This document shows positions 1 through 64,000 of a DNA stretch of 64,000 nt, one piece after another. Position numbers and translations under genes: made by a program. The notes under the pieces were generated by a model, which did no database searches, was not told where the DNA came from, and was given only the letters and a program-made list of their open reading frames with translations. Position 1 is the stretch's first letter. Each line of letters opens with the position of its first letter. This DNA is from Nostoc foliaceum FACHB-393. GTDB lineage: Bacteria > Cyanobacteriota > Cyanobacteriia > Cyanobacteriales > Nostocaceae. The stretch lies in the NCBI RefSeq assembly GCF_014698505.1, contig NZ_JACJTD010000006.1, positions 62,001-126,000 on the forward strand. The letters are read 5' to 3'.

Positions 1-570
1 TAACAAATCGTAACCACCATCAGGAGTACTAGCTATTGCTGCACGTACTTGAAAATCAGCGTCAGATGTCCAACTGATAATGTTACCGGGGTTGTCAGTG
101 TCGAACTCAATCGCACCATTTTTTAAGTTGATGCGGTAAACGTCAAACTTTTGGGGATTATTTAAGTTCAACGCTACCAGCACTTCATCTGGAAATTTAG
201 GTTCCAGTTCCACGAGTTCGGCTTTCACACCCTGGAATGGCGTTAAGTCACGCACAATCTTGGAGTGAATATTAACCAAGTGGAGGTGAAAGTTCTCGTC
301 GCCATCCGAGTCTTGCATATAAATCAACTGGTCGGCGTTATAAGTCCAAAAGAAAATGCGGATACCGCGCTTTTTGTCGGCAGTTAGTATTTGGTCGTCT
401 TCTTGTCCTATAGTTCGCAACCATACCTGCAAAACATTTTTCTCATCAGGGGCGATATATGCCAAGTACTTACCATCAGGCGAGAGTTGTGGGCTAGTTT
501 TTTCGGGATTCCCAAACAGAATTTCGCGCGGAATCAGCGGTGGTAGGGAGGGTGCTTGAGCAGATGACAT
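1..570 (-). CDS. S9 family peptidase, N-terminal part (runs off left edge)
   Basis: Reading leftward from an ATG at 568-570, an open frame of 190 codons reaches the window edge without a stop, so only the N-terminus is present. The translation starts MSSAQAPSLPPLIPRE and contains SPDGKYLAYIAP and DSDGDENFHLHLVNI, typical of the WD/propeller-like repeats that precede the hydrolase domain in prolyl oligopeptidase/acylaminoacyl peptidase (S9) proteins. The serine hydrolase domain that would prove the call lies outside the window. Known of the family: cytoplasmic hydrolysis of short peptides. Inference: this is an intact gene continuing to the left. The family is fairly sure, the exact subfamily is not. 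Confidence 0.75.
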   Translation of the reverse strand, partial: MSSAQAPSLPPLIPREILFGNPEKTSPQLSPDGKYLAYIAPDEKNVLQVWLRTIGQEDDQILTADKKRGIRIFFWTYNADQLIYMQDSDGDENFHLHLVNIHSKIVRDLTPFQGVKAELVELEPKFPDEVLVALNLNNPQKFDVYRINLKNGAIEFDTDNPGNIISWTSDADFQVRAAIASTPDGGYDLL

Positions 571-691
571 ATTTTCTTTTCATCCTCTACTTGACTACCC
601 TATTGTCACTTGGTGGAGAAAATGACAATTCATCCTATTGGGTGAACCTAGAATAGGTACGGGAATGCCTGAAGGTAAAAGAGCGCCCCCA

Positions 692-762
692 TGTAGAGTC
701 GCAATTTATTGCGTCTAAAAGACAGGCACATTAGAGAGACGCGATAAATCGCCGTCTCTACA
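692..762. repeat. Imperfect inverted repeat, fold-back interspersed element
   Basis: The left arm begins TGTAGAGTCGCAATTTATTG and the right arm ends CGATAAATCGCCGTCTCTACA; the arms are reverse complements with a few mismatches around a loop of roughly 20 bases. GTAGAGACG-type sequences of this kind are common intergenic repeats in Nostoc genomes. It lies between the S9 peptidase start and the 21-bp array and has no coding capacity. Confidence 0.6.
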
Positions 763-794
763 GACGAATTTACTCATCAATTATTCTCGGCGAC

Positions 795-1046
795 GAGTCT
801 TTGATACTCGTGAATGAGTCTTTGATACTCGTGAATGAGTCTTTGATATTCGTGAATGAGTCTTTGATACTCGTGAATGAGTCTTTGATACTCGTGAATG
901 AGTCTTTGATACTCGTGAATGAGTCTTTGATATTCGTGAATGAGTCTTTGATACTCGTGAACGAGCCTTTGATACTCGGCGACGAGTCTTTGATACTCGG
1001 TGACGAGTCTTTGATACTCGGTGACGAGTCTTTGATACTCATTGAC
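795..1046. repeat. 21-bp tandem repeat array, 12 units
   Basis: Twelve consecutive 21-base units of the form GAGTCTTTGATACTCGTGAA + T run without gaps. Units 1-8 carry the GTGAA ending (units 3 and 7 share a C-to-T change giving ATATTCG), while units 9-12 carry GGCGAC, GGTGAC or ATTGAC endings, so the array has two sub-blocks that suggest stepwise duplication. A degenerate half unit precedes it at 783-794. Because 21 is a multiple of three, both strands stay open, but the encoded seven-residue repeats (such as SIKDSFT) have no credible start signal or family. Each unit can form a four-pair GAGT/ACTC hairpin. The last unit overlaps the final codons and stop of recQ. Confidence 0.95.
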
Positions 1047-2484
1047 GGCAATTATCGCAATGTCCGCAACTCAGGTTAGCGGCTTCTTTGCCAAAACCAA
1101 AGGCGTTTAACAAAAACTGCCAACGACATTGCTTAGTTGTCAGGTATTGATGCATCTGCTTTGCAGCGTGTAATTGCGTCGGTGGCTGATTTCCCGCTTT
1201 TTGAGCAATGGTGTAATGAAAAGGGTCAAGCCAGTTTAGCTGACCACTGCTGTGGAGTAATGCCAGCGCTGTAGCACCTTCGGGAAATTTTCGGGTTACT
1301 GCATTCACTTCTCCCTGTTTCGGTAATTTTTTCACAAGTTGCTGCGCTATTTGTTGTTGCGATCGCATTTGTTCTTGAAAAAACTCTTGTCTCTGCTTAT
1401 CCCCTGAATCTAACCACCCCGTAGGTTCACTCACTAATGTCAACGCTTCTGCGGGTTTCCCATCCCTTCCAGCGCGGCCTATTTCTTGCACATATTCAGA
1501 TAGCAGATGTGGCGCGTGAAAATGTGCGACCCAACGAACATCACTTTTATTTATCCCCATACCAAACGCACAGGTGCAAACCACAAAGGGTATTTTACCA
1601 CTTAACCAGTTTGCTTCTACTGCACGGCGTTCAGCCGCACCCAATCCCGCATGATAACTAGCTGTGGCATAACCCATCTCTGCTAACCATTCAGCTAAAT
1701 CTTCGCTATCTCTCCTAGTGCGAACATAAACTAATCCCGATTGTTGCGGTCTAATTTGAATAAACTTTAATAACTGCTGTTTCCTACCTCGTGGTGTCCA
1801 AGCTATGCGAACGCTGGGATGCAAGTTCGGACGGTAAGGATTCAAGCGGAAAATCTCTGGTTGCTGTAATTGTAAAACTGTTTGAATAATCTTTTGGGCT
1901 GAGGGGTCAGCAGTAGCAGTAAAAGCAGCGATGCTGATTTTTGTTCCTGGTGGTTTTGATTTTAGCAATGCAGGACGCACCGCTCCTAATCTGCGATAAG
2001 CCGGGCGAAAAGTATCACCCCACTGCACTAAACAATGGGCTTCATCTAAAATTAAGCCATTAATTTGCAATTGTGGGTGAGACAATGTTTCCCACACAGG
2101 CGCACTTAGCAAAGTTTCTGGCGATAAATAAAGTAATCTTAGCTGTTGACGTTCCAAAGCTTGCAGAGTTGCACGGCGTTGAGATGAAGACAATTCACTA
2201 TGTAAAAGTGCTGCTTTTTGGTGGCTTTCTCGTAGTTCCTGTACTTGATTTTCCATCAACGCCACCAAGGGCGAAACTACTAAAGTTAATCCTGTTTGTA
2301 GGAGTGCAGGAAGTTGAAAACAAATCGACTTACCTCCACCTGTGGGCATAATAATCAGCGCATCTTTTTTCGCCAATAAACTGCTGACAATTTCTCCTTG
2401 TGGTGGACGGAAATCTTCATAACCCCAGATTTTTTGAAAAGCTGCGCGAACTTCTTGCCAAGATTTTGTTGTAGGCTGATTCAT
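1039..2484 (-). CDS. recQ: RecQ-family ATP-dependent DNA helicase
   Basis: A 3'-5' superfamily 2 DNA helicase used in recombination and replication-fork repair. Motifs in order: MPTGGGKSICFQLPA (Walker A), LDEAHCLVQWG (DEAH box), AFTATADP (motif III), VCTCAFGMGINKSDVRWV and QEIGRAGRDG (motifs V and VI). A C-terminal Cys cluster (CGHCDNC) closely precedes the stop, consistent with the RecQ zinc-binding region; there is no room for an HRDC domain, so this is the short form. An in-frame GTG lies six codons upstream at 2500-2502, but the ATG at 2482-2484 (MNQPTTKSW) fits the family better. The 21-bp array starts inside the last codons; gain of the array may have trimmed or reshaped the 3' end. 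Confidence 0.9.
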   Translation of the reverse strand: MNQPTTKSWQEVRAAFQKIWGYEDFRPPQGEIVSSLLAKKDALIIMPTGGGKSICFQLPALLQTGLTLVVSPLVALMENQVQELRESHQKAALLHSELSSSQRRATLQALERQQLRLLYLSPETLLSAPVWETLSHPQLQINGLILDEAHCLVQWGDTFRPAYRRLGAVRPALLKSKPPGTKISIAAFTATADPSAQKIIQTVLQLQQPEIFRLNPYRPNLHPSVRIAWTPRGRKQQLLKFIQIRPQQSGLVYVRTRRDSEDLAEWLAEMGYATASYHAGLGAAERRAVEANWLSGKIPFVVCTCAFGMGINKSDVRWVAHFHAPHLLSEYVQEIGRAGRDGKPAEALTLVSEPTGWLDSGDKQRQEFFQEQMRSQQQIAQQLVKKLPKQGEVNAVTRKFPEGATALALLHSSGQLNWLDPFHYTIAQKAGNQPPTQLHAAKQMHQYLTTKQCRWQFLLNAFGFGKEAANLSCGHCDNCRQ

Positions 2485-2648
2485 AATCAATGCTAGATAC
2501 ACATATATCCTTGAATACTGAAATATAGCCTTTATTATCCAGCTAATGGTTCAGTAATTTCATCATCTGACACTGCAACCCGCTGACCGAAAGAATGAAT
2601 TATAATTAATTATTGTTTTCCGACATATTAAATAAAAGATGTAGACGG

Positions 2649-3086
2649 ATGAACGAAGAATTAAAACACAAGTTTTACATCAGCACTAATAAATCTAAAT
2701 TAGATATTCAAATGATTCATGATTTTTTAGAAACCTCCTATTGGGCTGAAAACATCCCATTAGATACTGTTGAAAAGTCAATAAACAATTCTTTATGTTT
2801 TGGACTTTATGAAGGTAATCAACAAGTTGGCTTTGCGAGAGTCATAACTGATTATGCAACTTCTGCGTTATTAAAAGATGTTTTTATTCTGGAGCCTTAT
2901 CGAGGACAGGGTTTAGGAAAATGGTTTGTAGAATATATTTTGGAATATCCAGAACTGCAAGATGTGCAAAGGTGGTTGTTAGGTACAAAAGATGCTCATG
3001 GACTTTATCACCGTTATGGGTTTAAAAATTTGACAGAGCCGGAAAAAATCATGATGCGTTTAAATCCTAATACTTATCAATCATGA
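2649..3086 (+). CDS. GNAT family N-acetyltransferase
   Basis: A 145-residue single-domain acetyltransferase. DVFILEPYRGQGLGKWFVEYI is the acetyl-CoA binding motif A (R/Q-x-x-G-x-G/A), followed by GTKDAHGLYHRYGF, the usual GNAT motif B end. Acyl acceptor cannot be predicted; the sequence resembles the broad YitI/YjcF-like group of small acetyltransferases. The ATG at 2649 (MNEELKHKF) is chosen over an in-frame ATG 36 bases upstream, because the extra residues (CRR etc.) do not fit the fold. It is a lone gene between recQ (divergent) and a Nostoc interspersed repeat. Confidence 0.85.
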   Translation: MNEELKHKFYISTNKSKLDIQMIHDFLETSYWAENIPLDTVEKSINNSLCFGLYEGNQQVGFARVITDYATSALLKDVFILEPYRGQGLGKWFVEYILEYPELQDVQRWLLGTKDAHGLYHRYGFKNLTEPEKIMMRLNPNTYQS

Positions 3087-3206
3087 GTAAGAGGATATTT
3101 TAAAAGTATTAGGCGAGTAGAAATCGCTACTACACAAACATAGGCGCTTTGCTGCTTACCACAGGGTAGTTCACCTGCATAGACTACCCAAAATCAAAGT
3201 TTTGCT

Positions 3207-3254
3207 AACCTGCGGAGGCAGGTTTTGTCTGTATAGCCGTGACTTCTAGTCGCC
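3207..3254. repeat. Nostoc-type interspersed repeat with GC hairpin
   Basis: AACCTGCGGAGGCAGGTT forms a short hairpin and is followed by TTGTCTGTATAGCCGTGACT and TCTAGTCGCC. This composite is a recurring intergenic sequence in Nostoc/Anabaena genomes (recognised from memory). It lies downstream of the GNAT gene and just past the stop of the minus-strand gene at 3259, so the hairpin may also serve as a weak terminator. Confidence 0.55.
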
Positions 3255-3258
3255 AAAG

Positions 3259-3930
3259 CTACTGATTTTGGGAATGGAAGGGACAACCACCCGCCGTTAA
3301 TTTCTGAAGAAAAGCATTATTATCAAAATAATGTTCTAAAGACTCAATCTTTAAGTCATCAGTCACACGAGCAATACTAACTCCTACGATTTCTATTGTT
3401 TCTCCTGTGGGTGCATAGTCTTTATAGGAGCCATTAAATGTTCCCCAATGCCGCCACTTAAAGGTAACATTAGGCGGCCCCGAAAGGATTTCTGTTAATT
3501 CCCAAAGGAAGCCATTAGGAAAGGCTGTATGAAAAACTTCAAATGACGATTCAAAGGTTTCTGTTTCAGAGCTATACTGCTCACTTTCACCCAAAAACAG
3601 GTTATAAGTACCTTCAACTGCAACATCCTGAGCAGTGAATTGTTGTCCTCCATTGGTACTCATTTTAAACTTATCAGTAACAATCGAAAGCCACTGTTGA
3701 GGATTAGATTTATTAGAAGCTTCCATCTCAAAATTTCGGACTAAGTTTTGTGCGATCGCTTCTAAAGAACCTTCTGGATGCTGAAATTTACTCTCTTGAT
3801 GAAGAAATTCATTGGTGTATGAATAATCCGGGCGTTTTCCTTCTCGCCACTGTACTTCTTCATCATGAGCAATGACTATATCTCTATCTTGTACCCAGAG
3901 TGGCAATTTTGTTGTTTTCTCGCTACTCAT
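3259..3930 (-). CDS. NTF2/SnoaL-like protein, homologue of plant pathogen-related protein
   Basis: 223 residues, no signal peptide or membrane segment. The region PEGSLEAIAQNLVRNFEMEA, the segment KFKMSTNGG and the block ILSGPPNVTFKWRHWG followed by GETIEIVGVSIARV closely recall the plant 'pathogen-related protein' family (barley Prb-like), which has PEGSLEEKVQ, FSTNG, YSGPPVIAYKFRHWG and QRVEFFGV at matching places (from memory). The C-terminal part has the SnoaL-like/NTF2-like cone shape pattern. Biochemical activity of the family is not established. ATG at 3928-3930. It stands alone between two intergenic stretches. Family similarity is fairly secure; function unknown. Confidence 0.7.
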   Translation of the reverse strand: MSSEKTTKLPLWVQDRDIVIAHDEEVQWREGKRPDYSYTNEFLHQESKFQHPEGSLEAIAQNLVRNFEMEASNKSNPQQWLSIVTDKFKMSTNGGQQFTAQDVAVEGTYNLFLGESEQYSSETETFESSFEVFHTAFPNGFLWELTEILSGPPNVTFKWRHWGTFNGSYKDYAPTGETIEIVGVSIARVTDDLKIESLEHYFDNNAFLQKLTAGGCPFHSQNQ

Positions 3931-4119
3931 ACAAGCTAACTGACTATAAACATCGTTTCTTAGAATAAGATTTTATGGATATAAGTAAATCGAAAAATCT
4001 CAAAAAGTAAACAATATTCATAATAAACCCAGTATGCTTGACTTTTTGCACAAATCAGAATATTGGCAACACAGATGCTTCTTGAGCTATAAATTTATCC
4101 TATCGGATTTAGAAGCTTT

Positions 4120-4980
4120 TTAGTCTGTAAACAATTCTGCTGATAATTCACCTTCAGCAACCTTTGTCACAGAACCTGTCATAGAAATCGTAAAATCATC
4201 TTTGACTTGGATCAAAATTTCTCCACCAGGCATTTGCACAGTAATAGAGGAATCACACAAACCAAGTTTATGTGCAACAGCCGCTGCTGCACTGCTGCTA
4301 CTACCTGAAGCTAAAGTGTAGCCAGCGCCCCTCTCCCAAATTTCAATTTGGATGGTATTTCGGTTAACAACTTTCATAAATTGAACATTGGTACGGTTTG
4401 GAAAAAGGGGATGAACCTCTAATATTGGCCCATACTGTTTGGCAATGGCGGGCTTGACTTCAGCTAGAGGAATCACACAGTGGGGATTACCAATAGTCGC
4501 TGCACAAAAGGTAAAAGTTTCATCGCTAACACTGATTTTTTCTTCAATTACTTCTCTGCGTAGGTGTAGCCCGCCGTAGGCATCGCCAACTACTGGGATA
4601 TCATTACTCCAAAAGCTAACTTTTCCCATCTCTACCTGAACCGTTTTCCCTGCATCTTGAATAACCGATTGAACCAATCCACCCACAGTTTCAATTGAGA
4701 AAGACTCTTCGCTAACAAGACCTCTATCCCAGAGGTAGCGAGAAAAAATCCGCAGTCCATTGCCACTCTTTTCAGCCTCACTCCCGTCTGGATTGAAGAT
4801 GCGTAATGCAAACCGGGCTGTTTTAGACGCTAACGGCCCCAACAAAATACCATCTGAGCCAATTCCAAAATTCCGATGGCAAATTGTTTTAATTTTTTCA
4901 GGAGTGAGCGGAAATAATAAATCTTGGGGATTCATAACTAGATAGTCGTTACCAAGAGCATGATATTTGTAGAACTTCAT
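4120..4980 (-). CDS. dapF: Diaminopimelate epimerase-like protein lacking catalytic cysteines
   Basis: 286 residues, the normal DapF length, with two mirror-image halves. True DapF interconverts LL- and meso-diaminopimelate for lysine and peptidoglycan synthesis, using one Cys in each half. Here the N-terminal motif reads FNPDGSEAEKSGNGLR, with Ser at residue 72 where Cys is expected, and the C-terminal motif reads ERGAGYTLASGSSSSAAAA, with Ser at 225 where Cys is expected. Other family signatures (ALGNDYLV, FGIGSDG, GNPHCV) remain. So it belongs to the fold, but the two-base thiol mechanism is absent; it may be an isomerase of another substrate or inactive. The ATG at 4978-4980 is preferred to the adjacent TTG. 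Codons at 4558-4587 match a mobile interspersed repeat. Confidence 0.75.
   Translation of the reverse strand: MKFYKYHALGNDYLVMNPQDLLFPLTPEKIKTICHRNFGIGSDGILLGPLASKTARFALRIFNPDGSEAEKSGNGLRIFSRYLWDRGLVSEESFSIETVGGLVQSVIQDAGKTVQVEMGKVSFWSNDIPVVGDAYGGLHLRREVIEEKISVSDETFTFCAATIGNPHCVIPLAEVKPAIAKQYGPILEVHPLFPNRTNVQFMKVVNRNTIQIEIWERGAGYTLASGSSSSAAAAVAHKLGLCDSSITVQMPGGEILIQVKDDFTISMTGSVTKVAEGELSAELFTD
4558..4587. repeat. Interspersed repeat inside the dapF-like gene
   Basis: GCGTAGGTGTAGCCCGCCGT and AGGCATCGCC match, almost base for base, the Nostoc repeat seen in intergenic DNA at 12580-12609 and 12683-12711. In the gene it is read in frame as part of GDAYGGLHLRR, a surface-loop-like insertion. Confidence 0.7.
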
Positions 4981-5028
4981 CAATTTAGGCTAATCACACA
5001 TTACTACAAGGCAAAAAAATTGCTGTAT

Positions 5029-5508
5029 TTAAATCAAATCTAATTCCATTACATTCCCTTCAGAGAAACCGATACTGGAGTAAACGGGTTTACCCAATGG
5101 CGAAGCGTTAAGAACTACTCGCGTGCAACCGATCGCTTTTAAATATTCAATTGCTCTATTAGTTAAGTCTTTGGCAATGCCTTGTCTGCGGTAAGATTGT
5201 TCAACGTAAACGCCCCAAATATATCCAAATTTGCGGTATTCATCTTTGAAAACATTCGGGTATAAACCTGCAAAAAGTTGACAACTAACAGAACCCACCA
5301 CGGTATTATCAACCTCTGCAATAAAAGCCTTGTAAAATAAATCCTGACGCGCCTCTTCTATGAATTTGAGGGTAATATTCTGCCACTCCAGGAGGATATT
5401 ACTCTCATCAATACCAATATCTAGCCACATTTGGTAAAACTGTTTTGCAATCAGTGAGTCTTCTTTGGTGGTGGCTTCTCTGATAGTGATATGTTTTTCT
5501 GTCAGCAT
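5029..5508 (-). CDS. GNAT family N-acetyltransferase
   Basis: 159 residues forming one GNAT domain. IWGVYVEQSYRRQGIAKDLT is motif A with the RRQGIA acetyl-CoA loop, and VVLNASPLGKPVYSSIGF is the motif B end in which the ASPLGKPVYxxxGF pattern is typical of a widespread prokaryotic subgroup. Acceptor unknown. ATG at 5506-5508. It sits between leuA and the dapF-like gene on the same strand, with 48 bases to the dapF-like start, so it may be co-transcribed with that gene. Confidence 0.85.
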   Translation of the reverse strand: MLTEKHITIREATTKEDSLIAKQFYQMWLDIGIDESNILLEWQNITLKFIEEARQDLFYKAFIAEVDNTVVGSVSCQLFAGLYPNVFKDEYRKFGYIWGVYVEQSYRRQGIAKDLTNRAIEYLKAIGCTRVVLNASPLGKPVYSSIGFSEGNVMELDLI

Positions 5509-5647
5509 AATTTTCCAACAAATTTTCGGAACTCAAACATAACTCCTCCCCAAAGTTGGAGAGGAGTGATTTAACATCAGCTAAAAATTAGGTGTGGTGC
5601 TTTTATTCTGAGCAGATTAAATCAGTCAACAGTTAACAGATCCCATC

Positions 5648-7252
5648 TCAGACTTTCTGCGCTGATACTTCCTCTGGCTTTTCTTGACTTTGCAAAGATG
5701 CATACAGCCTATTCAATGCATTTACATAAGCTTGCGCGGATGCCACGATGATATCTGTGTTCGCTGCATGACCAGAAAACACTTTAGATTCATAACGTAA
5801 ACGAATCGTCACTTCTCCAATGGCATCAATACCGGCTGTTACAGACTGCACAGAAAACTCAATCAACTGGTTGGGCACATTCACCACACGGTTGATGGCT
5901 TTGTAAACTGCATCCACTGGCCCAGTACCGATCGCAGCATCGGTTAATTCTTCACCTTCTGGGGTACGCAGGGTAACTGTAGCAGTGGGACGGGCGTTGC
6001 TACCACAGGAAACTTGCACCAACTCTACTCGGAACAAATCGGGTGCTTGTTGGATTTCATCATTAACGATCGCTTCCAAATCCCAATCAGAAATATCTTT
6101 CTTTTTATCTGCTACTTCTTTGAATCTGACAAATGCTTTATTTAATTCAGTATCTGACAGTTCAAAGCCCAATTCTTTCAATCGGGTGCGGAAAGCATTT
6201 CTGCCTGAATGTTTGCCCAAAACTATTTGATTGTCTGTCAAGCCAATCAATTGGGCATCCATAATTTCATAGGTGAGTTTGTTTTTTAACACACCATCTT
6301 GGTGAATTCCAGACTCATGGGCAAAGGCATTTGCCCCGACGATCGCTTTATTTGGTTGGACTAACATTCCCGTCAAATTGGAAACTAAGCGTGAGGTTTT
6401 GTAAATTTGTCGGGTGTCGATATTTGTCAGGGACTCTTGAGAATCTTCTGGTCTTCCGAGATAGGGATTAAAATATTGTCGCCGCACATGCAACGCCATT
6501 ACCAATTCTTCTAGTGATGCATTTCCGGCTCGTTCGCCAATGCCATTGATAGTACATTCTAGTTGGCGTGCACCATTTTTCACGGCTTCTAAGAAGTTAG
6601 CAACTGCCAAGCCTAAATCATTATGACCGTGAACGGAAATAATTGCTTGGTCGATGTTGGGGACATTTTCAATAATGCCTTTAATGATTGCTCCAAATTC
6701 GCTAGGGGTGGTGTAACCGACAGTATCGGGAATGTTAACTGTTGTTGCACCAGCTGCGATCGTTCGCTCTAATACTTGGTAAAGAAATTCTGGATCGGAA
6801 CGAGCCGCATCCATTGGCGAAAATTCGACATCTTTCATGAAGGACTTGGCATAAGCTACCATTTCTTCTGCGATCGCTAATACCTCTGCCCTTGACTTCC
6901 GCAACTGATACTCTAAATGAATATCAGAAGTCGAAATAAATGTGTGAATTCTAGCGTTAACTGCTGGTTTTAATGCTTCTGCGGCTGCTTCAATATCTGC
7001 TTTAATTGCTCTTGCCAAACTGCAAATTACCGGGCCATTTTCTGTCCCCACAATCTTGGCAATCTTGCTGACTGCTTCAAAATCTCCGGGACTAGCAAAG
7101 GCAAAGCCTGCCTCAATTATATCTACGCCCAGACGCGCCAGTTGCTTGGCAATAACTAGCTTTTCGTCTATATTTAGAGTCGCTCCCGGACACTGTTCTC
7201 CATCTCGCAGTGTAGTATCAAAAATGATAATTCGATCTGTTTTATTTGTCAT
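5648..7252 (-). CDS. leuA: 2-isopropylmalate synthase
   Basis: Condenses acetyl-CoA with 2-oxoisovalerate, the committed step of leucine synthesis. The 534 residues match the long bacterial LeuA form. [14 protein letters not shown] near residue 12 is the HMGL-like TIM-barrel signature, [14 protein letters not shown] holds metal-binding His residues, and [12 protein letters not shown] starts the linker. The C-terminal ~130 residues (from about [12 protein letters not shown]) form the LeuA allosteric domain that binds leucine, so end-product feedback is expected. ATG at 7250-7252. Upstream, 95 bases separate it from the NYN gene on the same strand; no leader peptide or attenuator was seen. Confidence 0.97.
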
Positions 7253-7347
7253 TTGCGGTTTGTTGTTTAGTTTTTACTTGTAACTCAAAATATCTTCAAC
7301 CTTAGTTTTTCTTTTACTCTTACCTTTGTAAATAATTGCTAAGGCTA

Positions 7348-7869
7348 CTAACCTTCAGTTTTTTCTATTTGATCTCTGATATCATTTAAATCTATATATC
7401 TATCAGTAGCATTGCGTAACTCTCTCGCGATCATTCCTTCAGTTGAAACTACCGTAATATGTGTATTTTTTGAGCGTAATAGTTCGATTGCTCTTTCAAA
7501 ATCTCCATCGCCACTGAATAATACTACTCGGTCATACTGGTCTACTGTATTAAACATATCTACAACAATTTCAATATCTAAATTCGCTTTTTGCGAGTAA
7601 CGACCAGAAGTATCATCATAGTATTCTTTAAGAATTTTAGTTCTGACTGTATATCCTAGACTAATTAGAGCATCTCTAAAACCTCGCTGATCTTGTGGGT
7701 CTTTTAAGCCAGTGTACCAGAATGCATTAATTAATGTTGTTTCTGATTGCTCATGTTTGAAGTATTCTAAGACTCGCCGCGGGTCAAAAAACCACCCATT
7801 TTTTTGTTGAGCATAGAACATATTGTTTCCGTCTACAAAAATAGACAGACGATTCATTGGAGAACCCAT
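7348..7869 (-). CDS. NYN domain protein, LabA/DUF88-like
   Basis: 173 residues. FVDGNNMFYAQQ near the N-terminus, LDIEIVVDMFNTV in the middle and VLFSGDGDFERAIELL are the conserved acidic motifs of the NYN (PIN-like ribonuclease) fold that coordinate metal. The family includes LabA, which affects circadian output in Synechococcus elongatus, and DUF88 proteins. Inference: an RNA-processing or regulatory nuclease; a circadian role cannot be claimed from sequence. ATG at 7867-7869; a second ATG at 7855-7857 (MNRLSIFVDG) is an equally plausible start. The gene lies directly upstream of leuA on the same strand. Confidence 0.85.
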   Translation of the reverse strand: MGSPMNRLSIFVDGNNMFYAQQKNGWFFDPRRVLEYFKHEQSETTLINAFWYTGLKDPQDQRGFRDALISLGYTVRTKILKEYYDDTSGRYSQKANLDIEIVVDMFNTVDQYDRVVLFSGDGDFERAIELLRSKNTHITVVSTEGMIARELRNATDRYIDLNDIRDQIEKTEG

Positions 7870-8609
7870 ACAAATTTACACCTAATAATATAAATGAATT
7901 TAGATGGAACAATAGATTATAGCAATTTTCAAATGCCTTGTTTGCTAATATCTATAAAGTAGCTCTTCATCTATAGCTTTTATCCTACCTCTTTCAAGGC
8001 ATAAAAACGGATGCAACATTGGAGTTGAGATACTGGGTGCTAACCTTATTCACCTCCGGCACTGCAAGAGCCACCCTGTGATCAAAATCTACCAATAAAA
8101 TTGAACCAGTAACAGCATTCATTGCTGTATAACACTAAAGTTTACTCCTAAAGAGGTATGGCATAGGCTTAGGGTAAGATATAAGTTGATGCCTATCTAT
8201 AGGTAAAGCTTTCAGTATAAGGACACGCTTTATGGGGAGTACCAATATTGCGCCAAATACAGAAGACGACCTTGGGACAGCTTCTAGTAAAACACCCAGT
8301 TAAGAGCGTACTTGTTGGTTGAGTTAGGGTAAAATCTTGCTGCAACCAAGTACAGAGACGACGTATATCCGGCTATGATCTGTGAGACAATCACTAGTTG
8401 TAACTAACTCAACAGAAAAATAATAAGTTAGGCAGTACCTGAGTAGGAATCTCTTGGGGGCTACCTTTGCCAATAAAACTTTGTTGATGAATAGAAGATA
8501 CTTTACAAATGTATAAGATTATCATTTAAGTCTTAATTTCAATGTGCTTGCATTAAAACGTGGTCTGAATAAATAAAAGTGTTGGACTTAAATCAATCAG
8601 TAACACGAT
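7870..8609. other. Long intergenic region
   Basis: 740 bases between the divergent NYN gene and the CHASE2 kinase. No RNA gene or conserved protein was recognised. It holds one short open frame with a good ribosome-binding site at 8232-8303. The rest is AT-rich and probably carries the promoters of both flanking genes. Confidence 0.5.
8232..8303 (+). CDS. Candidate small protein, 23 residues
   Basis: ATG at 8232 is preceded by AAGGA at 8219-8223, eight bases upstream, and the frame runs 23 codons to a TAA (MGSTNIAPNTEDDLGTASSK then TPS). The product is hydrophilic with no signal peptide or membrane segment and matches nothing I recognise. It lies alone in a 740-base gap upstream of the kinase gene. 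Only the ribosome-binding site and clean frame support it; it could be chance. Confidence 0.25.
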   Translation: MGSTNIAPNTEDDLGTASSKTPS

Positions 8610-10979
8610 ATGGCAGAAGAACCTACATCTACCTTAACTAAAAACTATGTCTCTGCTGCCAATAGACTGTCAAGTAAACCGACAAAATTAACGTCAACAG
8701 CATCGGCTCTCCAGTCTAGATGGATGGTTCTTTTAGGCCATCTCCTCGCTGGCGGTTGCACAATGGGGGCAGCATTGCTGAGTGCTTCTGGTGGGGAATT
8801 GGTTCAATTACTGGAAAATAAGGCGCTTTCTGGCTTTTTTCAACTGCGTGGCCCGATTGTGCCTCCAGAAGATATCGTAATTTTAGCAATAGACGATCAC
8901 TCAATATCAGTTCCCGAACAGTACTATAAAACAGATCCGAAACAGTATGCCTACCTAGAAACACTGAAATCTTATCCTTATAAACGTGCTGCTTATGCCC
9001 AGATAATCACAAAATTAATCAAAGCAGGTGCACGCTCTGTAGCAGTAGACGTAATATTTGACACAACAAGTAGATATGGAGTTAGTGACGATCGCAAATT
9101 CCAGGCAGTATTGCAAAAACATGGCAGCAAAGTTACCTTAGGAGCCGTCTACGAAAATTCCCAGACACACCAAGGGTCTTTTATGCAACTGATTGACCCA
9201 CAACAGATGTTTCGTACAGGGTCGGTGTCCATTGGCTCAGTTAATTTCCCCTTAGAGGTGGATGGTAAAGTTCATCGATTGGCGAGTGAGTTTTCTAAGC
9301 TGTTAGCTAAAGATAATTTGATCGAGAAGCTACCCTCTTTTGATGAAGCAGCGCTCAGGGCAGCACAAGTAAATTATCCCAGACCAAAGGGCGATCGCAT
9401 TTATTTTTGGGGGCCTGCGGGTACATTTGAGCAAATACCCTTTTGGCATGTACTAGACCCGGAAAACTGGAACACCTATTTGCAGCAGGGAAAGTTCTTC
9501 AAAAACAAGATAGTGCTGATTGGTGCAACAGATAAGTTAAATAATGATTATCATCCAGTCGCTGCAAGCAATAGCACTGAACGCATGTCGGGTGTGGAAA
9601 TTCACGCCAATGCGATCGCAACTTTGATGACAGGTAAAGCGATCGCCCCAGGAATTAACACTCTACCATTGCGGGGTTTGTTTGTGCTGATTCTAGTAGG
9701 CAGTACAGCCTTGATGATTAGCAGACGCAGGCGTAGTATCAATAAATTTCTGTATAGCCTGGCTCTATCTGGCGCTTGGGTAGGAATTAGCTATGGGTTA
9801 TTTATCTATGGTCAGTTAATTTTTCCTACTACTGTACCAATGATTGCGATCGCAATGACCGGACTTTGCTATCTGGGAACCTCAGTAATGAGGGAAAGCA
9901 TCAGAAAACGTCAATTAGTAGATATTTTTCAGAAGTATAAAACCTCCCCCGTTGTCCAAGAGATTATCAGCCAACAATATGACTTGCAATACCTAATCCA
10001 ACAAAGGGATTTAGCCTTATCAGGGAAAATCCTGGCTCAACGCTACAAAATTGTCAAAGTTCTCGGTTCCGGTGGATTTAGCGAAACCTATATTGCCGAA
10101 GATACCCTACGTCCAGGGAATCCGCGATGTGTTGTCAAGCAACTAAAACCAGCCAGCACCAAACCAGAAGCCTTGCAACTTGCCAGACGTTTATTTAACT
10201 CAGAGGCGCAAACACTAGAAAAATTGGGAACACACGCTCAAATCCCTCAACTTTTGGCGTATTTTGAAGAAGATGAAGAATTTTATTTAGTACAAGAACA
10301 GATCATTGGTCATCCTTTAAATCAGGAATTGCCATCAGGCAGAGCAATTGATGAAATTGCAGTGATCAAAATTGTCAAAGACTTATTGCAAACATTAACA
10401 TTTGTCCATAAAAACAACGTGATTCACCGGGATATTAAACCCAGCAATATCATCCGGCGACATTCAGACGGGAAACTGGTACTGATTGACTTTGGAGCCG
10501 TCAAAGAAGTCAGTACAAAACAGCTTGATGATGAAGAGCAAACCCCTTTCACCATTGGCATTGGTACTCAGGGTTACGCACCCAGCGAACAATGTTTTGG
10601 CCGTCCCCACTACAGTAGTGATATCTATGCAGTCGGCATGGTTGGAATTAAAGCCTTGACTGGTATAGCACCTCGTGAGCTAGATAGAGATGCTGATGGA
10701 GAGATAAAATGGAGCGATGCCTACGGCGGTAAACTACGCTCCCAGTTTAGCCACTCTTTAACTAAGATTCTCAGTAAAATGGTGCTGGATGACTTCAAAC
10801 AGCGATATCAGTCTGCATCAGAGGCTCTTGAGGATCTTAAAGTTTTTGACAATGTTATAAATTTCCAAAGCAGATACCCCATCCCACAGGATGACCCATT
10901 AATGAATACTTTAGACCAATTAAACGAATTAAACGCTCCTACAAAATCTAACTCAGAAGCATCCTCAGAAACTATTTGA
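8610..10979 (+). CDS. CHASE2 domain serine/threonine protein kinase
   Basis: 789 residues. The N-terminus has one membrane segment (about 38-60), then an extracytoplasmic CHASE2 sensor (about 70-345, with VILAIDDHSI, AVDVIFD and IVLIGAT patterns), then three membrane segments near 350-425. The cytoplasmic Hanks-type kinase domain spans about 487-750: glycine loop LGSGGFSETY, Lys510, HRDIKPSN with catalytic Asp608, and DFG Asp627, followed by GTQGYAPSEQ. All catalytic residues are present. Such proteins are common receptors in filamentous cyanobacteria; the ligand is unknown. Codons at 10714-10740 match an interspersed repeat read as DAYGGKLR. A strong terminator follows at 10992-11048. Confidence 0.95.
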   Translation: MAEEPTSTLTKNYVSAANRLSSKPTKLTSTASALQSRWMVLLGHLLAGGCTMGAALLSASGGELVQLLENKALSGFFQLRGPIVPPEDIVILAIDDHSISVPEQYYKTDPKQYAYLETLKSYPYKRAAYAQIITKLIKAGARSVAVDVIFDTTSRYGVSDDRKFQAVLQKHGSKVTLGAVYENSQTHQGSFMQLIDPQQMFRTGSVSIGSVNFPLEVDGKVHRLASEFSKLLAKDNLIEKLPSFDEAALRAAQVNYPRPKGDRIYFWGPAGTFEQIPFWHVLDPENWNTYLQQGKFFKNKIVLIGATDKLNNDYHPVAASNSTERMSGVEIHANAIATLMTGKAIAPGINTLPLRGLFVLILVGSTALMISRRRRSINKFLYSLALSGAWVGISYGLFIYGQLIFPTTVPMIAIAMTGLCYLGTSVMRESIRKRQLVDIFQKYKTSPVVQEIISQQYDLQYLIQQRDLALSGKILAQRYKIVKVLGSGGFSETYIAEDTLRPGNPRCVVKQLKPASTKPEALQLARRLFNSEAQTLEKLGTHAQIPQLLAYFEEDEEFYLVQEQIIGHPLNQELPSGRAIDEIAVIKIVKDLLQTLTFVHKNNVIHRDIKPSNIIRRHSDGKLVLIDFGAVKEVSTKQLDDEEQTPFTIGIGTQGYAPSEQCFGRPHYSSDIYAVGMVGIKALTGIAPRELDRDADGEIKWSDAYGGKLRSQFSHSLTKILSKMVLDDFKQRYQSASEALEDLKVFDNVINFQSRYPIPQDDPLMNTLDQLNELNAPTKSNSEASSETI
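10714..10740. repeat. Interspersed repeat inside the CHASE2-kinase gene
   Basis: GCGATGCCTACGGCGGTAAA followed by CTACGCT is the reverse complement form of the GCGTAG...CCGTAGGCATCGC repeat found at 12580-12609. Within the kinase C-lobe it encodes SDAYGGKLRS, in the same peptide pattern (DAYGG) as in the dapF-like gene. Confidence 0.6.
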
Positions 10980-10991
10980 GAAGGACGCGAG

Positions 10992-11048
10992 GACACGGAG
11001 ATGCAGAGAGAATATTTGATAGTTTCTCCCCGTCTCCGTGTCTTTTTT
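10992..11048 (+). terminator. Intrinsic terminator of the CHASE2-kinase gene
   Basis: GACACGGAGA at 10992-11001 pairs perfectly with TCTCCGTGTC at 11033-11042, and TTTTTT follows at 11043-11048. It lies 13 bases after the kinase stop, on the plus strand, between convergent genes. Confidence 0.75.
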
Positions 11049-11068
11049 ACTTAGTCCTGCACATGATT

Positions 11069-12415
11069 TTAAATTAACGACAAAAATTCTTCTCCTGTGG
11101 TGGGATGAATGCCTATAGTTTCATCCAAATCTTCCTTAGTAATGCCCTTGCGAATTGCCACACCCAGACTTTGAATGATATCTGCTGCATGTTCACCCAC
11201 CATATGAGCACCCAAAACTAGCCCAGAATCACTATTTAGCACTAACTTCATAGTGATTGGTTCATTCTGTTCGATTAGCTGATACAACAGTGGTTGGAAC
11301 TGGGTGCAGTAACATTGTACAGATTCACCAAATTTTTCCCGTGCTTTCGCCTCTGTCATCCCCACACTAGCCGCTTCTGGACGGCAAAAAACAGCAGTGG
11401 GCACATAATCATAATTTAGTTTTTGCGCCTTGTTGCCAAAAACTTTATCGGCAAAGGCAATACCTTCTGCCTGAGCCACTGGAGACAATTGCACGCGGCT
11501 GGTGCAGTCACCCACAGCAAAAATGTTTTTTTGGCTGGTGCAGCTGTATTCGTCTACTTTGATTGCACCATGTTCGCCAAGTTCAACATGGGCATTTTCC
11601 AAACCAAGATTCTTGGTATTTGGAGCGTAACCTGTGGCAACTAAGATGGTATCTGCTGTAATTATTTCTCGGCTCTCACCAGTAATAGTTAGCAACAAAC
11701 TCTCATCTGAGTATTTGATTTTTTGAATTGTGCTGTTGGTGAATAACTTAATTCCCCGTTTGCTCAAACCTTTTTGTACAGCAGAGCGAATGTCATCATC
11801 AAACCCCGATAAAATCATCTCGTCTTTTTCAATTACCGTCACCTTGCAACCGAAAGCGTGCATCATGCTAGAAAATTCTACGCCAATGTAGCCGCCGCCA
11901 ATAATTGCTAAACGTTTTGGCAAATAAGGTAGCTGAAACATCTCGCGGGATGTGATGGCGTATTCTATACCTGGAATTTTGGGCTTGAGGGGTTGCCCTC
12001 CCACAGCAATTAAAATTTTGTCGGCTGTAACTTTGCGTCCATCGATATTGATAGTATGGGTATCGATGAAAGTGGCATGTTCAGAAATTAGTTCAATTCC
12101 AGCTTTTTGCAATTGCTGAAAATACGATTGGTTAATGCTGTCAATATGCTGATGTACTGACTTAATAAATAATGTCCAGTCAAAGTATGTTTGACAGTCA
12201 CTCCACCCATAACTGTGCGCTATTTGATTTTGGAGGGCGAAGTCAGCTGCGTAGACAATCAGTTTTTTCGGAACGCAACCGCGATTTACACAAGTCCCAC
12301 CGACGGTTTCTTGTTCGGCAATAGCGACACGGACACCGTAGCTAGCTGCTTTTTTAGCTGCTGCCAATCCCCCAGGCCCAGCACCAATGACAAACAAATC
12401 GTAATCAAATGTCAT
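11069..12415 (-). CDS. Glutathione reductase-like flavoprotein disulfide reductase, divergent paralogue
   Basis: 448 residues of the class I pyridine-nucleotide disulfide reductases. FAD site GAGPGGLAAAKKA, redox pair GGTCVNRGCVPKK (Cys42, Cys47), second nucleotide site IIGGGYIGVEF, and C-terminal HPTTGEE with the catalytic His-Glu pair. It shares the MTFDYDLFVIGAG start and overall layout with the gene at 31499. The end of the second strand of its nucleotide site reads KVTVIEKDEM with Glu196, the feature of NADH-using relatives, where the other copy has ITRGEK. Inference: this copy may prefer NADH or a different disulfide substrate. ATG at 12413-12415. Convergent with the kinase gene; no operon partner. 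Confidence 0.85.
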   Translation of the reverse strand: MTFDYDLFVIGAGPGGLAAAKKAASYGVRVAIAEQETVGGTCVNRGCVPKKLIVYAADFALQNQIAHSYGWSDCQTYFDWTLFIKSVHQHIDSINQSYFQQLQKAGIELISEHATFIDTHTINIDGRKVTADKILIAVGGQPLKPKIPGIEYAITSREMFQLPYLPKRLAIIGGGYIGVEFSSMMHAFGCKVTVIEKDEMILSGFDDDIRSAVQKGLSKRGIKLFTNSTIQKIKYSDESLLLTITGESREIITADTILVATGYAPNTKNLGLENAHVELGEHGAIKVDEYSCTSQKNIFAVGDCTSRVQLSPVAQAEGIAFADKVFGNKAQKLNYDYVPTAVFCRPEAASVGMTEAKAREKFGESVQCYCTQFQPLLYQLIEQNEPITMKLVLNSDSGLVLGAHMVGEHAADIIQSLGVAIRKGITKEDLDETIGIHPTTGEEFLSLI

Positions 12416-12579
12416 AAAAATCTGTTCCTTTTTCAGTTTTTGGAAAGCAGAGCTATTTCATCCCTTATAGTTATTCAGACAAAACTTAATCTACTGTCTT
12501 TGGATGGACAATTGGGGATGAAACTAGGCTGATATGTAGCAGATTGCCGAATTAATAGCAATTAGTTCCAAAAGGAACA

Positions 12580-12609
12580 GCGTAGGCGCAGCCCACCGTA
12601 GGCATCGCT
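12580..12609. repeat. Nostoc interspersed repeat, copy 1
   Basis: GCGTAGGCGCAGCCCACCGT then AGGCATCGC, a recurrent palindrome-like repeat of Nostoc genomes. Related copies in this window lie at 12683-12711, 15208-15232 and 25910-25938 and inside two genes. Confidence 0.65.
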
Positions 12610-12682
12610 AGATTATTGGTAAGTTATATTACATTATCTTGCCAAACAAGGATATTGTCTATTTTACAAGAGGTATAAGTTT

Positions 12683-12711
12683 GCGTAGGCGTAGCCCGTC
12701 GTAGACATCGC
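12683..12711. repeat. Nostoc interspersed repeat, copy 2
   Basis: GCGTAGGCGTAGCCCGTCGT then AGACATCGC, same family as the copy 100 bases to the left and in the same orientation. Confidence 0.65.
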
Positions 12712-12931
12712 TTCGGGCGGGTGTGCGATCGCGCTTTTGCTCCAAAGCATATAAATAACAGCCTAATCTTCAGTGACAATCTCACCTAAGACTAAAATAG
12801 TTATGGAAAAACACCCTTGTAAATAAATCGATGAATGTGTTCTTAAATCCAGAGATAGAGCAATTCATCCAAACTCAGATTGAAAGCGACGCGTACCCAA
12901 CACCCTTGCGTAAGGTAAAAATCAAAAACAA

Positions 12932-13040
12932 AGGCGGGTGCGGGGATTGAACCCGCTAATCCCCACAATGGTGGAGACGTAACCGATAACCCTAAATTCT
13001 CCGTCCCCGAAAGGCAAGTTGCGAACAAGGATAACCCGCC
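12932..13040 (-). ncRNA. Y RNA-like, tRNA-mimic RNA A (downstream of Ro60)
   Basis: On the minus strand the ends form a perfect seven-pair acceptor stem (GGCGGGU with ACCCGCC), and a tRNA-type T arm with seven-base loop (GCGGG UUCAAUC CCCGC) abuts its 3' strand. There is no D arm and no anticodon arm. In their place lies a helix with AUCCUUGUUC and ACUUGCCU on one side and GACGGAGAAUUUAGGGUUAUC on the other, closed by UUCG. UUG pairs with CGG beside an unpaired base, as in the Ro-binding element of Y RNAs. A second small hairpin (UCCAC CAUU GUGGG) precedes the T arm. It lies 50 bases after the Ro60 stop. Strong as a structured RNA; Y RNA identity is inference from motif and context. Confidence 0.75.
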
Positions 13041-13049
13041 ATGAAGTAT

Positions 13050-13082
13050 GAAGGATAAAGTATATTTCATCCTTTACCCTTC
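13050..13082. repeat. Hairpin between Ro60 gene and RNA A
   Basis: GAAGGATAAAG at 13050-13060 pairs with CTTTACCCTTC at 13072-13082 with one G-U/A-C position. It sits between the Ro60 stop codon and the downstream RNA, with no T-run, so it may be a processing signal rather than a terminator. Confidence 0.45.
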
Positions 13083-13090
13083 AGCAATAT

Positions 13091-14692
13091 CTACAATTCA
13101 CCCGTAGCCAGCATCTGGATGATCCGAGGCGTACCTGGGTCGAATCCTGCCAAATCCCAAGACAGCGAATCTTCAGGATCTACCAAAGTAATTTGGTAAG
13201 GTGTCAAGGTGACATACACAGCCTTGACGTTAGGATTTACCTTTTTGCGGTACTGTTTCAACGCTTGACTTGGATGCTTATTTCCCGCCCAGCTTTCCGA
13301 GTCAGTCCAAAAGCACACAACATCTGCCTTAAACTTATTCTTAATCATCCAGTCGTAAGCTACAGACGCATCAGTTCCACCGAAGTTTTGGTTGCTAGCT
13401 TTGCGAACCGCAGAACTAAAACTATCTTTGGCAGTGATACCTAATTCCCGGAATTCTGTAGCAAAGCCGCGAATCATGTAGTTTTTCTCTGCTTTTGCTG
13501 TTACCAGTGCCATTGTGGTGGCAATTTCACAACAACTTAGTCCCATATCTGCAACCAAGCTACCCATAGAACCAGAAACATCCACGGCGTGTATGAATAC
13601 TTTACCTGTGGGTTGCACAACATCAAAAGACAGTTCAACTGCTTTTTCTAAAATGTCCACAATCCGAGGAACTGGGTTCCAAGTTTTCTTACTGCGTCCT
13701 AATGTTCCACCAGATTCATAAGTTTTGAGTGCTTTCAAAACATCAATCGGATGGATGCGACCTTTACGCAGATGTTCTCTGCGATTAAGAACTGCTTCCA
13801 CTTGCAGCAAATTAGCATTTTCATCGGCTCGCAACACACCCAGTTCAGTTAAAGAACCTAAGTTACGTAACATTGCACCTATTGGCATTTCCTGAAATAG
13901 CAGCTGCCAAGCAAGCTTATCCATTTTGCCCACAGGTGCAGCCATTTCGTGGGTTAAGCGTCCTTGGGAAATAGCTTCATGGGTTTGGGTGGGATTCCGC
14001 TTGAGCCACTCATACCACCAAATCTGCGCCAACGCCTCTGAGGGGATATCTGCTGGCAATTCTTCCCAGCCTTTAACTACCCACTCAAATAGTTGACGGT
14101 GATTTTCTGTAGGCGGTTTGACATGGAACAACCGCAACGCATCTCGGTGCGAGAAGCCTTGACGCTGTTGATATTTCAACAGTTGATAAGCTAAACCCTT
14201 AACATCTTCCCTTGAGAGCCAAGTTTTACCAGCTTCCCGCACTACTTTGCCAAATCCCCGCAGAGATTTGGTGTAGTTCAACCATTCGTAGAAGTGGCTA
14301 CCAGTACGGACAACTTGCGGAAATATTTCACCAAACGCCTGTTTTGCTTCTGGTGTTTCACCCATCGACAGCAGCACCAAAGCCAAGATAGGCGCACTGT
14401 TATTGATGGCGCGTCCATCGCTAGCATACAAAATTTCTTCTGCTACACGGCTGGGATTTTCGGCAACAGCTTGTCTGACAACTGTCACAAAATCCTCAGT
14501 TAATTCTTGTTTACCAGCGTAGTAAGTGCTTTTTGCTGTGCCAACCAACAGACAACGGCGCAGCATTTTCCAAATACCAGCATCAAACATCCAGCCGCCA
14601 GAACGTCCCTGAATCATCTCTGCTTCCCGTCCGGGGATGGGTTGATTTTGTGGTGTAGTCGTCTTCTTTTTAGTGAAAAAATTGTAATTCAT
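13091..14692 (-). CDS. rsr: TROVE domain protein, Ro60/Rsr orthologue
   Basis: 533 residues, the usual bacterial Ro size. The N-terminal two thirds form the TROVE ring of helical repeats (for example SHFYEWLNYTKSLRGFGKVV and FSHRDALRLFHVKPP), which binds Y RNAs and misfolded RNA ends. The C-terminal third is a von Willebrand A domain with an intact MIDAS: DVSGSMGS at Asp371-Ser373-Ser375, and GGTDAS. In Deinococcus and vertebrates Ro works with Y RNAs and exoribonucleases in RNA quality control and stress survival. ATG at 14690-14692. Two Y-like RNAs lie just upstream on the same strand (38 bases to the nearer) and one 50 bases downstream, so co-transcription is likely. Confidence 0.95.
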   Translation of the reverse strand: MNYNFFTKKKTTTPQNQPIPGREAEMIQGRSGGWMFDAGIWKMLRRCLLVGTAKSTYYAGKQELTEDFVTVVRQAVAENPSRVAEEILYASDGRAINNSAPILALVLLSMGETPEAKQAFGEIFPQVVRTGSHFYEWLNYTKSLRGFGKVVREAGKTWLSREDVKGLAYQLLKYQQRQGFSHRDALRLFHVKPPTENHRQLFEWVVKGWEELPADIPSEALAQIWWYEWLKRNPTQTHEAISQGRLTHEMAAPVGKMDKLAWQLLFQEMPIGAMLRNLGSLTELGVLRADENANLLQVEAVLNRREHLRKGRIHPIDVLKALKTYESGGTLGRSKKTWNPVPRIVDILEKAVELSFDVVQPTGKVFIHAVDVSGSMGSLVADMGLSCCEIATTMALVTAKAEKNYMIRGFATEFRELGITAKDSFSSAVRKASNQNFGGTDASVAYDWMIKNKFKADVVCFWTDSESWAGNKHPSQALKQYRKKVNPNVKAVYVTLTPYQITLVDPEDSLSWDLAGFDPGTPRIIQMLATGEL

Positions 14693-14729
14693 GGTTTCAT
14701 CTCCCGGCCCTTGCGGGCAAAAATGAAAG

Positions 14730-14852
14730 GTGGCGGAGCGGGATTTGAACCCGCGACCTCTCGAACCCTAATCGATAACCCTAATTCGTCGGCCTTTTCA
14801 GGCAAGGGGTGAACAAGGATGTTTAGCGCTCTACCTCTGAGCTACCCGCCAC
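14730..14852 (-). ncRNA. Y RNA-like, tRNA-mimic RNA B (upstream of Ro60)
   Basis: Minus-strand RNA with a seven-pair acceptor stem (UGGCGGG with UCCGCCA), U8-A9, a normal D arm (GCUC AGAGGUA GAGC) and a T arm (GCGGG UUCAAAU CCCGC). The anticodon arm is missing; instead there is a roughly 60-base insert. Its core, CACCCCUUGCCU, a GAAA tetraloop, then AGGCCGACGAAUUAGGGU, pairs CCU/AGG, leaves a bulged C, then pairs UUG/CGA and ACCC/GGGU. The bulged C next to CGA/UUG is the known Ro-binding signature of Y RNAs. The RNA ends 38 bases before the Ro60 start codon. No anticodon and no encoded CCA, so it is not a normal tRNA. Confidence 0.8.
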
Positions 14853-14860
14853 ATAAAAAG

Positions 14861-14891
14861 TTAGGAGTTAAGAGTTAGGAGTTAGGAGTTA
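14861..14891. repeat. Heptamer tandem repeat (GTTAGGA type)
   Basis: About four copies of a seven-base unit (GTTAGGA/GTTAAGA) between RNA C and RNA B. Heptamer STRR repeats of this sort are characteristic of heterocystous cyanobacteria. Confidence 0.7.
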
Positions 14892-14948
14892 AATATTTAA
14901 AACTTCTCACTCTTGAGTTTCTACTCAGCATTCAGTACTCAATTTGGT

Positions 14949-15073
14949 GTAGTGGAGCGGGAATCGAACCCGCGACCTCCCGCTTGGCAGGCGATAACCC
15001 TCAATTCTTCGGCCTTTTCAGGCAAGAGGTGAATAAGGATGTTTAGGCGCTCTAACCACTGAGCTACCCACCA
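14949..15073 (-). ncRNA. Y RNA-like, tRNA-mimic RNA C (promoter-proximal)
   Basis: Same design as RNA B: acceptor stem UGGUGGG with UCCACUA (seven pairs, two G-U), U8-A9, D arm GCUC/GAGC, T arm GCGGG UUCGAUU CCCGC. The anticodon arm is replaced by an insert with ACCUCUUGCCU, a GAAA loop, and AGGCCGAAGAAUUGAGGGU. CCU/AGG, bulged C and UUG/CGA are identical to RNA B, while the next base pairs change on both sides (UC with GA here, a C-G pair in B), as expected for a conserved helix. A small hairpin (CCUGCCAAGCGGGAGG) lies before the T arm. CACCA follows the acceptor stem. It is the first element after the promoter candidate at 15103-15131. Confidence 0.8.
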
Positions 15074-15102
15074 CATATCAAGTAAAGTTGACTTGTATTA
15101 TT

Positions 15103-15131
15103 AATGTAGTATTTGTATTATTTGTTGTCAA
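15103..15131 (-). promoter_or_regulatory. Promoter candidate for the Y RNA/Ro60 locus
   Basis: On the minus strand TTGACA (15126-15131) is followed after 17 bases by TACATT (15103-15108), a good sigma-70 type pair. A start about seven bases further on would leave a leader of some 23 bases before RNA C at 15073. Position and spacing are seen directly; activity is inferred. Confidence 0.6.
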
Positions 15132-15207
15132 GGGGCTGGCAAGCTAATTTATAGAGTTCCTGGTTGAGTCAAAAAACCTCTTTTTTTCGCTCGTAAAAAC
15201 TTTTGCC

Positions 15208-15232
15208 CGTAGTTTACTGCCGTAGGCATCGC
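15208..15232. repeat. Nostoc interspersed repeat fragment
   Basis: CCCGTAGTTTACTGCCGTAG then GCATC, a divergent copy of the family at 12580-12609, in the gap before the membrane protein gene at 15387. Confidence 0.45.
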
Positions 15233-15386
15233 AGACAAATGTTAGAGAAGTTCCAGTTACTGAAGGCTATACTACTTACTAGCGAAAGGTTTTGCCGGCA
15301 ACTTTGCCAAAAGATACAAAAAAGTGTCCCAATTTTTGCCAATATAGATAGTATTATTTCCCAAAATTCACTTGGCAAAAATCGGC

Positions 15387-16112
15387 ATGAGTGAGAAACC
15401 CATAGAAAGTGACGGCAAGGCTTTTCTCGTTCTACTTTTGCCCATCTCGTTTTTGATTATTTTCCTGGTTGCCACATGGAGAATTTTACTGGCGCTGATT
15501 GTGCTGGTAATTGGCTTCAAGCTTTGGCAGGAATATCAATGGCAACAGTGGACTCATCGAGTTAACCCAATTTTTCATCAGTTGGTTCGGGAAAATCAGG
15601 GCAGACTTACGCCAATGGACTTGGCAATAAGGGGCAATTTTCCTGGAACAACGGCAAAACGCTACTTGGATAGTAAAGCCTCAGAATTTGGCGCTAGTAT
15701 AGTGAACTCCGAAGATGCGGGGCAGTCTTATTACTTTATAACTGCCAGCATTCTCGGCAATATTCTTGATAGTAGTGAGCCTGTTAAAGAACTTCCTGCT
15801 CAACCAGTTACTAAAACTGCGCGATCGCTCCTAGCACCACCACCAACCCCACAGGAGGAAGAACCAGAAACCGAATCAACACCACAGCCAACCCATGAAG
15901 AAGCTAAACGATCGCTGGAAAAACAGTTAATTTTTGGCTCTCTGATTCAATCTGAACTTGCCAAGCGACTAAATGTCTATTCCAGCACGGTTTATAAACG
16001 ACGAAATGATCCAGAATTTCCTGAGTGGAGTCGCAGCAAAGACCCTGATGGTATTGCCTGGACATACTCGGAAAAAACTAAGGAGTTTTTCCCAGTGGAG
16101 GAAGAAGGGTAA
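15387..16112 (+). CDS. Membrane-anchored protein with C-terminal HTH-like region, unknown function
   Basis: 241 residues starting at the ATG at 15387 (an in-frame TTG lies five codons upstream). Two closely spaced hydrophobic segments (about residues 11-31 and 33-45) form a membrane hairpin, followed by cytoplasmic sequence. Residues about 65-115 (LTPMDLAIRGNFPGTTAKRYLDSKA) look like a winged-helix unit, then a Pro/Glu-rich linker, and the C-terminal IQSELAKRLNVYSSTVYKRR resembles a second helix-turn-helix. I do not recognise a named family; it looks like a conserved cyanobacterial protein. The frame is long and well formed, so it is probably real. Its 3' end converges on pyrD. Confidence 0.7.
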   Translation: MSEKPIESDGKAFLVLLLPISFLIIFLVATWRILLALIVLVIGFKLWQEYQWQQWTHRVNPIFHQLVRENQGRLTPMDLAIRGNFPGTTAKRYLDSKASEFGASIVNSEDAGQSYYFITASILGNILDSSEPVKELPAQPVTKTARSLLAPPPTPQEEEPETESTPQPTHEEAKRSLEKQLIFGSLIQSELAKRLNVYSSTVYKRRNDPEFPEWSRSKDPDGIAWTYSEKTKEFFPVEEEG

Positions 16113-16116
16113 AACA

Positions 16117-16148
16117 ATTCGTAATTCCTAATTCGTAATTCGTAATTA
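16117..16148. repeat. Heptamer tandem repeat (ATTCGTA type)
   Basis: Four or five copies of AATTCGT/AATTCCT in the gap between convergent genes, ending within the last codon of pyrD. Confidence 0.6.
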
Positions 16149-17279
16149 GAATTTTGGAATTTTTGTTTGTAAACCCACAGCTTCGTTGATGGAATTTAAT
16201 CCGCTTTGTTCTAGCTTGGAAAGCAAACCTGCTAGAATTCGGCGTACCATCAGTGGGCCTTCGTAAATCCAGCCTGTATAAACCTGGATTAGACTAGCAC
16301 CAGCAGTAATTTTCTCCCAAGCATCTTCAGCAGAAAAGATGCCACCAACGCCAATAATTGGCATTTGTCCTTGGGTTTGCTGCCAAATAAAACGAATTAC
16401 CTCAGTGGAGCGATCGCGCAATGGTTCACCGCTAATTCCGCCAGCTTCTTCCTGAGGTGATTTGCCCGTTTGGTCAATCACTTGGGTTTTTAGTCCATCA
16501 CGGCGGATGGTGGTGTTAGTGGCAATAATTCCTGCCAATTGGTAGGTTTTAGCTAAAGAAATAATGTCAGCGATCGCTTCCCATTCTAAATCTGGGGCTA
16601 TCTTGACAAAAATGGGTTTATGTGTATTATTTTCTTGTTGTAATAAATCTAAGATAGTACTGAGCATAGAAGCATCTTGGAGCGATCGCAAACCAGGTGT
16701 ATTTGGCGAAGATACATTAACAACAAAATAATCTCCCAAATCCTTGAGTAAACGAAAACTATCGAGATAATCCTGTGCAGCTGCTTCTAGGGGAGTTACT
16801 TTAGATTTACCCAAATTTATCCCTATGGGTATTGACTGGATTAACTTCTGCTTTTCCTGTGCCAAACGTGCCGCCATTGCTGCTGCACCAAGATTATTAA
16901 AGCCCATCCGATTGAGAGCAGCTTTATCCAACGGCAAGCGAAACAAACGGGGAGGCGGATTTCCTGGTTGTGCGTGAAAAGTTACAGTTCCTAGTTCCGC
17001 AAAGCCAAAACCCAGGTTAGACCAAATGCCAGCAGCTACTCCATCCTTGTCGAAACCAGCTGCTAACCCTACAGGGTTTGGGAAGTTTAGCCCAAACAAG
17101 TTTTGTTCTAGGCGTGAATCGTACAGACATAAAGACTGCTTTAGGCGTTGGTTTGCCCAACTAGCAGGGGTTTGTGATAGCCAGCTAAAACTGCGAATCG
17201 TCTGCTGGTGTAACCACTCTGAATCGGCTTTTACCAGATTGAACAAAAGCGGACGAATAGCGACTTGATAAATATCCAT
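16146..17279 (-). CDS. pyrD: Dihydroorotate dehydrogenase (quinone), class 2
   Basis: Oxidises dihydroorotate to orotate in pyrimidine synthesis, passing electrons to membrane quinone. 377 residues with the N-terminal amphipathic helical extension of class 2 enzymes ([15 protein letters not shown]) before the TIM barrel. [35 protein letters not shown] (with the catalytic Ser) and [18 protein letters not shown]-phosphate loop are all present. An in-frame GTG at 17292-17294 would extend it five residues and touch the upstream gene's stop; the ATG at 17277-17279 fits the family start. It lies 14 bases after the coiled-coil gene on the same strand. Confidence 0.95.
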
Positions 17280-17293
17280 TTCAATTCTTAACA

Positions 17294-17725
17294 CTACGCG
17301 AATTCGGTAGACTGCCAGGCTTCCTCTCTAGCTTTCTGGATTTCCTCTCTAGCTTTCTGGATTTCCTCTCTAGCTTGTCGGAGTTCCTCTTTAGCCTGCC
17401 GCGCTTCCTCTTTAGCTTGTCGGAGTTCTTCTTTAAATTGCCGCATTTCTTCAGCAATCTGCCGCGCTTCTTCGGCAGAATTTCTCATTTCTTCAGCAAG
17501 CTGCCGGGTTTCTTCGGCAGAATTTCTTATTTCTTCAGCAAGCTCTCGCTGCTCCTCTTGTGAGAGCCTGACATATTCAGAAGACTCCCGCTGCTTCTCT
17601 TGTGAAAGCCTAGTTTCTTCAGCAGACTCCCGCTTTTCCTCTGAGACTTGTCGCTGCTCCTCTAGAGTATCGGACGAAGATTCACCCATTTCTTTAGCAC
17701 TCCATAATGTAACTTCCACCAACAT
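17294..17725 (-). CDS. Heptad-repeat coiled-coil protein
   Basis: 143 residues, about a third Glu and rich in Arg, Gln, Ala and Ser. From residue 20 to 135 it is built of seven-residue units such as [14 protein letters not shown] and EELRQAK, and the DNA itself repeats with a 21-base period (for example TTTCTGGATTTCCTCTCTAG twice near 17330-17365). A long, highly charged coiled coil is predicted; no catalytic or membrane part is visible. ATG at 17723-17725. The stop lies 14 bases before the pyrD start. Function unknown; low-complexity coding raises some doubt, but the frame is clean and the opposite frame is only a shadow. Confidence 0.6.
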
Positions 17726-17822
17726 CTTACTTAAAACTTTCAGCAGACACCTGTGGCGATATTAGTCAAGGTGCTTTTCTGGGCATCTTATATATTACAA
17801 GTTATGTAAACCAATAAATCAG

Positions 17823-20747
17823 ATGGGGCAGCCGCAAAAACCTATAGCCGCCGAACAGCAGATCCTCTCCTTGGGACGTGTCCTCCAGAGCCTCAGAGAA
17901 GAAGATGATGTTGACGTTCTGATTGAAACTACTATTTCTTATCTTAAGGAACAGTTTGACTACAGACTGATTTGGGTTGCTCTTTACGATCGCCTGAATC
18001 ACATATTATTCGGCAAAGGGGGCATCACACCTGATCATGACACGAGCTTTTTACGCCAAAGGGTTGTTCTCAGTCCTGGGGATTTATTAGAGCAAGTGGT
18101 GATTGAACAGCATCCCTTGGGCATAGCTGATTTACAAACTGAAATCCGCGCCGCCGAATGGCGAAAGATAGCAGAAAAATTCCATATCCAAGGAACGATT
18201 ATTTTACCAATTCGCTATAAAGACCGTTGCTTGGGTTTGCTGTTACTGGGTTCAGAACGCTGGGGCTACCTACTGACAGGGGAAGCAAAAGCACGTTTGA
18301 TGATGGTTTTAGGTGAACTAGGGGCAGTGCTTTATCAAAATGAGATGCATTTGCAGCAAAAGCAAACCAAGCGAACCGACGAGCCATTGTTAGAATTGCT
18401 TGAAAATTTACGCACCCTCGGAAATCTGAATCAAAGACTTGAAGCAGGAGTGCAAGCAACTCATAAATTTGTTTCCCCTAGCCGAACAAATGTTTACTGG
18501 TTTGAGCGAGAAGGGCGCTACTTTTGGTGTCGGATGAGCAATCAGCTTGTGAAAATTGATCGCAATTCCAGCACTCAGCAAGCAGCAGGAATGACTGTAC
18601 AGGAGTTGAGCGACTTTTATTATGCTTTGGCAGTTAACCAAATTGTCTCGATTGGTGATGCCCGCAGTTCTTTAAAGAGCCATTTTACGGCAAAATTGCT
18701 GCAACGGCTGAAGGTGCGATCGCTCTTGGCAGCTCCGATAATCTGGCAAAAGAACCTATTAGGTTTTCTGGCGGTAGAAAGCAATGAACCTCGCATTTGG
18801 ACGGAGGCAGACAAAAATTTTGTTCAAGGTGTTGCTGGCTTAATCTCTCTGGTTGCACCTAGCGAAAGTATGGAAAGCACTATCAAACAGATTCAAGAGG
18901 ATGCCCACCTGACTGGTCAAGTTGCCCAAGGTATCTATAGGGAACATGAACTTCAGGAAACTTTACACAGCTGTGCTAAAAGAGTTTTAGCTCGATTAGC
19001 TGCCACACGCTTTTTGCTGTTGCAGTATGACCCTGAACAGAATAATTATCAATTTATTTACCAAAGTCAGCCCCATAATCGCCGACCGTTGACATTTACC
19101 CTTTATCCTCTCAAAGAATTAGATGGGCAGCTTTTGGAACGTTCAACTCAAGCGGTGGAAATTGAGAACTTAGATGAAGATTTACGCTTTTTTAACTGGC
19201 GTCCCCCTTTACTAGAAAATGGTGTGCGATCGCTACTTGTTTGTAAATGCACTCACGGTCATATACCAGCAGCAATTTTGGTCATCACTCACGAAACCCA
19301 TCGCTCATGGACAACTCTAGAAAAGGAATTACTGTGGGCCGTTAGTCAACAGATTGGTGTAATTGTTCGTCAGTGGCAATTACATAACCGCACCACCCAG
19401 CAGCAAAAATCTTCCCAGGCATTTGAGCAATGCCTACGCATTCTGACACAATCCCAGAACAGTAAAATCGAGGTTGGAAAAAAGCATTTAGAACGCACAG
19501 CACTCGAACAAATAGCATCAATTTTGGCCTGTCCCCTAGCGATAATGCTATCCTGGTCGCCTGGCGAAAGTATGGCAGAAATTATCCCTGGAGTGATTGA
19601 CAATAGTCAATTTGGGATTTTTTCCGATGCATCAATTCCTATCCAGGCTGAAGCCTTAATTCAGTGGGCACTTGCTACGGAGAGTTACTTGACTTTGAAG
19701 GTAGATAATTTACTACCGGAAACTCGAAAATGGTTGAGTGTGCCAGACAAAGGTCAAATTTTGGTGATGGCGTTACGTACCAATACTGATTATGAAACTA
19801 CTGGTGTAGTGTTGTTAGCAGACTATCAAGAGCGTCGCTGGTCAGAAGCAAACCTCAGTGCGACAGCAACTCTGATTTCTCAATTAGCTTGGTGGCGTCG
19901 TGAAAAGCAAATTACCCGACTTTTAGAATCCACAACAGAAGAATTACGACAACTCAACTGGTACAAACATCGTCGTTTAGAGGAAATCCAAAGAATAACG
20001 GCGCTATCCCTTAAACAAATACATGATTTGGGTATTCCTGCTAATGAACTTGCTCAGATGCGCTACCAGCTATTGTTGCGGCAGCTAGACCATACAGCCG
20101 CTTCCATGAGTGGAATGCTAAAACTTGAGCACTGGCAGCTACACATGAGTTGGGAAACTATGCCCATAGCCAGTTTACTGAAGCGATCGCTCGAACGCAT
20201 CGAAAATCAACTTAAACAACAAAAGCTGTGGATTGGCGTACATGGCTTAGGACAACCGATTGACGAGCAAGAGTCACCAAAGAATTCTTCCCTTGCTAGA
20301 GGCGTTCCTACCTCCAGCGCTCAATCTTCAATGGCGATCGCTGGTGATATTGTCAAAATTGAATTAGTTATCCATGAATTATTGGTTACTGCCTGTAACC
20401 GTTCTCCAATCGGCGGCAGAATTGATATTTGGTGTCGCCGTTTAGATGCGTCAAAACCCTCGGATACAAAGCATTCTTTTACAAGTGGAGGGTCTGAACA
20501 TCAGACATCGCTAGAACTGTCGATTACATACAACGGTGCGATCGAACCACAGTTACTCACAGAACTACATGATAATACACCCAAAGATGTGCTTGCTCCC
20601 TCCAACCTTGACCAACCGCCAGGTTTACATCTGCTGATCTGCCAAAACCTCATGCAGGAGTTGGGAGGGGAGTTAAATTTTTATCAATTACCAGATAATC
20701 GGGTAGTTAGCCGCTTGTTGTTGCCCTTAGTTGGCCATGATTCTTAG
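17823..20747 (+). CDS. Multi-GAF sensor protein with degenerate histidine-kinase C-terminus
   Basis: 974 residues, soluble. Successive GAF-like domains occupy about 10-185, 200-345, 375-515 and 540-690 (for example IQGTIILPIRYKDRCLGLLLL and VRSLLAAPIIWQKNLLGFLAVES). The end (about 720-970) resembles a histidine kinase core, but the H-box region reads RQLDHTAASMSGM rather than SHELRTP, no DxGxG (G1) box is visible, and only the N-box-like VIHELLVTACNRSP and G2-like PPGLHLLICQNLMQELGG remain. So it probably does not autophosphorylate and may act as a scaffold or ligand-gated binder. No chromophore Cys signature was obvious. A Ser/Thr/Pro insert near 818-840 separates the half-domains. Confidence 0.85.
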   Translation: MGQPQKPIAAEQQILSLGRVLQSLREEDDVDVLIETTISYLKEQFDYRLIWVALYDRLNHILFGKGGITPDHDTSFLRQRVVLSPGDLLEQVVIEQHPLGIADLQTEIRAAEWRKIAEKFHIQGTIILPIRYKDRCLGLLLLGSERWGYLLTGEAKARLMMVLGELGAVLYQNEMHLQQKQTKRTDEPLLELLENLRTLGNLNQRLEAGVQATHKFVSPSRTNVYWFEREGRYFWCRMSNQLVKIDRNSSTQQAAGMTVQELSDFYYALAVNQIVSIGDARSSLKSHFTAKLLQRLKVRSLLAAPIIWQKNLLGFLAVESNEPRIWTEADKNFVQGVAGLISLVAPSESMESTIKQIQEDAHLTGQVAQGIYREHELQETLHSCAKRVLARLAATRFLLLQYDPEQNNYQFIYQSQPHNRRPLTFTLYPLKELDGQLLERSTQAVEIENLDEDLRFFNWRPPLLENGVRSLLVCKCTHGHIPAAILVITHETHRSWTTLEKELLWAVSQQIGVIVRQWQLHNRTTQQQKSSQAFEQCLRILTQSQNSKIEVGKKHLERTALEQIASILACPLAIMLSWSPGESMAEIIPGVIDNSQFGIFSDASIPIQAEALIQWALATESYLTLKVDNLLPETRKWLSVPDKGQILVMALRTNTDYETTGVVLLADYQERRWSEANLSATATLISQLAWWRREKQITRLLESTTEELRQLNWYKHRRLEEIQRITALSLKQIHDLGIPANELAQMRYQLLLRQLDHTAASMSGMLKLEHWQLHMSWETMPIASLLKRSLERIENQLKQQKLWIGVHGLGQPIDEQESPKNSSLARGVPTSSAQSSMAIAGDIVKIELVIHELLVTACNRSPIGGRIDIWCRRLDASKPSDTKHSFTSGGSEHQTSLELSITYNGAIEPQLLTELHDNTPKDVLAPSNLDQPPGLHLLICQNLMQELGGELNFYQLPDNRVVSRLLLPLVGHDS

Positions 20748-20925
20748 TAGTACTCTCCTCCAACTGCCTAAAGTCCCATCTTTTCAGATAGGGAACTCAG
20801 GAATGAGTCTATAGAGAGATTGACCACACATTTGTTCGTCGAAAGTATCCTCCCTTCGTAGCAAACTGGTTATAATTATTTTCCATCTCTCTCAGAAATC
20901 AAATTCTCATATACACAGTATTTAT

Positions 20926-21120
20926 ATGGGACGTATTCGTTCTAAATCTGACCTACCTACAAAAATCTGTCCGGTATGTCAACGTCCTTTCACATGGCGT
21001 AAAAAGTGGCAAGATTGTTGGGACGATGTGAAATACTGCTCAGAACGTTGTCGTCGTCGCCGTTCTGAAGCTCAAAATGAAACTAACCGCAACACAGACG
21101 CAAATAGCGCAAGAGATTAA
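20926..21120 (+). CDS. DUF2256 small zinc-ribbon protein
   Basis: 64 residues: KICPVCQRPFTWRKKWQDCW followed by VKYCSERCRRRR gives two Cys pairs for one zinc site and a basic tail, the DUF2256 signature. The function is unknown; the family often sits near cryptochrome/photolyase-like or repair genes. ATG at 20926. The stop overlaps the next start (TAATG at 21118-21122), so translation of the peptidase gene is probably coupled. Confidence 0.9.
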   Translation: MGRIRSKSDLPTKICPVCQRPFTWRKKWQDCWDDVKYCSERCRRRRSEAQNETNRNTDANSARD

Positions 21121-22073
21121 TGGAGTCACAGGTGCAACCTAAATTAATTATTCATGGGGGGGCTGGTAGTTCTCTCCACGGTAAAGGCGGATTGGAGGCG
21201 GTGCGCCGATCGCTCCATAAAGTAATAGAAGAAGTCTATTCTCTACTATTATGCGGAGCAACTGCCTCTGAGGCGGTGGTGCAGGGTTGCCAAATGCTAG
21301 AAGATAACCCCCGCTTTAATGCTGGTACTGGTTCAGTACTGCAATCTGATGGGCAAATCCGCATGAGTGCTTCTCTAATGGATGGTGCATCAGGGCGATT
21401 TAGTGGTGTGATTAATATTTCGCGGGTGAAAAATCCCATTGAGTTGGCACAATTTTTACAAAACTCGCCAGACCGAGTATTATCAGATTTCGGCTCTGCT
21501 GAGTTGGCGCGGGAAATGCAAATTCCCAGCTATAACGCTTTAACTGATTTGCGGTTACAAGAGTGGATACAAGAGCGCCAGGATAATTTTAAAAGCGCAA
21601 TGGCTGGTGTGGTAGCAGAACCTGAACTGCTAGAAACCAGCAATGCCGGACGCGGTACCATCGGTGTGGTAGCTTTAGATGCCTATGGTAGGCTAGCTGC
21701 TGGCACTTCTACTGGTGGTAAGGGCTTTGAGCGAATTGGCAGGGTAAGTGATTCTGCTATGCCAGCAGGTAATTATGCTACTAGTAATGCTGGTGTTAGT
21801 TGTACTGGCATTGGGGAAGATATCATCGATGAGTGTCTAGCTCCCCGGATTGTAGTACGTGTGACTGATGGTATGTCCTTGAGGGAGGCTATGCAGCGAT
21901 CCTTTGGGGAAGCGCACCAGAACAAACGGGATTTGGGAGCGATCGCTTTAGATGTTAGTGGAGCGATCGCTTGGGGAAAAACCAGTGAAATCTTACTCGC
22001 CGCCTACCACGACGGCGAAAAAATTGGCGACACTTTGGAATGGAATGATAGTGAATTGATTGGCTATCGTTGA
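21120..22073 (+). CDS. iaaA: Isoaspartyl peptidase / L-asparaginase (plant type)
   Basis: An N-terminal nucleophile hydrolase of 317 residues that splits beta-aspartyl dipeptides and asparagine. LIIHGGAGS near the start, DNPRFNAGTGSVLQ, and the autocleavage site GRGTIGVVALD, in which the Thr becomes the nucleophile of the beta chain after self-processing, then STGGKGFERIGRVSDS and AGNYA substrate loops. It should form an (alpha-beta)2 enzyme in the cytoplasm and help salvage cyanophycin-derived beta-Asp-Arg, as known for cyanobacterial relatives. Starts on the ATG overlapping the DUF2256 stop. Its 3' end overlaps the convergent gene by 10 bases. Confidence 0.95.
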   Translation: MESQVQPKLIIHGGAGSSLHGKGGLEAVRRSLHKVIEEVYSLLLCGATASEAVVQGCQMLEDNPRFNAGTGSVLQSDGQIRMSASLMDGASGRFSGVINISRVKNPIELAQFLQNSPDRVLSDFGSAELAREMQIPSYNALTDLRLQEWIQERQDNFKSAMAGVVAEPELLETSNAGRGTIGVVALDAYGRLAAGTSTGGKGFERIGRVSDSAMPAGNYATSNAGVSCTGIGEDIIDECLAPRIVVRVTDGMSLREAMQRSFGEAHQNKRDLGAIALDVSGAIAWGKTSEILLAAYHDGEKIGDTLEWNDSELIGYR

Positions 22074-22486
22074 ATAAATTCTAGCGCCTGAGTTAAAATT
22101 TCTTCCTGGTCAACCATTGCGGCTAATTCTTGGGCTTCATAACGCCCCTCAAAAGCTTCTAGCGCCGCTCTTTTCAGTGCCACTTGATATCCTTGTTGCA
22201 GAATATCGATTAATTCTGCTTGATTCAAGTAAAACCCACCGGATTTGCGGCGCTTGTTTATTTTGTTGATTTCACGCACTGTATTTTCTATCGAAACATC
22301 CCAAGAGCGAGTAGAACGTTTTTCGGCCTTTTGTTTAATTAAATGGATGAGCAGAATCACACTATAACTATCAATCTTATTGATTTTGTCACTGAGGCTC
22401 ATTTCTTCTAACTCATCCACCAACAGCAACGCCTCATGGATTTTGCCTTGTTCTAGAAATTGCCTAAGTTCTAGTAGTTCTTCCAT
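22064..22486 (-). CDS. DUF29-like family protein
   Basis: 140 residues, all-helical and soluble. The pattern ELRQFLEQGKIHEALLLVDE, SYSVILLIHLIKQKAEKRST and SWDVSIENTVREI recalls the short cyanobacterial branch of DUF29 (from memory, family call moderate). No known activity. ATG at 22484-22486. It converges on iaaA with a 10-base overlap of the 3' ends and lies 111 bases downstream of... glmU's end is separate on the same strand. Confidence 0.65.
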   Translation of the reverse strand: MEELLELRQFLEQGKIHEALLLVDELEEMSLSDKINKIDSYSVILLIHLIKQKAEKRSTRSWDVSIENTVREINKINKRRKSGGFYLNQAELIDILQQGYQVALKRAALEAFEGRYEAQELAAMVDQEEILTQALEFIQR

Positions 22487-22597
22487 GTTATTTTTTGAGA
22501 TTTTGGCTTCACTACTAATCTAGCTAGATTAGACATCTTGCAAAAATCCTAGTTTATAGTCTAAAACCACAGATGAATTGCGATTAACAGTGATGAA

Positions 22598-23977
22598 TTA
22601 TTTATGTTGATCTGTGGTTTCATTTTCAACACTTTTCCTTTGCCAAGCTGGTTTTACTACCTGACGACTACGGGCAATCACTAGAGAATCATCAGGCACA
22701 TCTTCTGTAACGGTAGAACCGGCAGCCACGTAGACATCATCTCCCAAGGTGAGTGGAGCTACTAAAACGCTATTGGCTCCAGTCTTTGTGCGATCGCCTA
22801 TTTTTGTACGGTGTTTCTTCACGCCGTCATAATTGGCAGTAATTGTACCGGCACCAATATTTACCTGATTGCCAACAACGGTATCACCTATATATGACAA
22901 ATGTGCTGCATTCGTGCGATCGCCTAATTGAGTATTTTTCAATTCCACAAAATTCCCTACACGGCAATTAGCACCTACTTGTACGTGACCACGCAAATGA
23001 GCATAAGGGCCAATTCGGCTTCCTGCCTGCACAGTGCTATCTGTTACTACTGAATACTGCACGGTGACATTTTCAGCCAAGTGACTATTTTCAATTAAAC
23101 TCCCTGGCCCAATATGACTTCCCGTTTGAATCACTGTATTTCCCCGCAGATGAGTTTGGGGTTCAATAATTACATCGGGCTGTAATGTCACTGTTTCATC
23201 AATGGTGATGCTTGTGGGGTCGATGAGAGTGACACCCGCTAACATCCATTTTTCCTTGACTCGTTTTTGCAAAATTTCAGATGCTGTTGCGAGTTGCAAG
23301 CGATCGTTGATACCGAGAATTTCTTGGTAGTCTTCTACATCCACTGCCATTACTTGTCCGACTTGAGTCACGGCATCAGTAAGATAGTATTCTTTTTGGG
23401 CATTGTTTGCCTGTAGGTGAGGGAGTACTTTTGCCAAATCTTGCCAACGAAAGCAGTAAACTCCAGCGTTAATCCGCTGATTTTGCCTTTGAGCAGCAGT
23501 ACAATCCTTGTGTTCGACCATTTGCTGCACAATATTTTCATCGTTACAAAAAACTCGCCCGTAGCCTGTGGGGTCTGGTAGGTTCGAGGTGAGAATAGTG
23601 GCGGCGTTCTGATTTCGGGCGTGAGTTTGTAACATCTGCTGAAGAGTTTCACTACGTATCAACGGTAAATCGCCGTTAAGTACTAGTAAATCCCCAGTGT
23701 AGTCTTCCAAGTGAGGAAGTAATTGCTGGATGGCATGACCTGTCCCTAGTTGCACAGTCTGTTCCACAAACTCCAAAGTGGGAATTGAATGCATGGCGGC
23801 TTGCACTTCCTCGGACTGATATCCCACAATCACGATTCGCCGTGAGGGCGAAAGTGGTTCTACACTTTCGAGAACTCTCTCTAATAGCGATCGCCCACCC
23901 AAAGAGTGTAAAACCTTGGGTAACCGTGATTTCATCCTGGTGCCGCGTCCCGCCGCTAGAATTGCTACAACTACCAT
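22598..23977 (-). CDS. glmU: Bifunctional UDP-N-acetylglucosamine pyrophosphorylase / glucosamine-1-P acetyltransferase
   Basis: Makes UDP-GlcNAc for peptidoglycan and lipopolysaccharide. 459 residues: N-terminal uridyltransferase with [26 protein letters not shown] and LNGDLPLI (Asp binds Mg), then a linker near residue 230, then a left-handed beta-helix of hexapeptide repeats ending with [14 protein letters not shown] and [17 protein letters not shown], the acetyl-CoA/catalytic His region. All expected parts are present. ATG at 23975-23977. Lone gene between the DUF29-like and HD-GYP genes on the same strand. Confidence 0.97.
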
Positions 23978-24151
23978 AATTAGCTATCAGCTATCAGTGA
24001 AATTATGATTAATGCTGTTGGTACTTTAAAATTTAGGCTCAAACCATACCAGCTAACCATAGAAGAGTGAAATATACAATGAGTTACGATAATACCAATT
24101 CGTGCTAATTACGGCAGCTACAAAATCCCCTACTCCTAGTCCCCAGCCTTT

Positions 24152-25375
24152 TTACTGACTGGAGCCAATAAACTCGGCAAACTGCTGCATTAACTTGGGA
24201 TTACGCCAACCGGAATCAGCTTCTTCTTGCATCACTAAAAGTCCTTCTGCTGAAGTAAAAGCTCTTTTGTAAGGTCGTTCGCTGGTCAGAGCATCGTAAA
24301 TATCAATTAACTGAAATACTTGCGCTAGGTAGGGAATATCATCCCCTTTGAGTCCATCAGGGTAGCCTGAGCCATCCCAGCGTTCGTGGTGATGGCGAAT
24401 AATGGGAATTACACCCCGCATACTGCGCAATGGCTGACAGATTTTTTCTCCTATCAAAACGTGCTGCTGCATGATCTGCCAATCTTCGGGGGTGAGTTTG
24501 CCTTTTTTCAGCAGCACTGCATCGGGAATACCCACCTTACCAATATCGTGGAGATAACCACCCCATCTCAAATCTCGAATTTGGTAGCGTGAGAGGTTGA
24601 GGTATTCACCAAAAACTTGTCCCAGTTTTACCAGGCGTTCACAATGGTTGCCTGTATTGGGATCGCGACTTTCAATCGACATGGCAATGGAAAATAGTAC
24701 TTGTTCGGCATGGTCTAAATCTTCGTTCAGACGTTTCTGCCGCACCAAGGACTTGACACGCGCCGCTAGTTCCACACGATCAAAGGGTTTGGTGAGAAAA
24801 TCATCTGCCCCAACTTCAATTCCCCGAATGCGCGATCGCCTGTCATTTAATGCTGTAATAAAAATCACTGGGATTAGCCTAGTCTGCTCATCCTGTTTGA
24901 GCAATTGGCAGACTTCAAATCCATCCATTCCTGGCATCATCACATCCAGCAAAATCAAATCTGGTTGTTTTTGAGTTACCAATCCGACAACGATGGAACC
25001 ACTATCCGCCTCAATTACTTCGTATCCTTCCATCCCCAACAGGGCAACAGCAGTCATCCGACTAGCGGCATGATCGTCAACAACTAAAACCTTCGGCGGA
25101 TCTAAATCAAACCCATTCACTTTAGAACCTTTGGCTTGTAGTGTTCTAGAGACCAATGAATCATCACCACAATTAACATCAGCTTTTATCCAAGAAGACA
25201 CTGCTTGTCTATCTTCAAGCATAAGGTCTTGTTGAGGTAAGCCTAAAGAATAACCCTCCGAATTTTGCGATCCTACGGCATTATTTGAACCGATACTCTT
25301 TACTCTGCTAATGGGGTTTGACCCACTAACAATTTCTTCTGTAAAGCCTGTATGGTTGGATTTCCATTGAATCAC
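24152..25375 (-). CDS. Response regulator with HD-GYP domain
   Basis: 407 residues: an unstructured N-terminal ~90, a receiver domain (about 94-212; phospho-acceptor Asp144 in LLDVMMPG, Lys196 in LTKPFD), and an HD-GYP domain (about 225-400) with His-Asp at 276-277 (YLHDIGKVGIP) and HHHERWDGSGYPDG at 328-341. HD-GYP proteins of the RpfG type hydrolyse cyclic di-GMP, and all signature residues are intact. The frame opens with GTG at 25373-25375; the first internal ATG is at residue 52 and would still leave both domains complete, so the true start is uncertain. The cognate kinase is not nearby. Confidence 0.92.
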   Translation of the reverse strand: MIQWKSNHTGFTEEIVSGSNPISRVKSIGSNNAVGSQNSEGYSLGLPQQDLMLEDRQAVSSWIKADVNCGDDSLVSRTLQAKGSKVNGFDLDPPKVLVVDDHAASRMTAVALLGMEGYEVIEADSGSIVVGLVTQKQPDLILLDVMMPGMDGFEVCQLLKQDEQTRLIPVIFITALNDRRSRIRGIEVGADDFLTKPFDRVELAARVKSLVRQKRLNEDLDHAEQVLFSIAMSIESRDPNTGNHCERLVKLGQVFGEYLNLSRYQIRDLRWGGYLHDIGKVGIPDAVLLKKGKLTPEDWQIMQQHVLIGEKICQPLRSMRGVIPIIRHHHERWDGSGYPDGLKGDDIPYLAQVFQLIDIYDALTSERPYKRAFTSAEGLLVMQEEADSGWRNPKLMQQFAEFIGSSQ

Positions 25376-25945
25376 AAAGGCACTCCAAGTTTTTGCAGAA
25401 GTTAACAGTGTCAGATTTAAAAAACAAATTTAATATTCGACTGTATCTGAGCCAGAGTTTCCATAGGGATTATCCATGATGTCAAGCTGCTATCTAGGTT
25501 TTCGCAGCATGTATCTTTTATGTTACGAACAAAGGGTATCCTGTTGTCAAATTTTTTGTTTTGCTTCTAGTTCCAGTATGATAAATTGGCACAAATCTTA
25601 AATCAGGTTTTTTACGGAGATTTTTAACCTAACAGCGCTAGAAAGCATTAGGATTGCTTGCTTTATATCGATATATCGGGTTTTTAGTTTTAAATCTTTA
25701 TGGTAAGCATTAGGTATATATATTTTTATTTATACAATTATAGCAATACTCAAGTATATCAAATTACATATAGTATTTGATACTATCTTTAATTAAGCTA
25801 TTTGGCTGGTAAAAACTCGTTGCCTGAGTATCTGGAAAGTAAATCAGAATTTTTGGCAAAAAAATGTCTAACTTTTCTGGAATTAAGGACTGAGGATGAG
25901 GTTTTAGTTGCCGCAGCTATGCCCGTCGTAGACATTGCAACCGAA
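25376..25945. other. AT-rich intergenic region
   Basis: Between the start of the HD-GYP gene and the stop of mnmD. It holds one interspersed repeat at 25910-25938 and otherwise AT-rich DNA. A 90-codon plus-strand frame crossing into mnmD looks like a chance frame. No RNA gene recognised. Confidence 0.5.
25910..25938. repeat. Nostoc interspersed repeat, divergent copy
   Basis: GCCGCAGCTATGCCCGTCGT then AGACATTGC, a decayed member of the family at 12683-12711. It lies just past the mnmD stop. Confidence 0.5.
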
Positions 25946-26914
25946 TTACAAACTAGTTCCCATAAAATCCCTGCCTTGTGTTCCCGACAGCCACCTTTTT
26001 CGCCAACGGGAGGTAGTTTCCAGCGAAGAGGTTTGTTGCTCTTGTTGTCGCCGCATGACTATGACTTCGGTTGAATCGCTCAATTCCGGATCGCGATAGG
26101 GAATGGCAGCACGGGTTAGTAAGTGTTCTTTTTCAGCTTGCGAGAGGGAAGTGAGTGCTGTTAGAGGAGAGCTATGGTTTAGCCCGTAATAAGTGCTGGG
26201 TACTGAGTGGTATTTAGACTCGATACTACCAGAATGTGCTGCCACGGTACCAGGCGATCGCCTTCCCACAGGTGGTGTAGAACCGATGATTAAGCCAGCA
26301 GACAAAAGTGCTGTGCGTATAGCAGCAGAACAAGAATAGGTGGCTAATAAACCATCTTGATGTAAACAAAATGACAGTTGTTTAATAAATTCAACAGTCC
26401 ATAATTGAGGACAATGTGGTGGTGAAAAGGGATCGAGGAAAATTGCATCTGCCCAGAAACCGGACTGACGTACTACCGTGATTGTAGTTCTAGCATCGCC
26501 AATTAGTAGCTTTGCTTTTAGACAAGGTGTTTGCACATAATGCTCAAAAGCTAGCTGGGACAAACTTTCAATATAGTTACAGTTCCAATTGTCGAATAAG
26601 TGATGAGCGATCGCAGCTTGTGGCACTGCTGGATTCAGTTCTAAACCGATTACTTCAACACAACAACTAGGATTCATTGCCCAAATTGTCTGCAAAGCAG
26701 CAGCTGTGTTATATCCTAGACCATAACAAATATCCAACAGCCGCAAGACCGGTTTATGCGCCGCTGTAGCCAGTTGAGTCGGTTCCACAAATTTGAAAAA
26801 ACTCTCCTGCTGCGCTCCATGATGGCTGTGAAAGGATTCACCAAACTCCTGAGAGACAAAGGTGAAGGAACCATCTGCTGTTAGCTTAGGTGTAAAATTC
26901 TCTAAGTCTGACAT
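25946..26914 (-). CDS. mnmD: tRNA U34 methyltransferase, MnmD (stand-alone MnmC N-domain)
   Basis: SAM-dependent methylation of nm5(s2)U to mnm5(s2)U at the tRNA wobble base. 322 residues from the ATG at 26912-26914 (an upstream TTG would add 11). LTADGSFTFVSQEFGESFHS is the substrate entry motif, LDICYGLGYNTAA the SAM loop, and DAIFLDPFSPPHCPQLW the catalytic Asp motif; RRSPGTVAA also fits the family. The FAD oxidase half of E. coli MnmC is absent, as in plants and many bacteria. The C-terminal ~30 residues are weakly conserved. It is divergent from the rhodanese gene with only 25 bases between starts. Confidence 0.85.
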   Translation of the reverse strand: MSDLENFTPKLTADGSFTFVSQEFGESFHSHHGAQQESFFKFVEPTQLATAAHKPVLRLLDICYGLGYNTAAALQTIWAMNPSCCVEVIGLELNPAVPQAAIAHHLFDNWNCNYIESLSQLAFEHYVQTPCLKAKLLIGDARTTITVVRQSGFWADAIFLDPFSPPHCPQLWTVEFIKQLSFCLHQDGLLATYSCSAAIRTALLSAGLIIGSTPPVGRRSPGTVAAHSGSIESKYHSVPSTYYGLNHSSPLTALTSLSQAEKEHLLTRAAIPYRDPELSDSTEVIVMRRQQEQQTSSLETTSRWRKRWLSGTQGRDFMGTSL

Positions 26915-26939
26915 CTTACAAAAAACTAAATAATGACCA

Positions 26940-27761
26940 ATGTCCAATCCTCAATTTGTTGTTTCGCCAGCTTGGCTGCTTGAACATCTAGAAGATCCGC
27001 AAGTCGTTATTGTGGATTGTCGCTTTTCTTTAGCCGATTCACAACTAGGACAACAACAGTACCAAACAAGCCATATAGAGGGATCATATTACTTAGATTT
27101 GAATCAGGATCTTTCCAGTCCAGTAGGTAAGCATGGCGGGAGACATCCTTTACCTAACCCCAATGATATAGCTAAAAAATTTGAGTCGATTGGGGTAAAT
27201 TACCAAAAAACTTTAGTTGTAGCTTATGATGATTCGCGCTTTGCCTTTGCAGCTCGTTTATGGTGGCTTTTGCGCTATCTAGGACATGAGCAAGTAGCAG
27301 TGCTCGATGGAGGCTTTTCTGGATGGCAAAAAGCTGGGTATCCTGTTACAGATGTTGTACCTCAACCACAGATGGGTAAGTTTGTAGCTCAAGTGCAAAC
27401 CGAAAAGGTGGTAGATATTACAGGGGTGAAAAGCCGGAAAGAGAGCCAAGAGGTAGTATTGGTAGATTCAAGAGAAAGCGATCGCTACCGAGGTGAACGA
27501 GAACCAATTGATAAAATTGCTGGACATATACCCGGCGCAGTCAACTATCCCTGGCAAGAAGTTACAGACTCTTCCGGCTACCTACTCCCTCAAGAAGAAC
27601 AATACCGTCGGTGGGAGAAGCTAGAAACAGCCGAAGAAATCTTGGTATATTGCGGTTCTGGGGTTACTGCTTGCGTAAATTTACTTTCTTTAGAATTAGC
27701 TGGCATTACCAAGGGTAAACTTTATGCGGGCAGCTGGAGTGATTGGATTTCTTATTTATAG
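26940..27761 (+). CDS. Sulfurtransferase (tandem rhodanese)
   Basis: 273 residues with two rhodanese domains. The first (about 5-130) lacks a Cys in its loop (AYDDSRFAFAARLWW); the second ends in the active loop CGSGVTAC, with the first Cys as persulfide carrier. The CGSGVTA loop is typical of mercaptopyruvate/thiosulfate sulfurtransferases of the SseA type. Cytoplasmic. ATG at 26940. The start lies 25 bases from that of mnmD on the other strand, so both promoters must overlap the opposing genes. A role in feeding sulfur to wobble thiolation is possible but only inferred from position. Confidence 0.9.
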   Translation: MSNPQFVVSPAWLLEHLEDPQVVIVDCRFSLADSQLGQQQYQTSHIEGSYYLDLNQDLSSPVGKHGGRHPLPNPNDIAKKFESIGVNYQKTLVVAYDDSRFAFAARLWWLLRYLGHEQVAVLDGGFSGWQKAGYPVTDVVPQPQMGKFVAQVQTEKVVDITGVKSRKESQEVVLVDSRESDRYRGEREPIDKIAGHIPGAVNYPWQEVTDSSGYLLPQEEQYRRWEKLETAEEILVYCGSGVTACVNLLSLELAGITKGKLYAGSWSDWISYL

Positions 27762-27803
27762 TCATTAGTCATTAGTTTTTGACAATTGGACTTTGGACAA
27801 ACT

Positions 27804-29111
27804 TCAAAACCGACCTAATTGCAAACTGTAATTAATACTGAAGAACCAGCCATCAAAATCAATGTTTTCGACGGTTGAACTACCTAAACTTGCTCCAGCC
27901 TGTACATTCAAATTACTGGTATCGGATATTCGGTAATTTAAGTGCCCGAATAGCCGATGAAATTGGTCTTCTCGATCGCGCTGTGTAAAGTCCGAGAAGT
28001 TCACCTGGTAATCAATACCAACCTGGAGAGGTTTTTGCAAGTAGTAGTTCAGAGACACCCAAAAGGAATTGATTATCCGATCGCGACTTTGGGGATCAGC
28101 AAAATTCACACTCAATTCGTAGAAGCTATCTAGCGTTAATTTTGGAGTTAAGGGATCTCGCCGTCCCAAAGACAGTTGCAGAGAATTCTCATTTAAAAAG
28201 CGATCGCCTGCTTTAAAGCTATCCAAGCGATCACTGTTGTTAGCATAAAATAACTGTTGATTGCTCCAACTGATTTCTCCGTACATTCGCTGCGATATAT
28301 GCTGGTAAAGACTGAGATTAAATCTTATCTGGTTGTAATGATATTGTGACTGATTTATATAACGAATGAGATTGCCATCAATTGAAGCGTTTAAAAAAGT
28401 CTTAGATGTCAAAGGGAAATATGCAGAGGTTAGCGTCAGTCCAGAAATAATTAAACCATCTTCTATGGGACTATCATTTGAGGAAAAAATATTAGTCGTC
28501 TGGAAGTAACCTACACGGCCCTGTAGATAGCCGATAGGTTTAAACTGAGGTAAGATTTGGGGTTGTTCTATCGGTTTTGGTAGCTGTTGTTCTAGGGGTC
28601 GCAGCCGTACACGCAATCCCAATTCGCGATCGCTATCAGACTCAGGTGGTTGTTTTGGCGATCGTAGCAACTGTATTAGCCTCTCTAGCCTTTGGGACTG
28701 ATTTATTTGAGGTGGATTCAACACTTCCTCTTTTGAGTCTGGAGGAGATGCAGGCAAAACACTTGGCTGCGATTCTAGCTGTGGCGGGTCATTTTGCTTT
28801 TGAGTCTCTCCAAATTCTCCGGTTGGATCTGGATTGGTAGGTGAAATTTCTGTTGTTTCCTGTGCCAGATTTAACCGCGTATGGGAATCTAAAGTTGGTA
28901 ACTCACTCGACTGCTTGCACAAAGAGTTAATTACCTCTTGCTCTAAATTCTGACATAGCTGATAAGTTACCTGTGTGTTTGCTAAATTTTTAGGATGCCA
29001 AATATCTGTATTTGCAGATTCTGCCGCATCTACTCTAATGCAACACCAGCTCCCACCACTGGACGCTAAAAAAATACAAAAAAACAAATTCTTCCAGTTT
29101 TTGAGTCGCAT
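27804..29111 (-). CDS. Outer-membrane beta-barrel protein
   Basis: 435 residues. A signal peptide (MRLKNWKNLFFCIFLASSGG, cut near VDAAES) is followed by a Pro/Gln/Ser-rich stretch to about residue 190. The C-terminal ~250 residues alternate polar and hydrophobic side chains (FLNASIDGNLIRYI, QIRFNLSLYQHI, YGEISWSNQQLFY), consistent with some twelve beta strands, and the last residue is Phe, the barrel assembly signal. No named porin family recognised. ATG at 29109-29111. Divergent from the FecR gene across 560 bases; cyanobacterial FecR-repeat genes are often next to barrel genes, so a linked envelope role is possible. Confidence 0.75.
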   Translation of the reverse strand: MRLKNWKNLFFCIFLASSGGSWCCIRVDAAESANTDIWHPKNLANTQVTYQLCQNLEQEVINSLCKQSSELPTLDSHTRLNLAQETTEISPTNPDPTGEFGETQKQNDPPQLESQPSVLPASPPDSKEEVLNPPQINQSQRLERLIQLLRSPKQPPESDSDRELGLRVRLRPLEQQLPKPIEQPQILPQFKPIGYLQGRVGYFQTTNIFSSNDSPIEDGLIISGLTLTSAYFPLTSKTFLNASIDGNLIRYINQSQYHYNQIRFNLSLYQHISQRMYGEISWSNQQLFYANNSDRLDSFKAGDRFLNENSLQLSLGRRDPLTPKLTLDSFYELSVNFADPQSRDRIINSFWVSLNYYLQKPLQVGIDYQVNFSDFTQRDREDQFHRLFGHLNYRISDTSNLNVQAGASLGSSTVENIDFDGWFFSINYSLQLGRF

Positions 29112-29669
29112 CTGTTAGATTGCGTTGATCGCATTTGGCAAATGTAGACCCACAAGCTGTATCAGAAGTTCCGATTTAGAAAATACAATTGAGTGCATAT
29201 ATCTTAACCTTGTAGGTATATACTGAAACTACAAACTAAAATTGCTGCTTTTCGGATTGTTCTCCAGATTTTTGCAAAACTGAGATGATGCGATAAAGAT
29301 TATTATGTTCAGATTTAGTTAAATACAGCCAGTAAGTCACTTCACAACACATCCCTAAGAACTTCTTCTCACTGTATCTGATCTGCTTATCTTATTAGAA
29401 TCAATTATATGTAAGGTACTTTTCATTTAATTGTTGATATCAATTACTAACTTTTAAATTTGTCAGAGATTTTATTGCATATAATATAAGTTTAAGAATA
29501 AAAATTTAAATAAACTATATATGAATATGATTCACTTTTTGTCTATTTTATCTATTAAATGTAGACAAAATTACAAATAATTTTACTAAATAAACTTTCT
29601 ATAACAATTATCAGCAGCTTAAACCTTTAACTTTTTTGGTATTAGTTGAAATTCACAAATTCTCAAACT
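29112..29669. other. AT-rich divergent intergenic region
   Basis: Between the barrel gene and the FecR gene. About three quarters A+T, with runs such as ATAATATAAGTTTAAGAATA. It probably carries both promoters. No RNA or small protein gene recognised. Confidence 0.5.
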
Positions 29670-31160
29670 ATGTTTCATAAATCGTTTCCACTATTAGTGA
29701 TTGGTTTATGGGGAGTTATAGTACTGCCTTTGCCAAATAGGGTAAGTGCCATAACTCCTCTAACGCGAGCGGAGATTCAGAACCTCCGCAATATGGTACA
29801 ACTGATACCCAAAGATAAACTCAAGAAACGTCCCGCACGCAAATTAGATGCAATGATTCCTGGAGACGGGCTGTCAACTGGTCGAGCTTCTCTAGCAGAT
29901 TTGCGTTTTAATGATGGCTCTTTGGCACGAATTGGAGAACAGGCGTTATTTCAATTTTTGCCGAAGACTCGTGACTTTAAACTGTCAAATGGGACTGTGT
30001 TACTACTCATCCCACCAGGAAAAGGGCAAACACGCATACAAACACCAAATGCAGCAGCAGCAATTCGTGGTTCAGCATTATTTGTACGCTACGACCAACA
30101 AACAGACACTACGATTGTGGGTGCACTGACAAATAGTGGCATTGAAGTTTCTAACAAAGAAGCTTCTGAAACTCAGGTGTTGGAAGCAGGGCAAATGGTG
30201 ATTATAGTTAAAGGGAAATTTGAGAGATTATATGATTTTGATCTGAGAAATTTTTATGAAACTAGCCAACTGGTTCGGGAACTTGATTTGAACAGGCAAA
30301 GTCCTGTGCCTACACCTGATCCTGCAATCACTAGTGTTCAAGCTGAGACTGCTGCGGCTTTAGAAGCACAGCCACCCATAAAAGGCGAGGGAGTAATTGA
30401 AAACCCCTCTTTTGTGCAGCTAACTCCTACACCCGACACCCCAACTGAGACAAAACCCGACACCCCAACTGAGACAACACCCGTAACCTCAACTGAGAAA
30501 AAACCTGACACCCCAACTAAGACAACACCCGTAACCTCAACTGAGGCAAAACCCGACACCTCAACTAAGACAACACCCGTAACCTCAACTGAGAAAAAAC
30601 CTGACACCCCAACTAAGACAACACCCATAACCTCAACTGAGAAAAAACCTGACACCCCGACTGAGACAACACCAGATACCCCACCTAAGACAACACCTGT
30701 AACCTCAACTGAGAAAAAACCTGACACTCCAACTAAGACAACACCCGTAACCCCAATTGAAAAATTACCCAACACCCCAATTGAAGAATTACCCAACACC
30801 CCAATTGAAGAATTACCCAACACCCCGACTGAGACAACACCCATAACCCCGACTGAGACAACACCCGTAACCCCAACTGAGACAACACCCGTAACCCCAA
30901 CTGAGACAACACCCGTAACCCCAACTGAGACAACACCCATAACCCCGACTGAGACAACACCCGTAACCCCAACTGAGACAACACCCGTAACCCCAACTGA
31001 GACAACACCCGTAACCCCGACTGAGACAACACCCGTAACCCCAACTGAGACAACACCCGTAACCCCGACTGAGACAACACCCGTAACCCCAACTGAGACA
31101 ACACCCGTAACCCCAACTGAGACAACACCCGTAACCCCGACTGACTCTCCAAGCACATAA
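29670..31160 (+). CDS. FecR domain protein with long Thr/Pro repeat tail
   Basis: 496 residues from the ATG at 29670 (an in-frame TTG lies eight codons upstream). Signal peptide MFHKSFPLLVIGLWGVIVLP cut near RVSA, then a FecR domain (about 55-185: STGRASLADLRFNDGSLARI, GKGQTRIQTPNAAAAIRGS, VLEAGQM). From about residue 250 to the end there are roughly thirty eight-residue units of the TETTPVTP and TEKKPDTP kind, encoded by near-identical 24-base repeats, as in exported or wall-spanning linkers. FecR domains in cyanobacteria occur in periplasmic and surface proteins and here carry no sigma-factor partner. Both other frames across the repeat stay open, but only this one has a signal peptide and domain. 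Confidence 0.85.
   Translation: MFHKSFPLLVIGLWGVIVLPLPNRVSAITPLTRAEIQNLRNMVQLIPKDKLKKRPARKLDAMIPGDGLSTGRASLADLRFNDGSLARIGEQALFQFLPKTRDFKLSNGTVLLLIPPGKGQTRIQTPNAAAAIRGSALFVRYDQQTDTTIVGALTNSGIEVSNKEASETQVLEAGQMVIIVKGKFERLYDFDLRNFYETSQLVRELDLNRQSPVPTPDPAITSVQAETAAALEAQPPIKGEGVIENPSFVQLTPTPDTPTETKPDTPTETTPVTSTEKKPDTPTKTTPVTSTEAKPDTSTKTTPVTSTEKKPDTPTKTTPITSTEKKPDTPTETTPDTPPKTTPVTSTEKKPDTPTKTTPVTPIEKLPNTPIEELPNTPIEELPNTPTETTPITPTETTPVTPTETTPVTPTETTPVTPTETTPITPTETTPVTPTETTPVTPTETTPVTPTETTPVTPTETTPVTPTETTPVTPTETTPVTPTETTPVTPTDSPST
30427..31140. repeat. 24-bp tandem repeats within the FecR gene
   Basis: About thirty copies of CCAACTGAGACAACACCCGT + AACC and variants. The 3' third is almost uniform (differences mainly CCAACT/CCGACT), while the 5' part mixes AAAAAACCTGAC and GTAACCTCAACT types, which suggests recent expansion at the 3' end. 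Confidence 0.95.
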
Positions 31161-31498
31161 AACTGCTAATGAAGGTACAAGATATTCTGCGAATGCCGAA
31201 CGCGGTTCGTTTTGTCATAATTTTGCGTAAGTCCTGGGGACTTAGCTGCTCCATCGCAGTAGCACATACTTATGCCCGATACCAGATGCAGAACCATGAC
31301 AAATGAATTGTAGTTACTGCCTTTACAGCAACCACAGCAAAAAGTGATATTCCCTACGACTAGAGAACATCTGCTAGCGCTAGATTAAATCAAGGACAGG
31401 ACTTACACAGAGTTCACCAGATATCCTTATATAGTGCAATCACATTTTCTGTGTAAGCTCCCAAGAACTAACTTGTTGCTAAAGAGATATATAAATCT
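31161..31498. other. Intergenic region with inverted repeat remnants
   Basis: Between FecR and gor. It contains TGCGTAAGTCCTG at 31224-31236 and CAGGACTTACACA at 31397-31409, sequences that recur at the ends of small mobile elements in Nostoc. CTTACACAGA (31402-31411) and TCTGTGTAAG (31448-31457) form a perfect ten-base inverted repeat bounding a fold-back element of about 60 bases just upstream of gor. Confidence 0.6.
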
Positions 31499-32875
31499 AT
31501 GACTTTTGATTACGACCTGTTTGTAATTGGTGCGGGTTCTGGAGGTTTGGCGGCTTCCAAACGGGCGGCTAGCTATGGGGCAAAAGTGGCGATCGCTGAA
31601 GATGATTTAGTTGGTGGTACTTGTGTGATTCGTGGTTGCGTTCCCAAAAAACTTATGGTCTATGGCTCTCACTTTCCCGCACTCTTCAGTGAAGCTTCAG
31701 GCTATGGCTGGAAAGTAGGTAATGCCGAGTTTGACTGGGAACATTTCATTACATCTATAGATAAGGAAGTTCGGCGACTGTCCCAACTACACATCAGCTT
31801 TTTAGAAAAAGCCGGAGTTGAATTAATTCCTAGCCGTGCCACATTGCTAGACTCCCATACAGTAGAAGTTGATGGACGCAAAGTTACAGCAGACAAAATT
31901 TTAATTGCTGTTGGCGGGCGTCCCATCAAACCAGATTTACCAGGGATGGAATATGGCATTACCTCTAACGAAATCTTTCATCTAAAAGAACAACCAAAAC
32001 ACATCATCATTCTTGGCGCTGGTTATATTGGCACAGAATTTGCCTGTATCATGCGTGGTTTGGGTTCTGATGTCACACAAATTACCAGAGGTGAAAAGAT
32101 TTTGAAGGGGTTTGATGAGGACATCACTACAGAAATTGAAGAAGGGATGACGAACCACGGAATTCGATTGATTAAGAATAATGTGGTAAAAACAGTTGAA
32201 CGCGTGCCGGAAGGATTTAAACTGACTTTATCAGGCGAAGACCAAGAACCAGTAATTGCCGATGTGTTTTTAGTGGCGACTGGTCGAACTCCCAATGTAG
32301 ATGGACTAGGTTTAGAAAACGCTGGGATTGATGTTGTCGCTAGTTCTATCGAAGGTCCTGGATACGATACCACAAGTGCGATCGCAGTCAATGAATATAG
32401 TCAAACTAGTCAAGCAAATATCTTTGCTGTTGGCGATGTCACAGACCGAATCAATTTAACTCCCGTAGCTATTGGCGAAGGTCGCGCCTTTGCTGATAGC
32501 GAATTCGGCAATAACCGCCGCGAATTCAGTCACGAAACTGTTCCCACAGCTATATTTTCTACCCCAGAAGCCGCGACAGTAGGCTGGACAGAAGCCGAAG
32601 CACGGGAAAAACTCGGTGATGCCGTAAAAATTTTTCGCACTCGCTTTCGCCCCATGTACCATAGTTTGACTGGTAAGCAAGAGAAGATAATGATGAAGTT
32701 GGTGGTTGATAGCAACACTGACAAAGTGCTAGGCGCTCACATGGTAGGTGAAAATGCCGCTGAGATCATTCAAGGTATAGCGATCGCCGTCAAGATGGGC
32801 GCAACTAAAAAAGATTTTGACGCCACCGTTGGTATCCATCCCTCCGCAGCCGAAGAATTTGTCACAATGCGATAA
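31499..32875 (+). CDS. gor: Glutathione reductase
   Basis: 458 residues. Reduces oxidised glutathione in the cytoplasm as part of peroxide defence. FAD site GAGSGGLAASKRA, redox loop GGTCVIRGCVPKK (Cys42, Cys47) identical to plant and cyanobacterial enzymes, nucleotide site LGAGYIGTEF followed by VTQITRGEKIL, where the acidic residue of NADH users is absent and Arg197 could bind the 2'-phosphate of NADPH, and C-terminal HPSAAEEF with the catalytic His. ATG at 31499 with AAAGAGAT ten bases upstream. A related copy is at 11069-12415. Followed 75 bases later by an esterase gene on the same strand. Confidence 0.93.
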   Translation: MTFDYDLFVIGAGSGGLAASKRAASYGAKVAIAEDDLVGGTCVIRGCVPKKLMVYGSHFPALFSEASGYGWKVGNAEFDWEHFITSIDKEVRRLSQLHISFLEKAGVELIPSRATLLDSHTVEVDGRKVTADKILIAVGGRPIKPDLPGMEYGITSNEIFHLKEQPKHIIILGAGYIGTEFACIMRGLGSDVTQITRGEKILKGFDEDITTEIEEGMTNHGIRLIKNNVVKTVERVPEGFKLTLSGEDQEPVIADVFLVATGRTPNVDGLGLENAGIDVVASSIEGPGYDTTSAIAVNEYSQTSQANIFAVGDVTDRINLTPVAIGEGRAFADSEFGNNRREFSHETVPTAIFSTPEAATVGWTEAEAREKLGDAVKIFRTRFRPMYHSLTGKQEKIMMKLVVDSNTDKVLGAHMVGENAAEIIQGIAIAVKMGATKKDFDATVGIHPSAAEEFVTMR

Positions 32876-32950
32876 CTAGGTCATTTGTCATTTGTCCTTT
32901 GAAATCACAATTGACAAATGACTAAGGACGACCCTAACGGGAAAACTTTA

Positions 32951-33592
32951 ATGCTCACCCAGTATATCTACTTGCACGGCTTCGCTTCCAGTCCTAATTC
33001 TGCTAAAGCGCGGGATATAGGCGATCGCTTTACCCAAATTCACACAAAGCTAAAAATTCCCGATCTAAATGCTGGCAATTTTTCGCAGTTGACAATCACT
33101 CGTCAGATGACTCAAGTTGCCGCAGAATTCAGTAATAATTCTACGCCAGTAACGCTCATTGGCTCAAGTTTAGGCGGCTTGACAGCTGCCCACTTGGGAC
33201 AGCAATATTTACAAGTACAACATCTTGTGCTGCTAGCACCAGCTTTTGGGTTTTTATCCCATTGGTTGCCCAAGGTAGGGGATGAAGAAGTGCAGCGTTG
33301 GCAGCAAGAAAAATATATCATGGTCTACCACTATGGGGAGGAGCGAAAGCTTCCCTTAAGTTACGATTTTGTTACGGATGCTGCCCAATACCAAGAGGAA
33401 TTTTTGCAACGTCCTATTCCCACCTTGATTTTGCATGGAAAAAAGGATGAAGTCATCCCCATTGAAGCTAGTCGTAACTTTGGGCGTTCGCGTCCTTGGG
33501 TGAAGTTAGTCGAACTCGACAGTGACCACGCCTTAGGTAATGTTATGGAAGAAATTTGGCAGGCAATTCGCCTCTTTTGCCAATTACCTTGA
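32951..33592 (+). CDS. YqiA/YcfP-type alpha/beta hydrolase (esterase)
   Basis: 213 residues from the ATG at 32951 (MLTQYIYLHGF); an upstream in-frame ATG at 32918 lies in repetitive TGACAAATGACTAAGG DNA and is less likely. YLHGFASSPNSAKAR is the oxyanion loop, LIGSSLGGLTA the nucleophile elbow with the catalytic Ser, LILHGKKDEVIP holds the acid, and LDSDHAL the His. Substrate unknown; E. coli YqiA hydrolyses short acyl esters. Cytoplasmic. It lies between gor and hisC on one strand, but heptamer repeats separate it from both, so an operon is uncertain. Confidence 0.85.
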   Translation: MLTQYIYLHGFASSPNSAKARDIGDRFTQIHTKLKIPDLNAGNFSQLTITRQMTQVAAEFSNNSTPVTLIGSSLGGLTAAHLGQQYLQVQHLVLLAPAFGFLSHWLPKVGDEEVQRWQQEKYIMVYHYGEERKLPLSYDFVTDAAQYQEEFLQRPIPTLILHGKKDEVIPIEASRNFGRSRPWVKLVELDSDHALGNVMEEIWQAIRLFCQLP

Positions 33593-33655
33593 AGCTGTAA
33601 AATATTAGACTCTCACATAAATAATTGTCCTTAGTCATTTGTCCTTTCTTTAGTT

Positions 33656-33694
33656 ACTAATGACTAATGACCAATGACCAATGACTAATTACTA
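33656..33694. repeat. Heptamer tandem repeat (AATGACY type)
   Basis: Five units of AATGACT/AATGACC in the gap before hisC, a characteristic cyanobacterial STRR. Similar short arrays lie at 48690-48720, 55913-55950 and 57074-57093. Confidence 0.75.
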
Positions 33695-33699
33695 AAATT

Positions 33700-34845
33700 A
33701 TGCTTCCCTTTATCCGGTCAGATTTAGCCCAATTTACCGCGTACAAACCTCACCCCAGCAGCGATACAGCCGGAGCTGTCCCCGCACAATTTGATCGGCT
33801 AGATACAAATGAAAGCCCCTATGATTTACCACCTGAGTTAAAAGAGAAGCTAGTCTGGACATATCAGCAAGTAATTGAAACAAATCGTTATCCCGATGGC
33901 GGACATGAAACACTTAAGGATGCGATCGCCGAATACGTCAATGAATCAGCCGATCTCTCAATATCCAATACTGCCGCCAATATCTCTGTGGGCAATGGTT
34001 CAGATGAACTAATCCGTTCTTTATTAATCGCTACCTGTCTAGGAGGAGAAGGTTCAATTCTAGTTGCCAATCCCACTTTCTCTATGTACGGAATTTTGGC
34101 ACAAACTTTGGGTATTCCTATAGTGGCGGTGGGTAGAAATGAAACAAATTTTGAAATTGACTTAGAAGCCGCACAGTCTGCCATTGAACAAACTCAAAAT
34201 CCCCCCATTCGTGTAGTTTTCGTAGTGCATCCCAATTCGCCGACTGCCAATAGTCTAACTGCGGCAGAGTTGGCATGGTTAAAAAGTTTGAGTGAGCATA
34301 TTTTGGTAGTAATTGATGAAGCTTACTTTGAATTCAGTCAAACTACCTTAGTAGGTGAATTAGCACAGCGCCCCAATTGGGTGATATTACGCACTTTTTC
34401 TAAAGCCTTCCGATTGGCATCTCTCCGTGTTGGTTATTGTGTTGCTCATCCCGAAGCGATCGCCATTTTAGAAAAAGTTCGCTTACCTTACAATCTCCCC
34501 AGCTTTTCTATAGCAGCAGCATTAGTTGCTTTACAAAACCGCACACTCTTGCTAGGGTCAATTCCCCAAACCCTAAGTGAACGAGCCAAACTAATCGAAA
34601 TTTTATCCCAGCAACCAGAACTACGAATTACCGCAAGCGCTGCTAACTTTATTTACCTGCGTCTTAAACCAAATGGCTTTAATTCACAAGATGTTGCGTT
34701 AAAAACTTTCCACCAGAAACTTAGGACACTCGGCACTCTTGTGCGACACATTAGCGGAGGATTGCGAATTACTGTAGGAACAACAGAGGAAAACACCCGC
34801 ACCGTTAATCGAGTACAAGCTGCTTTGGCAAATTTGGAATTTTAG
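33700..34845 (+). CDS. hisC: Histidinol-phosphate aminotransferase
   Basis: PLP enzyme converting imidazole-acetol phosphate to histidinol phosphate in histidine synthesis; 381 residues, fold type [17 protein letters not shown] near residue 32 is the N-terminal substrate segment, [12 protein letters not shown] the cofactor phosphate loop, [10 protein letters not shown] the Asp/Tyr PLP contacts, and [16 protein letters not shown] carries the Schiff-base Lys and phosphate-binding Arg. Some genomes have two HisC-type genes, and aromatic or cobalamin-related substrates cannot be excluded. ATG at 33700 right after a heptamer repeat. Converges with the next gene with a gap of eight bases. Confidence 0.9.
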
Positions 34846-34853
34846 CAATTCAC

Positions 34854-35408
34854 TCAATAATTAAATCGGTTGTCCACCTCACTGCCCAAACGGCGTACTA
34901 TTCCCACTGTTTGTGGCAGCACACCGACTAAAAGAGCAAAGGCAACATCCGGCAAAAGAGCGACTATTTCTGGCGGAAAGTATTGTTCAAATTGATCGAG
35001 AATCTTTTGAACGCGCTGCCCAGCTACAGGGTTTTCTGTAATTTGTTTGATCAATCGAATCCACTGTCGCCTAATCAAGTAAGCCTTCTGGCGTTCTTCA
35101 TTAGATTCGGGAGTTAATAAAGACAGATTACCTATGGGCAGTGCCCTTTGGCAATCACAATCGTAATCCCCACCCACAGCAGCCCCAGGTCCAGCAAACT
35201 CTGCATGGTAGCGTTTAAAGAGGATTAATCCATTTCGTCTACGACTATTGACAATGAAAACTTCTCCACTGTGTAAACGTGTAAGGATATCCGAGCCTTG
35301 CGACTGCTCAGTTCCATCTGGCATGACAAGAGAGTCAAGGAAACTAGTGTCAGGGTAATAAGTTGATACCATAGATGTCTGATAGCGCCGATGCTGTTCG
35401 CTATCCAT
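34854..35408 (-). CDS. Conserved cyanobacterial protein of unknown function
   Basis: 184 residues from the ATG at 35406-35408 (an in-frame GTG at 35445 would add 13). No signal peptide. Notable features: a Gly-rich turn followed by a Cys motif (GGDYDCDCQR), a basic helical middle (RRQWIRLIKQITE), and a C-terminal hydrophobic stretch IVALLPDVAFALLVGVLPQT that could be a buried or membrane-touching helix. I do not recognise a named family. The well-formed length and non-repetitive composition argue for a real gene. It converges on hisC. Confidence 0.65.
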   Translation of the reverse strand: MDSEQHRRYQTSMVSTYYPDTSFLDSLVMPDGTEQSQGSDILTRLHSGEVFIVNSRRRNGLILFKRYHAEFAGPGAAVGGDYDCDCQRALPIGNLSLLTPESNEERQKAYLIRRQWIRLIKQITENPVAGQRVQKILDQFEQYFPPEIVALLPDVAFALLVGVLPQTVGIVRRLGSEVDNRFNY

Positions 35409-36036
35409 GTTTTTTAAACTTTCAACGAATTTGGTAGTAGTATGCACTTCAAAACGGAACTAGCTGTTATGTAAAATTAGGTTTTTGAATTCTTTATATT
35501 ATCAAGAGTCTTTTCATCAATTTGACTAAAATAGTAACAAATAGGCATTGTTTAATAATTTAGTGATCATATTTTATGAGATATAACTCGATTTGTCTTT
35601 AAATTCGGAGAGGGTTTTCTTAAAGTTTTTATAAAGATGAATAACTTAATTACAAAGTTATTATGAGCTATTGCTAATTCCCTAAGGGTAACTGTACAGC
35701 TATTTTCATTATAATTAATTTATTTATCTATATAAGAAACTTTAAGATATTTGTTATTTCATGACCAATAAAAAAGACAAAATTTAATATTTAATCATTC
35801 CAAGTAAATCTTAAAAACTTATATTTTAACTAATATGAAAAATAGTAATAACCGTAAAATATTCACATTAAATATCATTAAAATAATTATCTGAAGCTAT
35901 ATACATCTACCTATTTAGCTAATCTTGGCTAACTGAGTTTTTAATTAGGTAACTTTGTGCTTTGATTGTCGATATTGGTGATTGATTTTTTCCAAAGTAC
36001 TCACAATATCAAAATTTATAATTGCCAAAATAAAAT
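35409..36036. other. AT-rich intergenic region
   Basis: About 630 bases, strongly A+T-rich, between two minus-strand genes. No coding frame, repeat or RNA gene recognised. Confidence 0.5.
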
Positions 36037-36684
36037 TTAAATAATCGAATCAGCCCTCAGATGCTTGTGCAATAACATTTGGCTTGAGCGCCTTATGAAA
36101 AATGTATTCCAATTAGATTCGACTTTATGCACCCGATATCCCAGCTTAAAATAAAGTTGCCTTGCTTGATGGTTATTTTCCAAAACGTGAAGATATAAGT
36201 CTTGAAATCCCCACTCACGAGAAACTTTTTCACAGCTAGCCAGTAAGCCTGAAGCCACACCATGTCTCCGGTATTGTGGGTGAACTGCTAAATTGGATAA
36301 GTAAGGAAAACCCGTGCCAACCTGGCTCCACGAATCACTGTAACGTACACCCAGTTCCACACTTCCCACTAAATTATTAGCCGCACCAGTAGTAGCTTCA
36401 AAGGCGACTAAACAAATATGACGCGGCGGGGGTGATGCAATGCGATGCCTTAAGTCTTCGTAAATACCCAGACGTAGTAATGGAAAAGCCCATCCCCACA
36501 TACCCTGTTGGGAGTGAAAGCTTTCAGCAATAATTTGGGAAACACCGATCAAATCAGCAGATGTAGCTGTACGAATTTGAAATTGACAGCACGCTGGATC
36601 GATTGGCTGTTGCTGGTATGGATGAAAAAACCGATATTTCAAGGCTAGTTTAGTATTGATTTTATTCAACGAAAATTTTTTCAA
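36037..36684 (-). CDS. GNAT family N-acetyltransferase, chloroplast-like type
   Basis: 215 residues. LSNLAVHPQYRRHGVASGLL is a textbook acetyl-CoA motif A, and LHVLENNHQARQLYFKLGYR is the motif B end. The pattern of an N-terminal extension plus a GNAT domain with VAFEATTG...LVGSVELGVR resembles cyanobacterial homologues of plastid GNATs. The frame has no ATG before residue 62, so the start is probably the TTG at 36682-36684 or another TTG soon after (residues 6 and 15). Lone gene between two long AT-rich gaps. Confidence 0.82.
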   Translation of the reverse strand: MKKFSLNKINTKLALKYRFFHPYQQQPIDPACCQFQIRTATSADLIGVSQIIAESFHSQQGMWGWAFPLLRLGIYEDLRHRIASPPPRHICLVAFEATTGAANNLVGSVELGVRYSDSWSQVGTGFPYLSNLAVHPQYRRHGVASGLLASCEKVSREWGFQDLYLHVLENNHQARQLYFKLGYRVHKVESNWNTFFIRRSSQMLLHKHLRADSII

Positions 36685-37672
36685 ATATCCTCAAACACCA
36701 TTTAAGCTGAAGAAAAACTATATATTTGCCCAGGAGCTTGAACTAACCTAAGATTGCTAATTCACTTTTGCTTGTGGATCATACAAAGTTTTACAATTTA
36801 GTTTGGGGCTTTATAGCCTGTAAGTTTGAAAGAGTCTTAGAAGTTACAGCTTCATACATCTACAATCTTAAGTTCAGTAGGTTCAGGTGCATACTTTGCT
36901 TTAGGTAGGAAGAATATCAGTCTGTTTACCACAAAAGCATCTGTAAATTCGTACAGGTTTATGTAAATGGGTAGACAAATAGCATAACCTGCCCATAGGC
37001 ATTACCTAAAAAATTGTTAAGTAAGTACACTACCGACAAACTTTGGTTGCAGTACTGAATTTTTTTATGCAATTGCCGCTACACTAACGGGACTCTGATA
37101 CTAAGTCATAGGAACGGGCTGTACAGTTAGTGGGGAAGAATCTACAAGATTATCCCTAACTTCTTAACCACTACCACTTGTCTTAATGATAGTTCTGATT
37201 GCTAAATTAGAAAGAGGCATTTGTCTAATAGTATACTTTGGCTTTAAATCTTATTGTTTTAATTTTTTTGACTCTACCATGACTACCATAAATAAAATTT
37301 ACCTGCAAGTGTTAGTACAACTGCTGCGGAGGGAAAACTTAATATGCAGCTTCATCTGGATTTTTCAGCCAGCTATGAGTGCTGTATGTAGTATCAGGCG
37401 TTGCTCACAGGAGGTGAAGCAAGATTTTGCAAGCAAGCATCGACTCCATAACACTAAAACTGACTATGAAAGCAATTACACTGCACCAAAGCAAACGGTA
37501 ATCGGCATACGCCATTGAGACGAATTACTGTGAGTAAACGCTCCTACACTCAGCAGTCATGTAGCCAAACAGCCTTATTGGTCGAAATGCTCTGCTCTTA
37601 CCTGACTCAGAAAAATACTTACCTGATCAGATTATTCTTTATCCGACTGCCGTTGCAGCAGGAAAGCGGTGC
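36685..37672. other. Long intergenic region before cyaC
   Basis: About 990 bases with no convincing gene. A 110-codon plus-strand frame at 37186-37518 has no ribosome-binding site and a composition unlike a protein. It may contain regulatory DNA for cyaC; no specific site recognised. Confidence 0.5.
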
Positions 37673-40600
37673 ATGAAATCCCAAGCAAACAGTAAGCCTA
37701 AAATTTTGGTTGTCGATGATGAACCAGACAACCTTGACTTGCTTTACCGCACTTTCTATCGCGACTATAAGGTGCTAAGGGCAAACTCTGGCCCTGCGGC
37801 ACTCGATCTGCTGGCTCAAGAGGGGGAGGTCGCAGTGATCATCTCCGATCAGCGGATGCCGATGATGAGCGGTACAGAATTTTTGAGCCTGACAGCAACT
37901 CAATATCCAGATATTATCCGGATTATTTTAACTGGCTACACCGATGTCGAAGACTTGGTGGAAGCAATTAACGCTGGTAAGGTATTTAAATATGTCACCA
38001 AACCGTGGGAAGCTGAGGAACTCAAAGCAGTGGTACGCCAAGCTTTGGATACTCACAATATCCTTAAAGCCCGCACCCGCGAACTTACTCGCACACTCCG
38101 ACAAGAATCGCTGCTGAATACCGTTACAAATACGATTCGCAGTGCTTTAGACTATCGCCAAATTTTGCAGGCGATTGTAGATACAGTGGGTCATATGTTG
38201 GAGGTGGATGTTTGCCTGTTGCGTCCCTTCCAAGATGAGCAGTTAGCGGATAAAGGATTCATTTATCAGAAGGCTCTTTCTGAACAAGCAGAGGTGCAGG
38301 CAAATAATTTTTCTGCTGCGTCCTTCTCAACCTCTGCCCCTCTGCCTCTTTTGGCTCAGACGGTGTGGGAAACCCGCGAAGTCCAGGTGATTCACGATGT
38401 AACTGATGATGAGCGTATTCACGGTAATACTCCCGAACTGCGCCAACGTGGGGCAGCTTTTATTGCCGCTAACATTTGCTCTAGTTTAGTTGTGCCATTG
38501 ATCTGCCAACAAGAACTGATGGCAGTGCTAGCACTACATCAGTGTTCTCTGCCTCGCTTCTGGGGGGATGATGAGGTGCAGTTAGTGTTAATGGTGGCGG
38601 ATCAGGCAGCTTTAGCTTTGTCTCAAGCTTATGCTTACGAACAAGTACGTGCCCTTGCCAAGCGAGAGAGCTTAATTAATACAATTACTAGCGCGATTCG
38701 CTCTAGCTTAGACCCCCAAGATATTTTTGCCGCTATCACCCAGCAATTGGGACAAGCCTTACAAGTCGATGGCTGCGTCCTGTCTTTGTGGACAGAGGAA
38801 GATGAGTTTGTCGAATGTGTGGGCTTGTATGACAGTTTTCAACATTCGGAGAATTTGCGTAGGCACAGCTCGCCGCAGTTGCCAGTTCTAGATAATAATC
38901 TTAGTAGCAATAATCACCTACCAACTCAGAGATTACCTTATTCTCAATCATCTATACAGGAAAATCCAATCCTCCAACAAATGCTACAGACACATGAACC
39001 TGTGGTAATTGGTAATGTGAGCCATTCTCCCTCAGATGTGCAGGGTTTTAATTTGCCTTTAAAAATGCCAGCGCGATCGCTAATGTTTGTGCCATTATTG
39101 GCTGATGGGAAATGTATCGGTAGTATTACTTTACACGAGGGTAAAAAAGTACGCCGATGGCTGTCATCTGATATCGATTTGGCTAAAGCAGTAGCATCTC
39201 AAGCAGCGATCGCTGTGCAGCAGTCACATCTGTATCAAAAAACTCGCCAACAAGCTGAACGCTTACTGGAATTAGACAAACAAAAAACTGAATTTTTCCA
39301 AAATATCTCCCATGAGTTTCGCACACCCATCACCTTGATTCAAGGGCCTTTAGAGTCGGCGGTGGCGGCTGGTGAAGGATTATCTTACTCCCAAAGTGCG
39401 ATCGCTCTACGTAACTCCCGCCGCCTGCTGCGACTGGTAAATCAACTATTGGATTTACAACGCCTGGATGCGGGGAGAATGCAGCCTAGTTTCCGCCCTT
39501 GCGATCTAGTCGAATTTGTTAGCCAAATTGTTGAATCTTTTCGTCCCTACTGTGAGAAAAAAGGACTGCATCTCGCCACCCAGTTAGATGAATGTTCTAC
39601 GGTGTACTTGGATATGGAAAAATTTGACAAGGTGGTTTACAACCTCCTGTCAAATGCCATGAAGTTCACTCCTGAAGGTGGCACAATCAGTGTCAGACTA
39701 AAATCTGAACATGATCGTTGCATATTACAAGTACAAGATACTGGAATTGGGATTATTAAAGAACAAATTCCCCACCTATTTGAGCGCTTCCGCCAAGCTG
39801 AAGGTTCAGCAAACCGCTCGTATGAAGGCAGTGGTTTGGGTTTAGCTTTAGTTAAAGAATTGGTAGAACTACATGGTGGTCAAGTCACAGTGGAATCAGT
39901 TTACGGCGAAGGTACTACCTTTAGTTTATGGCTTGTTAGTGGAAATGCTCATTTACCCGCACAACAAGTACTAGAAACGCCTACTGAACTGAATACAAGC
40001 CGAGCTAGTGTAGAATTGGCTGATTTAGAACTGTTAGAGGCAACAACAGGCAATATTGAAGATATTACACTAAATTTCTCCCCCAATGTTGATACTCAAG
40101 ACTCAGCACTTAAGACTCAGCACTCAATTTTAGTTGTAGATGACAACCCGGATTTGCGAACCTATGTATCCGATATTTTCCGCCGCAACGGCTATTATGT
40201 ACGCACAGCCCGTAACGGTTATGAAGGGCACGGTATAGCTAAGGAAATTATACCCAGCTTGATTGTGACTGATTTAATGATGCCCTTGGTGAGCGGACTT
40301 GAGATGATTCAGATGATCCGCAATGAGGAGAAGTTGAAAGGAATACCAATCATTCTGTTGACAGCGAAAGTAGACGAGGAAACCCGCATCGAAGGTACAG
40401 AACATGGTGCGGATGCTTATTTAGCAAAACCATTCAATGATCGGGAACTTTTGGCGGAAGTTCGGAATCTTTTAGCATTGAAGGAAAATGAACGCCGAAT
40501 CGTGGAATTAAATACTTATCTAACAGAATCGGTGTTAAAACGCTTTTTACCGGCTGTATTGGTACAAAAAGCCGCAACTGGAGATTTAACGTTAGATTTG

Positions 40601-41200
40601 CGCCCAGAACCACGCTTAATTACTGTTTTGTTTAGTGACATTGTGGGTTTTACACAGCTAGCAAATACTCTCAGATCCCGGCGAGTAGCAGAGTTACTAA
40701 ATGAATATTTAGAAGCCATGACCAAGGTTGTATTTGGCAATGGCGGCACTGTAGATAAATTTATGGGAGATGCTATCTTAGCTTTATACGGAGCGCCGGA
40801 AGAACTAACCCCTAATGAACAGGTGCGTCGTGCTATCAACACAGCAAGAGCAATGCACCGCTCACTAGCTGACTTGAACCAGCGCTGGCGAGACCAAGGT
40901 GTATTCGATGGTGACAAACTTACTAGCGTACAGTTCCGGTGCGGTATCCACCAAGGTACTGCTGTTGTGGGGATGTTTGGTAGCGCTGAACGTGCCGATT
41001 ATACTGCCATTGGTCCAAGTGTGAATATTGCTGCAAGGTTGCAAGCTGCGGCTGTTCCCGGTACTATCCTGGTTTCTGCAGCTGTGGCAGATTATTTGCA
41101 AGAAGAAGAAATTACTAAAGGTAGTCCGCTAGAACTTAAAGGAGTAGATGAAACAGTTTTGACCTTCGCTGTTAAACCAGAGCTAATTGTTAATCGCTAA
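37673..41200 (+). CDS. cyaC: Hybrid sensor kinase / adenylate cyclase, CyaC type
   Basis: 1175 residues, soluble. Order: receiver 1 (about 8-125, Asp59), two GAF domains (about 140-320 and 345-525), HisKA/HATPase kinase (phospho-His547 in NISHEFRTPIT; DTGIG and GSGLGLALVKEL boxes), receiver 2 (about 820-940, Asp867), and a class III cyclase (about 980-1165) with metal-binding Asp989 (LFSDIVGF) and Asp1033 (FMGDAILALYG). The layout matches CyaC of Anabaena and Spirulina, in which phosphotransfer to the second receiver activates cAMP synthesis; in Anabaena 7120 it is linked to red/far-red light. All key residues are present. The TonB-like gene follows 68 bases later. Confidence 0.95.
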   Translation: MKSQANSKPKILVVDDEPDNLDLLYRTFYRDYKVLRANSGPAALDLLAQEGEVAVIISDQRMPMMSGTEFLSLTATQYPDIIRIILTGYTDVEDLVEAINAGKVFKYVTKPWEAEELKAVVRQALDTHNILKARTRELTRTLRQESLLNTVTNTIRSALDYRQILQAIVDTVGHMLEVDVCLLRPFQDEQLADKGFIYQKALSEQAEVQANNFSAASFSTSAPLPLLAQTVWETREVQVIHDVTDDERIHGNTPELRQRGAAFIAANICSSLVVPLICQQELMAVLALHQCSLPRFWGDDEVQLVLMVADQAALALSQAYAYEQVRALAKRESLINTITSAIRSSLDPQDIFAAITQQLGQALQVDGCVLSLWTEEDEFVECVGLYDSFQHSENLRRHSSPQLPVLDNNLSSNNHLPTQRLPYSQSSIQENPILQQMLQTHEPVVIGNVSHSPSDVQGFNLPLKMPARSLMFVPLLADGKCIGSITLHEGKKVRRWLSSDIDLAKAVASQAAIAVQQSHLYQKTRQQAERLLELDKQKTEFFQNISHEFRTPITLIQGPLESAVAAGEGLSYSQSAIALRNSRRLLRLVNQLLDLQRLDAGRMQPSFRPCDLVEFVSQIVESFRPYCEKKGLHLATQLDECSTVYLDMEKFDKVVYNLLSNAMKFTPEGGTISVRLKSEHDRCILQVQDTGIGIIKEQIPHLFERFRQAEGSANRSYEGSGLGLALVKELVELHGGQVTVESVYGEGTTFSLWLVSGNAHLPAQQVLETPTELNTSRASVELADLELLEATTGNIEDITLNFSPNVDTQDSALKTQHSILVVDDNPDLRTYVSDIFRRNGYYVRTARNGYEGHGIAKEIIPSLIVTDLMMPLVSGLEMIQMIRNEEKLKGIPIILLTAKVDEETRIEGTEHGADAYLAKPFNDRELLAEVRNLLALKENERRIVELNTYLTESVLKRFLPAVLVQKAATGDLTLDLRPEPRLITVLFSDIVGFTQLANTLRSRRVAELLNEYLEAMTKVVFGNGGTVDKFMGDAILALYGAPEELTPNEQVRRAINTARAMHRSLADLNQRWRDQGVFDGDKLTSVQFRCGIHQGTAVVGMFGSAERADYTAIGPSVNIAARLQAAAVPGTILVSAAVADYLQEEEITKGSPLELKGVDETVLTFAVKPELIVNR

Positions 41201-41268
41201 AATTTAGACTGGTATTTTAAAGCATTACCAATGAGTAAGAGTGCCTAATCATATCCAGTTTCTATAGT

Positions 41269-42522
41269 ATGACACCATCAGTTGCAGACAAAACTCCAAT
41301 TCCAGCCAAGGTCTGGAGGCGACACACCGATCCACCAGCTTTGTGGATTTCTGTCGTTATAGGTTCAGTCTCTCTGCACTTACTGGCGTTCTGGCTGATG
41401 CGCTCATCTAATGCATTTAGTCTGTGGTTTCCCCAGCAAAGTGAATCTGCTGTTCCCATTGAATTAATAGACATTGCTCCCAAGACAAAAACAACAGCTA
41501 AAATAGTTTCGCCAAAGCCAGCATCCGCAAATCAAAAGTCTGTACTAGCGCGTTCACCACAAACAGCACGAACCATGCCCAGAAATCAAGATTTTGGCGC
41601 AATAAATTCTGCTGATAATAATTTCCAGCAAAAGAGCCGAACTTACGCCTCTCAACCTCATAAGCAACCCTTTAGCCAACGGAGAGTTCCTACGCCGACA
41701 TTTACACCTACAGCCACACCGACACAGACACCGACATTTACATCGACCCCAATACCGAAATCTACACCGATACCAACACCGACACCTACAGTTCCAGTCG
41801 TTAATCTACCTTGGAACCGCCGTCAAGAAATCAAATTGGGAAAGGGAACGCTACTACCAACAGGTATTCCATCAAATCCACCAGTTTCGGAACCTGAAAA
41901 CAGAAAAACTCCAGCAACTCCGACTAGGGAAACTTTACCAACTCCCACTAGGGAAACTCCAGCAACTCCGACTAAGGGAACTCCGCCAACCCCGACTAGG
42001 GAAACTTTACCAACTCCCACTAGGGAAACTCCAGCAACTCCGACTAAGGAAACTCCACCAACCCCGACTAGAGAAACTTCACCAACTCGAACTAGAGAAA
42101 CTCCACTAACTCCGACAGAGGGAGCATCGCTAGTAATAGTAGATCCTTTGTCTAGAGATGAAATGAGTAACTTGATAGAAACAAGAGGATTTCGACAAGA
42201 TGCTTTACCTGACGTTATCGCTAGATACAGCGGAAGCACCACAAAACAGTTGGATTCAAGTTTTCTACCAAGCGATTCCGAAGTTAAGCCTGCACAGATC
42301 CTTGCTAGCTTAGTAATTGATCACAATGGCAACTTTCAACAGGCTGTAGTTCTAGAAATAGAACCAGCAACACTGCAAAGTGAAAAAATCACATATGAGC
42401 GAGTTCTCAACGAGGTTTTCAAAACAGAAAACTTTGTTGCTGCTCAGAACAACGATGGCACAAAACCAGATTTGAGCAATCTTTTTGTACGGATCACAAT
42501 CCAAGCTGCCAATTCCAACTAA
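41269..42522 (+). CDS. TonB-like protein with Pro/Thr repeat linker
   Basis: 417 residues. A single N-terminal membrane anchor (about 27-45, WISVVIGSVSLHLLAFWLM) contains SVSLH, the S-x3-H pattern that TonB uses to contact ExbB/ExbD. Then comes a periplasmic linker of PTPTPT and eight-residue RETPATPT repeats (residues ~145-285), and a globular end (about 290-415) that does not show an obvious TonB C-terminal YP motif. Inference: an energy-transducing or envelope-spanning protein. No exbBD or TonB receptor gene is in view. ATG at 41269. Nucleotide repeats of 24 bases at 41912-42120. tRNA-Gly follows 59 bases later. Confidence 0.7.
   Translation: MTPSVADKTPIPAKVWRRHTDPPALWISVVIGSVSLHLLAFWLMRSSNAFSLWFPQQSESAVPIELIDIAPKTKTTAKIVSPKPASANQKSVLARSPQTARTMPRNQDFGAINSADNNFQQKSRTYASQPHKQPFSQRRVPTPTFTPTATPTQTPTFTSTPIPKSTPIPTPTPTVPVVNLPWNRRQEIKLGKGTLLPTGIPSNPPVSEPENRKTPATPTRETLPTPTRETPATPTKGTPPTPTRETLPTPTRETPATPTKETPPTPTRETSPTRTRETPLTPTEGASLVIVDPLSRDEMSNLIETRGFRQDALPDVIARYSGSTTKQLDSSFLPSDSEVKPAQILASLVIDHNGNFQQAVVLEIEPATLQSEKITYERVLNEVFKTENFVAAQNNDGTKPDLSNLFVRITIQAANSN
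41912..42120. repeat. 24-bp tandem repeats within the TonB-like gene
   Basis: About nine units of ACTCCGACTAGGGAAACTCC and variants, including a duplicated block of roughly 72 bases (LPTPTRETPATPTKxT twice). In frame throughout. Confidence 0.85.
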
Positions 42523-42535
42523 CTAAATAATTGAC

Positions 42536-42564
42536 TTGGATTTTTGCAAAATCTGTGTTATAAT
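42536..42564 (+). promoter_or_regulatory. Promoter candidate for tRNA-Gly
   Basis: TTGGAT at 42536-42541, a 17-base spacer, and a consensus TATAAT at 42559-42564. The tRNA begins 18 bases after the -10 hexamer. Confidence 0.6.
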
Positions 42565-42581
42565 TATAAAGTTGGAAAACT

Positions 42582-42652
42582 GCGGGCGTAGTTTAGTGGT
42601 AAAACTATAGCCTTCCAAGCTATTAATGCGGGTTCGATTCCCGCCGCCCGCT
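42582..42652 (+). tRNA. trnG: tRNA-Gly (anticodon TCC)
   Basis: 71 bases. Acceptor GCGGGCG pairs with CGCCCGC, discriminator T; D arm GTTT...AAAC; anticodon arm ATAGC CTTCCAA GCTAT with TCC at the anticodon position; T arm GCGGG TTCGATT CCCGC. No CCA is encoded. All arms are canonical, in contrast to the three tRNA-like RNAs at 12.9-15.1 kb. Confidence 0.97.
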
Positions 42653-43262
42653 TAGAAAAAGCTCTAAAACGCAATAGTGAATAGAGCGTGAACTGAAACT
42701 GTATCTGAATTAAAAAGACTTAGGGCGAAATTCCCTTGTTAAATTAGGTAAAGTTTTAGCAAATTATACTATTACAACAAGTAAGTCTCGGCTTGGTAAA
42801 ATAACCAGTTAGATAAATAACTATTTCAATTATCCAATGCCTACTATGTAAGTAAGTGGGCAAGAATAAATTCAACTATGTTACATAATGTAAAATTAAT
42901 TATATAAATTGGCTTGTAGTAAGCGGCTAGAGCCGCTTACTACAAGCCTTTAATTATTCACGTCACTTATTTAGTTATTACAATATCTACAAGTAGATAA
43001 TAAATAGCAAATAGCAAGTCGATCTAATGCTAATACTACGTTAGTCGGTCTATTTTGGAGTGGGTATGTTGTCTTTCCTAACCAGCTAACGCAAGTCTTA
43101 TGTTAAACAGCTTAATTATTGCTTTTCTTGACTAAGTAACAGTCATAATTGATCAAGCGATCGCCAACCTTGGCAAAGAAATAAAAAACTAGAGGAATAT
43201 CGCACAGCTTTTATTTTTGAGTATCCCTCATTGTTCTAACATCAACAATGTGAAATATTTCT
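42653..43262. other. Intergenic region after tRNA-Gly
   Basis: About 610 bases between tRNA-Gly and the pstB stop. Contains the long perfect hairpin at 42911-42948; otherwise no gene recognised. Confidence 0.5.
42911..42948. repeat. 18-bp perfect inverted repeat (long hairpin)
   Basis: GGCTTGTAGTAAGCGGCT is followed after two bases by its exact reverse complement. TTTAATTATT follows. The stem is longer than a normal terminator and resembles a short fold-back interspersed element; it may still terminate transcription in both directions. Confidence 0.8.
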
Positions 43263-44066
43263 TTATCCAAATTTGCCACTGACGTAATCTCGGGTATCTT
43301 CCTGTTGAGGATTGTTAAAAATATTCTCTGTAAAGTTGTATTCGACCAGATATCCCATTTTGCTGCCCGTTTCTGTCGCCTGTGCATTGAAAAAGGCTGT
43401 CATATCAGACACCCGTGCGGCTTGTTGCATATTATGGGTGACGATAATAATGGTATATTGGGACTTCAGTTCTTGGAGTAATTCTTCAACCCGCAAAGTT
43501 GAAATTGGGTCAAGAGCAGAGCAGGGTTCATCCATTAGCAAAACCTCTGGTTGAATTGCGAGCGCACGAGCAATGCACAAGCGTTGCTGTTGACCACCAG
43601 ATATAGATAAACCACTTTGTTTGAGTTTGTGCTTAACTTCATCCCATAAAGCAGCTTGCCGTAAACTCCGCTCTACCAATTCATCCATATCACCGCGATA
43701 ACCATTAATCCGTGCTCCAAAGGCGATATTTTCATAAATTGACTTTGGAAAGGGGTTAGGCTTTTGAAAAACCATACCAACCCGACGGCGTAATTCTACT
43801 GTGTCAATTCTTTTGTCATAAATATCGGTTTCACCAAAGGTAATTCTTCCTTCAATTCGTGCACCAGGAATCAAGTCATTTAAACGGTTAAAACATCTTA
43901 GTACAGTGCTTTTACCGCATCCAGAAGGACCAATAAGAGCAGTAATTTTATTTTTGCCAATGTTTAGGTTAACATCACGAACTGCTTTGAAATTACCATA
44001 GAAAACAGATAATTGTTCAGCTTGTAAAATATTCTCGGAAGTAGCGGTTTTTGAGCTTGATACCAT
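43263..44066 (-). CDS. pstB: Phosphate ABC transporter ATP-binding protein
   Basis: 267 residues, the ATPase that powers phosphate import. Walker [14 protein letters not shown]-loop [17 protein letters not shown] (the PNPFP pattern is specific for PstB), signature [18 protein letters not shown], Walker [14 protein letters not shown] and switch His in [13 protein letters not shown]. Peripheral to the inner membrane, bound to PstA/PstC. ATG at 44064-44066, 53 bases after the pstA stop. Last gene of the pst operon; no phoU follows in the window. Confidence 0.97.
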
Positions 44067-44119
44067 ACAAAAATTTCAGGTAAATCCTGAAAATCTACAT
44101 TTAAATGAGGTCGATTTAT

Positions 44120-45052
44120 TTAGCGTGACTGCTGGAATTTATTGCGTAAAAATATTGCTGTTGAATTCATTAACAGCAGCACAATCATCAAAACAACAAT
44201 ACCAGCAGCAGCATTCTGGTGAAACTCTACTTGAGGGCGAGAAACCCAGTCAAAAATTTGAATTGGCAGTGCTGTAAAAGAACTTTGCAAACCTTGTGGA
44301 GAAAGCTGAGGCAAGAAAGTAATAAACCCAACAGCCCCAATTACAATCAATGGAGCCGTCTCACCGATCGCTCGTGAAAGTGCCAGAATAGTACCGGTAA
44401 GTATACCCGGTAAAGCAATGGGGAAAATTTGTTCTCGGATGATTTGCCACCTGTTAGCACCAAGGGCAAAACCTGCTTGTCGCAAACTATCGGGAACCGC
44501 ACGTAGCGCTTCACGAGTAGTAATGATGATAATTGGTAGAATCAATAAACTTAAAGTTAAAGCACCAGCTAGCACTGTGCGTCCCTTAGTTATTGGTTCC
44601 ATTACCCGCACAAAAATTTGTAAGCCCAGCAAGCCATAAATAATTGATGGCACTGCGGCTAAATTTGCAATATTGATTTCAATTAACCGAGTAAACCAGT
44701 TGTCCTGGGCATACTCTTCTAAGAAAATTCCTGCGCCTACTCCTAAAGGAAATGAAATTAAAGCCGTTATTACCAAGAGCCAAATAGTACCAACTAAGGG
44801 AGCTAATACTCCAGAAGAAGAGGCACGACGCGAGGAAAAACTGGTAAGAAAAGACCAATTCAAGCGTCCAAGACCGTCAGTTAAGACATCAATGAGCAAA
44901 ATGGCTAATATCAACAACGCAAATAAAGTTGCAACCCAAGTAGCGATCGCAAAAACTTTGTCAAGGTTGTAGCGTTTATTGATCGATAGGTTAAAGTTCG
45001 GATTTGCCCCAGAGTCAGACAGATTTGTAGAGTGAATATTGCCCTTTGTCAT
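44120..45052 (-). CDS. pstA: Phosphate ABC transporter permease PstA
   Basis: 310 residues with six predicted membrane helices after a cytoplasmic N-terminus. The EAA-type loop [24 protein letters not shown] is the PstB docking site, and [19 protein letters not shown] is a PstA signature. It forms the phosphate channel with PstC. Its ATG overlaps the pstC stop by four bases (ATGA), showing translational coupling. Confidence 0.96.
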
Positions 45053-45990
45053 TCGTATTTCTCCCGGAAGCGACGAACAAACCAGTAACTAAAAATATTT
45101 AGGGCTAATGTTATGAGAAATAAAGTCATACCCACCGCAAAAATAGTTTTATAGGCCAGTGAGCCTGCTGGTGTGTCTCCTTTACTTACTTGGACAATGT
45201 ATGCTGTCATTGTCTGAATCGGCACTAGCGGATTTAAGCCCAACTGAGGATTTTGACCAGCCGCGATAGTAACAATCATTGTTTCACCAATCGCGCGGGA
45301 AATAGCCAAGATAAAAGAAGCTACTATCCCAGATAAAGCCGCTGGTAACACTACTGAAATAATTGTTTCCCGCTTAGTTGATCCCAATGCATAGGCACCT
45401 TCCCGCAAACTACGCGGAACTGAATAAAGAGCGTCTTCACTCAAAGAAGCTACCAGAGGAATAATCGAAATTCCCAATACTATACCTGCACTCAAAGCAT
45501 TGAATCCCTGCATCCCTGGGATGAATGTTTGAAGAAAGGGTGTAACTGTGAACAATGCAAAGTAACCAAACACAACAGTGGGTACTCCTGCCAATACTTC
45601 TAGAGCTGGCTTTAGCCATTTGCGAAGTTTAGCTGGAGCATACTCACTTAAGCAGATGGCAGCTAACAATCCTAGTGGTAATGCTACTGCGATCGCAATT
45701 ACAGATATGAGCAATGTGGCGCTAATTAGCACCATGATTCCGAACTGCTTATTAGTAAACAGCGGTGTCCATTGTGTGTCTGTTAAAAACTGCCAGATCG
45801 AAACTTCTTGAAAAAATTCAACAGTCTCAAAAATCAGTGTTAAGACAATGCCAATCGTGGTTACAACCGAGATCAAAGCAAACAAAGCGAACAGGACTTT
45901 GACGCCAGTTTCTACTCGTTTACTCAAAGTCCGATTGGGCTGCCATAAGTTGGAATTACCTGGTTGATTAGATAACGGGTTGTAAGTCAT
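45049..45990 (-). CDS. pstC: Phosphate ABC transporter permease PstC
   Basis: 313 residues, six membrane helices. [21 protein letters not shown]-type docking loop ([18 protein letters not shown]) and [20 protein letters not shown] fit PstC. ATG at 45988-45990; 229 bases separate it from the pstS stop. That gap has no clear terminator, and pstC-pstA-pstB may be expressed at a lower level by read-through from pstS. Confidence 0.96.
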
Positions 45991-46219
45991 TTACGGACAA
46001 CCTCATAAATTCAAACTCTCTTTGTATGTATGGACACACTACCATTCTATGAGAACTGGCCTTAGGCTGGAAATAAAGCTTACTTTCAAGACCATAAGCC
46101 TTAAATAAAGCCAGTATAAGCAGACTTTTTTTGACAAGCTCCTACTTCCAGCTACTAGGGCTTAGTACAAATTGTGCAGATAAACTCGCATTTTCAGAAA
46201 AGTAATTAGTGGATAACTC

Positions 46220-47293
46220 TTACTTTTCTTGCTTGAGAAGGTCTTTTAAAGTAACACCCACTTGAGAACCCTTACCCTCAAAAATCGAACCGACTTTTCC
46301 ACTATTAAAGCGTCCCTGAACTTCAGTCAGTAAATCGCTAGGTAAAGGTACATAGCCCACTTCTGTAACTAGCTTTTGGTTTGCTGGAGCATAATTGAAA
46401 TCAACAAAAGCCTTGACTTCAGGACGAGTCGCCGCAGTTTTCTTAACGTAGATAAACTCTGGGCGCGAAAGCGGCTGATAAGTACCATCGCCGATGGTTT
46501 GTGGACTTGGCTGAACACAGCCCTTACCACCATCAATGCCAACCAGCTTTAACTTCTCTTTGTTGTTCTCATAATAGGCATAGCCAAAGAAGGCTATACC
46601 ACCTTGATCAGCGCTCACACCCTGTACCAGGGTGTTGTCATCTTCACTAGCAGTGAAATCCCCTCGGCTTTGCCCTTCTTTACCCACAACGGCTTGAGTG
46701 AAATAGTCGTAAGTACCAGAGTCAGTACCAGGGCCATACAAACCTATTTTCTGTGCAGGAAATTTCGGGTTAATTTGGTTCCATTGGGTAATTTTGCCTT
46801 GAGCCGCAGGTTCCCACATTTTCTTTAGTTCATCAACTTTGAGGCAAGCTGCAAAGTTGTTTTGGGGGTTAACCACTACAGATAGACCATCGTAAGCAAT
46901 TGGCAATTCAATGTACTCGATATTACCTTTTTTACATAGTTCCACTTCTTCCGGCTTAATGGGGCGGGAAGCATTAGAAATATCAGTTTCACCCGCACAG
47001 AATTTCTTGAAGCCGCCACCTGTACCAGAGGAAGCCACAGTAACTTGCACCCCAGGATTAGCCTTTTGAAACTCTTCTGCCATCGCCTCAGAAATAGGAT
47101 AGACGGTACTAGAACCATCAATCTGGACTTTTCCAGATAAATTTGATCCGGTTGCTGTGTTGGTGGCTGGGGTAGCGCCGCCATCAGCTGCTGGGCTAGA
47201 GTTGTTAGAAGCTTGATTATTATCGCCGCAAGAGCCAATACCAATTGCTAGAGCAACCAGGGGAGCAACCAACTGCACCTTTGAAGAGAACAT
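46220..47293 (-). CDS. pstS: Phosphate-binding lipoprotein PstS
   Basis: 357 residues. Signal peptide with a lipobox (GIGSC) near residue 23, then a Ser/Thr/Ala-rich linker and a periplasmic phosphate-binding domain: [18 protein letters not shown] and [18 protein letters not shown] hold phosphate ligands, [16 protein letters not shown] a third loop. Delivers phosphate to PstC/PstA. ATG at 47291-47293. A three-repeat Pho box lies 54-83 bases upstream, so induction by phosphate starvation through SphS/SphR (PhoR/PhoB-like) is expected. In some cyanobacteria the close paralogue is named sphX. Confidence 0.95.
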
Positions 47294-47771
47294 AAGGATC
47301 TTTATAAATGATGCTATGGATTAACAGTATGAACATTAGCACCCAAAAGTAAGACAAAGGTTAACAAACGGTTAAGTAAATGCTAATACATACTTATAAT
47401 TCCTAAAAATAAAGTTAGCAAAGGCACATATTAAGACGGATAAAGCCTTAAAATTATGATACAAATTATACCATTAATTAGTGTTGCACAAAGTAAAATA
47501 CAAATAATAATTTGGGTACGTTTTGAATATTTTTTTGAGATTGCACATTTTTAAATAAATTTACTGCTATAAATTATCAATTAACAAGCAGCTTTAAGGT
47601 AAGGTATTCCGCAGTAAGATTGAAACCCCTCCTTGCCATTTGGGTTCTGCATACCCCTACGGGGAAGGAAGCTAGCAGTATAAGCAAAGCTAAGGTGGGA
47701 GAGTTCATAGATTAATGTTTATACTGGTTCCTGTTGGTTTTTTCTTTTGCCTTTCCCTGGTTGTCTGATAA
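47294..47771. other. Divergent pstS/bioY intergenic region
   Basis: 478 bases holding the Pho box and a repeat-like stretch near 47620-47705 (CCCCTACGGGG hairpin, CTCCTTGCC...GGAAGGAAGC) of the type seen at 48410-48670. No gene recognised. Confidence 0.5.
47347..47376 (-). promoter_or_regulatory. Pho box (SphR/PhoB binding site) of pstS
   Basis: Read on the minus strand: CTTAACCG, three bases, GTTAACCT, three bases, TCTTACTT. This matches the cyanobacterial Pho box of three 8-base PyTTAAPyPy(T/A) direct repeats at 11-base spacing, the third repeat being weaker. It lies 54-83 bases before the pstS ATG. Confidence 0.8.
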
Positions 47772-48359
47772 ATGTTTGCTGCTTCCAATCAATTACTATG
47801 GTCTATGATTGGCTTACTCCTGACAATGGGTGGTACTTTCCTAGAAGCTTATGGCATCACCTTACCCTGGAGTTGGAGTAGGCACGGAATTCAGACTTTT
47901 TCTTTAGGTGTCACTTTTCAAATTGGTGCAGTGCTACTGGTAGGTTGCTTAGGGGGCAAAAATGCCGGTGCCCTGTCGCAAATTGCTTATTTAGTGATGG
48001 GTTTAACGTTATTACCAGTATTTGCCGATGGCGGCGGTATCGGTTATATCAAGTTATCTCAATTTGGCTATTTGCTAGGCTTTATTCCTGGAGCTTGGAT
48101 TTGTGGCTTGTTCGCTTTTAAAGCTAGACCTCGGCTGGAAACTCTCGCCTTTAGTTGCATCTGTGGCTTGTTAACTCTCCATCTATGCGGTATTACTTAT
48201 TTGATTATTAGCTATATTTTTCAGTGGAAAGGCACAGAAAATCTACCCTTGATGCAAACAATCCTCAGATATTCCTGGTTTGCACTACCAGGGCAACTAA
48301 CTGTGGTCTGTGCCGTTACTGTAATAGCATATGTATTGCGTCATTTAATGTTTTATTAA
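47772..48359 (+). CDS. bioY: BioY-like biotin transporter substrate component
   Basis: 195 residues with five or six hydrophobic helices. GKNAGALSQIAYLVMGLTLL and GGGIGYIKLSQFGYLLGFIP correspond to the conserved BioY core (GALS...YLxxG...PVF and G-P-x-G-Y-L-x-G-F). BioY is the membrane S-component that binds biotin and works with an energising ECF module or alone. ATG at 47772. lspA follows on the same strand after a repeat-filled gap. Family fairly sure; cyanobacterial proteins of this type are sometimes filed as DUF3120. Confidence 0.8.
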   Translation: MFAASNQLLWSMIGLLLTMGGTFLEAYGITLPWSWSRHGIQTFSLGVTFQIGAVLLVGCLGGKNAGALSQIAYLVMGLTLLPVFADGGGIGYIKLSQFGYLLGFIPGAWICGLFAFKARPRLETLAFSCICGLLTLHLCGITYLIISYIFQWKGTENLPLMQTILRYSWFALPGQLTVVCAVTVIAYVLRHLMFY

Positions 48360-48725
48360 TTTATTGTCTTTCGTCCTTTGTCATTTGTCAAAAGCTCATG
48401 ACCAATGAATGACCCTTACGCGTGACGCTCGTTTGCCTTCGGTGTCTCCCCTTGGGAAAGGAATTGCTAACGCTACGTTATCACCAGTAGCTCCTATGAG
48501 CGGCTGCGTTGGGTAGGCAATGCCCAACTTGTATCCCTCCTGGGAAGGAAGGCAAGCTACGCGCAACATCTCCCCTTGGGAGAAGGAACTGACGTGGTTT
48601 CCACACAACTTGCTACAACTTTAGGAGAGTTCCTAACGCAGTGGCTCGCCTTCTCCCAAAGGGAGGAATAGCAACTGTGCTGCCTCAATAATGACCAATG
48701 ACCAATGACCAATGACTAATTCACC
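48360..48725. repeat. Composite of interspersed and heptamer repeats
   Basis: The gap between bioY and lspA is largely repeats: TCTCCCCTTGGGAAAGGAAT and a second TCTCCCCTTGGGAGAAGG copy (decayed palindromic units near 48446-48600), then CTTCTCCCAAAGGGAGG, and a heptamer array AATGACC x3-4 at 48690-48720. No protein gene recognised. Confidence 0.6.
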
Positions 48726-49202
48726 ATGCGTTTAAAAAATCGCCTTTTCTGGATCGCTGCCTTCATAGCTTTTTTCTTAGACCAAATAACAAAATACTGG
48801 GTGGTGCAAACCTTTAGCTTAGGGCAGACACTACCACTCTTACCTGGGATATTTCACTTCACCTATGTCACTAACACTGGTGCTGCTTTTAGTTTGTTAA
48901 GTGGGAAAGTAGAGTGGTTGCGATGGCTATCTTTAGGAGTGAGTTTAGTATTGATAGCGTTGGCCTTGTTTGGCCCAACGTTAAACTTATGGGATCAGTT
49001 GGGCTATGGCTTGATTTTAGGTGGAGCTATGGGCAACGGTATTGATCGCTTTGTTTTAGGCTACGTCGTTGATTTTCTTGATTTTCGCCTGATTAACTTT
49101 GCTGTATTTAATGTGGCTGACTCATTTATCAGTATCGGTATTGTTTGCCTGTTAATTGCTTCCTTGCAAAAAACACCAACTTCAACTGGCAGGTCGCATT
49201 AA
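48726..49202 (+). CDS. lspA: Lipoprotein signal peptidase (signal peptidase II)
   Basis: 158 residues, four membrane helices. Cuts the signal peptide before the lipidated Cys of prolipoproteins such as the PstS seen in this window. The two catalytic Asp motifs are intact: GNGIDRFVLGYVVDFLDFR and FAVFNVADSFISIG. ATG at 48726, directly after a heptamer repeat. A clear terminator follows at 49211-49244. Confidence 0.97.
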   Translation: MRLKNRLFWIAAFIAFFLDQITKYWVVQTFSLGQTLPLLPGIFHFTYVTNTGAAFSLLSGKVEWLRWLSLGVSLVLIALALFGPTLNLWDQLGYGLILGGAMGNGIDRFVLGYVVDFLDFRLINFAVFNVADSFISIGIVCLLIASLQKTPTSTGRSH

Positions 49203-49210
49203 ACTATTAA

Positions 49211-49244
49211 GCCTGGGATTAATCATCCCAGGCTATCGATTTTT
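49211..49244 (+). terminator. Intrinsic terminator of lspA
   Basis: GCCTGGGAT pairs with ATCCCAGGC (49211-49233, nine pairs, five-base loop), followed within eight bases by TTTTT. It lies eight bases past the lspA stop. Confidence 0.75.
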
Positions 49245-49404
49245 GAAATCCTTGCTCAGTCTTATATGCGAGGACTTAATTTATTGGTTTTAGCGATTTT
49301 GATTTTTCATCTTATACCAGTTCACATAACTGGTGTAAGAAGTCAAGATGCACTGACAATCGCTGAAGACAAACTAGTATTCAGATTATGCCCCAGCTTT
49401 TAAT

Positions 49405-50061
49405 TTAATTACCTGGGGTAGGAGTGTTTGGCGAACTAGAGCCTGGAATTGTACTCGGAGAACTCATACCTGGTTCGGTAGTGCTGCCAGGAGTACCAGA
49501 CTCAGGTGAAGTTGAGCTTCCTGGTTCGGTAGTGCTACCAGGAGTACCAGGTTCATTTGGGGTGACGGTTCCTGGTGCTGGAGTTAAGTTGCTAGGAGTG
49601 CCAGGTTCAGTTGGGGTGATGGTTCCTGGTGCTGTTGTGCTACCAGGAGTGCCAGGTTCAGTTGGAGTGACGGTTCCTGGTGCTGGAGTTAAATTGCTAG
49701 GAGTGCCAGGTTCAGTTGGGGTGATGGTTCCTGGTGCTGTTGTGCTATCAGGAGTGGTGGTGCTATCAGGAGTTGTGCTATCGGGCGTGGTGATGCTATC
49801 AGGCGTGGTTTCTGCCGGAACTGTAGTGCTACCAGGAGCGCTAGGGGTGACTGCTGTGCCACCGGAACAACGGGAGTTGAGTGGAAAATACTCGCACAGA
49901 ATTTTCATTCCTTCTGGCGACATCTTGATTTCCGTTGGTGCACTAGTAGAGTCGCTACTGGATTGGGCTATGGGGGATTTACTGGATTCGGCTACGGCAA
50001 TATTAGTGGTGAATGCCAAAGATAAAGCCGCACCAATCAGAGTCAGAGATTTTCCCATCAT
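49405..50061 (-). CDS. Secreted Thr/Pro/Gly-rich repeat protein
   Basis: 218 residues. Signal peptide (MMGKSLTLIGAALSLAFTTN, cut near AVAES), a short domain with SPEGMKILCEYFPLNSRC (two Cys that could form a disulfide), then a tail of APGTITPTEPGTPS-type repeats. At DNA level a 120-base unit is duplicated (about 49570-49740). ATG at 50059-50061 (or the next codon). The opposite strand is also open for 214 codons, a by-product of the repeats; the signal peptide supports the minus-strand frame. The SPEGMKxLCExFPLNSRC core occurs in other cyanobacterial small secreted proteins; function unknown. Confidence 0.75.
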   Translation of the reverse strand: MMGKSLTLIGAALSLAFTTNIAVAESSKSPIAQSSSDSTSAPTEIKMSPEGMKILCEYFPLNSRCSGGTAVTPSAPGSTTVPAETTPDSITTPDSTTPDSTTTPDSTTAPGTITPTEPGTPSNLTPAPGTVTPTEPGTPGSTTAPGTITPTEPGTPSNLTPAPGTVTPNEPGTPGSTTEPGSSTSPESGTPGSTTEPGMSSPSTIPGSSSPNTPTPGN

Positions 50062-50489
50062 TCTGTAATTAACCTAAACGGAACACTCGGCCCATTAAAA
50101 CAGACAATAAGATTTAGAAAATCTTCCTAAATGAATATATTTAGGTTTGTTTCAAAATATATGGATATGTAAAATTGGTAAAAATTAAATCTGCTGTCTC
50201 CCGAAAACTAGTGTTTATAAATACAACAATAAAAGTAATGACTGTAGTTATATAACTAGTAATATATATCAGATAAGCCTTTGAGAATGGAGAAAAAAAT
50301 GTGCATCTGTAAATAAGTTACAAAAATAACAAACTAATTCTGGACTTAAGCTGGTTGCAAGTATAAATTAGCTCAAAAAGTACCGTATAAAAAATTTATG
50401 CTTTGGCTTATGAGTAAAATGATGAAAGACTAACATCTAAAATTGTAATTCGCCCGATTCTTCACTAAAAACTGTGATGTGAATAGCCG
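50062..50489. other. AT-rich divergent intergenic region
   Basis: 428 bases between the divergent secreted-protein and PBP genes. No RNA or coding frame recognised; promoters expected. Confidence 0.5.
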
Positions 50490-52760
50490 ATGAGTTTTCC
50501 CCAACCCCCTCAAAAGCCACAAACGTTACTTGGTCAACTGACTCAAGCAGTACATACTATTCAAGCTAGGGTCGATTTTTCTAAATTGGCGCTCAAGCCT
50601 AATGCCAAAGTACCGGAACTCTGGGTGCAGGATGCGGGGGCGGATAAGGCAGAGGTATATCCACTGTTGGGCGATCGCTATATTCTAGGTCGTAGCTCCA
50701 AATCCAGCGATATCGTCATCCGTAACCCTGTTGTCAGCCAAATTCACCTATCGCTATCGCGGAATTCTACTCAGCGCACACCAGTTTTCGTCATCAAAGA
50801 CGAAAACTCTACCAATGGCATTTATCGGGGCAAGCGTCGTGTTAATTCCCTGGAACTGCGTCACGGCGATATTCTTACTCTGGGTCCCCCAGAACTCGCC
50901 GCTTCTGTGCGGTTGCAATACGTCGATCCACCAGCTTGGTATGTCAAAGCTGCCAGTTGGACAGCTTATGGTGTTGGCGGTGTTAGTGCCCTGTTAGCGT
51001 TAGTGATTGGCGTAGAATGGCTAAAATTTCAAGTTAAACCCCTACCTACAGCTACACGCGCTCCAGTAGTTGTTTACGCCCGTGATGGAGCCACTCCCCT
51101 AAGAGAGCCTCGGACTACCTCTCATGTAGACATGAAGCGATTAGAGGAATTTGGCCCTTATTTACCTTCTGCGGTAGTGGCTTCAGAAGATAGTCGTTAC
51201 TACTGGCACTTTGGGGTTGACCCTCTGGGGATTTTACGAGCCGTGTTGATCAATAGCCGCAGCGGAGATGTGCAACAAGGAGCCAGCACTGTTACCCAGC
51301 AAGTTGCCCGCAGTTTGTTCCGCGAGTATGTAGGAAGACAGGATACCCTTGGACGCAAATTGCGAGAGGCAATTGTCGCTTTGAAGCTCGAAACCTTTTA
51401 CAGCAAAGATGAAATTTTGCTGATGTACTTAAATCGGGTTTTTTTGGGGGGAGATACCTCTGGCTTTGAGGATGCAGCCCGTTATTACTTTGAGAAGTCG
51501 GCTAAAGAATTAACTTTGGCAGAAGCAGCAACTTTGGTAGGAATTTTACCTGCTCCCAACGCTTTCGATTTCTGTGGGGATGGGCCAAATAAGCTAGAAG
51601 CAGCTGAATACCGGAATCGCGTGATTAAGCGGTTGCTGGAGATGGGCAAAATTAAACCTGAAGATGCGAACCGAGCTAGACGCTCCACTGTTCAAGTTAG
51701 TCCTAAAGTCTGTGAACAGCAAGCTAAGACGATCGCTCCTTATTTTTACAGTTACGTCTTCTCTGAGCTTGAATCAATCTTGGGGGAGGGAGCCGCAAGA
51801 GAAGGAAATTATATCATTGAAACAAAGCTTGATCCAGCGATACAGAGTCAAGCAGAAGCAGCATTAAATAATTCGGTGAACAACTCTGGTAGAACTTTTA
51901 ATTTTTCTCAAGGGGCTGTAGTCACTCTTGACTCTAGTACAGGCAGTATCCTGGCAATGGTGGGCGGGACTGATTACAGGAAAAGTCAGTTCAATCGTGC
52001 TGTTCAAGCCAAAAGACAACCAGGTTCCACCTTCAAAATTTTTGCTTACACTGCTGCTATTCAACAGGGAATTCCAGAATCAAAAAGTTATTCTTGCGCC
52101 GCTTTACCTTGGCAAGGCTTTACTTATAAACCCTGTCGTGCTGGTGCTGGCGCTAGTTTAGATATTGCCACCGGGCTGGCTCTTTCAGAAAATCCCATCG
52201 CCCTGCGAGTTGCCAGAGAAGTCGGGCTGAATAGAGTCGTGGCAATGGCGCAGCGTTTGGGAATAAAATCAACCCTTGATCCAGTTCCTGGTTTAGTATT
52301 AGGTCAAAGTGTGGTCAATGTTTTGGAAATGACTGGTGCTTTTGGCGCTATTGGCAATCGTGGTGTGTGGAATCCTCCCCATGCGATTAACCGAATTTTA
52401 GACAGTGGTGATTGCCGCGATCGCGATGATATCAAAACCTGCCGTGTAATCTACTCCTTCGACCAAGATCCAGATGCCAACAAACGAGTGCTGGCAAATA
52501 GTGTAGCCGATGAGATGACTAGTTTGATGCGTGGCGTAGTCACAAGAGGTACTGGTCGTAGTGCTGCAATTGGACTGGGGGAAGCTGGAAAAACAGGCAC
52601 GACTGATAAAAACGTTGACTTATGGTTCATAGGTTTTATCCCCGGTCGGCGGCTTGTGACTGGTGTTTGGCTGGGAAACGACAATAATTCCCCTACATCT
52701 GGTAGCAGCGCTCAAGCAGCTCAGTTGTGGGGAAATTATATGCGGAGAATTACAAGGTAA
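50490..52760 (+). CDS. Class A penicillin-binding protein with N-terminal FHA domain
   Basis: 756 residues. Residues about 55-150 are an FHA phosphothreonine-binding domain (ILGRSSKSSDIVIRNPVVSQ, DENSTNGIYRGKR), followed by a membrane helix (about 157-175), a GT51 glycosyltransferase (catalytic Glu233 in VASEDSRYYWHFGVDP; GASTVTQQVARSLF), and a transpeptidase with Ser513 in PGSTFKIF, a SEN motif and Lys701 in GKTGTTD. It polymerises and cross-links peptidoglycan. The FHA domain is cytoplasmic and suggests control by a Ser/Thr kinase, which is known as a cyanobacterial arrangement. ATG at 50490. Confidence 0.95.
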   Translation: MSFPQPPQKPQTLLGQLTQAVHTIQARVDFSKLALKPNAKVPELWVQDAGADKAEVYPLLGDRYILGRSSKSSDIVIRNPVVSQIHLSLSRNSTQRTPVFVIKDENSTNGIYRGKRRVNSLELRHGDILTLGPPELAASVRLQYVDPPAWYVKAASWTAYGVGGVSALLALVIGVEWLKFQVKPLPTATRAPVVVYARDGATPLREPRTTSHVDMKRLEEFGPYLPSAVVASEDSRYYWHFGVDPLGILRAVLINSRSGDVQQGASTVTQQVARSLFREYVGRQDTLGRKLREAIVALKLETFYSKDEILLMYLNRVFLGGDTSGFEDAARYYFEKSAKELTLAEAATLVGILPAPNAFDFCGDGPNKLEAAEYRNRVIKRLLEMGKIKPEDANRARRSTVQVSPKVCEQQAKTIAPYFYSYVFSELESILGEGAAREGNYIIETKLDPAIQSQAEAALNNSVNNSGRTFNFSQGAVVTLDSSTGSILAMVGGTDYRKSQFNRAVQAKRQPGSTFKIFAYTAAIQQGIPESKSYSCAALPWQGFTYKPCRAGAGASLDIATGLALSENPIALRVAREVGLNRVVAMAQRLGIKSTLDPVPGLVLGQSVVNVLEMTGAFGAIGNRGVWNPPHAINRILDSGDCRDRDDIKTCRVIYSFDQDPDANKRVLANSVADEMTSLMRGVVTRGTGRSAAIGLGEAGKTGTTDKNVDLWFIGFIPGRRLVTGVWLGNDNNSPTSGSSAQAAQLWGNYMRRITR

Positions 52761-52761
52761 A

Positions 52762-52787
52762 TTGGGGACTGGGGACTGGGGACTAGG
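52762..52787. repeat. Heptamer tandem repeat (GGGGACT type)
   Basis: Three and a half copies of the seven-base unit GGGGACT just past the PBP stop, a well-known cyanobacterial STRR type. Confidence 0.75.
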
Positions 52788-52887
52788 AAAAGGCAAAAGG
52801 TTACAGGGTGGGCAGAATTCACGTTTGCTAACTTATCTCTTCCCAATTTCCACCAATCCCCAATTCCTAGTCTCCAGTCCCCAATTA

Positions 52888-54318
52888 CTATTGATATCCC
52901 CGCCAAGGAATAACTTCCAGCGTACCGCTAGGCTTAAATATCACTTGGAAGTGGGCAAGAGGTTCTTTATCGTTGGGAGCTGCGACGTTGGAACCGTATA
53001 TAGCGTTGAACATTTTAGGAAGGGGTGTTTCTCGGAAATAGTCAAAGGCGACTTGGTTGAGTGGTTCATAGTCAGCAATTACTCCTTCTTTGTTGACTGC
53101 CACCCGATATTTCAAATCTCGCGTAAAGGTGGGAGTACCACTCCAGGTTTGGCGAACTGTACTATAAAGCTTTTGGTTTAAACCTTTGACTATATTAGAG
53201 TCAGTAATTTTTGTGCCGACAACCTCTGGTGTTCTAGCATATCCTCGCCAAGGGCTAACTTCTAACACACCTTTTGTAGTAAACACTACTCGAAATTGGG
53301 CGATCGGTTCATTGGAAATGGGAGCGCGGTTAGCTGGATTGTAAAGTACGTTAGGCAGAGGAGTTTGTCCCACTCCTAGATTTGCTTCTTTATTCAGCGC
53401 TTTATAACCAACGATCGCTCCATCCGCAGCTACACCCAGACGATAGATCAAATCCTGTTGCAATCCTGAGCGATTAGTCCAAGCTGGATGAACCTGGTTG
53501 TAAACTTGACGATTCAATGCACGTAACTGGGATGGATCAGTAATTTCTGGAACTGTATTTAAAAGTGCTTCTAAATCTTTAACTGTCGGCTTTGTATTAG
53601 CTGTGGGCGTTGGTGTCGGGGTTACAGCTGCGAAGGGAGTTGCAGCAGCTGATGCTGGAGGAGTGATATTGTTTGTTGTAGAGCTAGTTTGCTCATCTGG
53701 TTTAGGCTGCGGTGGACGCATTTGAGGAGGCGGAATCAAGTTAAAGGCGATCGCTGCTACTGCTAAACTTGACACACCCACAGCAGCAGGTACAGCCTGC
53801 CTGATTAAAGCCTGACTAGCACCGCCATAGCGTCTGGTAACTGGTTGTAGTTCTAGAGAAAGTTCAGGTAAAGTTTGGCTATCAGCAAAAAACTGATCCA
53901 CTGCTTCCACTAAATCAAACAACTGTACCGTATTCAAATCTATTTCAATAGGCGGCCGTTTGGAATTGTTAGACTGATCAAACCCTTCTGGAGAGCCTTC
54001 TGAATGTATAATCAACCTGTGTCGGTTGCTGTCAATTTTCTGAAACTCTACTAGCTCCGATTCCTGGTTGTGTGCTTGCGGATTGGGTACACTACTTAAA
54101 AATTCTTGGGCATAGCCACTAACAGCCCTCACCAAACTTTCAAAAAATTCCCGCCCTCCCGTTAGCGGCTGATTGTAACCAGATAAATAACATTCTGCAT
54201 TTACCAATATTGATAATTCCGGGCGCATTTCCTGGAAGTGTGCAGCCCTAGTGACATCACTTAACCCTTCTAAAAGCAGTGTACAATTAGGCAAACTGTA
54301 CTTACGTTGAATATTCAT
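52888..54318 (-). CDS. DUF4335 family protein
   Basis: 476 residues. The N-terminal half (NIQRKYSLPNCTLLLEGLSD and GQ-rich following) matches the cyanobacterial DUF4335 family; a hydrophobic segment (about 187-205, VGVSSLAVAAIAFNLIPPP) and a Pro/Thr linker lead to two copies of a ~90-residue repeat ending ...LEVSPWRGY and ...LEVIPWRGY. Function unknown. It is paired with DUF3038 through a four-base overlap (ATGA), an arrangement conserved in cyanobacteria. ATG at 54316-54318. Confidence 0.85.
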   Translation of the reverse strand: MNIQRKYSLPNCTLLLEGLSDVTRAAHFQEMRPELSILVNAECYLSGYNQPLTGGREFFESLVRAVSGYAQEFLSSVPNPQAHNQESELVEFQKIDSNRHRLIIHSEGSPEGFDQSNNSKRPPIEIDLNTVQLFDLVEAVDQFFADSQTLPELSLELQPVTRRYGGASQALIRQAVPAAVGVSSLAVAAIAFNLIPPPQMRPPQPKPDEQTSSTTNNITPPASAAATPFAAVTPTPTPTANTKPTVKDLEALLNTVPEITDPSQLRALNRQVYNQVHPAWTNRSGLQQDLIYRLGVAADGAIVGYKALNKEANLGVGQTPLPNVLYNPANRAPISNEPIAQFRVVFTTKGVLEVSPWRGYARTPEVVGTKITDSNIVKGLNQKLYSTVRQTWSGTPTFTRDLKYRVAVNKEGVIADYEPLNQVAFDYFRETPLPKMFNAIYGSNVAAPNDKEPLAHFQVIFKPSGTLEVIPWRGYQ

Positions 54319-54941
54319 TCCACTTCACCGTCAAAAAGACTAATCCAGAATCGCTGCATTCCAGCTGTACCAGTACAAAATAGTAATTGTCCTAACAAAT
54401 TTATAGCTAGCTCATCTAATTTTTCATCAGAACTTAATGCGAGTACACCAGAACGTCGAGCATTCATCCGGCTCTTAAAATGCGCTCTAAACCGCTCTAA
54501 GTAATTAGATAGGCGCAAATTCTGTTCCAATGGAATCTGCTTTTCTTCCATTTGTTGACATATCATTAGTAACTGGCGAATTACAACAGTTAAACGCCGC
54601 GCTATATAGCAAGCAATGACCACCAAAGCTTTTGCTTCCATGATAGTTAAGGGACGGCGCATGTGCGCTCTCCGTAGTGGATTAGAGCTACGCATCCGCC
54701 ATAAATTCACCCTGTCTTTAACAATTCCTTTTAGATCCAACTCTTGAGCAAAAGACAGGATTGCTTCCGAACCACCAAGCTCTAAAGCTTCAATTGCCAA
54801 TAAAATTAAGTCAATTTGCAGCCTGGTTCTCCGAGGACACGTCTTGGAAGCGATCGCAGGATCTGGTAAAGTGTCCAGAATCATCGGCAGTGACTCTTGG
54901 GCTGCACTGTTGAACGGCGTTAAACTTGCTGAGACATTCAT
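54315..54941 (-). CDS. DUF3038 family protein
   Basis: 208 residues, mostly helical and soluble. Recognisable parts are RTRLQIDLILLAIEALELGG, NLWRMRSSNPLRR and RPLTIMEAKALVVIAC. Found only in cyanobacteria next to DUF4335, so the two products probably act together; no activity is known. ATG at 54939-54941; its stop overlaps the next start. Confidence 0.88.
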   Translation of the reverse strand: MNVSASLTPFNSAAQESLPMILDTLPDPAIASKTCPRRTRLQIDLILLAIEALELGGSEAILSFAQELDLKGIVKDRVNLWRMRSSNPLRRAHMRRPLTIMEAKALVVIACYIARRLTVVIRQLLMICQQMEEKQIPLEQNLRLSNYLERFRAHFKSRMNARRSGVLALSSDEKLDELAINLLGQLLFCTGTAGMQRFWISLFDGEVE

Positions 54942-55393
54942 TCTATAAATACCTTGTGCGGTTCCAACAGACTAGGTAAAACAAATTTAAGATTCGGTAG
55001 CCAAACAAGAACATTAGACTTGTAGTAGTAGCATAACTACCTGATATATATTACTTAACTCTTTCTACTCAAAGTTTTCCCTATATTGAAATCAAAGTTT
55101 TAAAACATAAGTTAATTGACCCCATTTATTTAGTGCAATATCTTTTCTAGCTTGGTTTAGATTCTAATTATCGTCAATAAAGGACGAAGCCTCAGCCTCG
55201 ACCCCCAGCGTATGACATTATAGTGTACGATTTTTCAGGTATCTGAAAATTGGAGACTAAGGAATAAAGGCTGAGAGCTAGAGACTCAGTACTGATGACT
55301 CGGTACTATAGTTATGAATTTAAATTAATAATTCCTCACTCTTCACTCCTAGCTTTCCCTACTCCCCACTCCCTACTCCCCATCCCCTGTTTT
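54942..55393. other. Intergenic region before apt
   Basis: 450 bases, AT-rich, ending in short C-rich repeats (CCCCACTCCCTACTCCCCAT) immediately before the apt start. No gene recognised. Confidence 0.5.
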
Positions 55394-55912
55394 ATGGATT
55401 TGAAGTCTCTCGTTCGTGACATCCCAGATTTCCCCAAACCCGGAATTTTATTTCGGGATATTACTACGCTGCTGCGCGATCCAGAGGGACTGCGCTACAC
55501 TATTGACTTTTTAACACAAAAATGCAATGAAGCTGAAATAAGGGCAGATTATGTCATTGGGATGGAGTCGAGGGGATTTATTTTTGGCTCACCTCTGGCT
55601 TATCAATTAGGAGCTGGTTTTATTCCCGTTCGCAAAAAAGGTAAGTTACCAGCAGCTGTTCACTCAATTGAATATGAACTAGAGTATGGTACAGACTGCC
55701 TGGAAGTACACCAAGACGCTTTACACCAAGGTAGCCGAGTTTTGATTGTGGACGATTTGATTGCCACGGGCGGAACTGCGAGTGCGACAGCAAAGTTGGT
55801 GCAAAAGATTGGCTGCGAACTAGTAGGGTTTGGGTTTATTATCGAGCTACGGGATTTACAAGGACGGACATATTTGCCGGACGTGCCAATTATCTCCCTA
55901 ATTGAATATTAG
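55394..55912 (+). CDS. apt: Adenine phosphoribosyltransferase
   Basis: Converts adenine and PRPP to AMP in purine salvage. 172 residues from the ATG at 55394 ([20 protein letters not shown]); the frame extends 33 codons further up, but that stretch is repeat-derived. [16 protein letters not shown] and the PRPP loop [14 protein letters not shown] are diagnostic. Cytoplasmic dimer. Followed by heptamer repeats and an ABC permease gene. Confidence 0.96.
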
Positions 55913-56030
55913 TCATGGGTCATTAGTCATTGGTTATTAGTCACCAGACAAAGGACAAGTGGCAAAAGACAACTGACATAGACGCTCAAAGGGCGGCTTC
56001 CCGTAGGGTAGGAAAAAGGACAAAGGACAA

Positions 56031-57077
56031 ATGACATCTACAAAAATTTCCTTGGAGACAGGTCGAGATTGGCTAATAACGCTAGTCACGAGTGAAACTT
56101 TTGTTTATGTGGTAAAGCGGATATTGCAGGCACTACTGACTTTGTTGCTAGCGTCAGCGTTGTCGTTTTTCATTATTCAGCTCGCTCCAGGTGATTATGT
56201 AGATACGCTGCGGCAAAACCCGAAGATATCGCCAGAACGAATTGAAGAAATCAAACGGCAGTTTGGTTTGGATAAGTCTTGGCTAGAACAATTTTGGCTG
56301 TGGCTATGGCGAATCTTGACAAAGGGAGATTTTGGCACGAGTTTTATTTATCAACGTTCAGTATCGTCGCTGTTGTGGGAACGGGTACCAGCGACTTTGC
56401 TATTAGCGATCGCATCTTTAATTGTCACATGGGCGATCGCCATCCCTCTGGGGATCTTTGCTGCTGTTAACCAAAACAAGCTAGCAGATCGGATTTTACA
56501 GGTGATTAGTTATGCCGGACAAGGCTTTCCCAGTTTCATAACTGCCTTAGCGTTGTTGGTTTTAGCCCAAATCACCTCGCCCTTATTTCCAGTGGGTAGT
56601 ATGACTAGCATTAATCATTCGGAACTGTCGTGGTTCGGCAGAATCTTAGATATCGGCTGGCACATGATCTTACCCACGATCGCCCTCTCAATTACTAGTT
56701 TTGCTGGTTTACAACGCATCACTCGCGGTGAATTATTGGATGTGCTGCGTCAAGATTACATCCAAACGGCTCGTGCCAAAGGACTGCCAGAAAATCGCGT
56801 TATCTACGTTCATGCACTCCGCAATGCGATAAATCCCTTGATTACCTTATTGGGTTTTGAACTAGCTGGTTTATTAAATGGTGCTTTTATTGCCGAGTTT
56901 TTCTTTAACTGGCCTGGTTTAGGAAGGTTGACCTTACAGGCTCTCCAAGCTCAAGATTTATATTTGTTAATGGCAAGCTTGGTAATGGGCGCAGTCTTGC
57001 TGATTGCTGGTAATTTAATCGCCGATTTAATGTTAAAAGCAGCCGATCCACGCATTCGCCTAGAAAATCTCAATTAG
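56031..57077 (+). CDS. ABC transporter permease, DppB/OppB type
   Basis: 348 residues with six membrane helices. IIQLAPGDYVDTLRQNPKIS and IKRQFGLDKSWLEQFWLWL form the family's N-terminal signature (APGD...GLD), and RQDYIQTARAKGLPENRVI is the EAA loop that contacts the ATPase. Family transports peptides, nickel or similar. No binding protein, second permease or ATPase lies next to it, so its partners must be elsewhere, as is usual in cyanobacteria. ATG at 56031, after a CGGCTTCCCGTAGGGTAGG repeat. Confidence 0.92.
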   Translation: MTSTKISLETGRDWLITLVTSETFVYVVKRILQALLTLLLASALSFFIIQLAPGDYVDTLRQNPKISPERIEEIKRQFGLDKSWLEQFWLWLWRILTKGDFGTSFIYQRSVSSLLWERVPATLLLAIASLIVTWAIAIPLGIFAAVNQNKLADRILQVISYAGQGFPSFITALALLVLAQITSPLFPVGSMTSINHSELSWFGRILDIGWHMILPTIALSITSFAGLQRITRGELLDVLRQDYIQTARAKGLPENRVIYVHALRNAINPLITLLGFELAGLLNGAFIAEFFFNWPGLGRLTLQALQAQDLYLLMASLVMGAVLLIAGNLIADLMLKAADPRIRLENLN

Positions 57078-57158
57078 TCATTAGTCATTAGTTACTATAC
57101 TACGCTCCTCTACTCCCCCTGCCTCCCCTGCTCCCCCACTCTCCCCATCCCAATCCCC

Positions 57159-57440
57159 ATGCTGTCCGAAGTCTATTACTTGGTGCGCTCAAAAACTGAC
57201 GGTAATTATCTCATAGCTCGTCCTGACGCCGAAGCATCAGGTTATTTATTGCTGTTTCGAGAAAACTTTGATGCCTTAAGCTATCTCAACACCCACGCGG
57301 TAGAAGTGGCAAACCGCTTTGCTGTGGAATCTATTCCAGGTACACAATTGGGAAACTTGCTCAAACGTTGGGGTTTTAGCGGTGTGGGTATTGTGACTGA
57401 CCCATTATTGCCCAAGGTTGAGTTTTTACAGCACAGTTAA
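57159..57440 (+). CDS. Small conserved cyanobacterial protein, unknown function
   Basis: 93 residues, soluble, alternating strands and helices: MLSEVYYLVRSKTDGNYLIA, YLLLFRENFDALSYLNTHA, LLKRWGFSGVGIVTD. The composition is normal and the frame well defined; I do not recall a named domain, although similar short proteins occur in cyanobacteria. ATG at 57159 after a C-rich low-complexity leader. Confidence 0.7.
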   Translation: MLSEVYYLVRSKTDGNYLIARPDAEASGYLLLFRENFDALSYLNTHAVEVANRFAVESIPGTQLGNLLKRWGFSGVGIVTDPLLPKVEFLQHS

Positions 57441-57550
57441 GCTAATTACAGCAGATTGCAACTTCTCTACGAGAGGCTACGCCAAGGTGAGGTACAGATA
57501 ATCGTAGGGAACATGGCTGTGCTCCTACCCATGTACTCTCCAAAAGACTC

Positions 57551-57575
57551 CCGCCACACTGTTCCAGTGTGGCGG
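57551..57575 (-). terminator. Terminator hairpin downstream of purF
   Basis: CCGCCACACTG and CAGTGTGGCGG (11 perfect pairs) flank a three-base loop. On the minus strand TCTTTT follows soon after, fitting the end of purF, whose stop is 48 bases upstream. Confidence 0.65.
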
Positions 57576-57623
57576 TGAGAGGAATGGAGGAACGGCAATG
57601 AGCTTCACCACTCCTCCAATCGT

Positions 57624-59123
57624 CTATACCACTACCTTTTCTAAACTCAACTTAGAACGCTTCACTTGCTCAGGAATCGCTACAGGATAATCTCCAGTAA
57701 AGCAGGCAGAACAAAAACTATTGGTATCTTCTCGTGTCGCTTCTAGCATTCCTTCCCAACTGAGATAGGCGAGGCTGTCTACTTCCAGTTGTTTGGCAAT
57801 TTCCGCTACTGACTTAGTAGCAGCAATCAGTTGATCCTGAGAATCAGTGTCGATACCATAGAAGCAGGGATGAGTTACTGGTGGGGAGGAGATTCGCATA
57901 TGTACTTCCACTGCACCAGCTTCACGCAAGGTTTTGACTAATTTACGGCTGGTAGTACCCCGCACAATCGAGTCATCAACAATAATTACTCGTTTACCCG
58001 CCAGCACATCTTTGAGCGGGTTGAGCTTCATGCGAATACCTGATTCGCGCATGGTTTGTGTTGGCTGAATAAAGGTTCGTCCAACATAGCGATTTTTAAT
58101 TAGTCCTTCGCCATAAGCTACACCAGAAGCTTGGGAAAATCCGATCGCAGCAGGAATACCTGAATCAGGAACACCAAAGACAATATCGGCATCTACAAAG
58201 GATTCTTTAGCTAGTTGATGTCCTAAGCGCATCCGATAGCTGTACAAACTCTCGTTATGCATGACGCTATCAGGGCGAGCAAAGTAAATCATCTCAAAGA
58301 TACACAATTTCCGCTGGGGCTGTTGACTCCAATGATAGGAAGCCAAACCTTCTTCAGTAATCCAAACTAACTCGCCTGGCTCTACATCTCGTAGGTATTC
58401 GGCTCCAATAATGTCTAAGCCACAAGTCTCCGAAGCCAAAACGTAACGGACTGGATTACCAGCCAAAGTGCCAATTACTAGGGGACGAATGCCATTGGTG
58501 TCCCGGACACCCATAACGCCGTTAGGAGTGCCAATAACTAAACTAAAGGCTCCTTGGCAACGATGAAATGCCTGAATTGAACCCTCTAGCCAATCTGCGC
58601 CAGCATTGATTGCTTCTGCGATCGCAAAAGCGATCATTTCTGAATCTGTTGTCGTAACTAAGTTGCATTTTTTCTCAAGCAACTCTTGACGTAATTGCAC
58701 TGTATTGACTAAATTGCCATTATGTGCAAGAGCTAATGAACCTAAACGGGTTTCCAATACTGCGGGTTGGGCATTAACTTTGCGGCTAGAACCTGTGGTG
58801 GAATAACGAGTATGACCAACAGCAAGGCTACCAGGCAAATGATCCAAGACAGATTCATTAAAGACTTGAGATACCAAGCCCATATCTTTGTGGAGGTGTA
58901 CTTGTGTACCCTCAAAGGTGGCAATACCAGCTGATTCTTGACCCCGATGCTGGAGGGCATACAATCCAAAGTAGGTCAGTTTAGCAACGTTTTCTCCTGG
59001 TGCGTAGATGCCAAAAACACCACAAGCTTCTTCTGGCTTGTCAGGCTGATTTTCATGACTATTGATTGGGTTGTTGGTCTGGTCGGGGTATTCATCCGAA
59101 GTGACAGAATGAATGGAAATCAT
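57624..59123 (-). CDS. purF: Amidophosphoribosyltransferase
   Basis: First committed enzyme of purine synthesis; makes phosphoribosylamine from PRPP and glutamine. 499 residues from the ATG at 59121-59123; an upstream TTG would add 10. A propeptide ends before Cys34 (KPEEA then CGVFGIY), the Ntn nucleophile exposed by self-cleavage. ALQHRGQESAGIA, GHTRYSTTG and HNGNLVNT form the glutaminase site and VIIVDDSIVRGTTS is the PRPP loop. Near the C-terminus FCSACFTGDYP and the upstream Cys suggest the Fe-S form seen in Bacillus. Transcribed after purL. Confidence 0.97.
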   Translation of the reverse strand: MISIHSVTSDEYPDQTNNPINSHENQPDKPEEACGVFGIYAPGENVAKLTYFGLYALQHRGQESAGIATFEGTQVHLHKDMGLVSQVFNESVLDHLPGSLAVGHTRYSTTGSSRKVNAQPAVLETRLGSLALAHNGNLVNTVQLRQELLEKKCNLVTTTDSEMIAFAIAEAINAGADWLEGSIQAFHRCQGAFSLVIGTPNGVMGVRDTNGIRPLVIGTLAGNPVRYVLASETCGLDIIGAEYLRDVEPGELVWITEEGLASYHWSQQPQRKLCIFEMIYFARPDSVMHNESLYSYRMRLGHQLAKESFVDADIVFGVPDSGIPAAIGFSQASGVAYGEGLIKNRYVGRTFIQPTQTMRESGIRMKLNPLKDVLAGKRVIIVDDSIVRGTTSRKLVKTLREAGAVEVHMRISSPPVTHPCFYGIDTDSQDQLIAATKSVAEIAKQLEVDSLAYLSWEGMLEATREDTNSFCSACFTGDYPVAIPEQVKRSKLSLEKVVV

Positions 59124-59252
59124 GCTAGCTTTGCTCCTGGTGGGGGGGGTCAAGTCACTGGGATTATGTCTATAGATAGTTGTAGCTTTCTTAATAAATC
59201 TTTAACCATCTATTAAAACAGTACCGTAATTATGATCAGGGACGTTAATAAA

Positions 59253-59273
59253 AGAGTTAGGAGTTAGGAGTTA
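59253..59273. repeat. Heptamer tandem repeat (GTTAGGA type)
   Basis: Three copies of AGTTAGG in the gap between purL and purF. Confidence 0.6.
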
Positions 59274-59315
59274 TGGTGTTTATTCCTAGCTCCTGACTTT
59301 CAACTCCCAACTTAT

Positions 59316-61691
59316 TTAACTAGGGGTAGTGGTGTGGATGGCAAGACGCCTAGCGATCGCGTGGGAATAGCGATCGTTCATATCTTCGATCCTAACTTTG
59401 ATTAAGGCTTGGTTATCAGTAGTGAAAACCCCCAAACCCATCTCATAATTACGAACCGTACCTACTTTTTGCCACTCTTGACCCAGATGTTCCTGTAAGT
59501 ATGATTCCCAAATTTCTTGTTGTGCTGATGCTACAGAAACTAAAATCCTGGCACCACCTTCGGCAAACAGCAACTCATCAAAGCGGGATATTGGCTGGGT
59601 TGGTGGGATTTCTAAATTGATTTCAGCACCAAGGTTCCCAGCAATACAACATTCTGCTATTGCGATCGCCACTCCGCCCTCAGCACAATCATGGGCTGAA
59701 CGTACCCAACTATTACGAATTCCTTCACGGCAAACTTTTTGGACGCGGCGTTCTAAGTCAAAATCTACCCGTGACGGTTTTCCGGCAACAGTACCGTAGA
59801 TAGTGGCTAAATATTCCGATGCTCCTAGACTGATTTTGGATGCTAGAGGCAATCCGAGAAGATAAATCACATCGCCGGATGCTTGCCAACCTTGACCACA
59901 AATTTTGGTGATATCGGGAATCAAGCCGACCATACCCACTACTGGGGTGGGATAAATTGGTTGTGGGATGCCTTGAGAATCAAGAGTCTCATTGTACAAA
60001 GAGACATTACCCCCTGTGACGGGAGTTGCCAATTCTCGACAACCTTCTGCCAAACCGCGACAAGCTTCTGCCAATTGCCAGTAACCAATCGGTTTTTCTG
60101 GAGAGCCAAAATTCAGGTTATCTGTCACCGCCAGAGGTTCTGCACCCACACAGCTAAGATTGCGTGCAGCTTCTGCTACCACTGCCTTAGCTCCTTCATA
60201 GGGGTCAAGATAAACATAACGAGGATTGCAATCTACCGTTGCCGCCACCCCTAATTTTAAATTTTGGATTTGGGATTTTAGATTGGGGATTTCTTCAAGC
60301 GGGCGCAAGCGCACCACAGCCGCATCTGCACCACCTGGCAGTATCACAGTATTGTTCTGTACTTGATGGTCATACTGACGATATACCCAACTTTTAGATG
60401 CGATGGTGGGTGTATCGAGCAAAGTTAGCAAAATATCATTCCAACTTTGCACGCCTCCTTGGAGTTCTATTCCAGCAGTTGTGCAAGCAGGTAAGGAATC
60501 AGGAGTCCATTCCCAAGCTTGACGGGCATATTCTGGCGGTTCTGCTAACAATTCCCGTTCATATACTGGGGTATTCTCAGCCAAAGCGTCAGCGGGAATT
60601 TCTGCTGCTACTGCACCTTGGAAGAGAATCCGCACGATGGGTTCAGCGATGACAGTACCAGCGACAACGGCTTGAAGTCCCCAACGGTGAAAAATGTCGA
60701 TTAATTCTTGCTCACGCCCCTTATGGGCAACGAACAGCATTCGTTCTTGAGATTCCGAAAGTAGATATTCATAAGGAACCATCCCCCTTTCTCTTGCGGG
60801 AATTTTATCTAAATCTAGTTCAATTCCCACACCGCCTTTTGCTGCCATCTCTGAAGTAGAACAGGTGATACCGGCCGCTCCCATATCCTGGGCGGCGACA
60901 ACTGCACCTGTCTTAAAAGCTTCCAAACAAGCTTCAATTAACGACTTTTCTAAAAAGGGGTCGCCCACTTGCACAGCAGGGCGATCGTCTATTGACTGAT
61001 CGCTCAATTCTGCACTAGCAAAACTTGCGCCTCCCATGCCATCGCGCCCGGTAGTGGAACCAACATACAGCACGGGGTTACCTAAGCCAGATGCTCCAGA
61101 TTTGACGATTTCTGGTGTTTCCATCAACCCTAGTGCCATAACATTCACCAGAGGATTACCAGAGTAAGCAGAGTCAAAATAAACTTCGCCGCCAACGGTG
61201 GGTACTCCCACACAATTACCATAATGGGCAATTCCTGCTACCACACCGCTAAACAGCCGTTGGGTTTTGGCATCTTCTAGGGAACCAAAGCGCAGTGAGT
61301 TTAATAGGGCAATGGGACGCGCACCCATCGTAAAGATATCTCTGAGAATGCCTCCTACTCCCGTTGCGGCTCCCTGAAAGGGTTCGACCGCTGAAGGGTG
61401 ATTGTGGGATTCAATCTTAAAGGCTAGTTGGAGTCCGTCACCCAAATCTACAACACCAGCATTTTCACCAGGCCCCACGAGGATGCGGGGCCCTTCGGTA
61501 GGAAACTGCTTGAGTAAAGGTCGAGAGTTTTTATAGCAGCAATGCTCTGACCACATTACCCCAAACATTCCCAGTTCAGCTTTGTTGGGATGACGCCCTA
61601 ACCGACGGACAATTTCTGCGTATTCTTCTGGTTTAAGACCTTCAGCAGCGATTTCTTGCGGGGAAAAGAAAGCAGGAGATGTGGCGGTCAT
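59316..61691 (-). CDS. purL: Phosphoribosylformylglycinamidine synthase subunit PurL
   Basis: 791 residues, the small PurL that works with separate PurS and PurQ to convert FGAR to FGAM in purine synthesis. [37 protein letters not shown] (metal-binding region), [34 protein letters not shown] and [15 protein letters not shown] are family motifs and cover both halves of the duplicated fold. ATG at 61689-61691. purF follows on the same strand after 192 bases with a heptamer repeat between, so they may or may not share a transcript. Confidence 0.97.
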
Positions 61692-62187
61692 GGAAATAAT
61701 GCACCAATTGTACAGAGCATTATTCTATCGATTTACTTACCCCGTAGGTGCAGTTATAGGATGGTTTATGGCTATATGATGCTACAGATTTAACAAAACA
61801 AATAAATTTACTTAAAGATATATATTTTTGTACACCTAAAGATAGATTGTATTTAATGCTGAATTCCTGGTAATTATACTGATAAAGATTAAGTAATAAA
61901 ATTTTTTCCTTATAAAGTGCATAAGCCATTTCCAGATTATGGAAATGGCTATCAGCCTGTCAGATGATCTACTAATTGAACACAGAAAAAACTCATAGGA
62001 TGCGATCGCAAGCAAGTTTTAATCCTTGAAATTCTGATTATTTGGAACTTCATTCGTCTGAAAAACTGCTACAACAGCGGACTCAATCACTGAATCGCTT
62101 TTGGATAAAGGATTTTAGGAATTTGAGAAACTGTTTATCCAAATGAGCAAACCGACCGTACTAAACCCAATTAAGAGGATTTTGATC
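61692..62187. other. Intergenic region before the Gly-rich gene
   Basis: About 500 bases, AT-rich on the left. No gene or repeat recognised except the ribosome-binding site AAGAGGA at 62173-62179 of the following gene. Confidence 0.5.
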
Positions 62188-64000
62188 ATGCCTAGACTTA
62201 CCTTTCCACCCAATTTCATCGGCACCCCCAGTGCCGACACTTTAATCGGACAAGAGTTAAATGCATCATCGGCAATTGGTATTGATATTTTAACTGGAGG
62301 TTACATTCGTACACTCTCAGGAAAAGACACGATCACTGGCATCGGTACTGGCGGTAACGGTAACAATGGTGTTATTGGGACAGGCATTGCTAACAGTGGT
62401 GAACTGAATACCGGAGACGGAGAAGACACTATTACTGGCACCGGTACTGGCGGCAATGGCGACAACGGCAATGACCCCGGTGACGGTGGTACTGGGACAG
62501 GCATTGTTAACAAAGGCAATCTGAATGCAGGGGGTGGAAATGACATGATCACCGGCATCGGTACTGGCGGCAACGGCGGCGACGGCGTTGCCAATCCCTA
62601 TACTGGCGGCGGTGGTAATGGGATAGGTATCGCTAACAATAATAATATTAATGTAGGAAAGGGGAACGACATAATCATCGGTAACGGTACCGGCGGGTCC
62701 GGCGGCAACCGCAGCATCGGCCGCTCTGATGGCGGCAATGGTGGTAGTGGGACAGGTATCGCTAACAGTGGCAGTATTAATACAGGGAATGGACAAGACA
62801 CAATCATCGGCACTGGTACTGGCGGCACACCTACTGGCGGCCGTGCCGGCGGCAGTGGTGGTAGTGGGACAGGTATCAACAATAGTGGCGAACTGGATAC
62901 CGGAAATGCAGAAGACACGATCACTGGTATAGGTATCGGCAGCATTGGCGGCGGTGGGACTTTCAGCGGCAATGGCGGTACTGGAATCGGCATCGATAAC
63001 AGTGGCAGTCTGAATGCAGGGGATGGAAAAGACACGATCACTGGCATCGGTACTGGCGGCGATAATGGCGGCGGCGCTTTCAGCGGCGACGGCAGTATTG
63101 GAACCGGTATCGCTAACAGTGGCAGTATTAATACAGGGAATGGACAAGACACGATCACGGGTACAGGTACTGGCGGCAACGGCGGTGAGGGCTATCCCCA
63201 GGCCGGCGACGGTAGTATTGGAACCGGCATTGCTAACAGTGGCAGTATTAATACAGGGAATGGACAAGACACGATCACGGGTACAGGTACTGGCGGCAAC
63301 GGCGGCAATGGTGTCTTTAAAAGGGGCCTCGGCGGTGCTGGAATCGGCATTGCTAACAGTGGTAGTCTGAATACAGGGAATGGACAAGACACGATCACGG
63401 GTACAGGTACTGGCGGCAACGGCGGCAACGCTATAGAAATCCCTTCTGATGGCGAAGTTGGCGGTACTGGGACAGGAATCGCTAACAACAGTGAAAATTT
63501 TAATACAGGAGACGGTAACGACACGATCACCGGCATTGGTACTGGCGGCAACGGCGGTAACGGCGGCATTGATCAAGAAAACGGCGACAATGGCGGCAAC
63601 GGTGGTAACGGTGGTACTGGGACAGGCATCAGCAACAGTGGAAATTTTAATACAGAGGACGGAGAAGACACGATCGTCGGTACTGCTACTGGTGGCAACG
63701 GCGGCTATAGCCGATACATCGGCGGGTCCGGCGGAGATGGCAGTACTGAGAGGGTCGACGGCAACGGCGGTACTGGAATCGGTATCAGCAATAGTGGCAA
63801 ACTGGATACCGAAAACGGAGAAGACACGATCATCGGCACTGGTATTGGCGGCAATGGCGGCATTGCTGCCGGCGGCATCGGCGACGGTGGTGCTGGAATC
63901 GGCATCCAAAACACTAAAGACGCCACCATCACTACAGGGTGGGGTAAGGACACCATTACGGGTTATGGGAAGAGTTCTGGAACAAACTCCACCGCCTATG
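62188..64000 (+). CDS. Glycine-rich RTX-like repeat protein, partial (runs off right edge)
   Basis: ATG at 62188 with AAGAGGA eight bases upstream; 604 codons are open to the window end. After MPRLTFPPNFIGTPSADTLI the chain is built of about fourteen units of 35-50 residues, each with a GIANSG/INTGNG stretch, a D-T-I-x-G motif (QDTITG, EDTIIG, NDMITG) and a Gly/Asn-rich spacer of variable length. GNGxDTITG resembles the GGxGxD calcium-binding nonapeptides of RTX proteins, which are type I secretion substrates with a C-terminal signal; that end is not in view. No N-terminal signal peptide. Several minus-strand frames open opposite are by-products of the high GGC/GGT content. Confidence 0.85.
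   Translation, partial: MPRLTFPPNFIGTPSADTLIGQELNASSAIGIDILTGGYIRTLSGKDTITGIGTGGNGNNGVIGTGIANSGELNTGDGEDTITGTGTGGNGDNGNDPGDGGTGTGIVNKGNLNAGGGNDMITGIGTGGNGGDGVANPYTGGGGNGIGIANNNNINVGKGNDIIIGNGTGGSGGNRSIGRSDGGNGGSGTGIANSGSINTGNGQDTIIGTGTGGTPTGGRAGGSGGSGTGINNSGELDTGNAEDTITGIGIGSIGGGGTFSGNGGTGIGIDNSGSLNAGDGKDTITGIGTGGDNGGGAFSGDGSIGTGIANSGSINTGNGQDTITGTGTGGNGGEGYPQAGDGSIGTGIANSGSINTGNGQDTITGTGTGGNGGNGVFKRGLGGAGIGIANSGSLNTGNGQDTITGTGTGGNGGNAIEIPSDGEVGGTGTGIANNSENFNTGDGNDTITGIGTGGNGGNGGIDQENGDNGGNGGNGGTGTGISNSGNFNTEDGEDTIVGTATGGNGGYSRYIGGSGGDGSTERVDGNGGTGIGISNSGKLDTENGEDTIIGTGIGGNGGIAAGGIGDGGAGIGIQNTKDATITTGWGKDTITGYGKSSGTNSTAY

Follow-up and report, generated by a model that had tools for sequence, protein, structure and literature searches.

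The DNA analyzed here, a stretch of 64,000 nucleotides from Nostoc foliaceum FACHB-393 (the window), contains a locus that is probably a Ro60 ribonucleoprotein gene cluster, in which Y RNAs with a tRNA body would be bound by Ro60 and would gate it, and in which a hairpin in the Ro60 mRNA leader would provide feedback. Reading of the sequence and its ORFs placed RNA C, RNA B, Ro60 and RNA A in that order on the minus strand, as the original prediction had stated. The RNAs were scored with R1, a model of these RNAs, and R2, a covariance model of the Ro-binding module (Ro module).

14949-15074, minus strand: RNA C, predicted un-permuted tRNA-shaped Y RNA (R1 128.3 bits, self-inclusive score)
14730-14852, minus strand: RNA B, predicted un-permuted tRNA-shaped Y RNA (R1 128.9 bits, self-inclusive score)
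13091-14692, minus strand: Ro60/Rsr protein of 533 aa, with TROVE and vWA domains and a DVSGS motif
12933-13040, minus strand: RNA A, downstream of Ro60, placed by R2 and fold, its ends read from the sequence
15103-15131, minus strand: promoter-like TTGACA-17-TACATT, 28 nt upstream of RNA C, by consensus match only

The Ro60 ORF matched the Pfam families vWA_Ro60 (2.4e-38) and TROVE (6.4e-18), both above cut-offs, and its nearest solved relatives, matched over approximately the full length, were Rsr 2nvo (7.6e-75) and Ro60 1yvp (3.3e-73). With a TROVE ring and a Ro60 vWA domain, the predicted protein is a Ro60/Rsr protein by its sequence, and it was the single Ro60 match in the whole genome; a search of viral contigs with it found no relative. 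The promoter-like sites of the region numbered 4 against 3.6 expected, i.e., no better than chance, which counts against the cluster reading. In the part of the source that treats it (PMC7790460), the rsr-yrlBA-rtcBA operon joins the Ro60/Rsr RNP with RtcB, and Ro, Y RNAs and RtcB are likewise adjacent in two of our loci (L118 and L103), which favors the cluster reading; in this genome, in contrast, RtcB is on other contigs than Ro60, which weighs against it. No conserved effector gene was found beside Ro60: the neighbors counted across 80 loci were dihydroorotate dehydrogenase (33), a membrane protein (33), a large protein (9) and RtcB (4), and the recurrence of the first two looks like plain synteny. 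The literature consulted on cyanobacterial tRNAs and ncRNA discovery contained no mention of Ro60, whose RNP has been studied as a human autoantigen.

RNAs B and C, which belong to the R1 training set, read as tRNA cloverleaves in normal order, with acceptor strands at both RNA ends and the Ro hairpin internal, between the D-arm and an anticodon-like hairpin. In RNA C the acceptor, which includes G-1:C73, is followed by the D-arm, the Ro module, the anticodon-like hairpin and the T-arm, and an ACCA is encoded directly after it (14948-14945, minus strand). RNA A consists of an acceptor stem, Ro module, extra hairpin and T-arm; R1 scored it at 47.6 bits and extended it further at the 5′ side (12932-13083). 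To judge from this layout RNA A is a reduced form without the D-arm, and its want of both D-arm and anticodon hairpin is a point against the cluster reading. Single-sequence folding gave z-scores of -1.73, -1.18 and -2.47 for the three RNAs, which is weak support, so the case rests on comparative evidence. The custom covariance check that had been proposed for the three intervals returned matches to R2, whose 59 training sequences include RNAs A, B and C:

14991-15041, minus strand: Ro module of RNA C, helix and core UUGCC-UGAA-AAGGC[C]GA (R2 72.6 bits)
14772-14821, minus strand: Ro module of RNA B (R2 71.0 bits)
12983-13033, minus strand: Ro module of RNA A, with A at the bulge and CGG in place of CGA (R2 56.8 bits)

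The next-best R2 score was 9.5 bits in the window and 16.6 bits in the whole genome, and by this search the module is confined to the Ro60 locus in this genome. Among 68 aligned related RNAs, B and C included, the pair before the bulge covaries (G-C 50, A-U 15, G-A 3) and column 71, the bulged position, has C in 68/68. The claim of a common core with UUG/CGA and an unpaired C stands across these 68 RNAs; judged by sequence, the three RNAs have the Ro-binding helix by which Y RNAs are broadly defined, in which a C next to GA/UU bulges out, RNA A departing from it with A at the bulge and CGG. In the same alignment (A1) 96.1% of cells were paired, with a covariation score of 0.390 vs. 0.171 for shuffled and at most 0.105 for slid alignments, acceptor and T-arm pairing having been a selection criterion; the D-arm, which was not a criterion, also covaries, as does the core pair before the bulge, again no criterion, and the closing pair of the anticodon stem, likewise no criterion, was AU in 31, CG in 20, UA in 7, GC in 3 and other in 7 RNAs. 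Vertebrate Y RNAs likewise have a helix that binds Ro and bulges out one C, as described in the relevant section of PMC4726728, and differ in that they have no tRNA body and carry the Ro helix in the lower stem at the RNA ends.

At E ≤ 1e-12, a cut-off chosen after the gap had been seen, R1 matched 67/72 Ro60-bearing genomes of the order and 0/219 genomes without Ro60. The five Ro60 genomes without a match comprised three with Ro fragments only, one with a divergent Ro and one with other RNA types. The order held 239 Ro modules across 70 loci, and absence of the motif beside Ro genes of relatives, named beforehand as grounds for rejection, was not what we found, since 65/70 loci carried it. 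All 239 modules lie on the Ro60 strand, 209 before the gene and 30 after it. The median was 4 modules per locus (from the 57 loci whose sequence extends 1.4 kb or more before Ro60 and 1 kb or more after it) and the maximum 10, so three RNAs around one Ro gene, two of them before it, are ordinary for the order and not the unusual arrangement they had been taken for. The bulged-C core, the common strand and the genome counts fit the prediction that these RNAs are the Y RNAs of this Ro60, mimic tRNA and are arranged for co-expression. RNAs of this kind occur next to Ro60 and are missing from genomes that lack it, as is expected of Y RNAs in the broad sense, and by motif, context and co-occurrence we classify RNAs A, B and C as such.

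The likeness to YrlA was only partly borne out. An Rfam search of the window at its cut-offs found no Y RNA, and the lone YrlA (RF02553) match, at 25.4 bits against a cut-off of 69, ran across two genes, covering the latter half of C and the first half of B. RNAs B and C share with YrlA (RF02553; Salmonella structure 6CU1) the Ro60 association, the Ro-binding helix and predicted D-, T- and acceptor-like arms, of which RNA A lacks the D-arm, and the order of elements is identical once the circle is closed. The ends differ: YrlA, in those parts of PMC11472068 and PMC8394870 that describe it, is a circularly permuted form of tRNA whose two ends form the Ro stem, whereas A, B and C have open acceptor ends and a tetraloop that closes the Ro hairpin, and an anticodon-like hairpin is retained in B and C. 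Without paired 5′/3′ ends as a Ro stem and a loop-closed acceptor, B and C are by predicted structure not YrlA RNAs, and their un-permuted tRNA order, open acceptor ends and internal Ro hairpin set them apart from that permuted form.

The anticodon-like hairpins, whose stems covary in relatives, and the leader hairpin described further below are two features that the earlier reading had missed.

14980-14994, minus strand: anticodon-like hairpin of RNA C, UCGC-CUGCCAA-GCGG, triplet GCC
14761-14775, minus strand: anticodon-like hairpin of RNA B, UCGA-UUAGGGU-UCGA, triplet AGG

Among 122 distinct strict hairpins U33 is found in 120 and a purine at 37 in 116. Across species, the entropy at 34, 35 and 36, between these nearly fixed positions, is near maximal (1.95, 2.00 and 1.79 bits). 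In 368 close pairs, which are non-independent comparisons, U33 was unchanged in all, positions 34-36 differed at 29.6% of sites (5.4% elsewhere; 9.0% at other unpaired sites) and the triplet differed in 206. Positions 36 and 37 are coupled (U36-A37 39/40, G36-G37 28/31), which resembles real tRNAs. Together these data suggest a look-alike tRNA family, represented here by RNAs B and C, that has a widely variable middle triplet and would be worked by Ro60. That the triplets stand for true isotypes was not borne out: by eye, the acceptor stems do not track the triplet, A34, which is rare in bacterial tRNAs, occurs in 24/120 hairpins (17 of them AGG), and stop-type triplets occur in 4/120.

A hairpin resembling the Y core was also found in the Ro60 mRNA leader by pattern scan and predicted fold.

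14704-14720, minus strand: Y-core-like leader hairpin UUGCCC-GCAA-GGGC[C]GG

Its last two G residues are the first two of the Shine-Dalgarno sequence GGGAG (14705-14701), which is paired in the predicted fold, and the leader folds only mildly better than shuffles (z -1.75, -2.29). A recount over the 69 loci in which 35 nt or more precede a start gave 52 matches, i.e., 52/65 intact loci after removal of L042 (start unclear), L068 (divergent Ro) and L069 and L070 (Ro fragments). The first count, which had omitted nine loci by hand, including L049, L056 and L057 with a start codon, was 51/61 vs. 28/3660 coding windows, 46/3660 downstream windows and 58/3050 shuffled leaders. The stem varies among loci (GCCC/GGGC, GCCU/AGGC, GCUC/GAGC), and a Shine-Dalgarno-like run begins at the first G past the bulge in 50/51 of these hairpins. 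The strict hairpin is missing from 13/65 intact leaders, ten of which have near variants and three (L049, L053 and L057) none visible. Because a Y-like hairpin lies against the Shine-Dalgarno sequence in most leaders, Ro60 feedback is suggested, which would offer a simple rule for the Ro60 RNP.

In the mechanism that we propose, a promoter before RNA C would give one transcript, C-B-leader-Ro60-A, from which RNase P, tRNase Z and CCA addition would release the RNAs by tRNA processing. Ro60 would bind each RNA through the UUG/CGA helix and bulge, and the tRNA body would present the particle to tRNA-recognizing enzymes (a RYPER-like PNPase tether, RtcB repair or tRNA-cutting enzymes). In this way the RNAs would gate Ro60 and direct it to tRNA-type substrates. 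Spare Ro60 would bind the Y-like hairpin in the leader of its own mRNA, thereby covering the Shine-Dalgarno sequence, and Ro60 output would so follow Y RNA supply. As tRNA mimics bound by Ro, the RNAs may serve in RNA surveillance or repair, and possibly act as baits for tRNA-cutting enzymes.

It is quite possible, if short of probable, that the RNAs simply act like YrlA as an ordinary RYPER-type tether, gating Ro60 and recruiting PNPase, with gene number, topology and anticodon loop all neutral. The Ro core and the tRNA-like body of YrlA kind speak for this, as does RYPER itself, known from D. radiodurans in the portions of PMC4726728 and PMC8394870 that deal with it, but a fixed U33 with free 34-36, the 36-37 coupling and retention of the hairpin in rearranged modules (4 RNAs) are not readily explained by it.

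The near-maximal entropy of 34-36 beside U33, their change among close pairs and the 36-37 coupling speak for another reading, a shifting repertoire of tRNA look-alikes that would bind, or absorb, nucleases of phage, toxin or host origin that cut anticodons, with Ro60 stabilizing these RNAs and detecting damage and with new triplets being selected; we regard this as rather unlikely. No triplet was shared within a locus among strict hairpins (0/44 pairs vs. 4.07 expected, P 0.0098), yet counting each distinct triplet set once weakened the test (0/31 vs. 2.04, P 0.099) and the avoidance is then only suggestive. The close pairs are non-independent and single sites elsewhere change equally fast (T-loop column 123 49.7% and D-loop column 18 38.0%, against 46.7% at 34 and 21.5% at 35), a neutral loop kept just for its U-turn would likewise give free triplets, and the A34 and stop-type triplets fit poorly. 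The strict hairpin was found in 69/194 module-bearing RNAs (65 in the usual place, 4 in a rearranged module), and its absence from the other 125 weighs against baits and against the cluster reading alike. Baits are favored by the position of some Ro loci elsewhere, within tRNA arrays or next to them. Hughes et al., in the relevant part of their report, propose that YrlA may competitively inhibit an anticodon nuclease, though Salmonella YrlA itself is given there as uncleaved (PMC7790460). An extended version, which we consider unlikely, would give cyanobacterial Ro60 a renewable library of un-permuted tRNA decoys with freely changing anticodons, bound by Ro60, which would absorb or signal enzymes that cut anticodons; the Y RNA mimic in the Ro60 mRNA would set the dosage of Ro60, and permuted YrlA would be a derived form. 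If it were true, permuted YrlA could be obtained from a tandem gene pair, as the second half of one gene and the first half of the next.

Working tRNA genes with a removable inserted spacer are highly improbable, for all that the acceptor, D- and T-arms and the 7-nt anticodon loop with U33 of RNAs B and C follow cloverleaf order and the Rfam tRNA model accepts some non-cyanobacterial relatives with the insert (39.9-50.1 bits). ARAGORN and Rfam called only a tRNA-Gly at 42582 in the window and none of A, B and C; about 50 nt of Ro module separate the D-arm from an anticodon hairpin with a stem of 4 bp, not 5; an eighth acceptor pair is present in 56/68 aligned RNAs, unlike tRNA; removal of the module, as read from the sequence, restores no 5-bp stem; and the module covaries by itself and accompanies Ro60. 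By finder call and by the lack of a U33 loop on a 5-bp stem, A, B and C are thus predicted not to be tRNAs. Decaying tRNA pseudogenes lying near Ro60 by chance can hardly be entertained, since, fast as loops and copy number change, the covariation, the genome distribution and the fixed strand disfavor them.

RNAs in true tRNA order that retain an anticodon loop, its frame nearly fixed and its triplet free, give a direct handle on the enzyme addressed by tRNA mimicry. With both a tRNA-ordered and a permuted topology at hand, the origin of the latter can be tested. In a strict scan the viral Ro loci were permuted in 14/15 readable cases, 26/41 being unreadable; topology was likewise unreadable in 14/20 other bacterial loci, 5/13 other cyanobacterial loci and 24/70 loci of the order. 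On 7 viral Ro loci chosen for their permuted appearance, RF02553 gave one-gene matches in 7/7 (best per locus 36.4-42.0 bits, all below the cut-off; L173 partial). Two cyanobacterial loci that had been scored as permuted, L017 and L018, were rejected as such: in each, two tRNA-ordered RNAs stand in tandem with 14-15 nt between them, and the scored element is their junction; a second-half/first-half junction is already visible there.

The minus-strand order RNA C, RNA B, Ro60, RNA A put forward in the original prediction, with the three RNAs as Y RNA-like tRNA mimics, was borne out by the window sequence and the gene calls, and the locus comprises the following features:

14949-15074, minus strand, RNA C
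14730-14852, minus strand, RNA B
14720-14701, Y-core-like leader element UUGCCCGCAAGGGCCGGGAG, extending into the Shine-Dalgarno sequence
13091-14692, minus strand, Ro60, 533 aa, with vWA_Ro60 and TROVE domain matches
12933-13040, minus strand, RNA A

The Ro60 protein, which also matches solved Rsr and Ro60 proteins, is the only match across the whole genome, and RtcB is found on other contigs, away from Ro60. Neither a tRNA nor a Y RNA was called at RNAs A, B and C by ARAGORN or by Rfam at its cut-offs. RNAs B and C read, 5' to 3', acceptor 5' strand, UA, D-arm, spacer, Ro module, anticodon-like hairpin, variable stretch, T-arm and acceptor 3' strand; in their Ro module, AUCCU-UGUUC and GAAU-AGGGU form a helix that carries the core UUGCC-N4-GGC[C]GA as its cap, and UUAUC comes after the module. 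RNA A is made of acceptor, module, an extra hairpin and T-arm, without a D-arm. Short repeats of the type AACTCCTAACTC lie in the spacer that separates RNA C from RNA B (14853-14944).

According to the portions of the two papers covered here, the 5' and 3' ends of the known bacterial Y RNA YrlA come together in a large stem, and the molecule also has D, T and acceptor-like arms (PMC8394870); superposition of its structure on tRNA shows a circular permutation (PMC11472068). RNAs B and C are un-permuted. The Rfam YrlA model matched the window at 14796-15016, running only from the second half of RNA C into the first half of RNA B (25.4 bits, cut-off 69), as would be predicted were the permuted form equivalent to the point where two tandem copies meet. 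When seven viral Ro loci picked for a permuted look were scanned, YrlA matches lay inside one gene in 7/7, with scores of 34.5-42.0 bits, all under the cut-off, and with partial matches in L173. Two loci scored as permuted by pattern scan (L017, L018) were rejected, since both are junctions of tandem tRNA-ordered RNAs: upstream of Ro they carry two such RNAs separated by only 14-15 nt and complementary in their acceptor strands, which makes the junction look like a permuted YrlA.

From Ro loci, 68 RNAs like B and C were taken and aligned (A1). RNAs were admitted if they had seven acceptor pairs, a T-arm of 5 bp, a start resembling a D-arm and a length of 115-127, if a stretch of 17-20 nt came after the module, and if they lay before Ro60; because of these rules RNA A types and others are absent. 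The results showed that 96.1% of cells were paired and that covariation was 0.390 vs 0.171 in shuffled and at most 0.105 in slid controls; acceptor and T-arm pairing was a selection criterion here, and D-arm pairing, the extra acceptor pair, the Ro helices and the anticodon stem were not selected for. The extra acceptor pair was G-C in 43 RNAs, U-A in 12, U-G in one and unpaired in 12, the pair adjoining the bulge was G-C in 50, A-U in 15 and G-A in three, and the bulged base was C in 68/68. Some RNAs upstream of Ro in L012, L013, L022, L023, L061 and L062 carry a rearranged module, in which the core hairpin comes first and the anticodon-like hairpin precedes the outer helix strand; four were counted with a strict anticodon hairpin and the remainder were spotted by eye.

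Ro60 was present in 72 of 291 genomes sampled from the order. True tRNAs, too, score with a covariance model of whole RNAs built from A1 (R1), the window tRNA-Gly reaching 56.1 bits, and for this reason a line was drawn at E 1e-12, chosen after the gap was known (best Ro-less genome ~3e-11, weakest counted 4.4e-13). With 12 candidates scored per genome under strict filters, and some best matches lying off the Ro contig, 67/72 genomes with Ro and 0/219 without it were positive at this line. The R1-negative Ro genomes were G094, G042 and G160 (Ro fragments), G246 (divergent Ro, 32%) and G201, whose other RNA types were detected at its Ro locus (L011) by R2, a covariance model of the Ro module. 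In G094, G042 and G160 (L070), with Ro60 fragments only and no R1 Y RNA, it is as if gene and RNAs were decaying together. R2, built from a module alignment (A3) and counted at E <= 0.01, gave 239 matches in the 70 Ro loci of the order, every one on the same strand as Ro (209 before Ro, 30 after), with at least one in 65/70 loci. Where the sequence reached at least 1.4 kb before Ro and at least 1 kb after it (57 loci), the median per locus was 4 and the maximum 10. Zero matches were obtained in L035, yet its genome G162 has R1 matches on another contig, in L066 and L067 (cut by contig ends), in L068 (divergent Ro) and in L070 (Ro fragments).

The hairpin 3' of UUAUC has a 4-bp stem and a 7-nt loop, numbered here as in tRNA. 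Among 194 module-bearing RNAs found by pattern, the strict hairpin was in place in 65, in a rearranged module in four and missing in 125, the last including A-type, long-variable-arm and loop-insertion RNAs. A wider set of 130 loci (L001-L070 and L098-L157, some genomes twice) yielded 148 strict hairpins in 96 loci, and the 122 distinct ones showed U33 in 120, a purine at 37 in 116 and 30 different triplets at 34-36; the entropies in A1 were 0.33 bits at U33, 1.95, 2.00 and 1.79 at 34-36, and 1.06 at 37. In 368 close pairs, not independent of one another, from 116 distinct RNAs, differences were seen at 29.6% of sites 34-36, 5.4% of other sites, 9.0% of other unpaired sites and 0/368 at U33, and the triplet differed in 206/368. 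Position 34 (46.7%) is matched in speed by single sites elsewhere, namely the T-loop column 123 (49.7%) and the D-loop column 18 (38.0%), and position 35 stands at 21.5%. Base 37 tracks base 36 in the strict hairpins, and in real tRNAs base 37 likewise goes with base 36. Triplets were repeated within a locus in 0/44 pairs vs 4.07 expected (P 0.0098), and in 0/31 vs 2.04 after removal of repeated triplet sets (P 0.099). The window triplets are GCC in RNA C and AGG in RNA B.

Outside the order, the loci comprised the best 80 of 197 from genome contigs and 39 plus two more from viral contigs. Full-length R1 matches were found in Leptolyngbya-type cyanobacteria, in some loci labelled Chloroflexi, Minicystis, Gemmatimonadaceae and Parabeggiatoa, and in bacterial L085 and viral L192. 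By a strict pattern scan, in which loci in neither class are unreadable, tRNA-ordered and permuted forms were scored in 46/70 and 2/70 loci of the Cyanobacteriales-type set (the two being tandem junctions), 7/13 and 1/13 in other cyanobacteria, 5/20 and 2/20 in other bacteria, and 1/41 and 14/41 in viruses; thus, these cyanobacteria typically have the tRNA-ordered form, yet it is found outside them too. A 7-nt-loop hairpin (3 or 4 bp) occurred at 26/66 candidate places outside the order, permuted viral forms included, with U33 in 20 and a purine at 37 in 25.

In the Ro60 mRNA leader, a strict core hairpin at -24 to -35 was found in 51/61 leaders in a first count, from which nine loci were left out by hand; the controls gave 28/3660 coding windows, 46/3660 downstream windows, 58/3050 shuffled leaders and 156/3540 upstream stretches containing Y RNAs. 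A recount gave 52/69 loci with an upstream stretch, or 52/65 once a locus with an unclear start, one with a divergent Ro and two with Ro fragments are set aside, and the 13 leaders lacking it included ten near variants and three that show none (L049, L053, L057). The stems vary modestly (GCCC/GGGC 26, GCCU/AGGC 16, GCC/GGC 6, GCUC/GAGC 2, UCCC/GGGA 1), the bulge base is U in 32 and C in 19 of 51 leaders, and a Shine-Dalgarno-like run begins at the first G past the bulge in 50/51. In the predicted fold of the window leader the Shine-Dalgarno sequence is paired (z -1.75 and -2.29). Similar leaders were recognized by eye in L076, L091, L098, L113, L114 and L158. We infer from these sequences that the hairpin is a candidate Ro60 feedback element.

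The Ro module, the topology, the linkage to Ro60, the covariation, the loop pattern and the leader hairpin are demonstrated at the sequence level. In the mechanism that we propose, the RNAs would be cut out by tRNA-type processing and bound by Ro60, a partner enzyme would work with the Ro60-RNA particle, and Ro60 would feed back via the leader hairpin. RYPER (Rsr, Y RNA, PNPase) is the known precedent, as described in parts of two papers (PMC4726728, PMC8394870). In the sections of Hughes et al. covered here, the options raised are tRNA decay and inhibition of an anticodon nuclease, and no YrlA fragments are reported (PMC7790460). Our search of the literature on Ro60 and Y RNAs, in the portions of text available, found no tRNA-ordered Y RNAs, Y RNA anticodon loops or Ro60 leader element. 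The 2014 survey by Chen reportedly spanned more than 250 species, and therefore part of the finding on tRNA-ordered Y RNAs, anticodon loops or the leader may already be in print.

Several further features were observed around Ro60. In four loci labelled Eremiobacterota/WPS-2 (L088, L090, L092, L097) it lies beside arrays of 20, 21, 19 and 24 tRNAs on the opposite strand, and in Minicystis rosea (L091) amid an array of 37 tRNAs; viral L170, with Ro and a tRNA array, carries an RNase P class A RNA at L170:184-511 (252.7 bits). In L118 and L103, RtcB stands next to Ro and Y RNAs. A large protein of ~950-1000 aa (three read) recurs in 9/80 Ro loci, all labelled cyanobacteria (L100, L103, L105, L109, L110, L113, L114, L118, L119; Pantanalinema, Leptolyngbya, Aphanothece, Phormidium, Elainella, Adonisia). 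It looks like a conflict-system NTPase, judging from the EAD4, NACHT and HEAT-repeat matches in that of L100, the sole one scanned.
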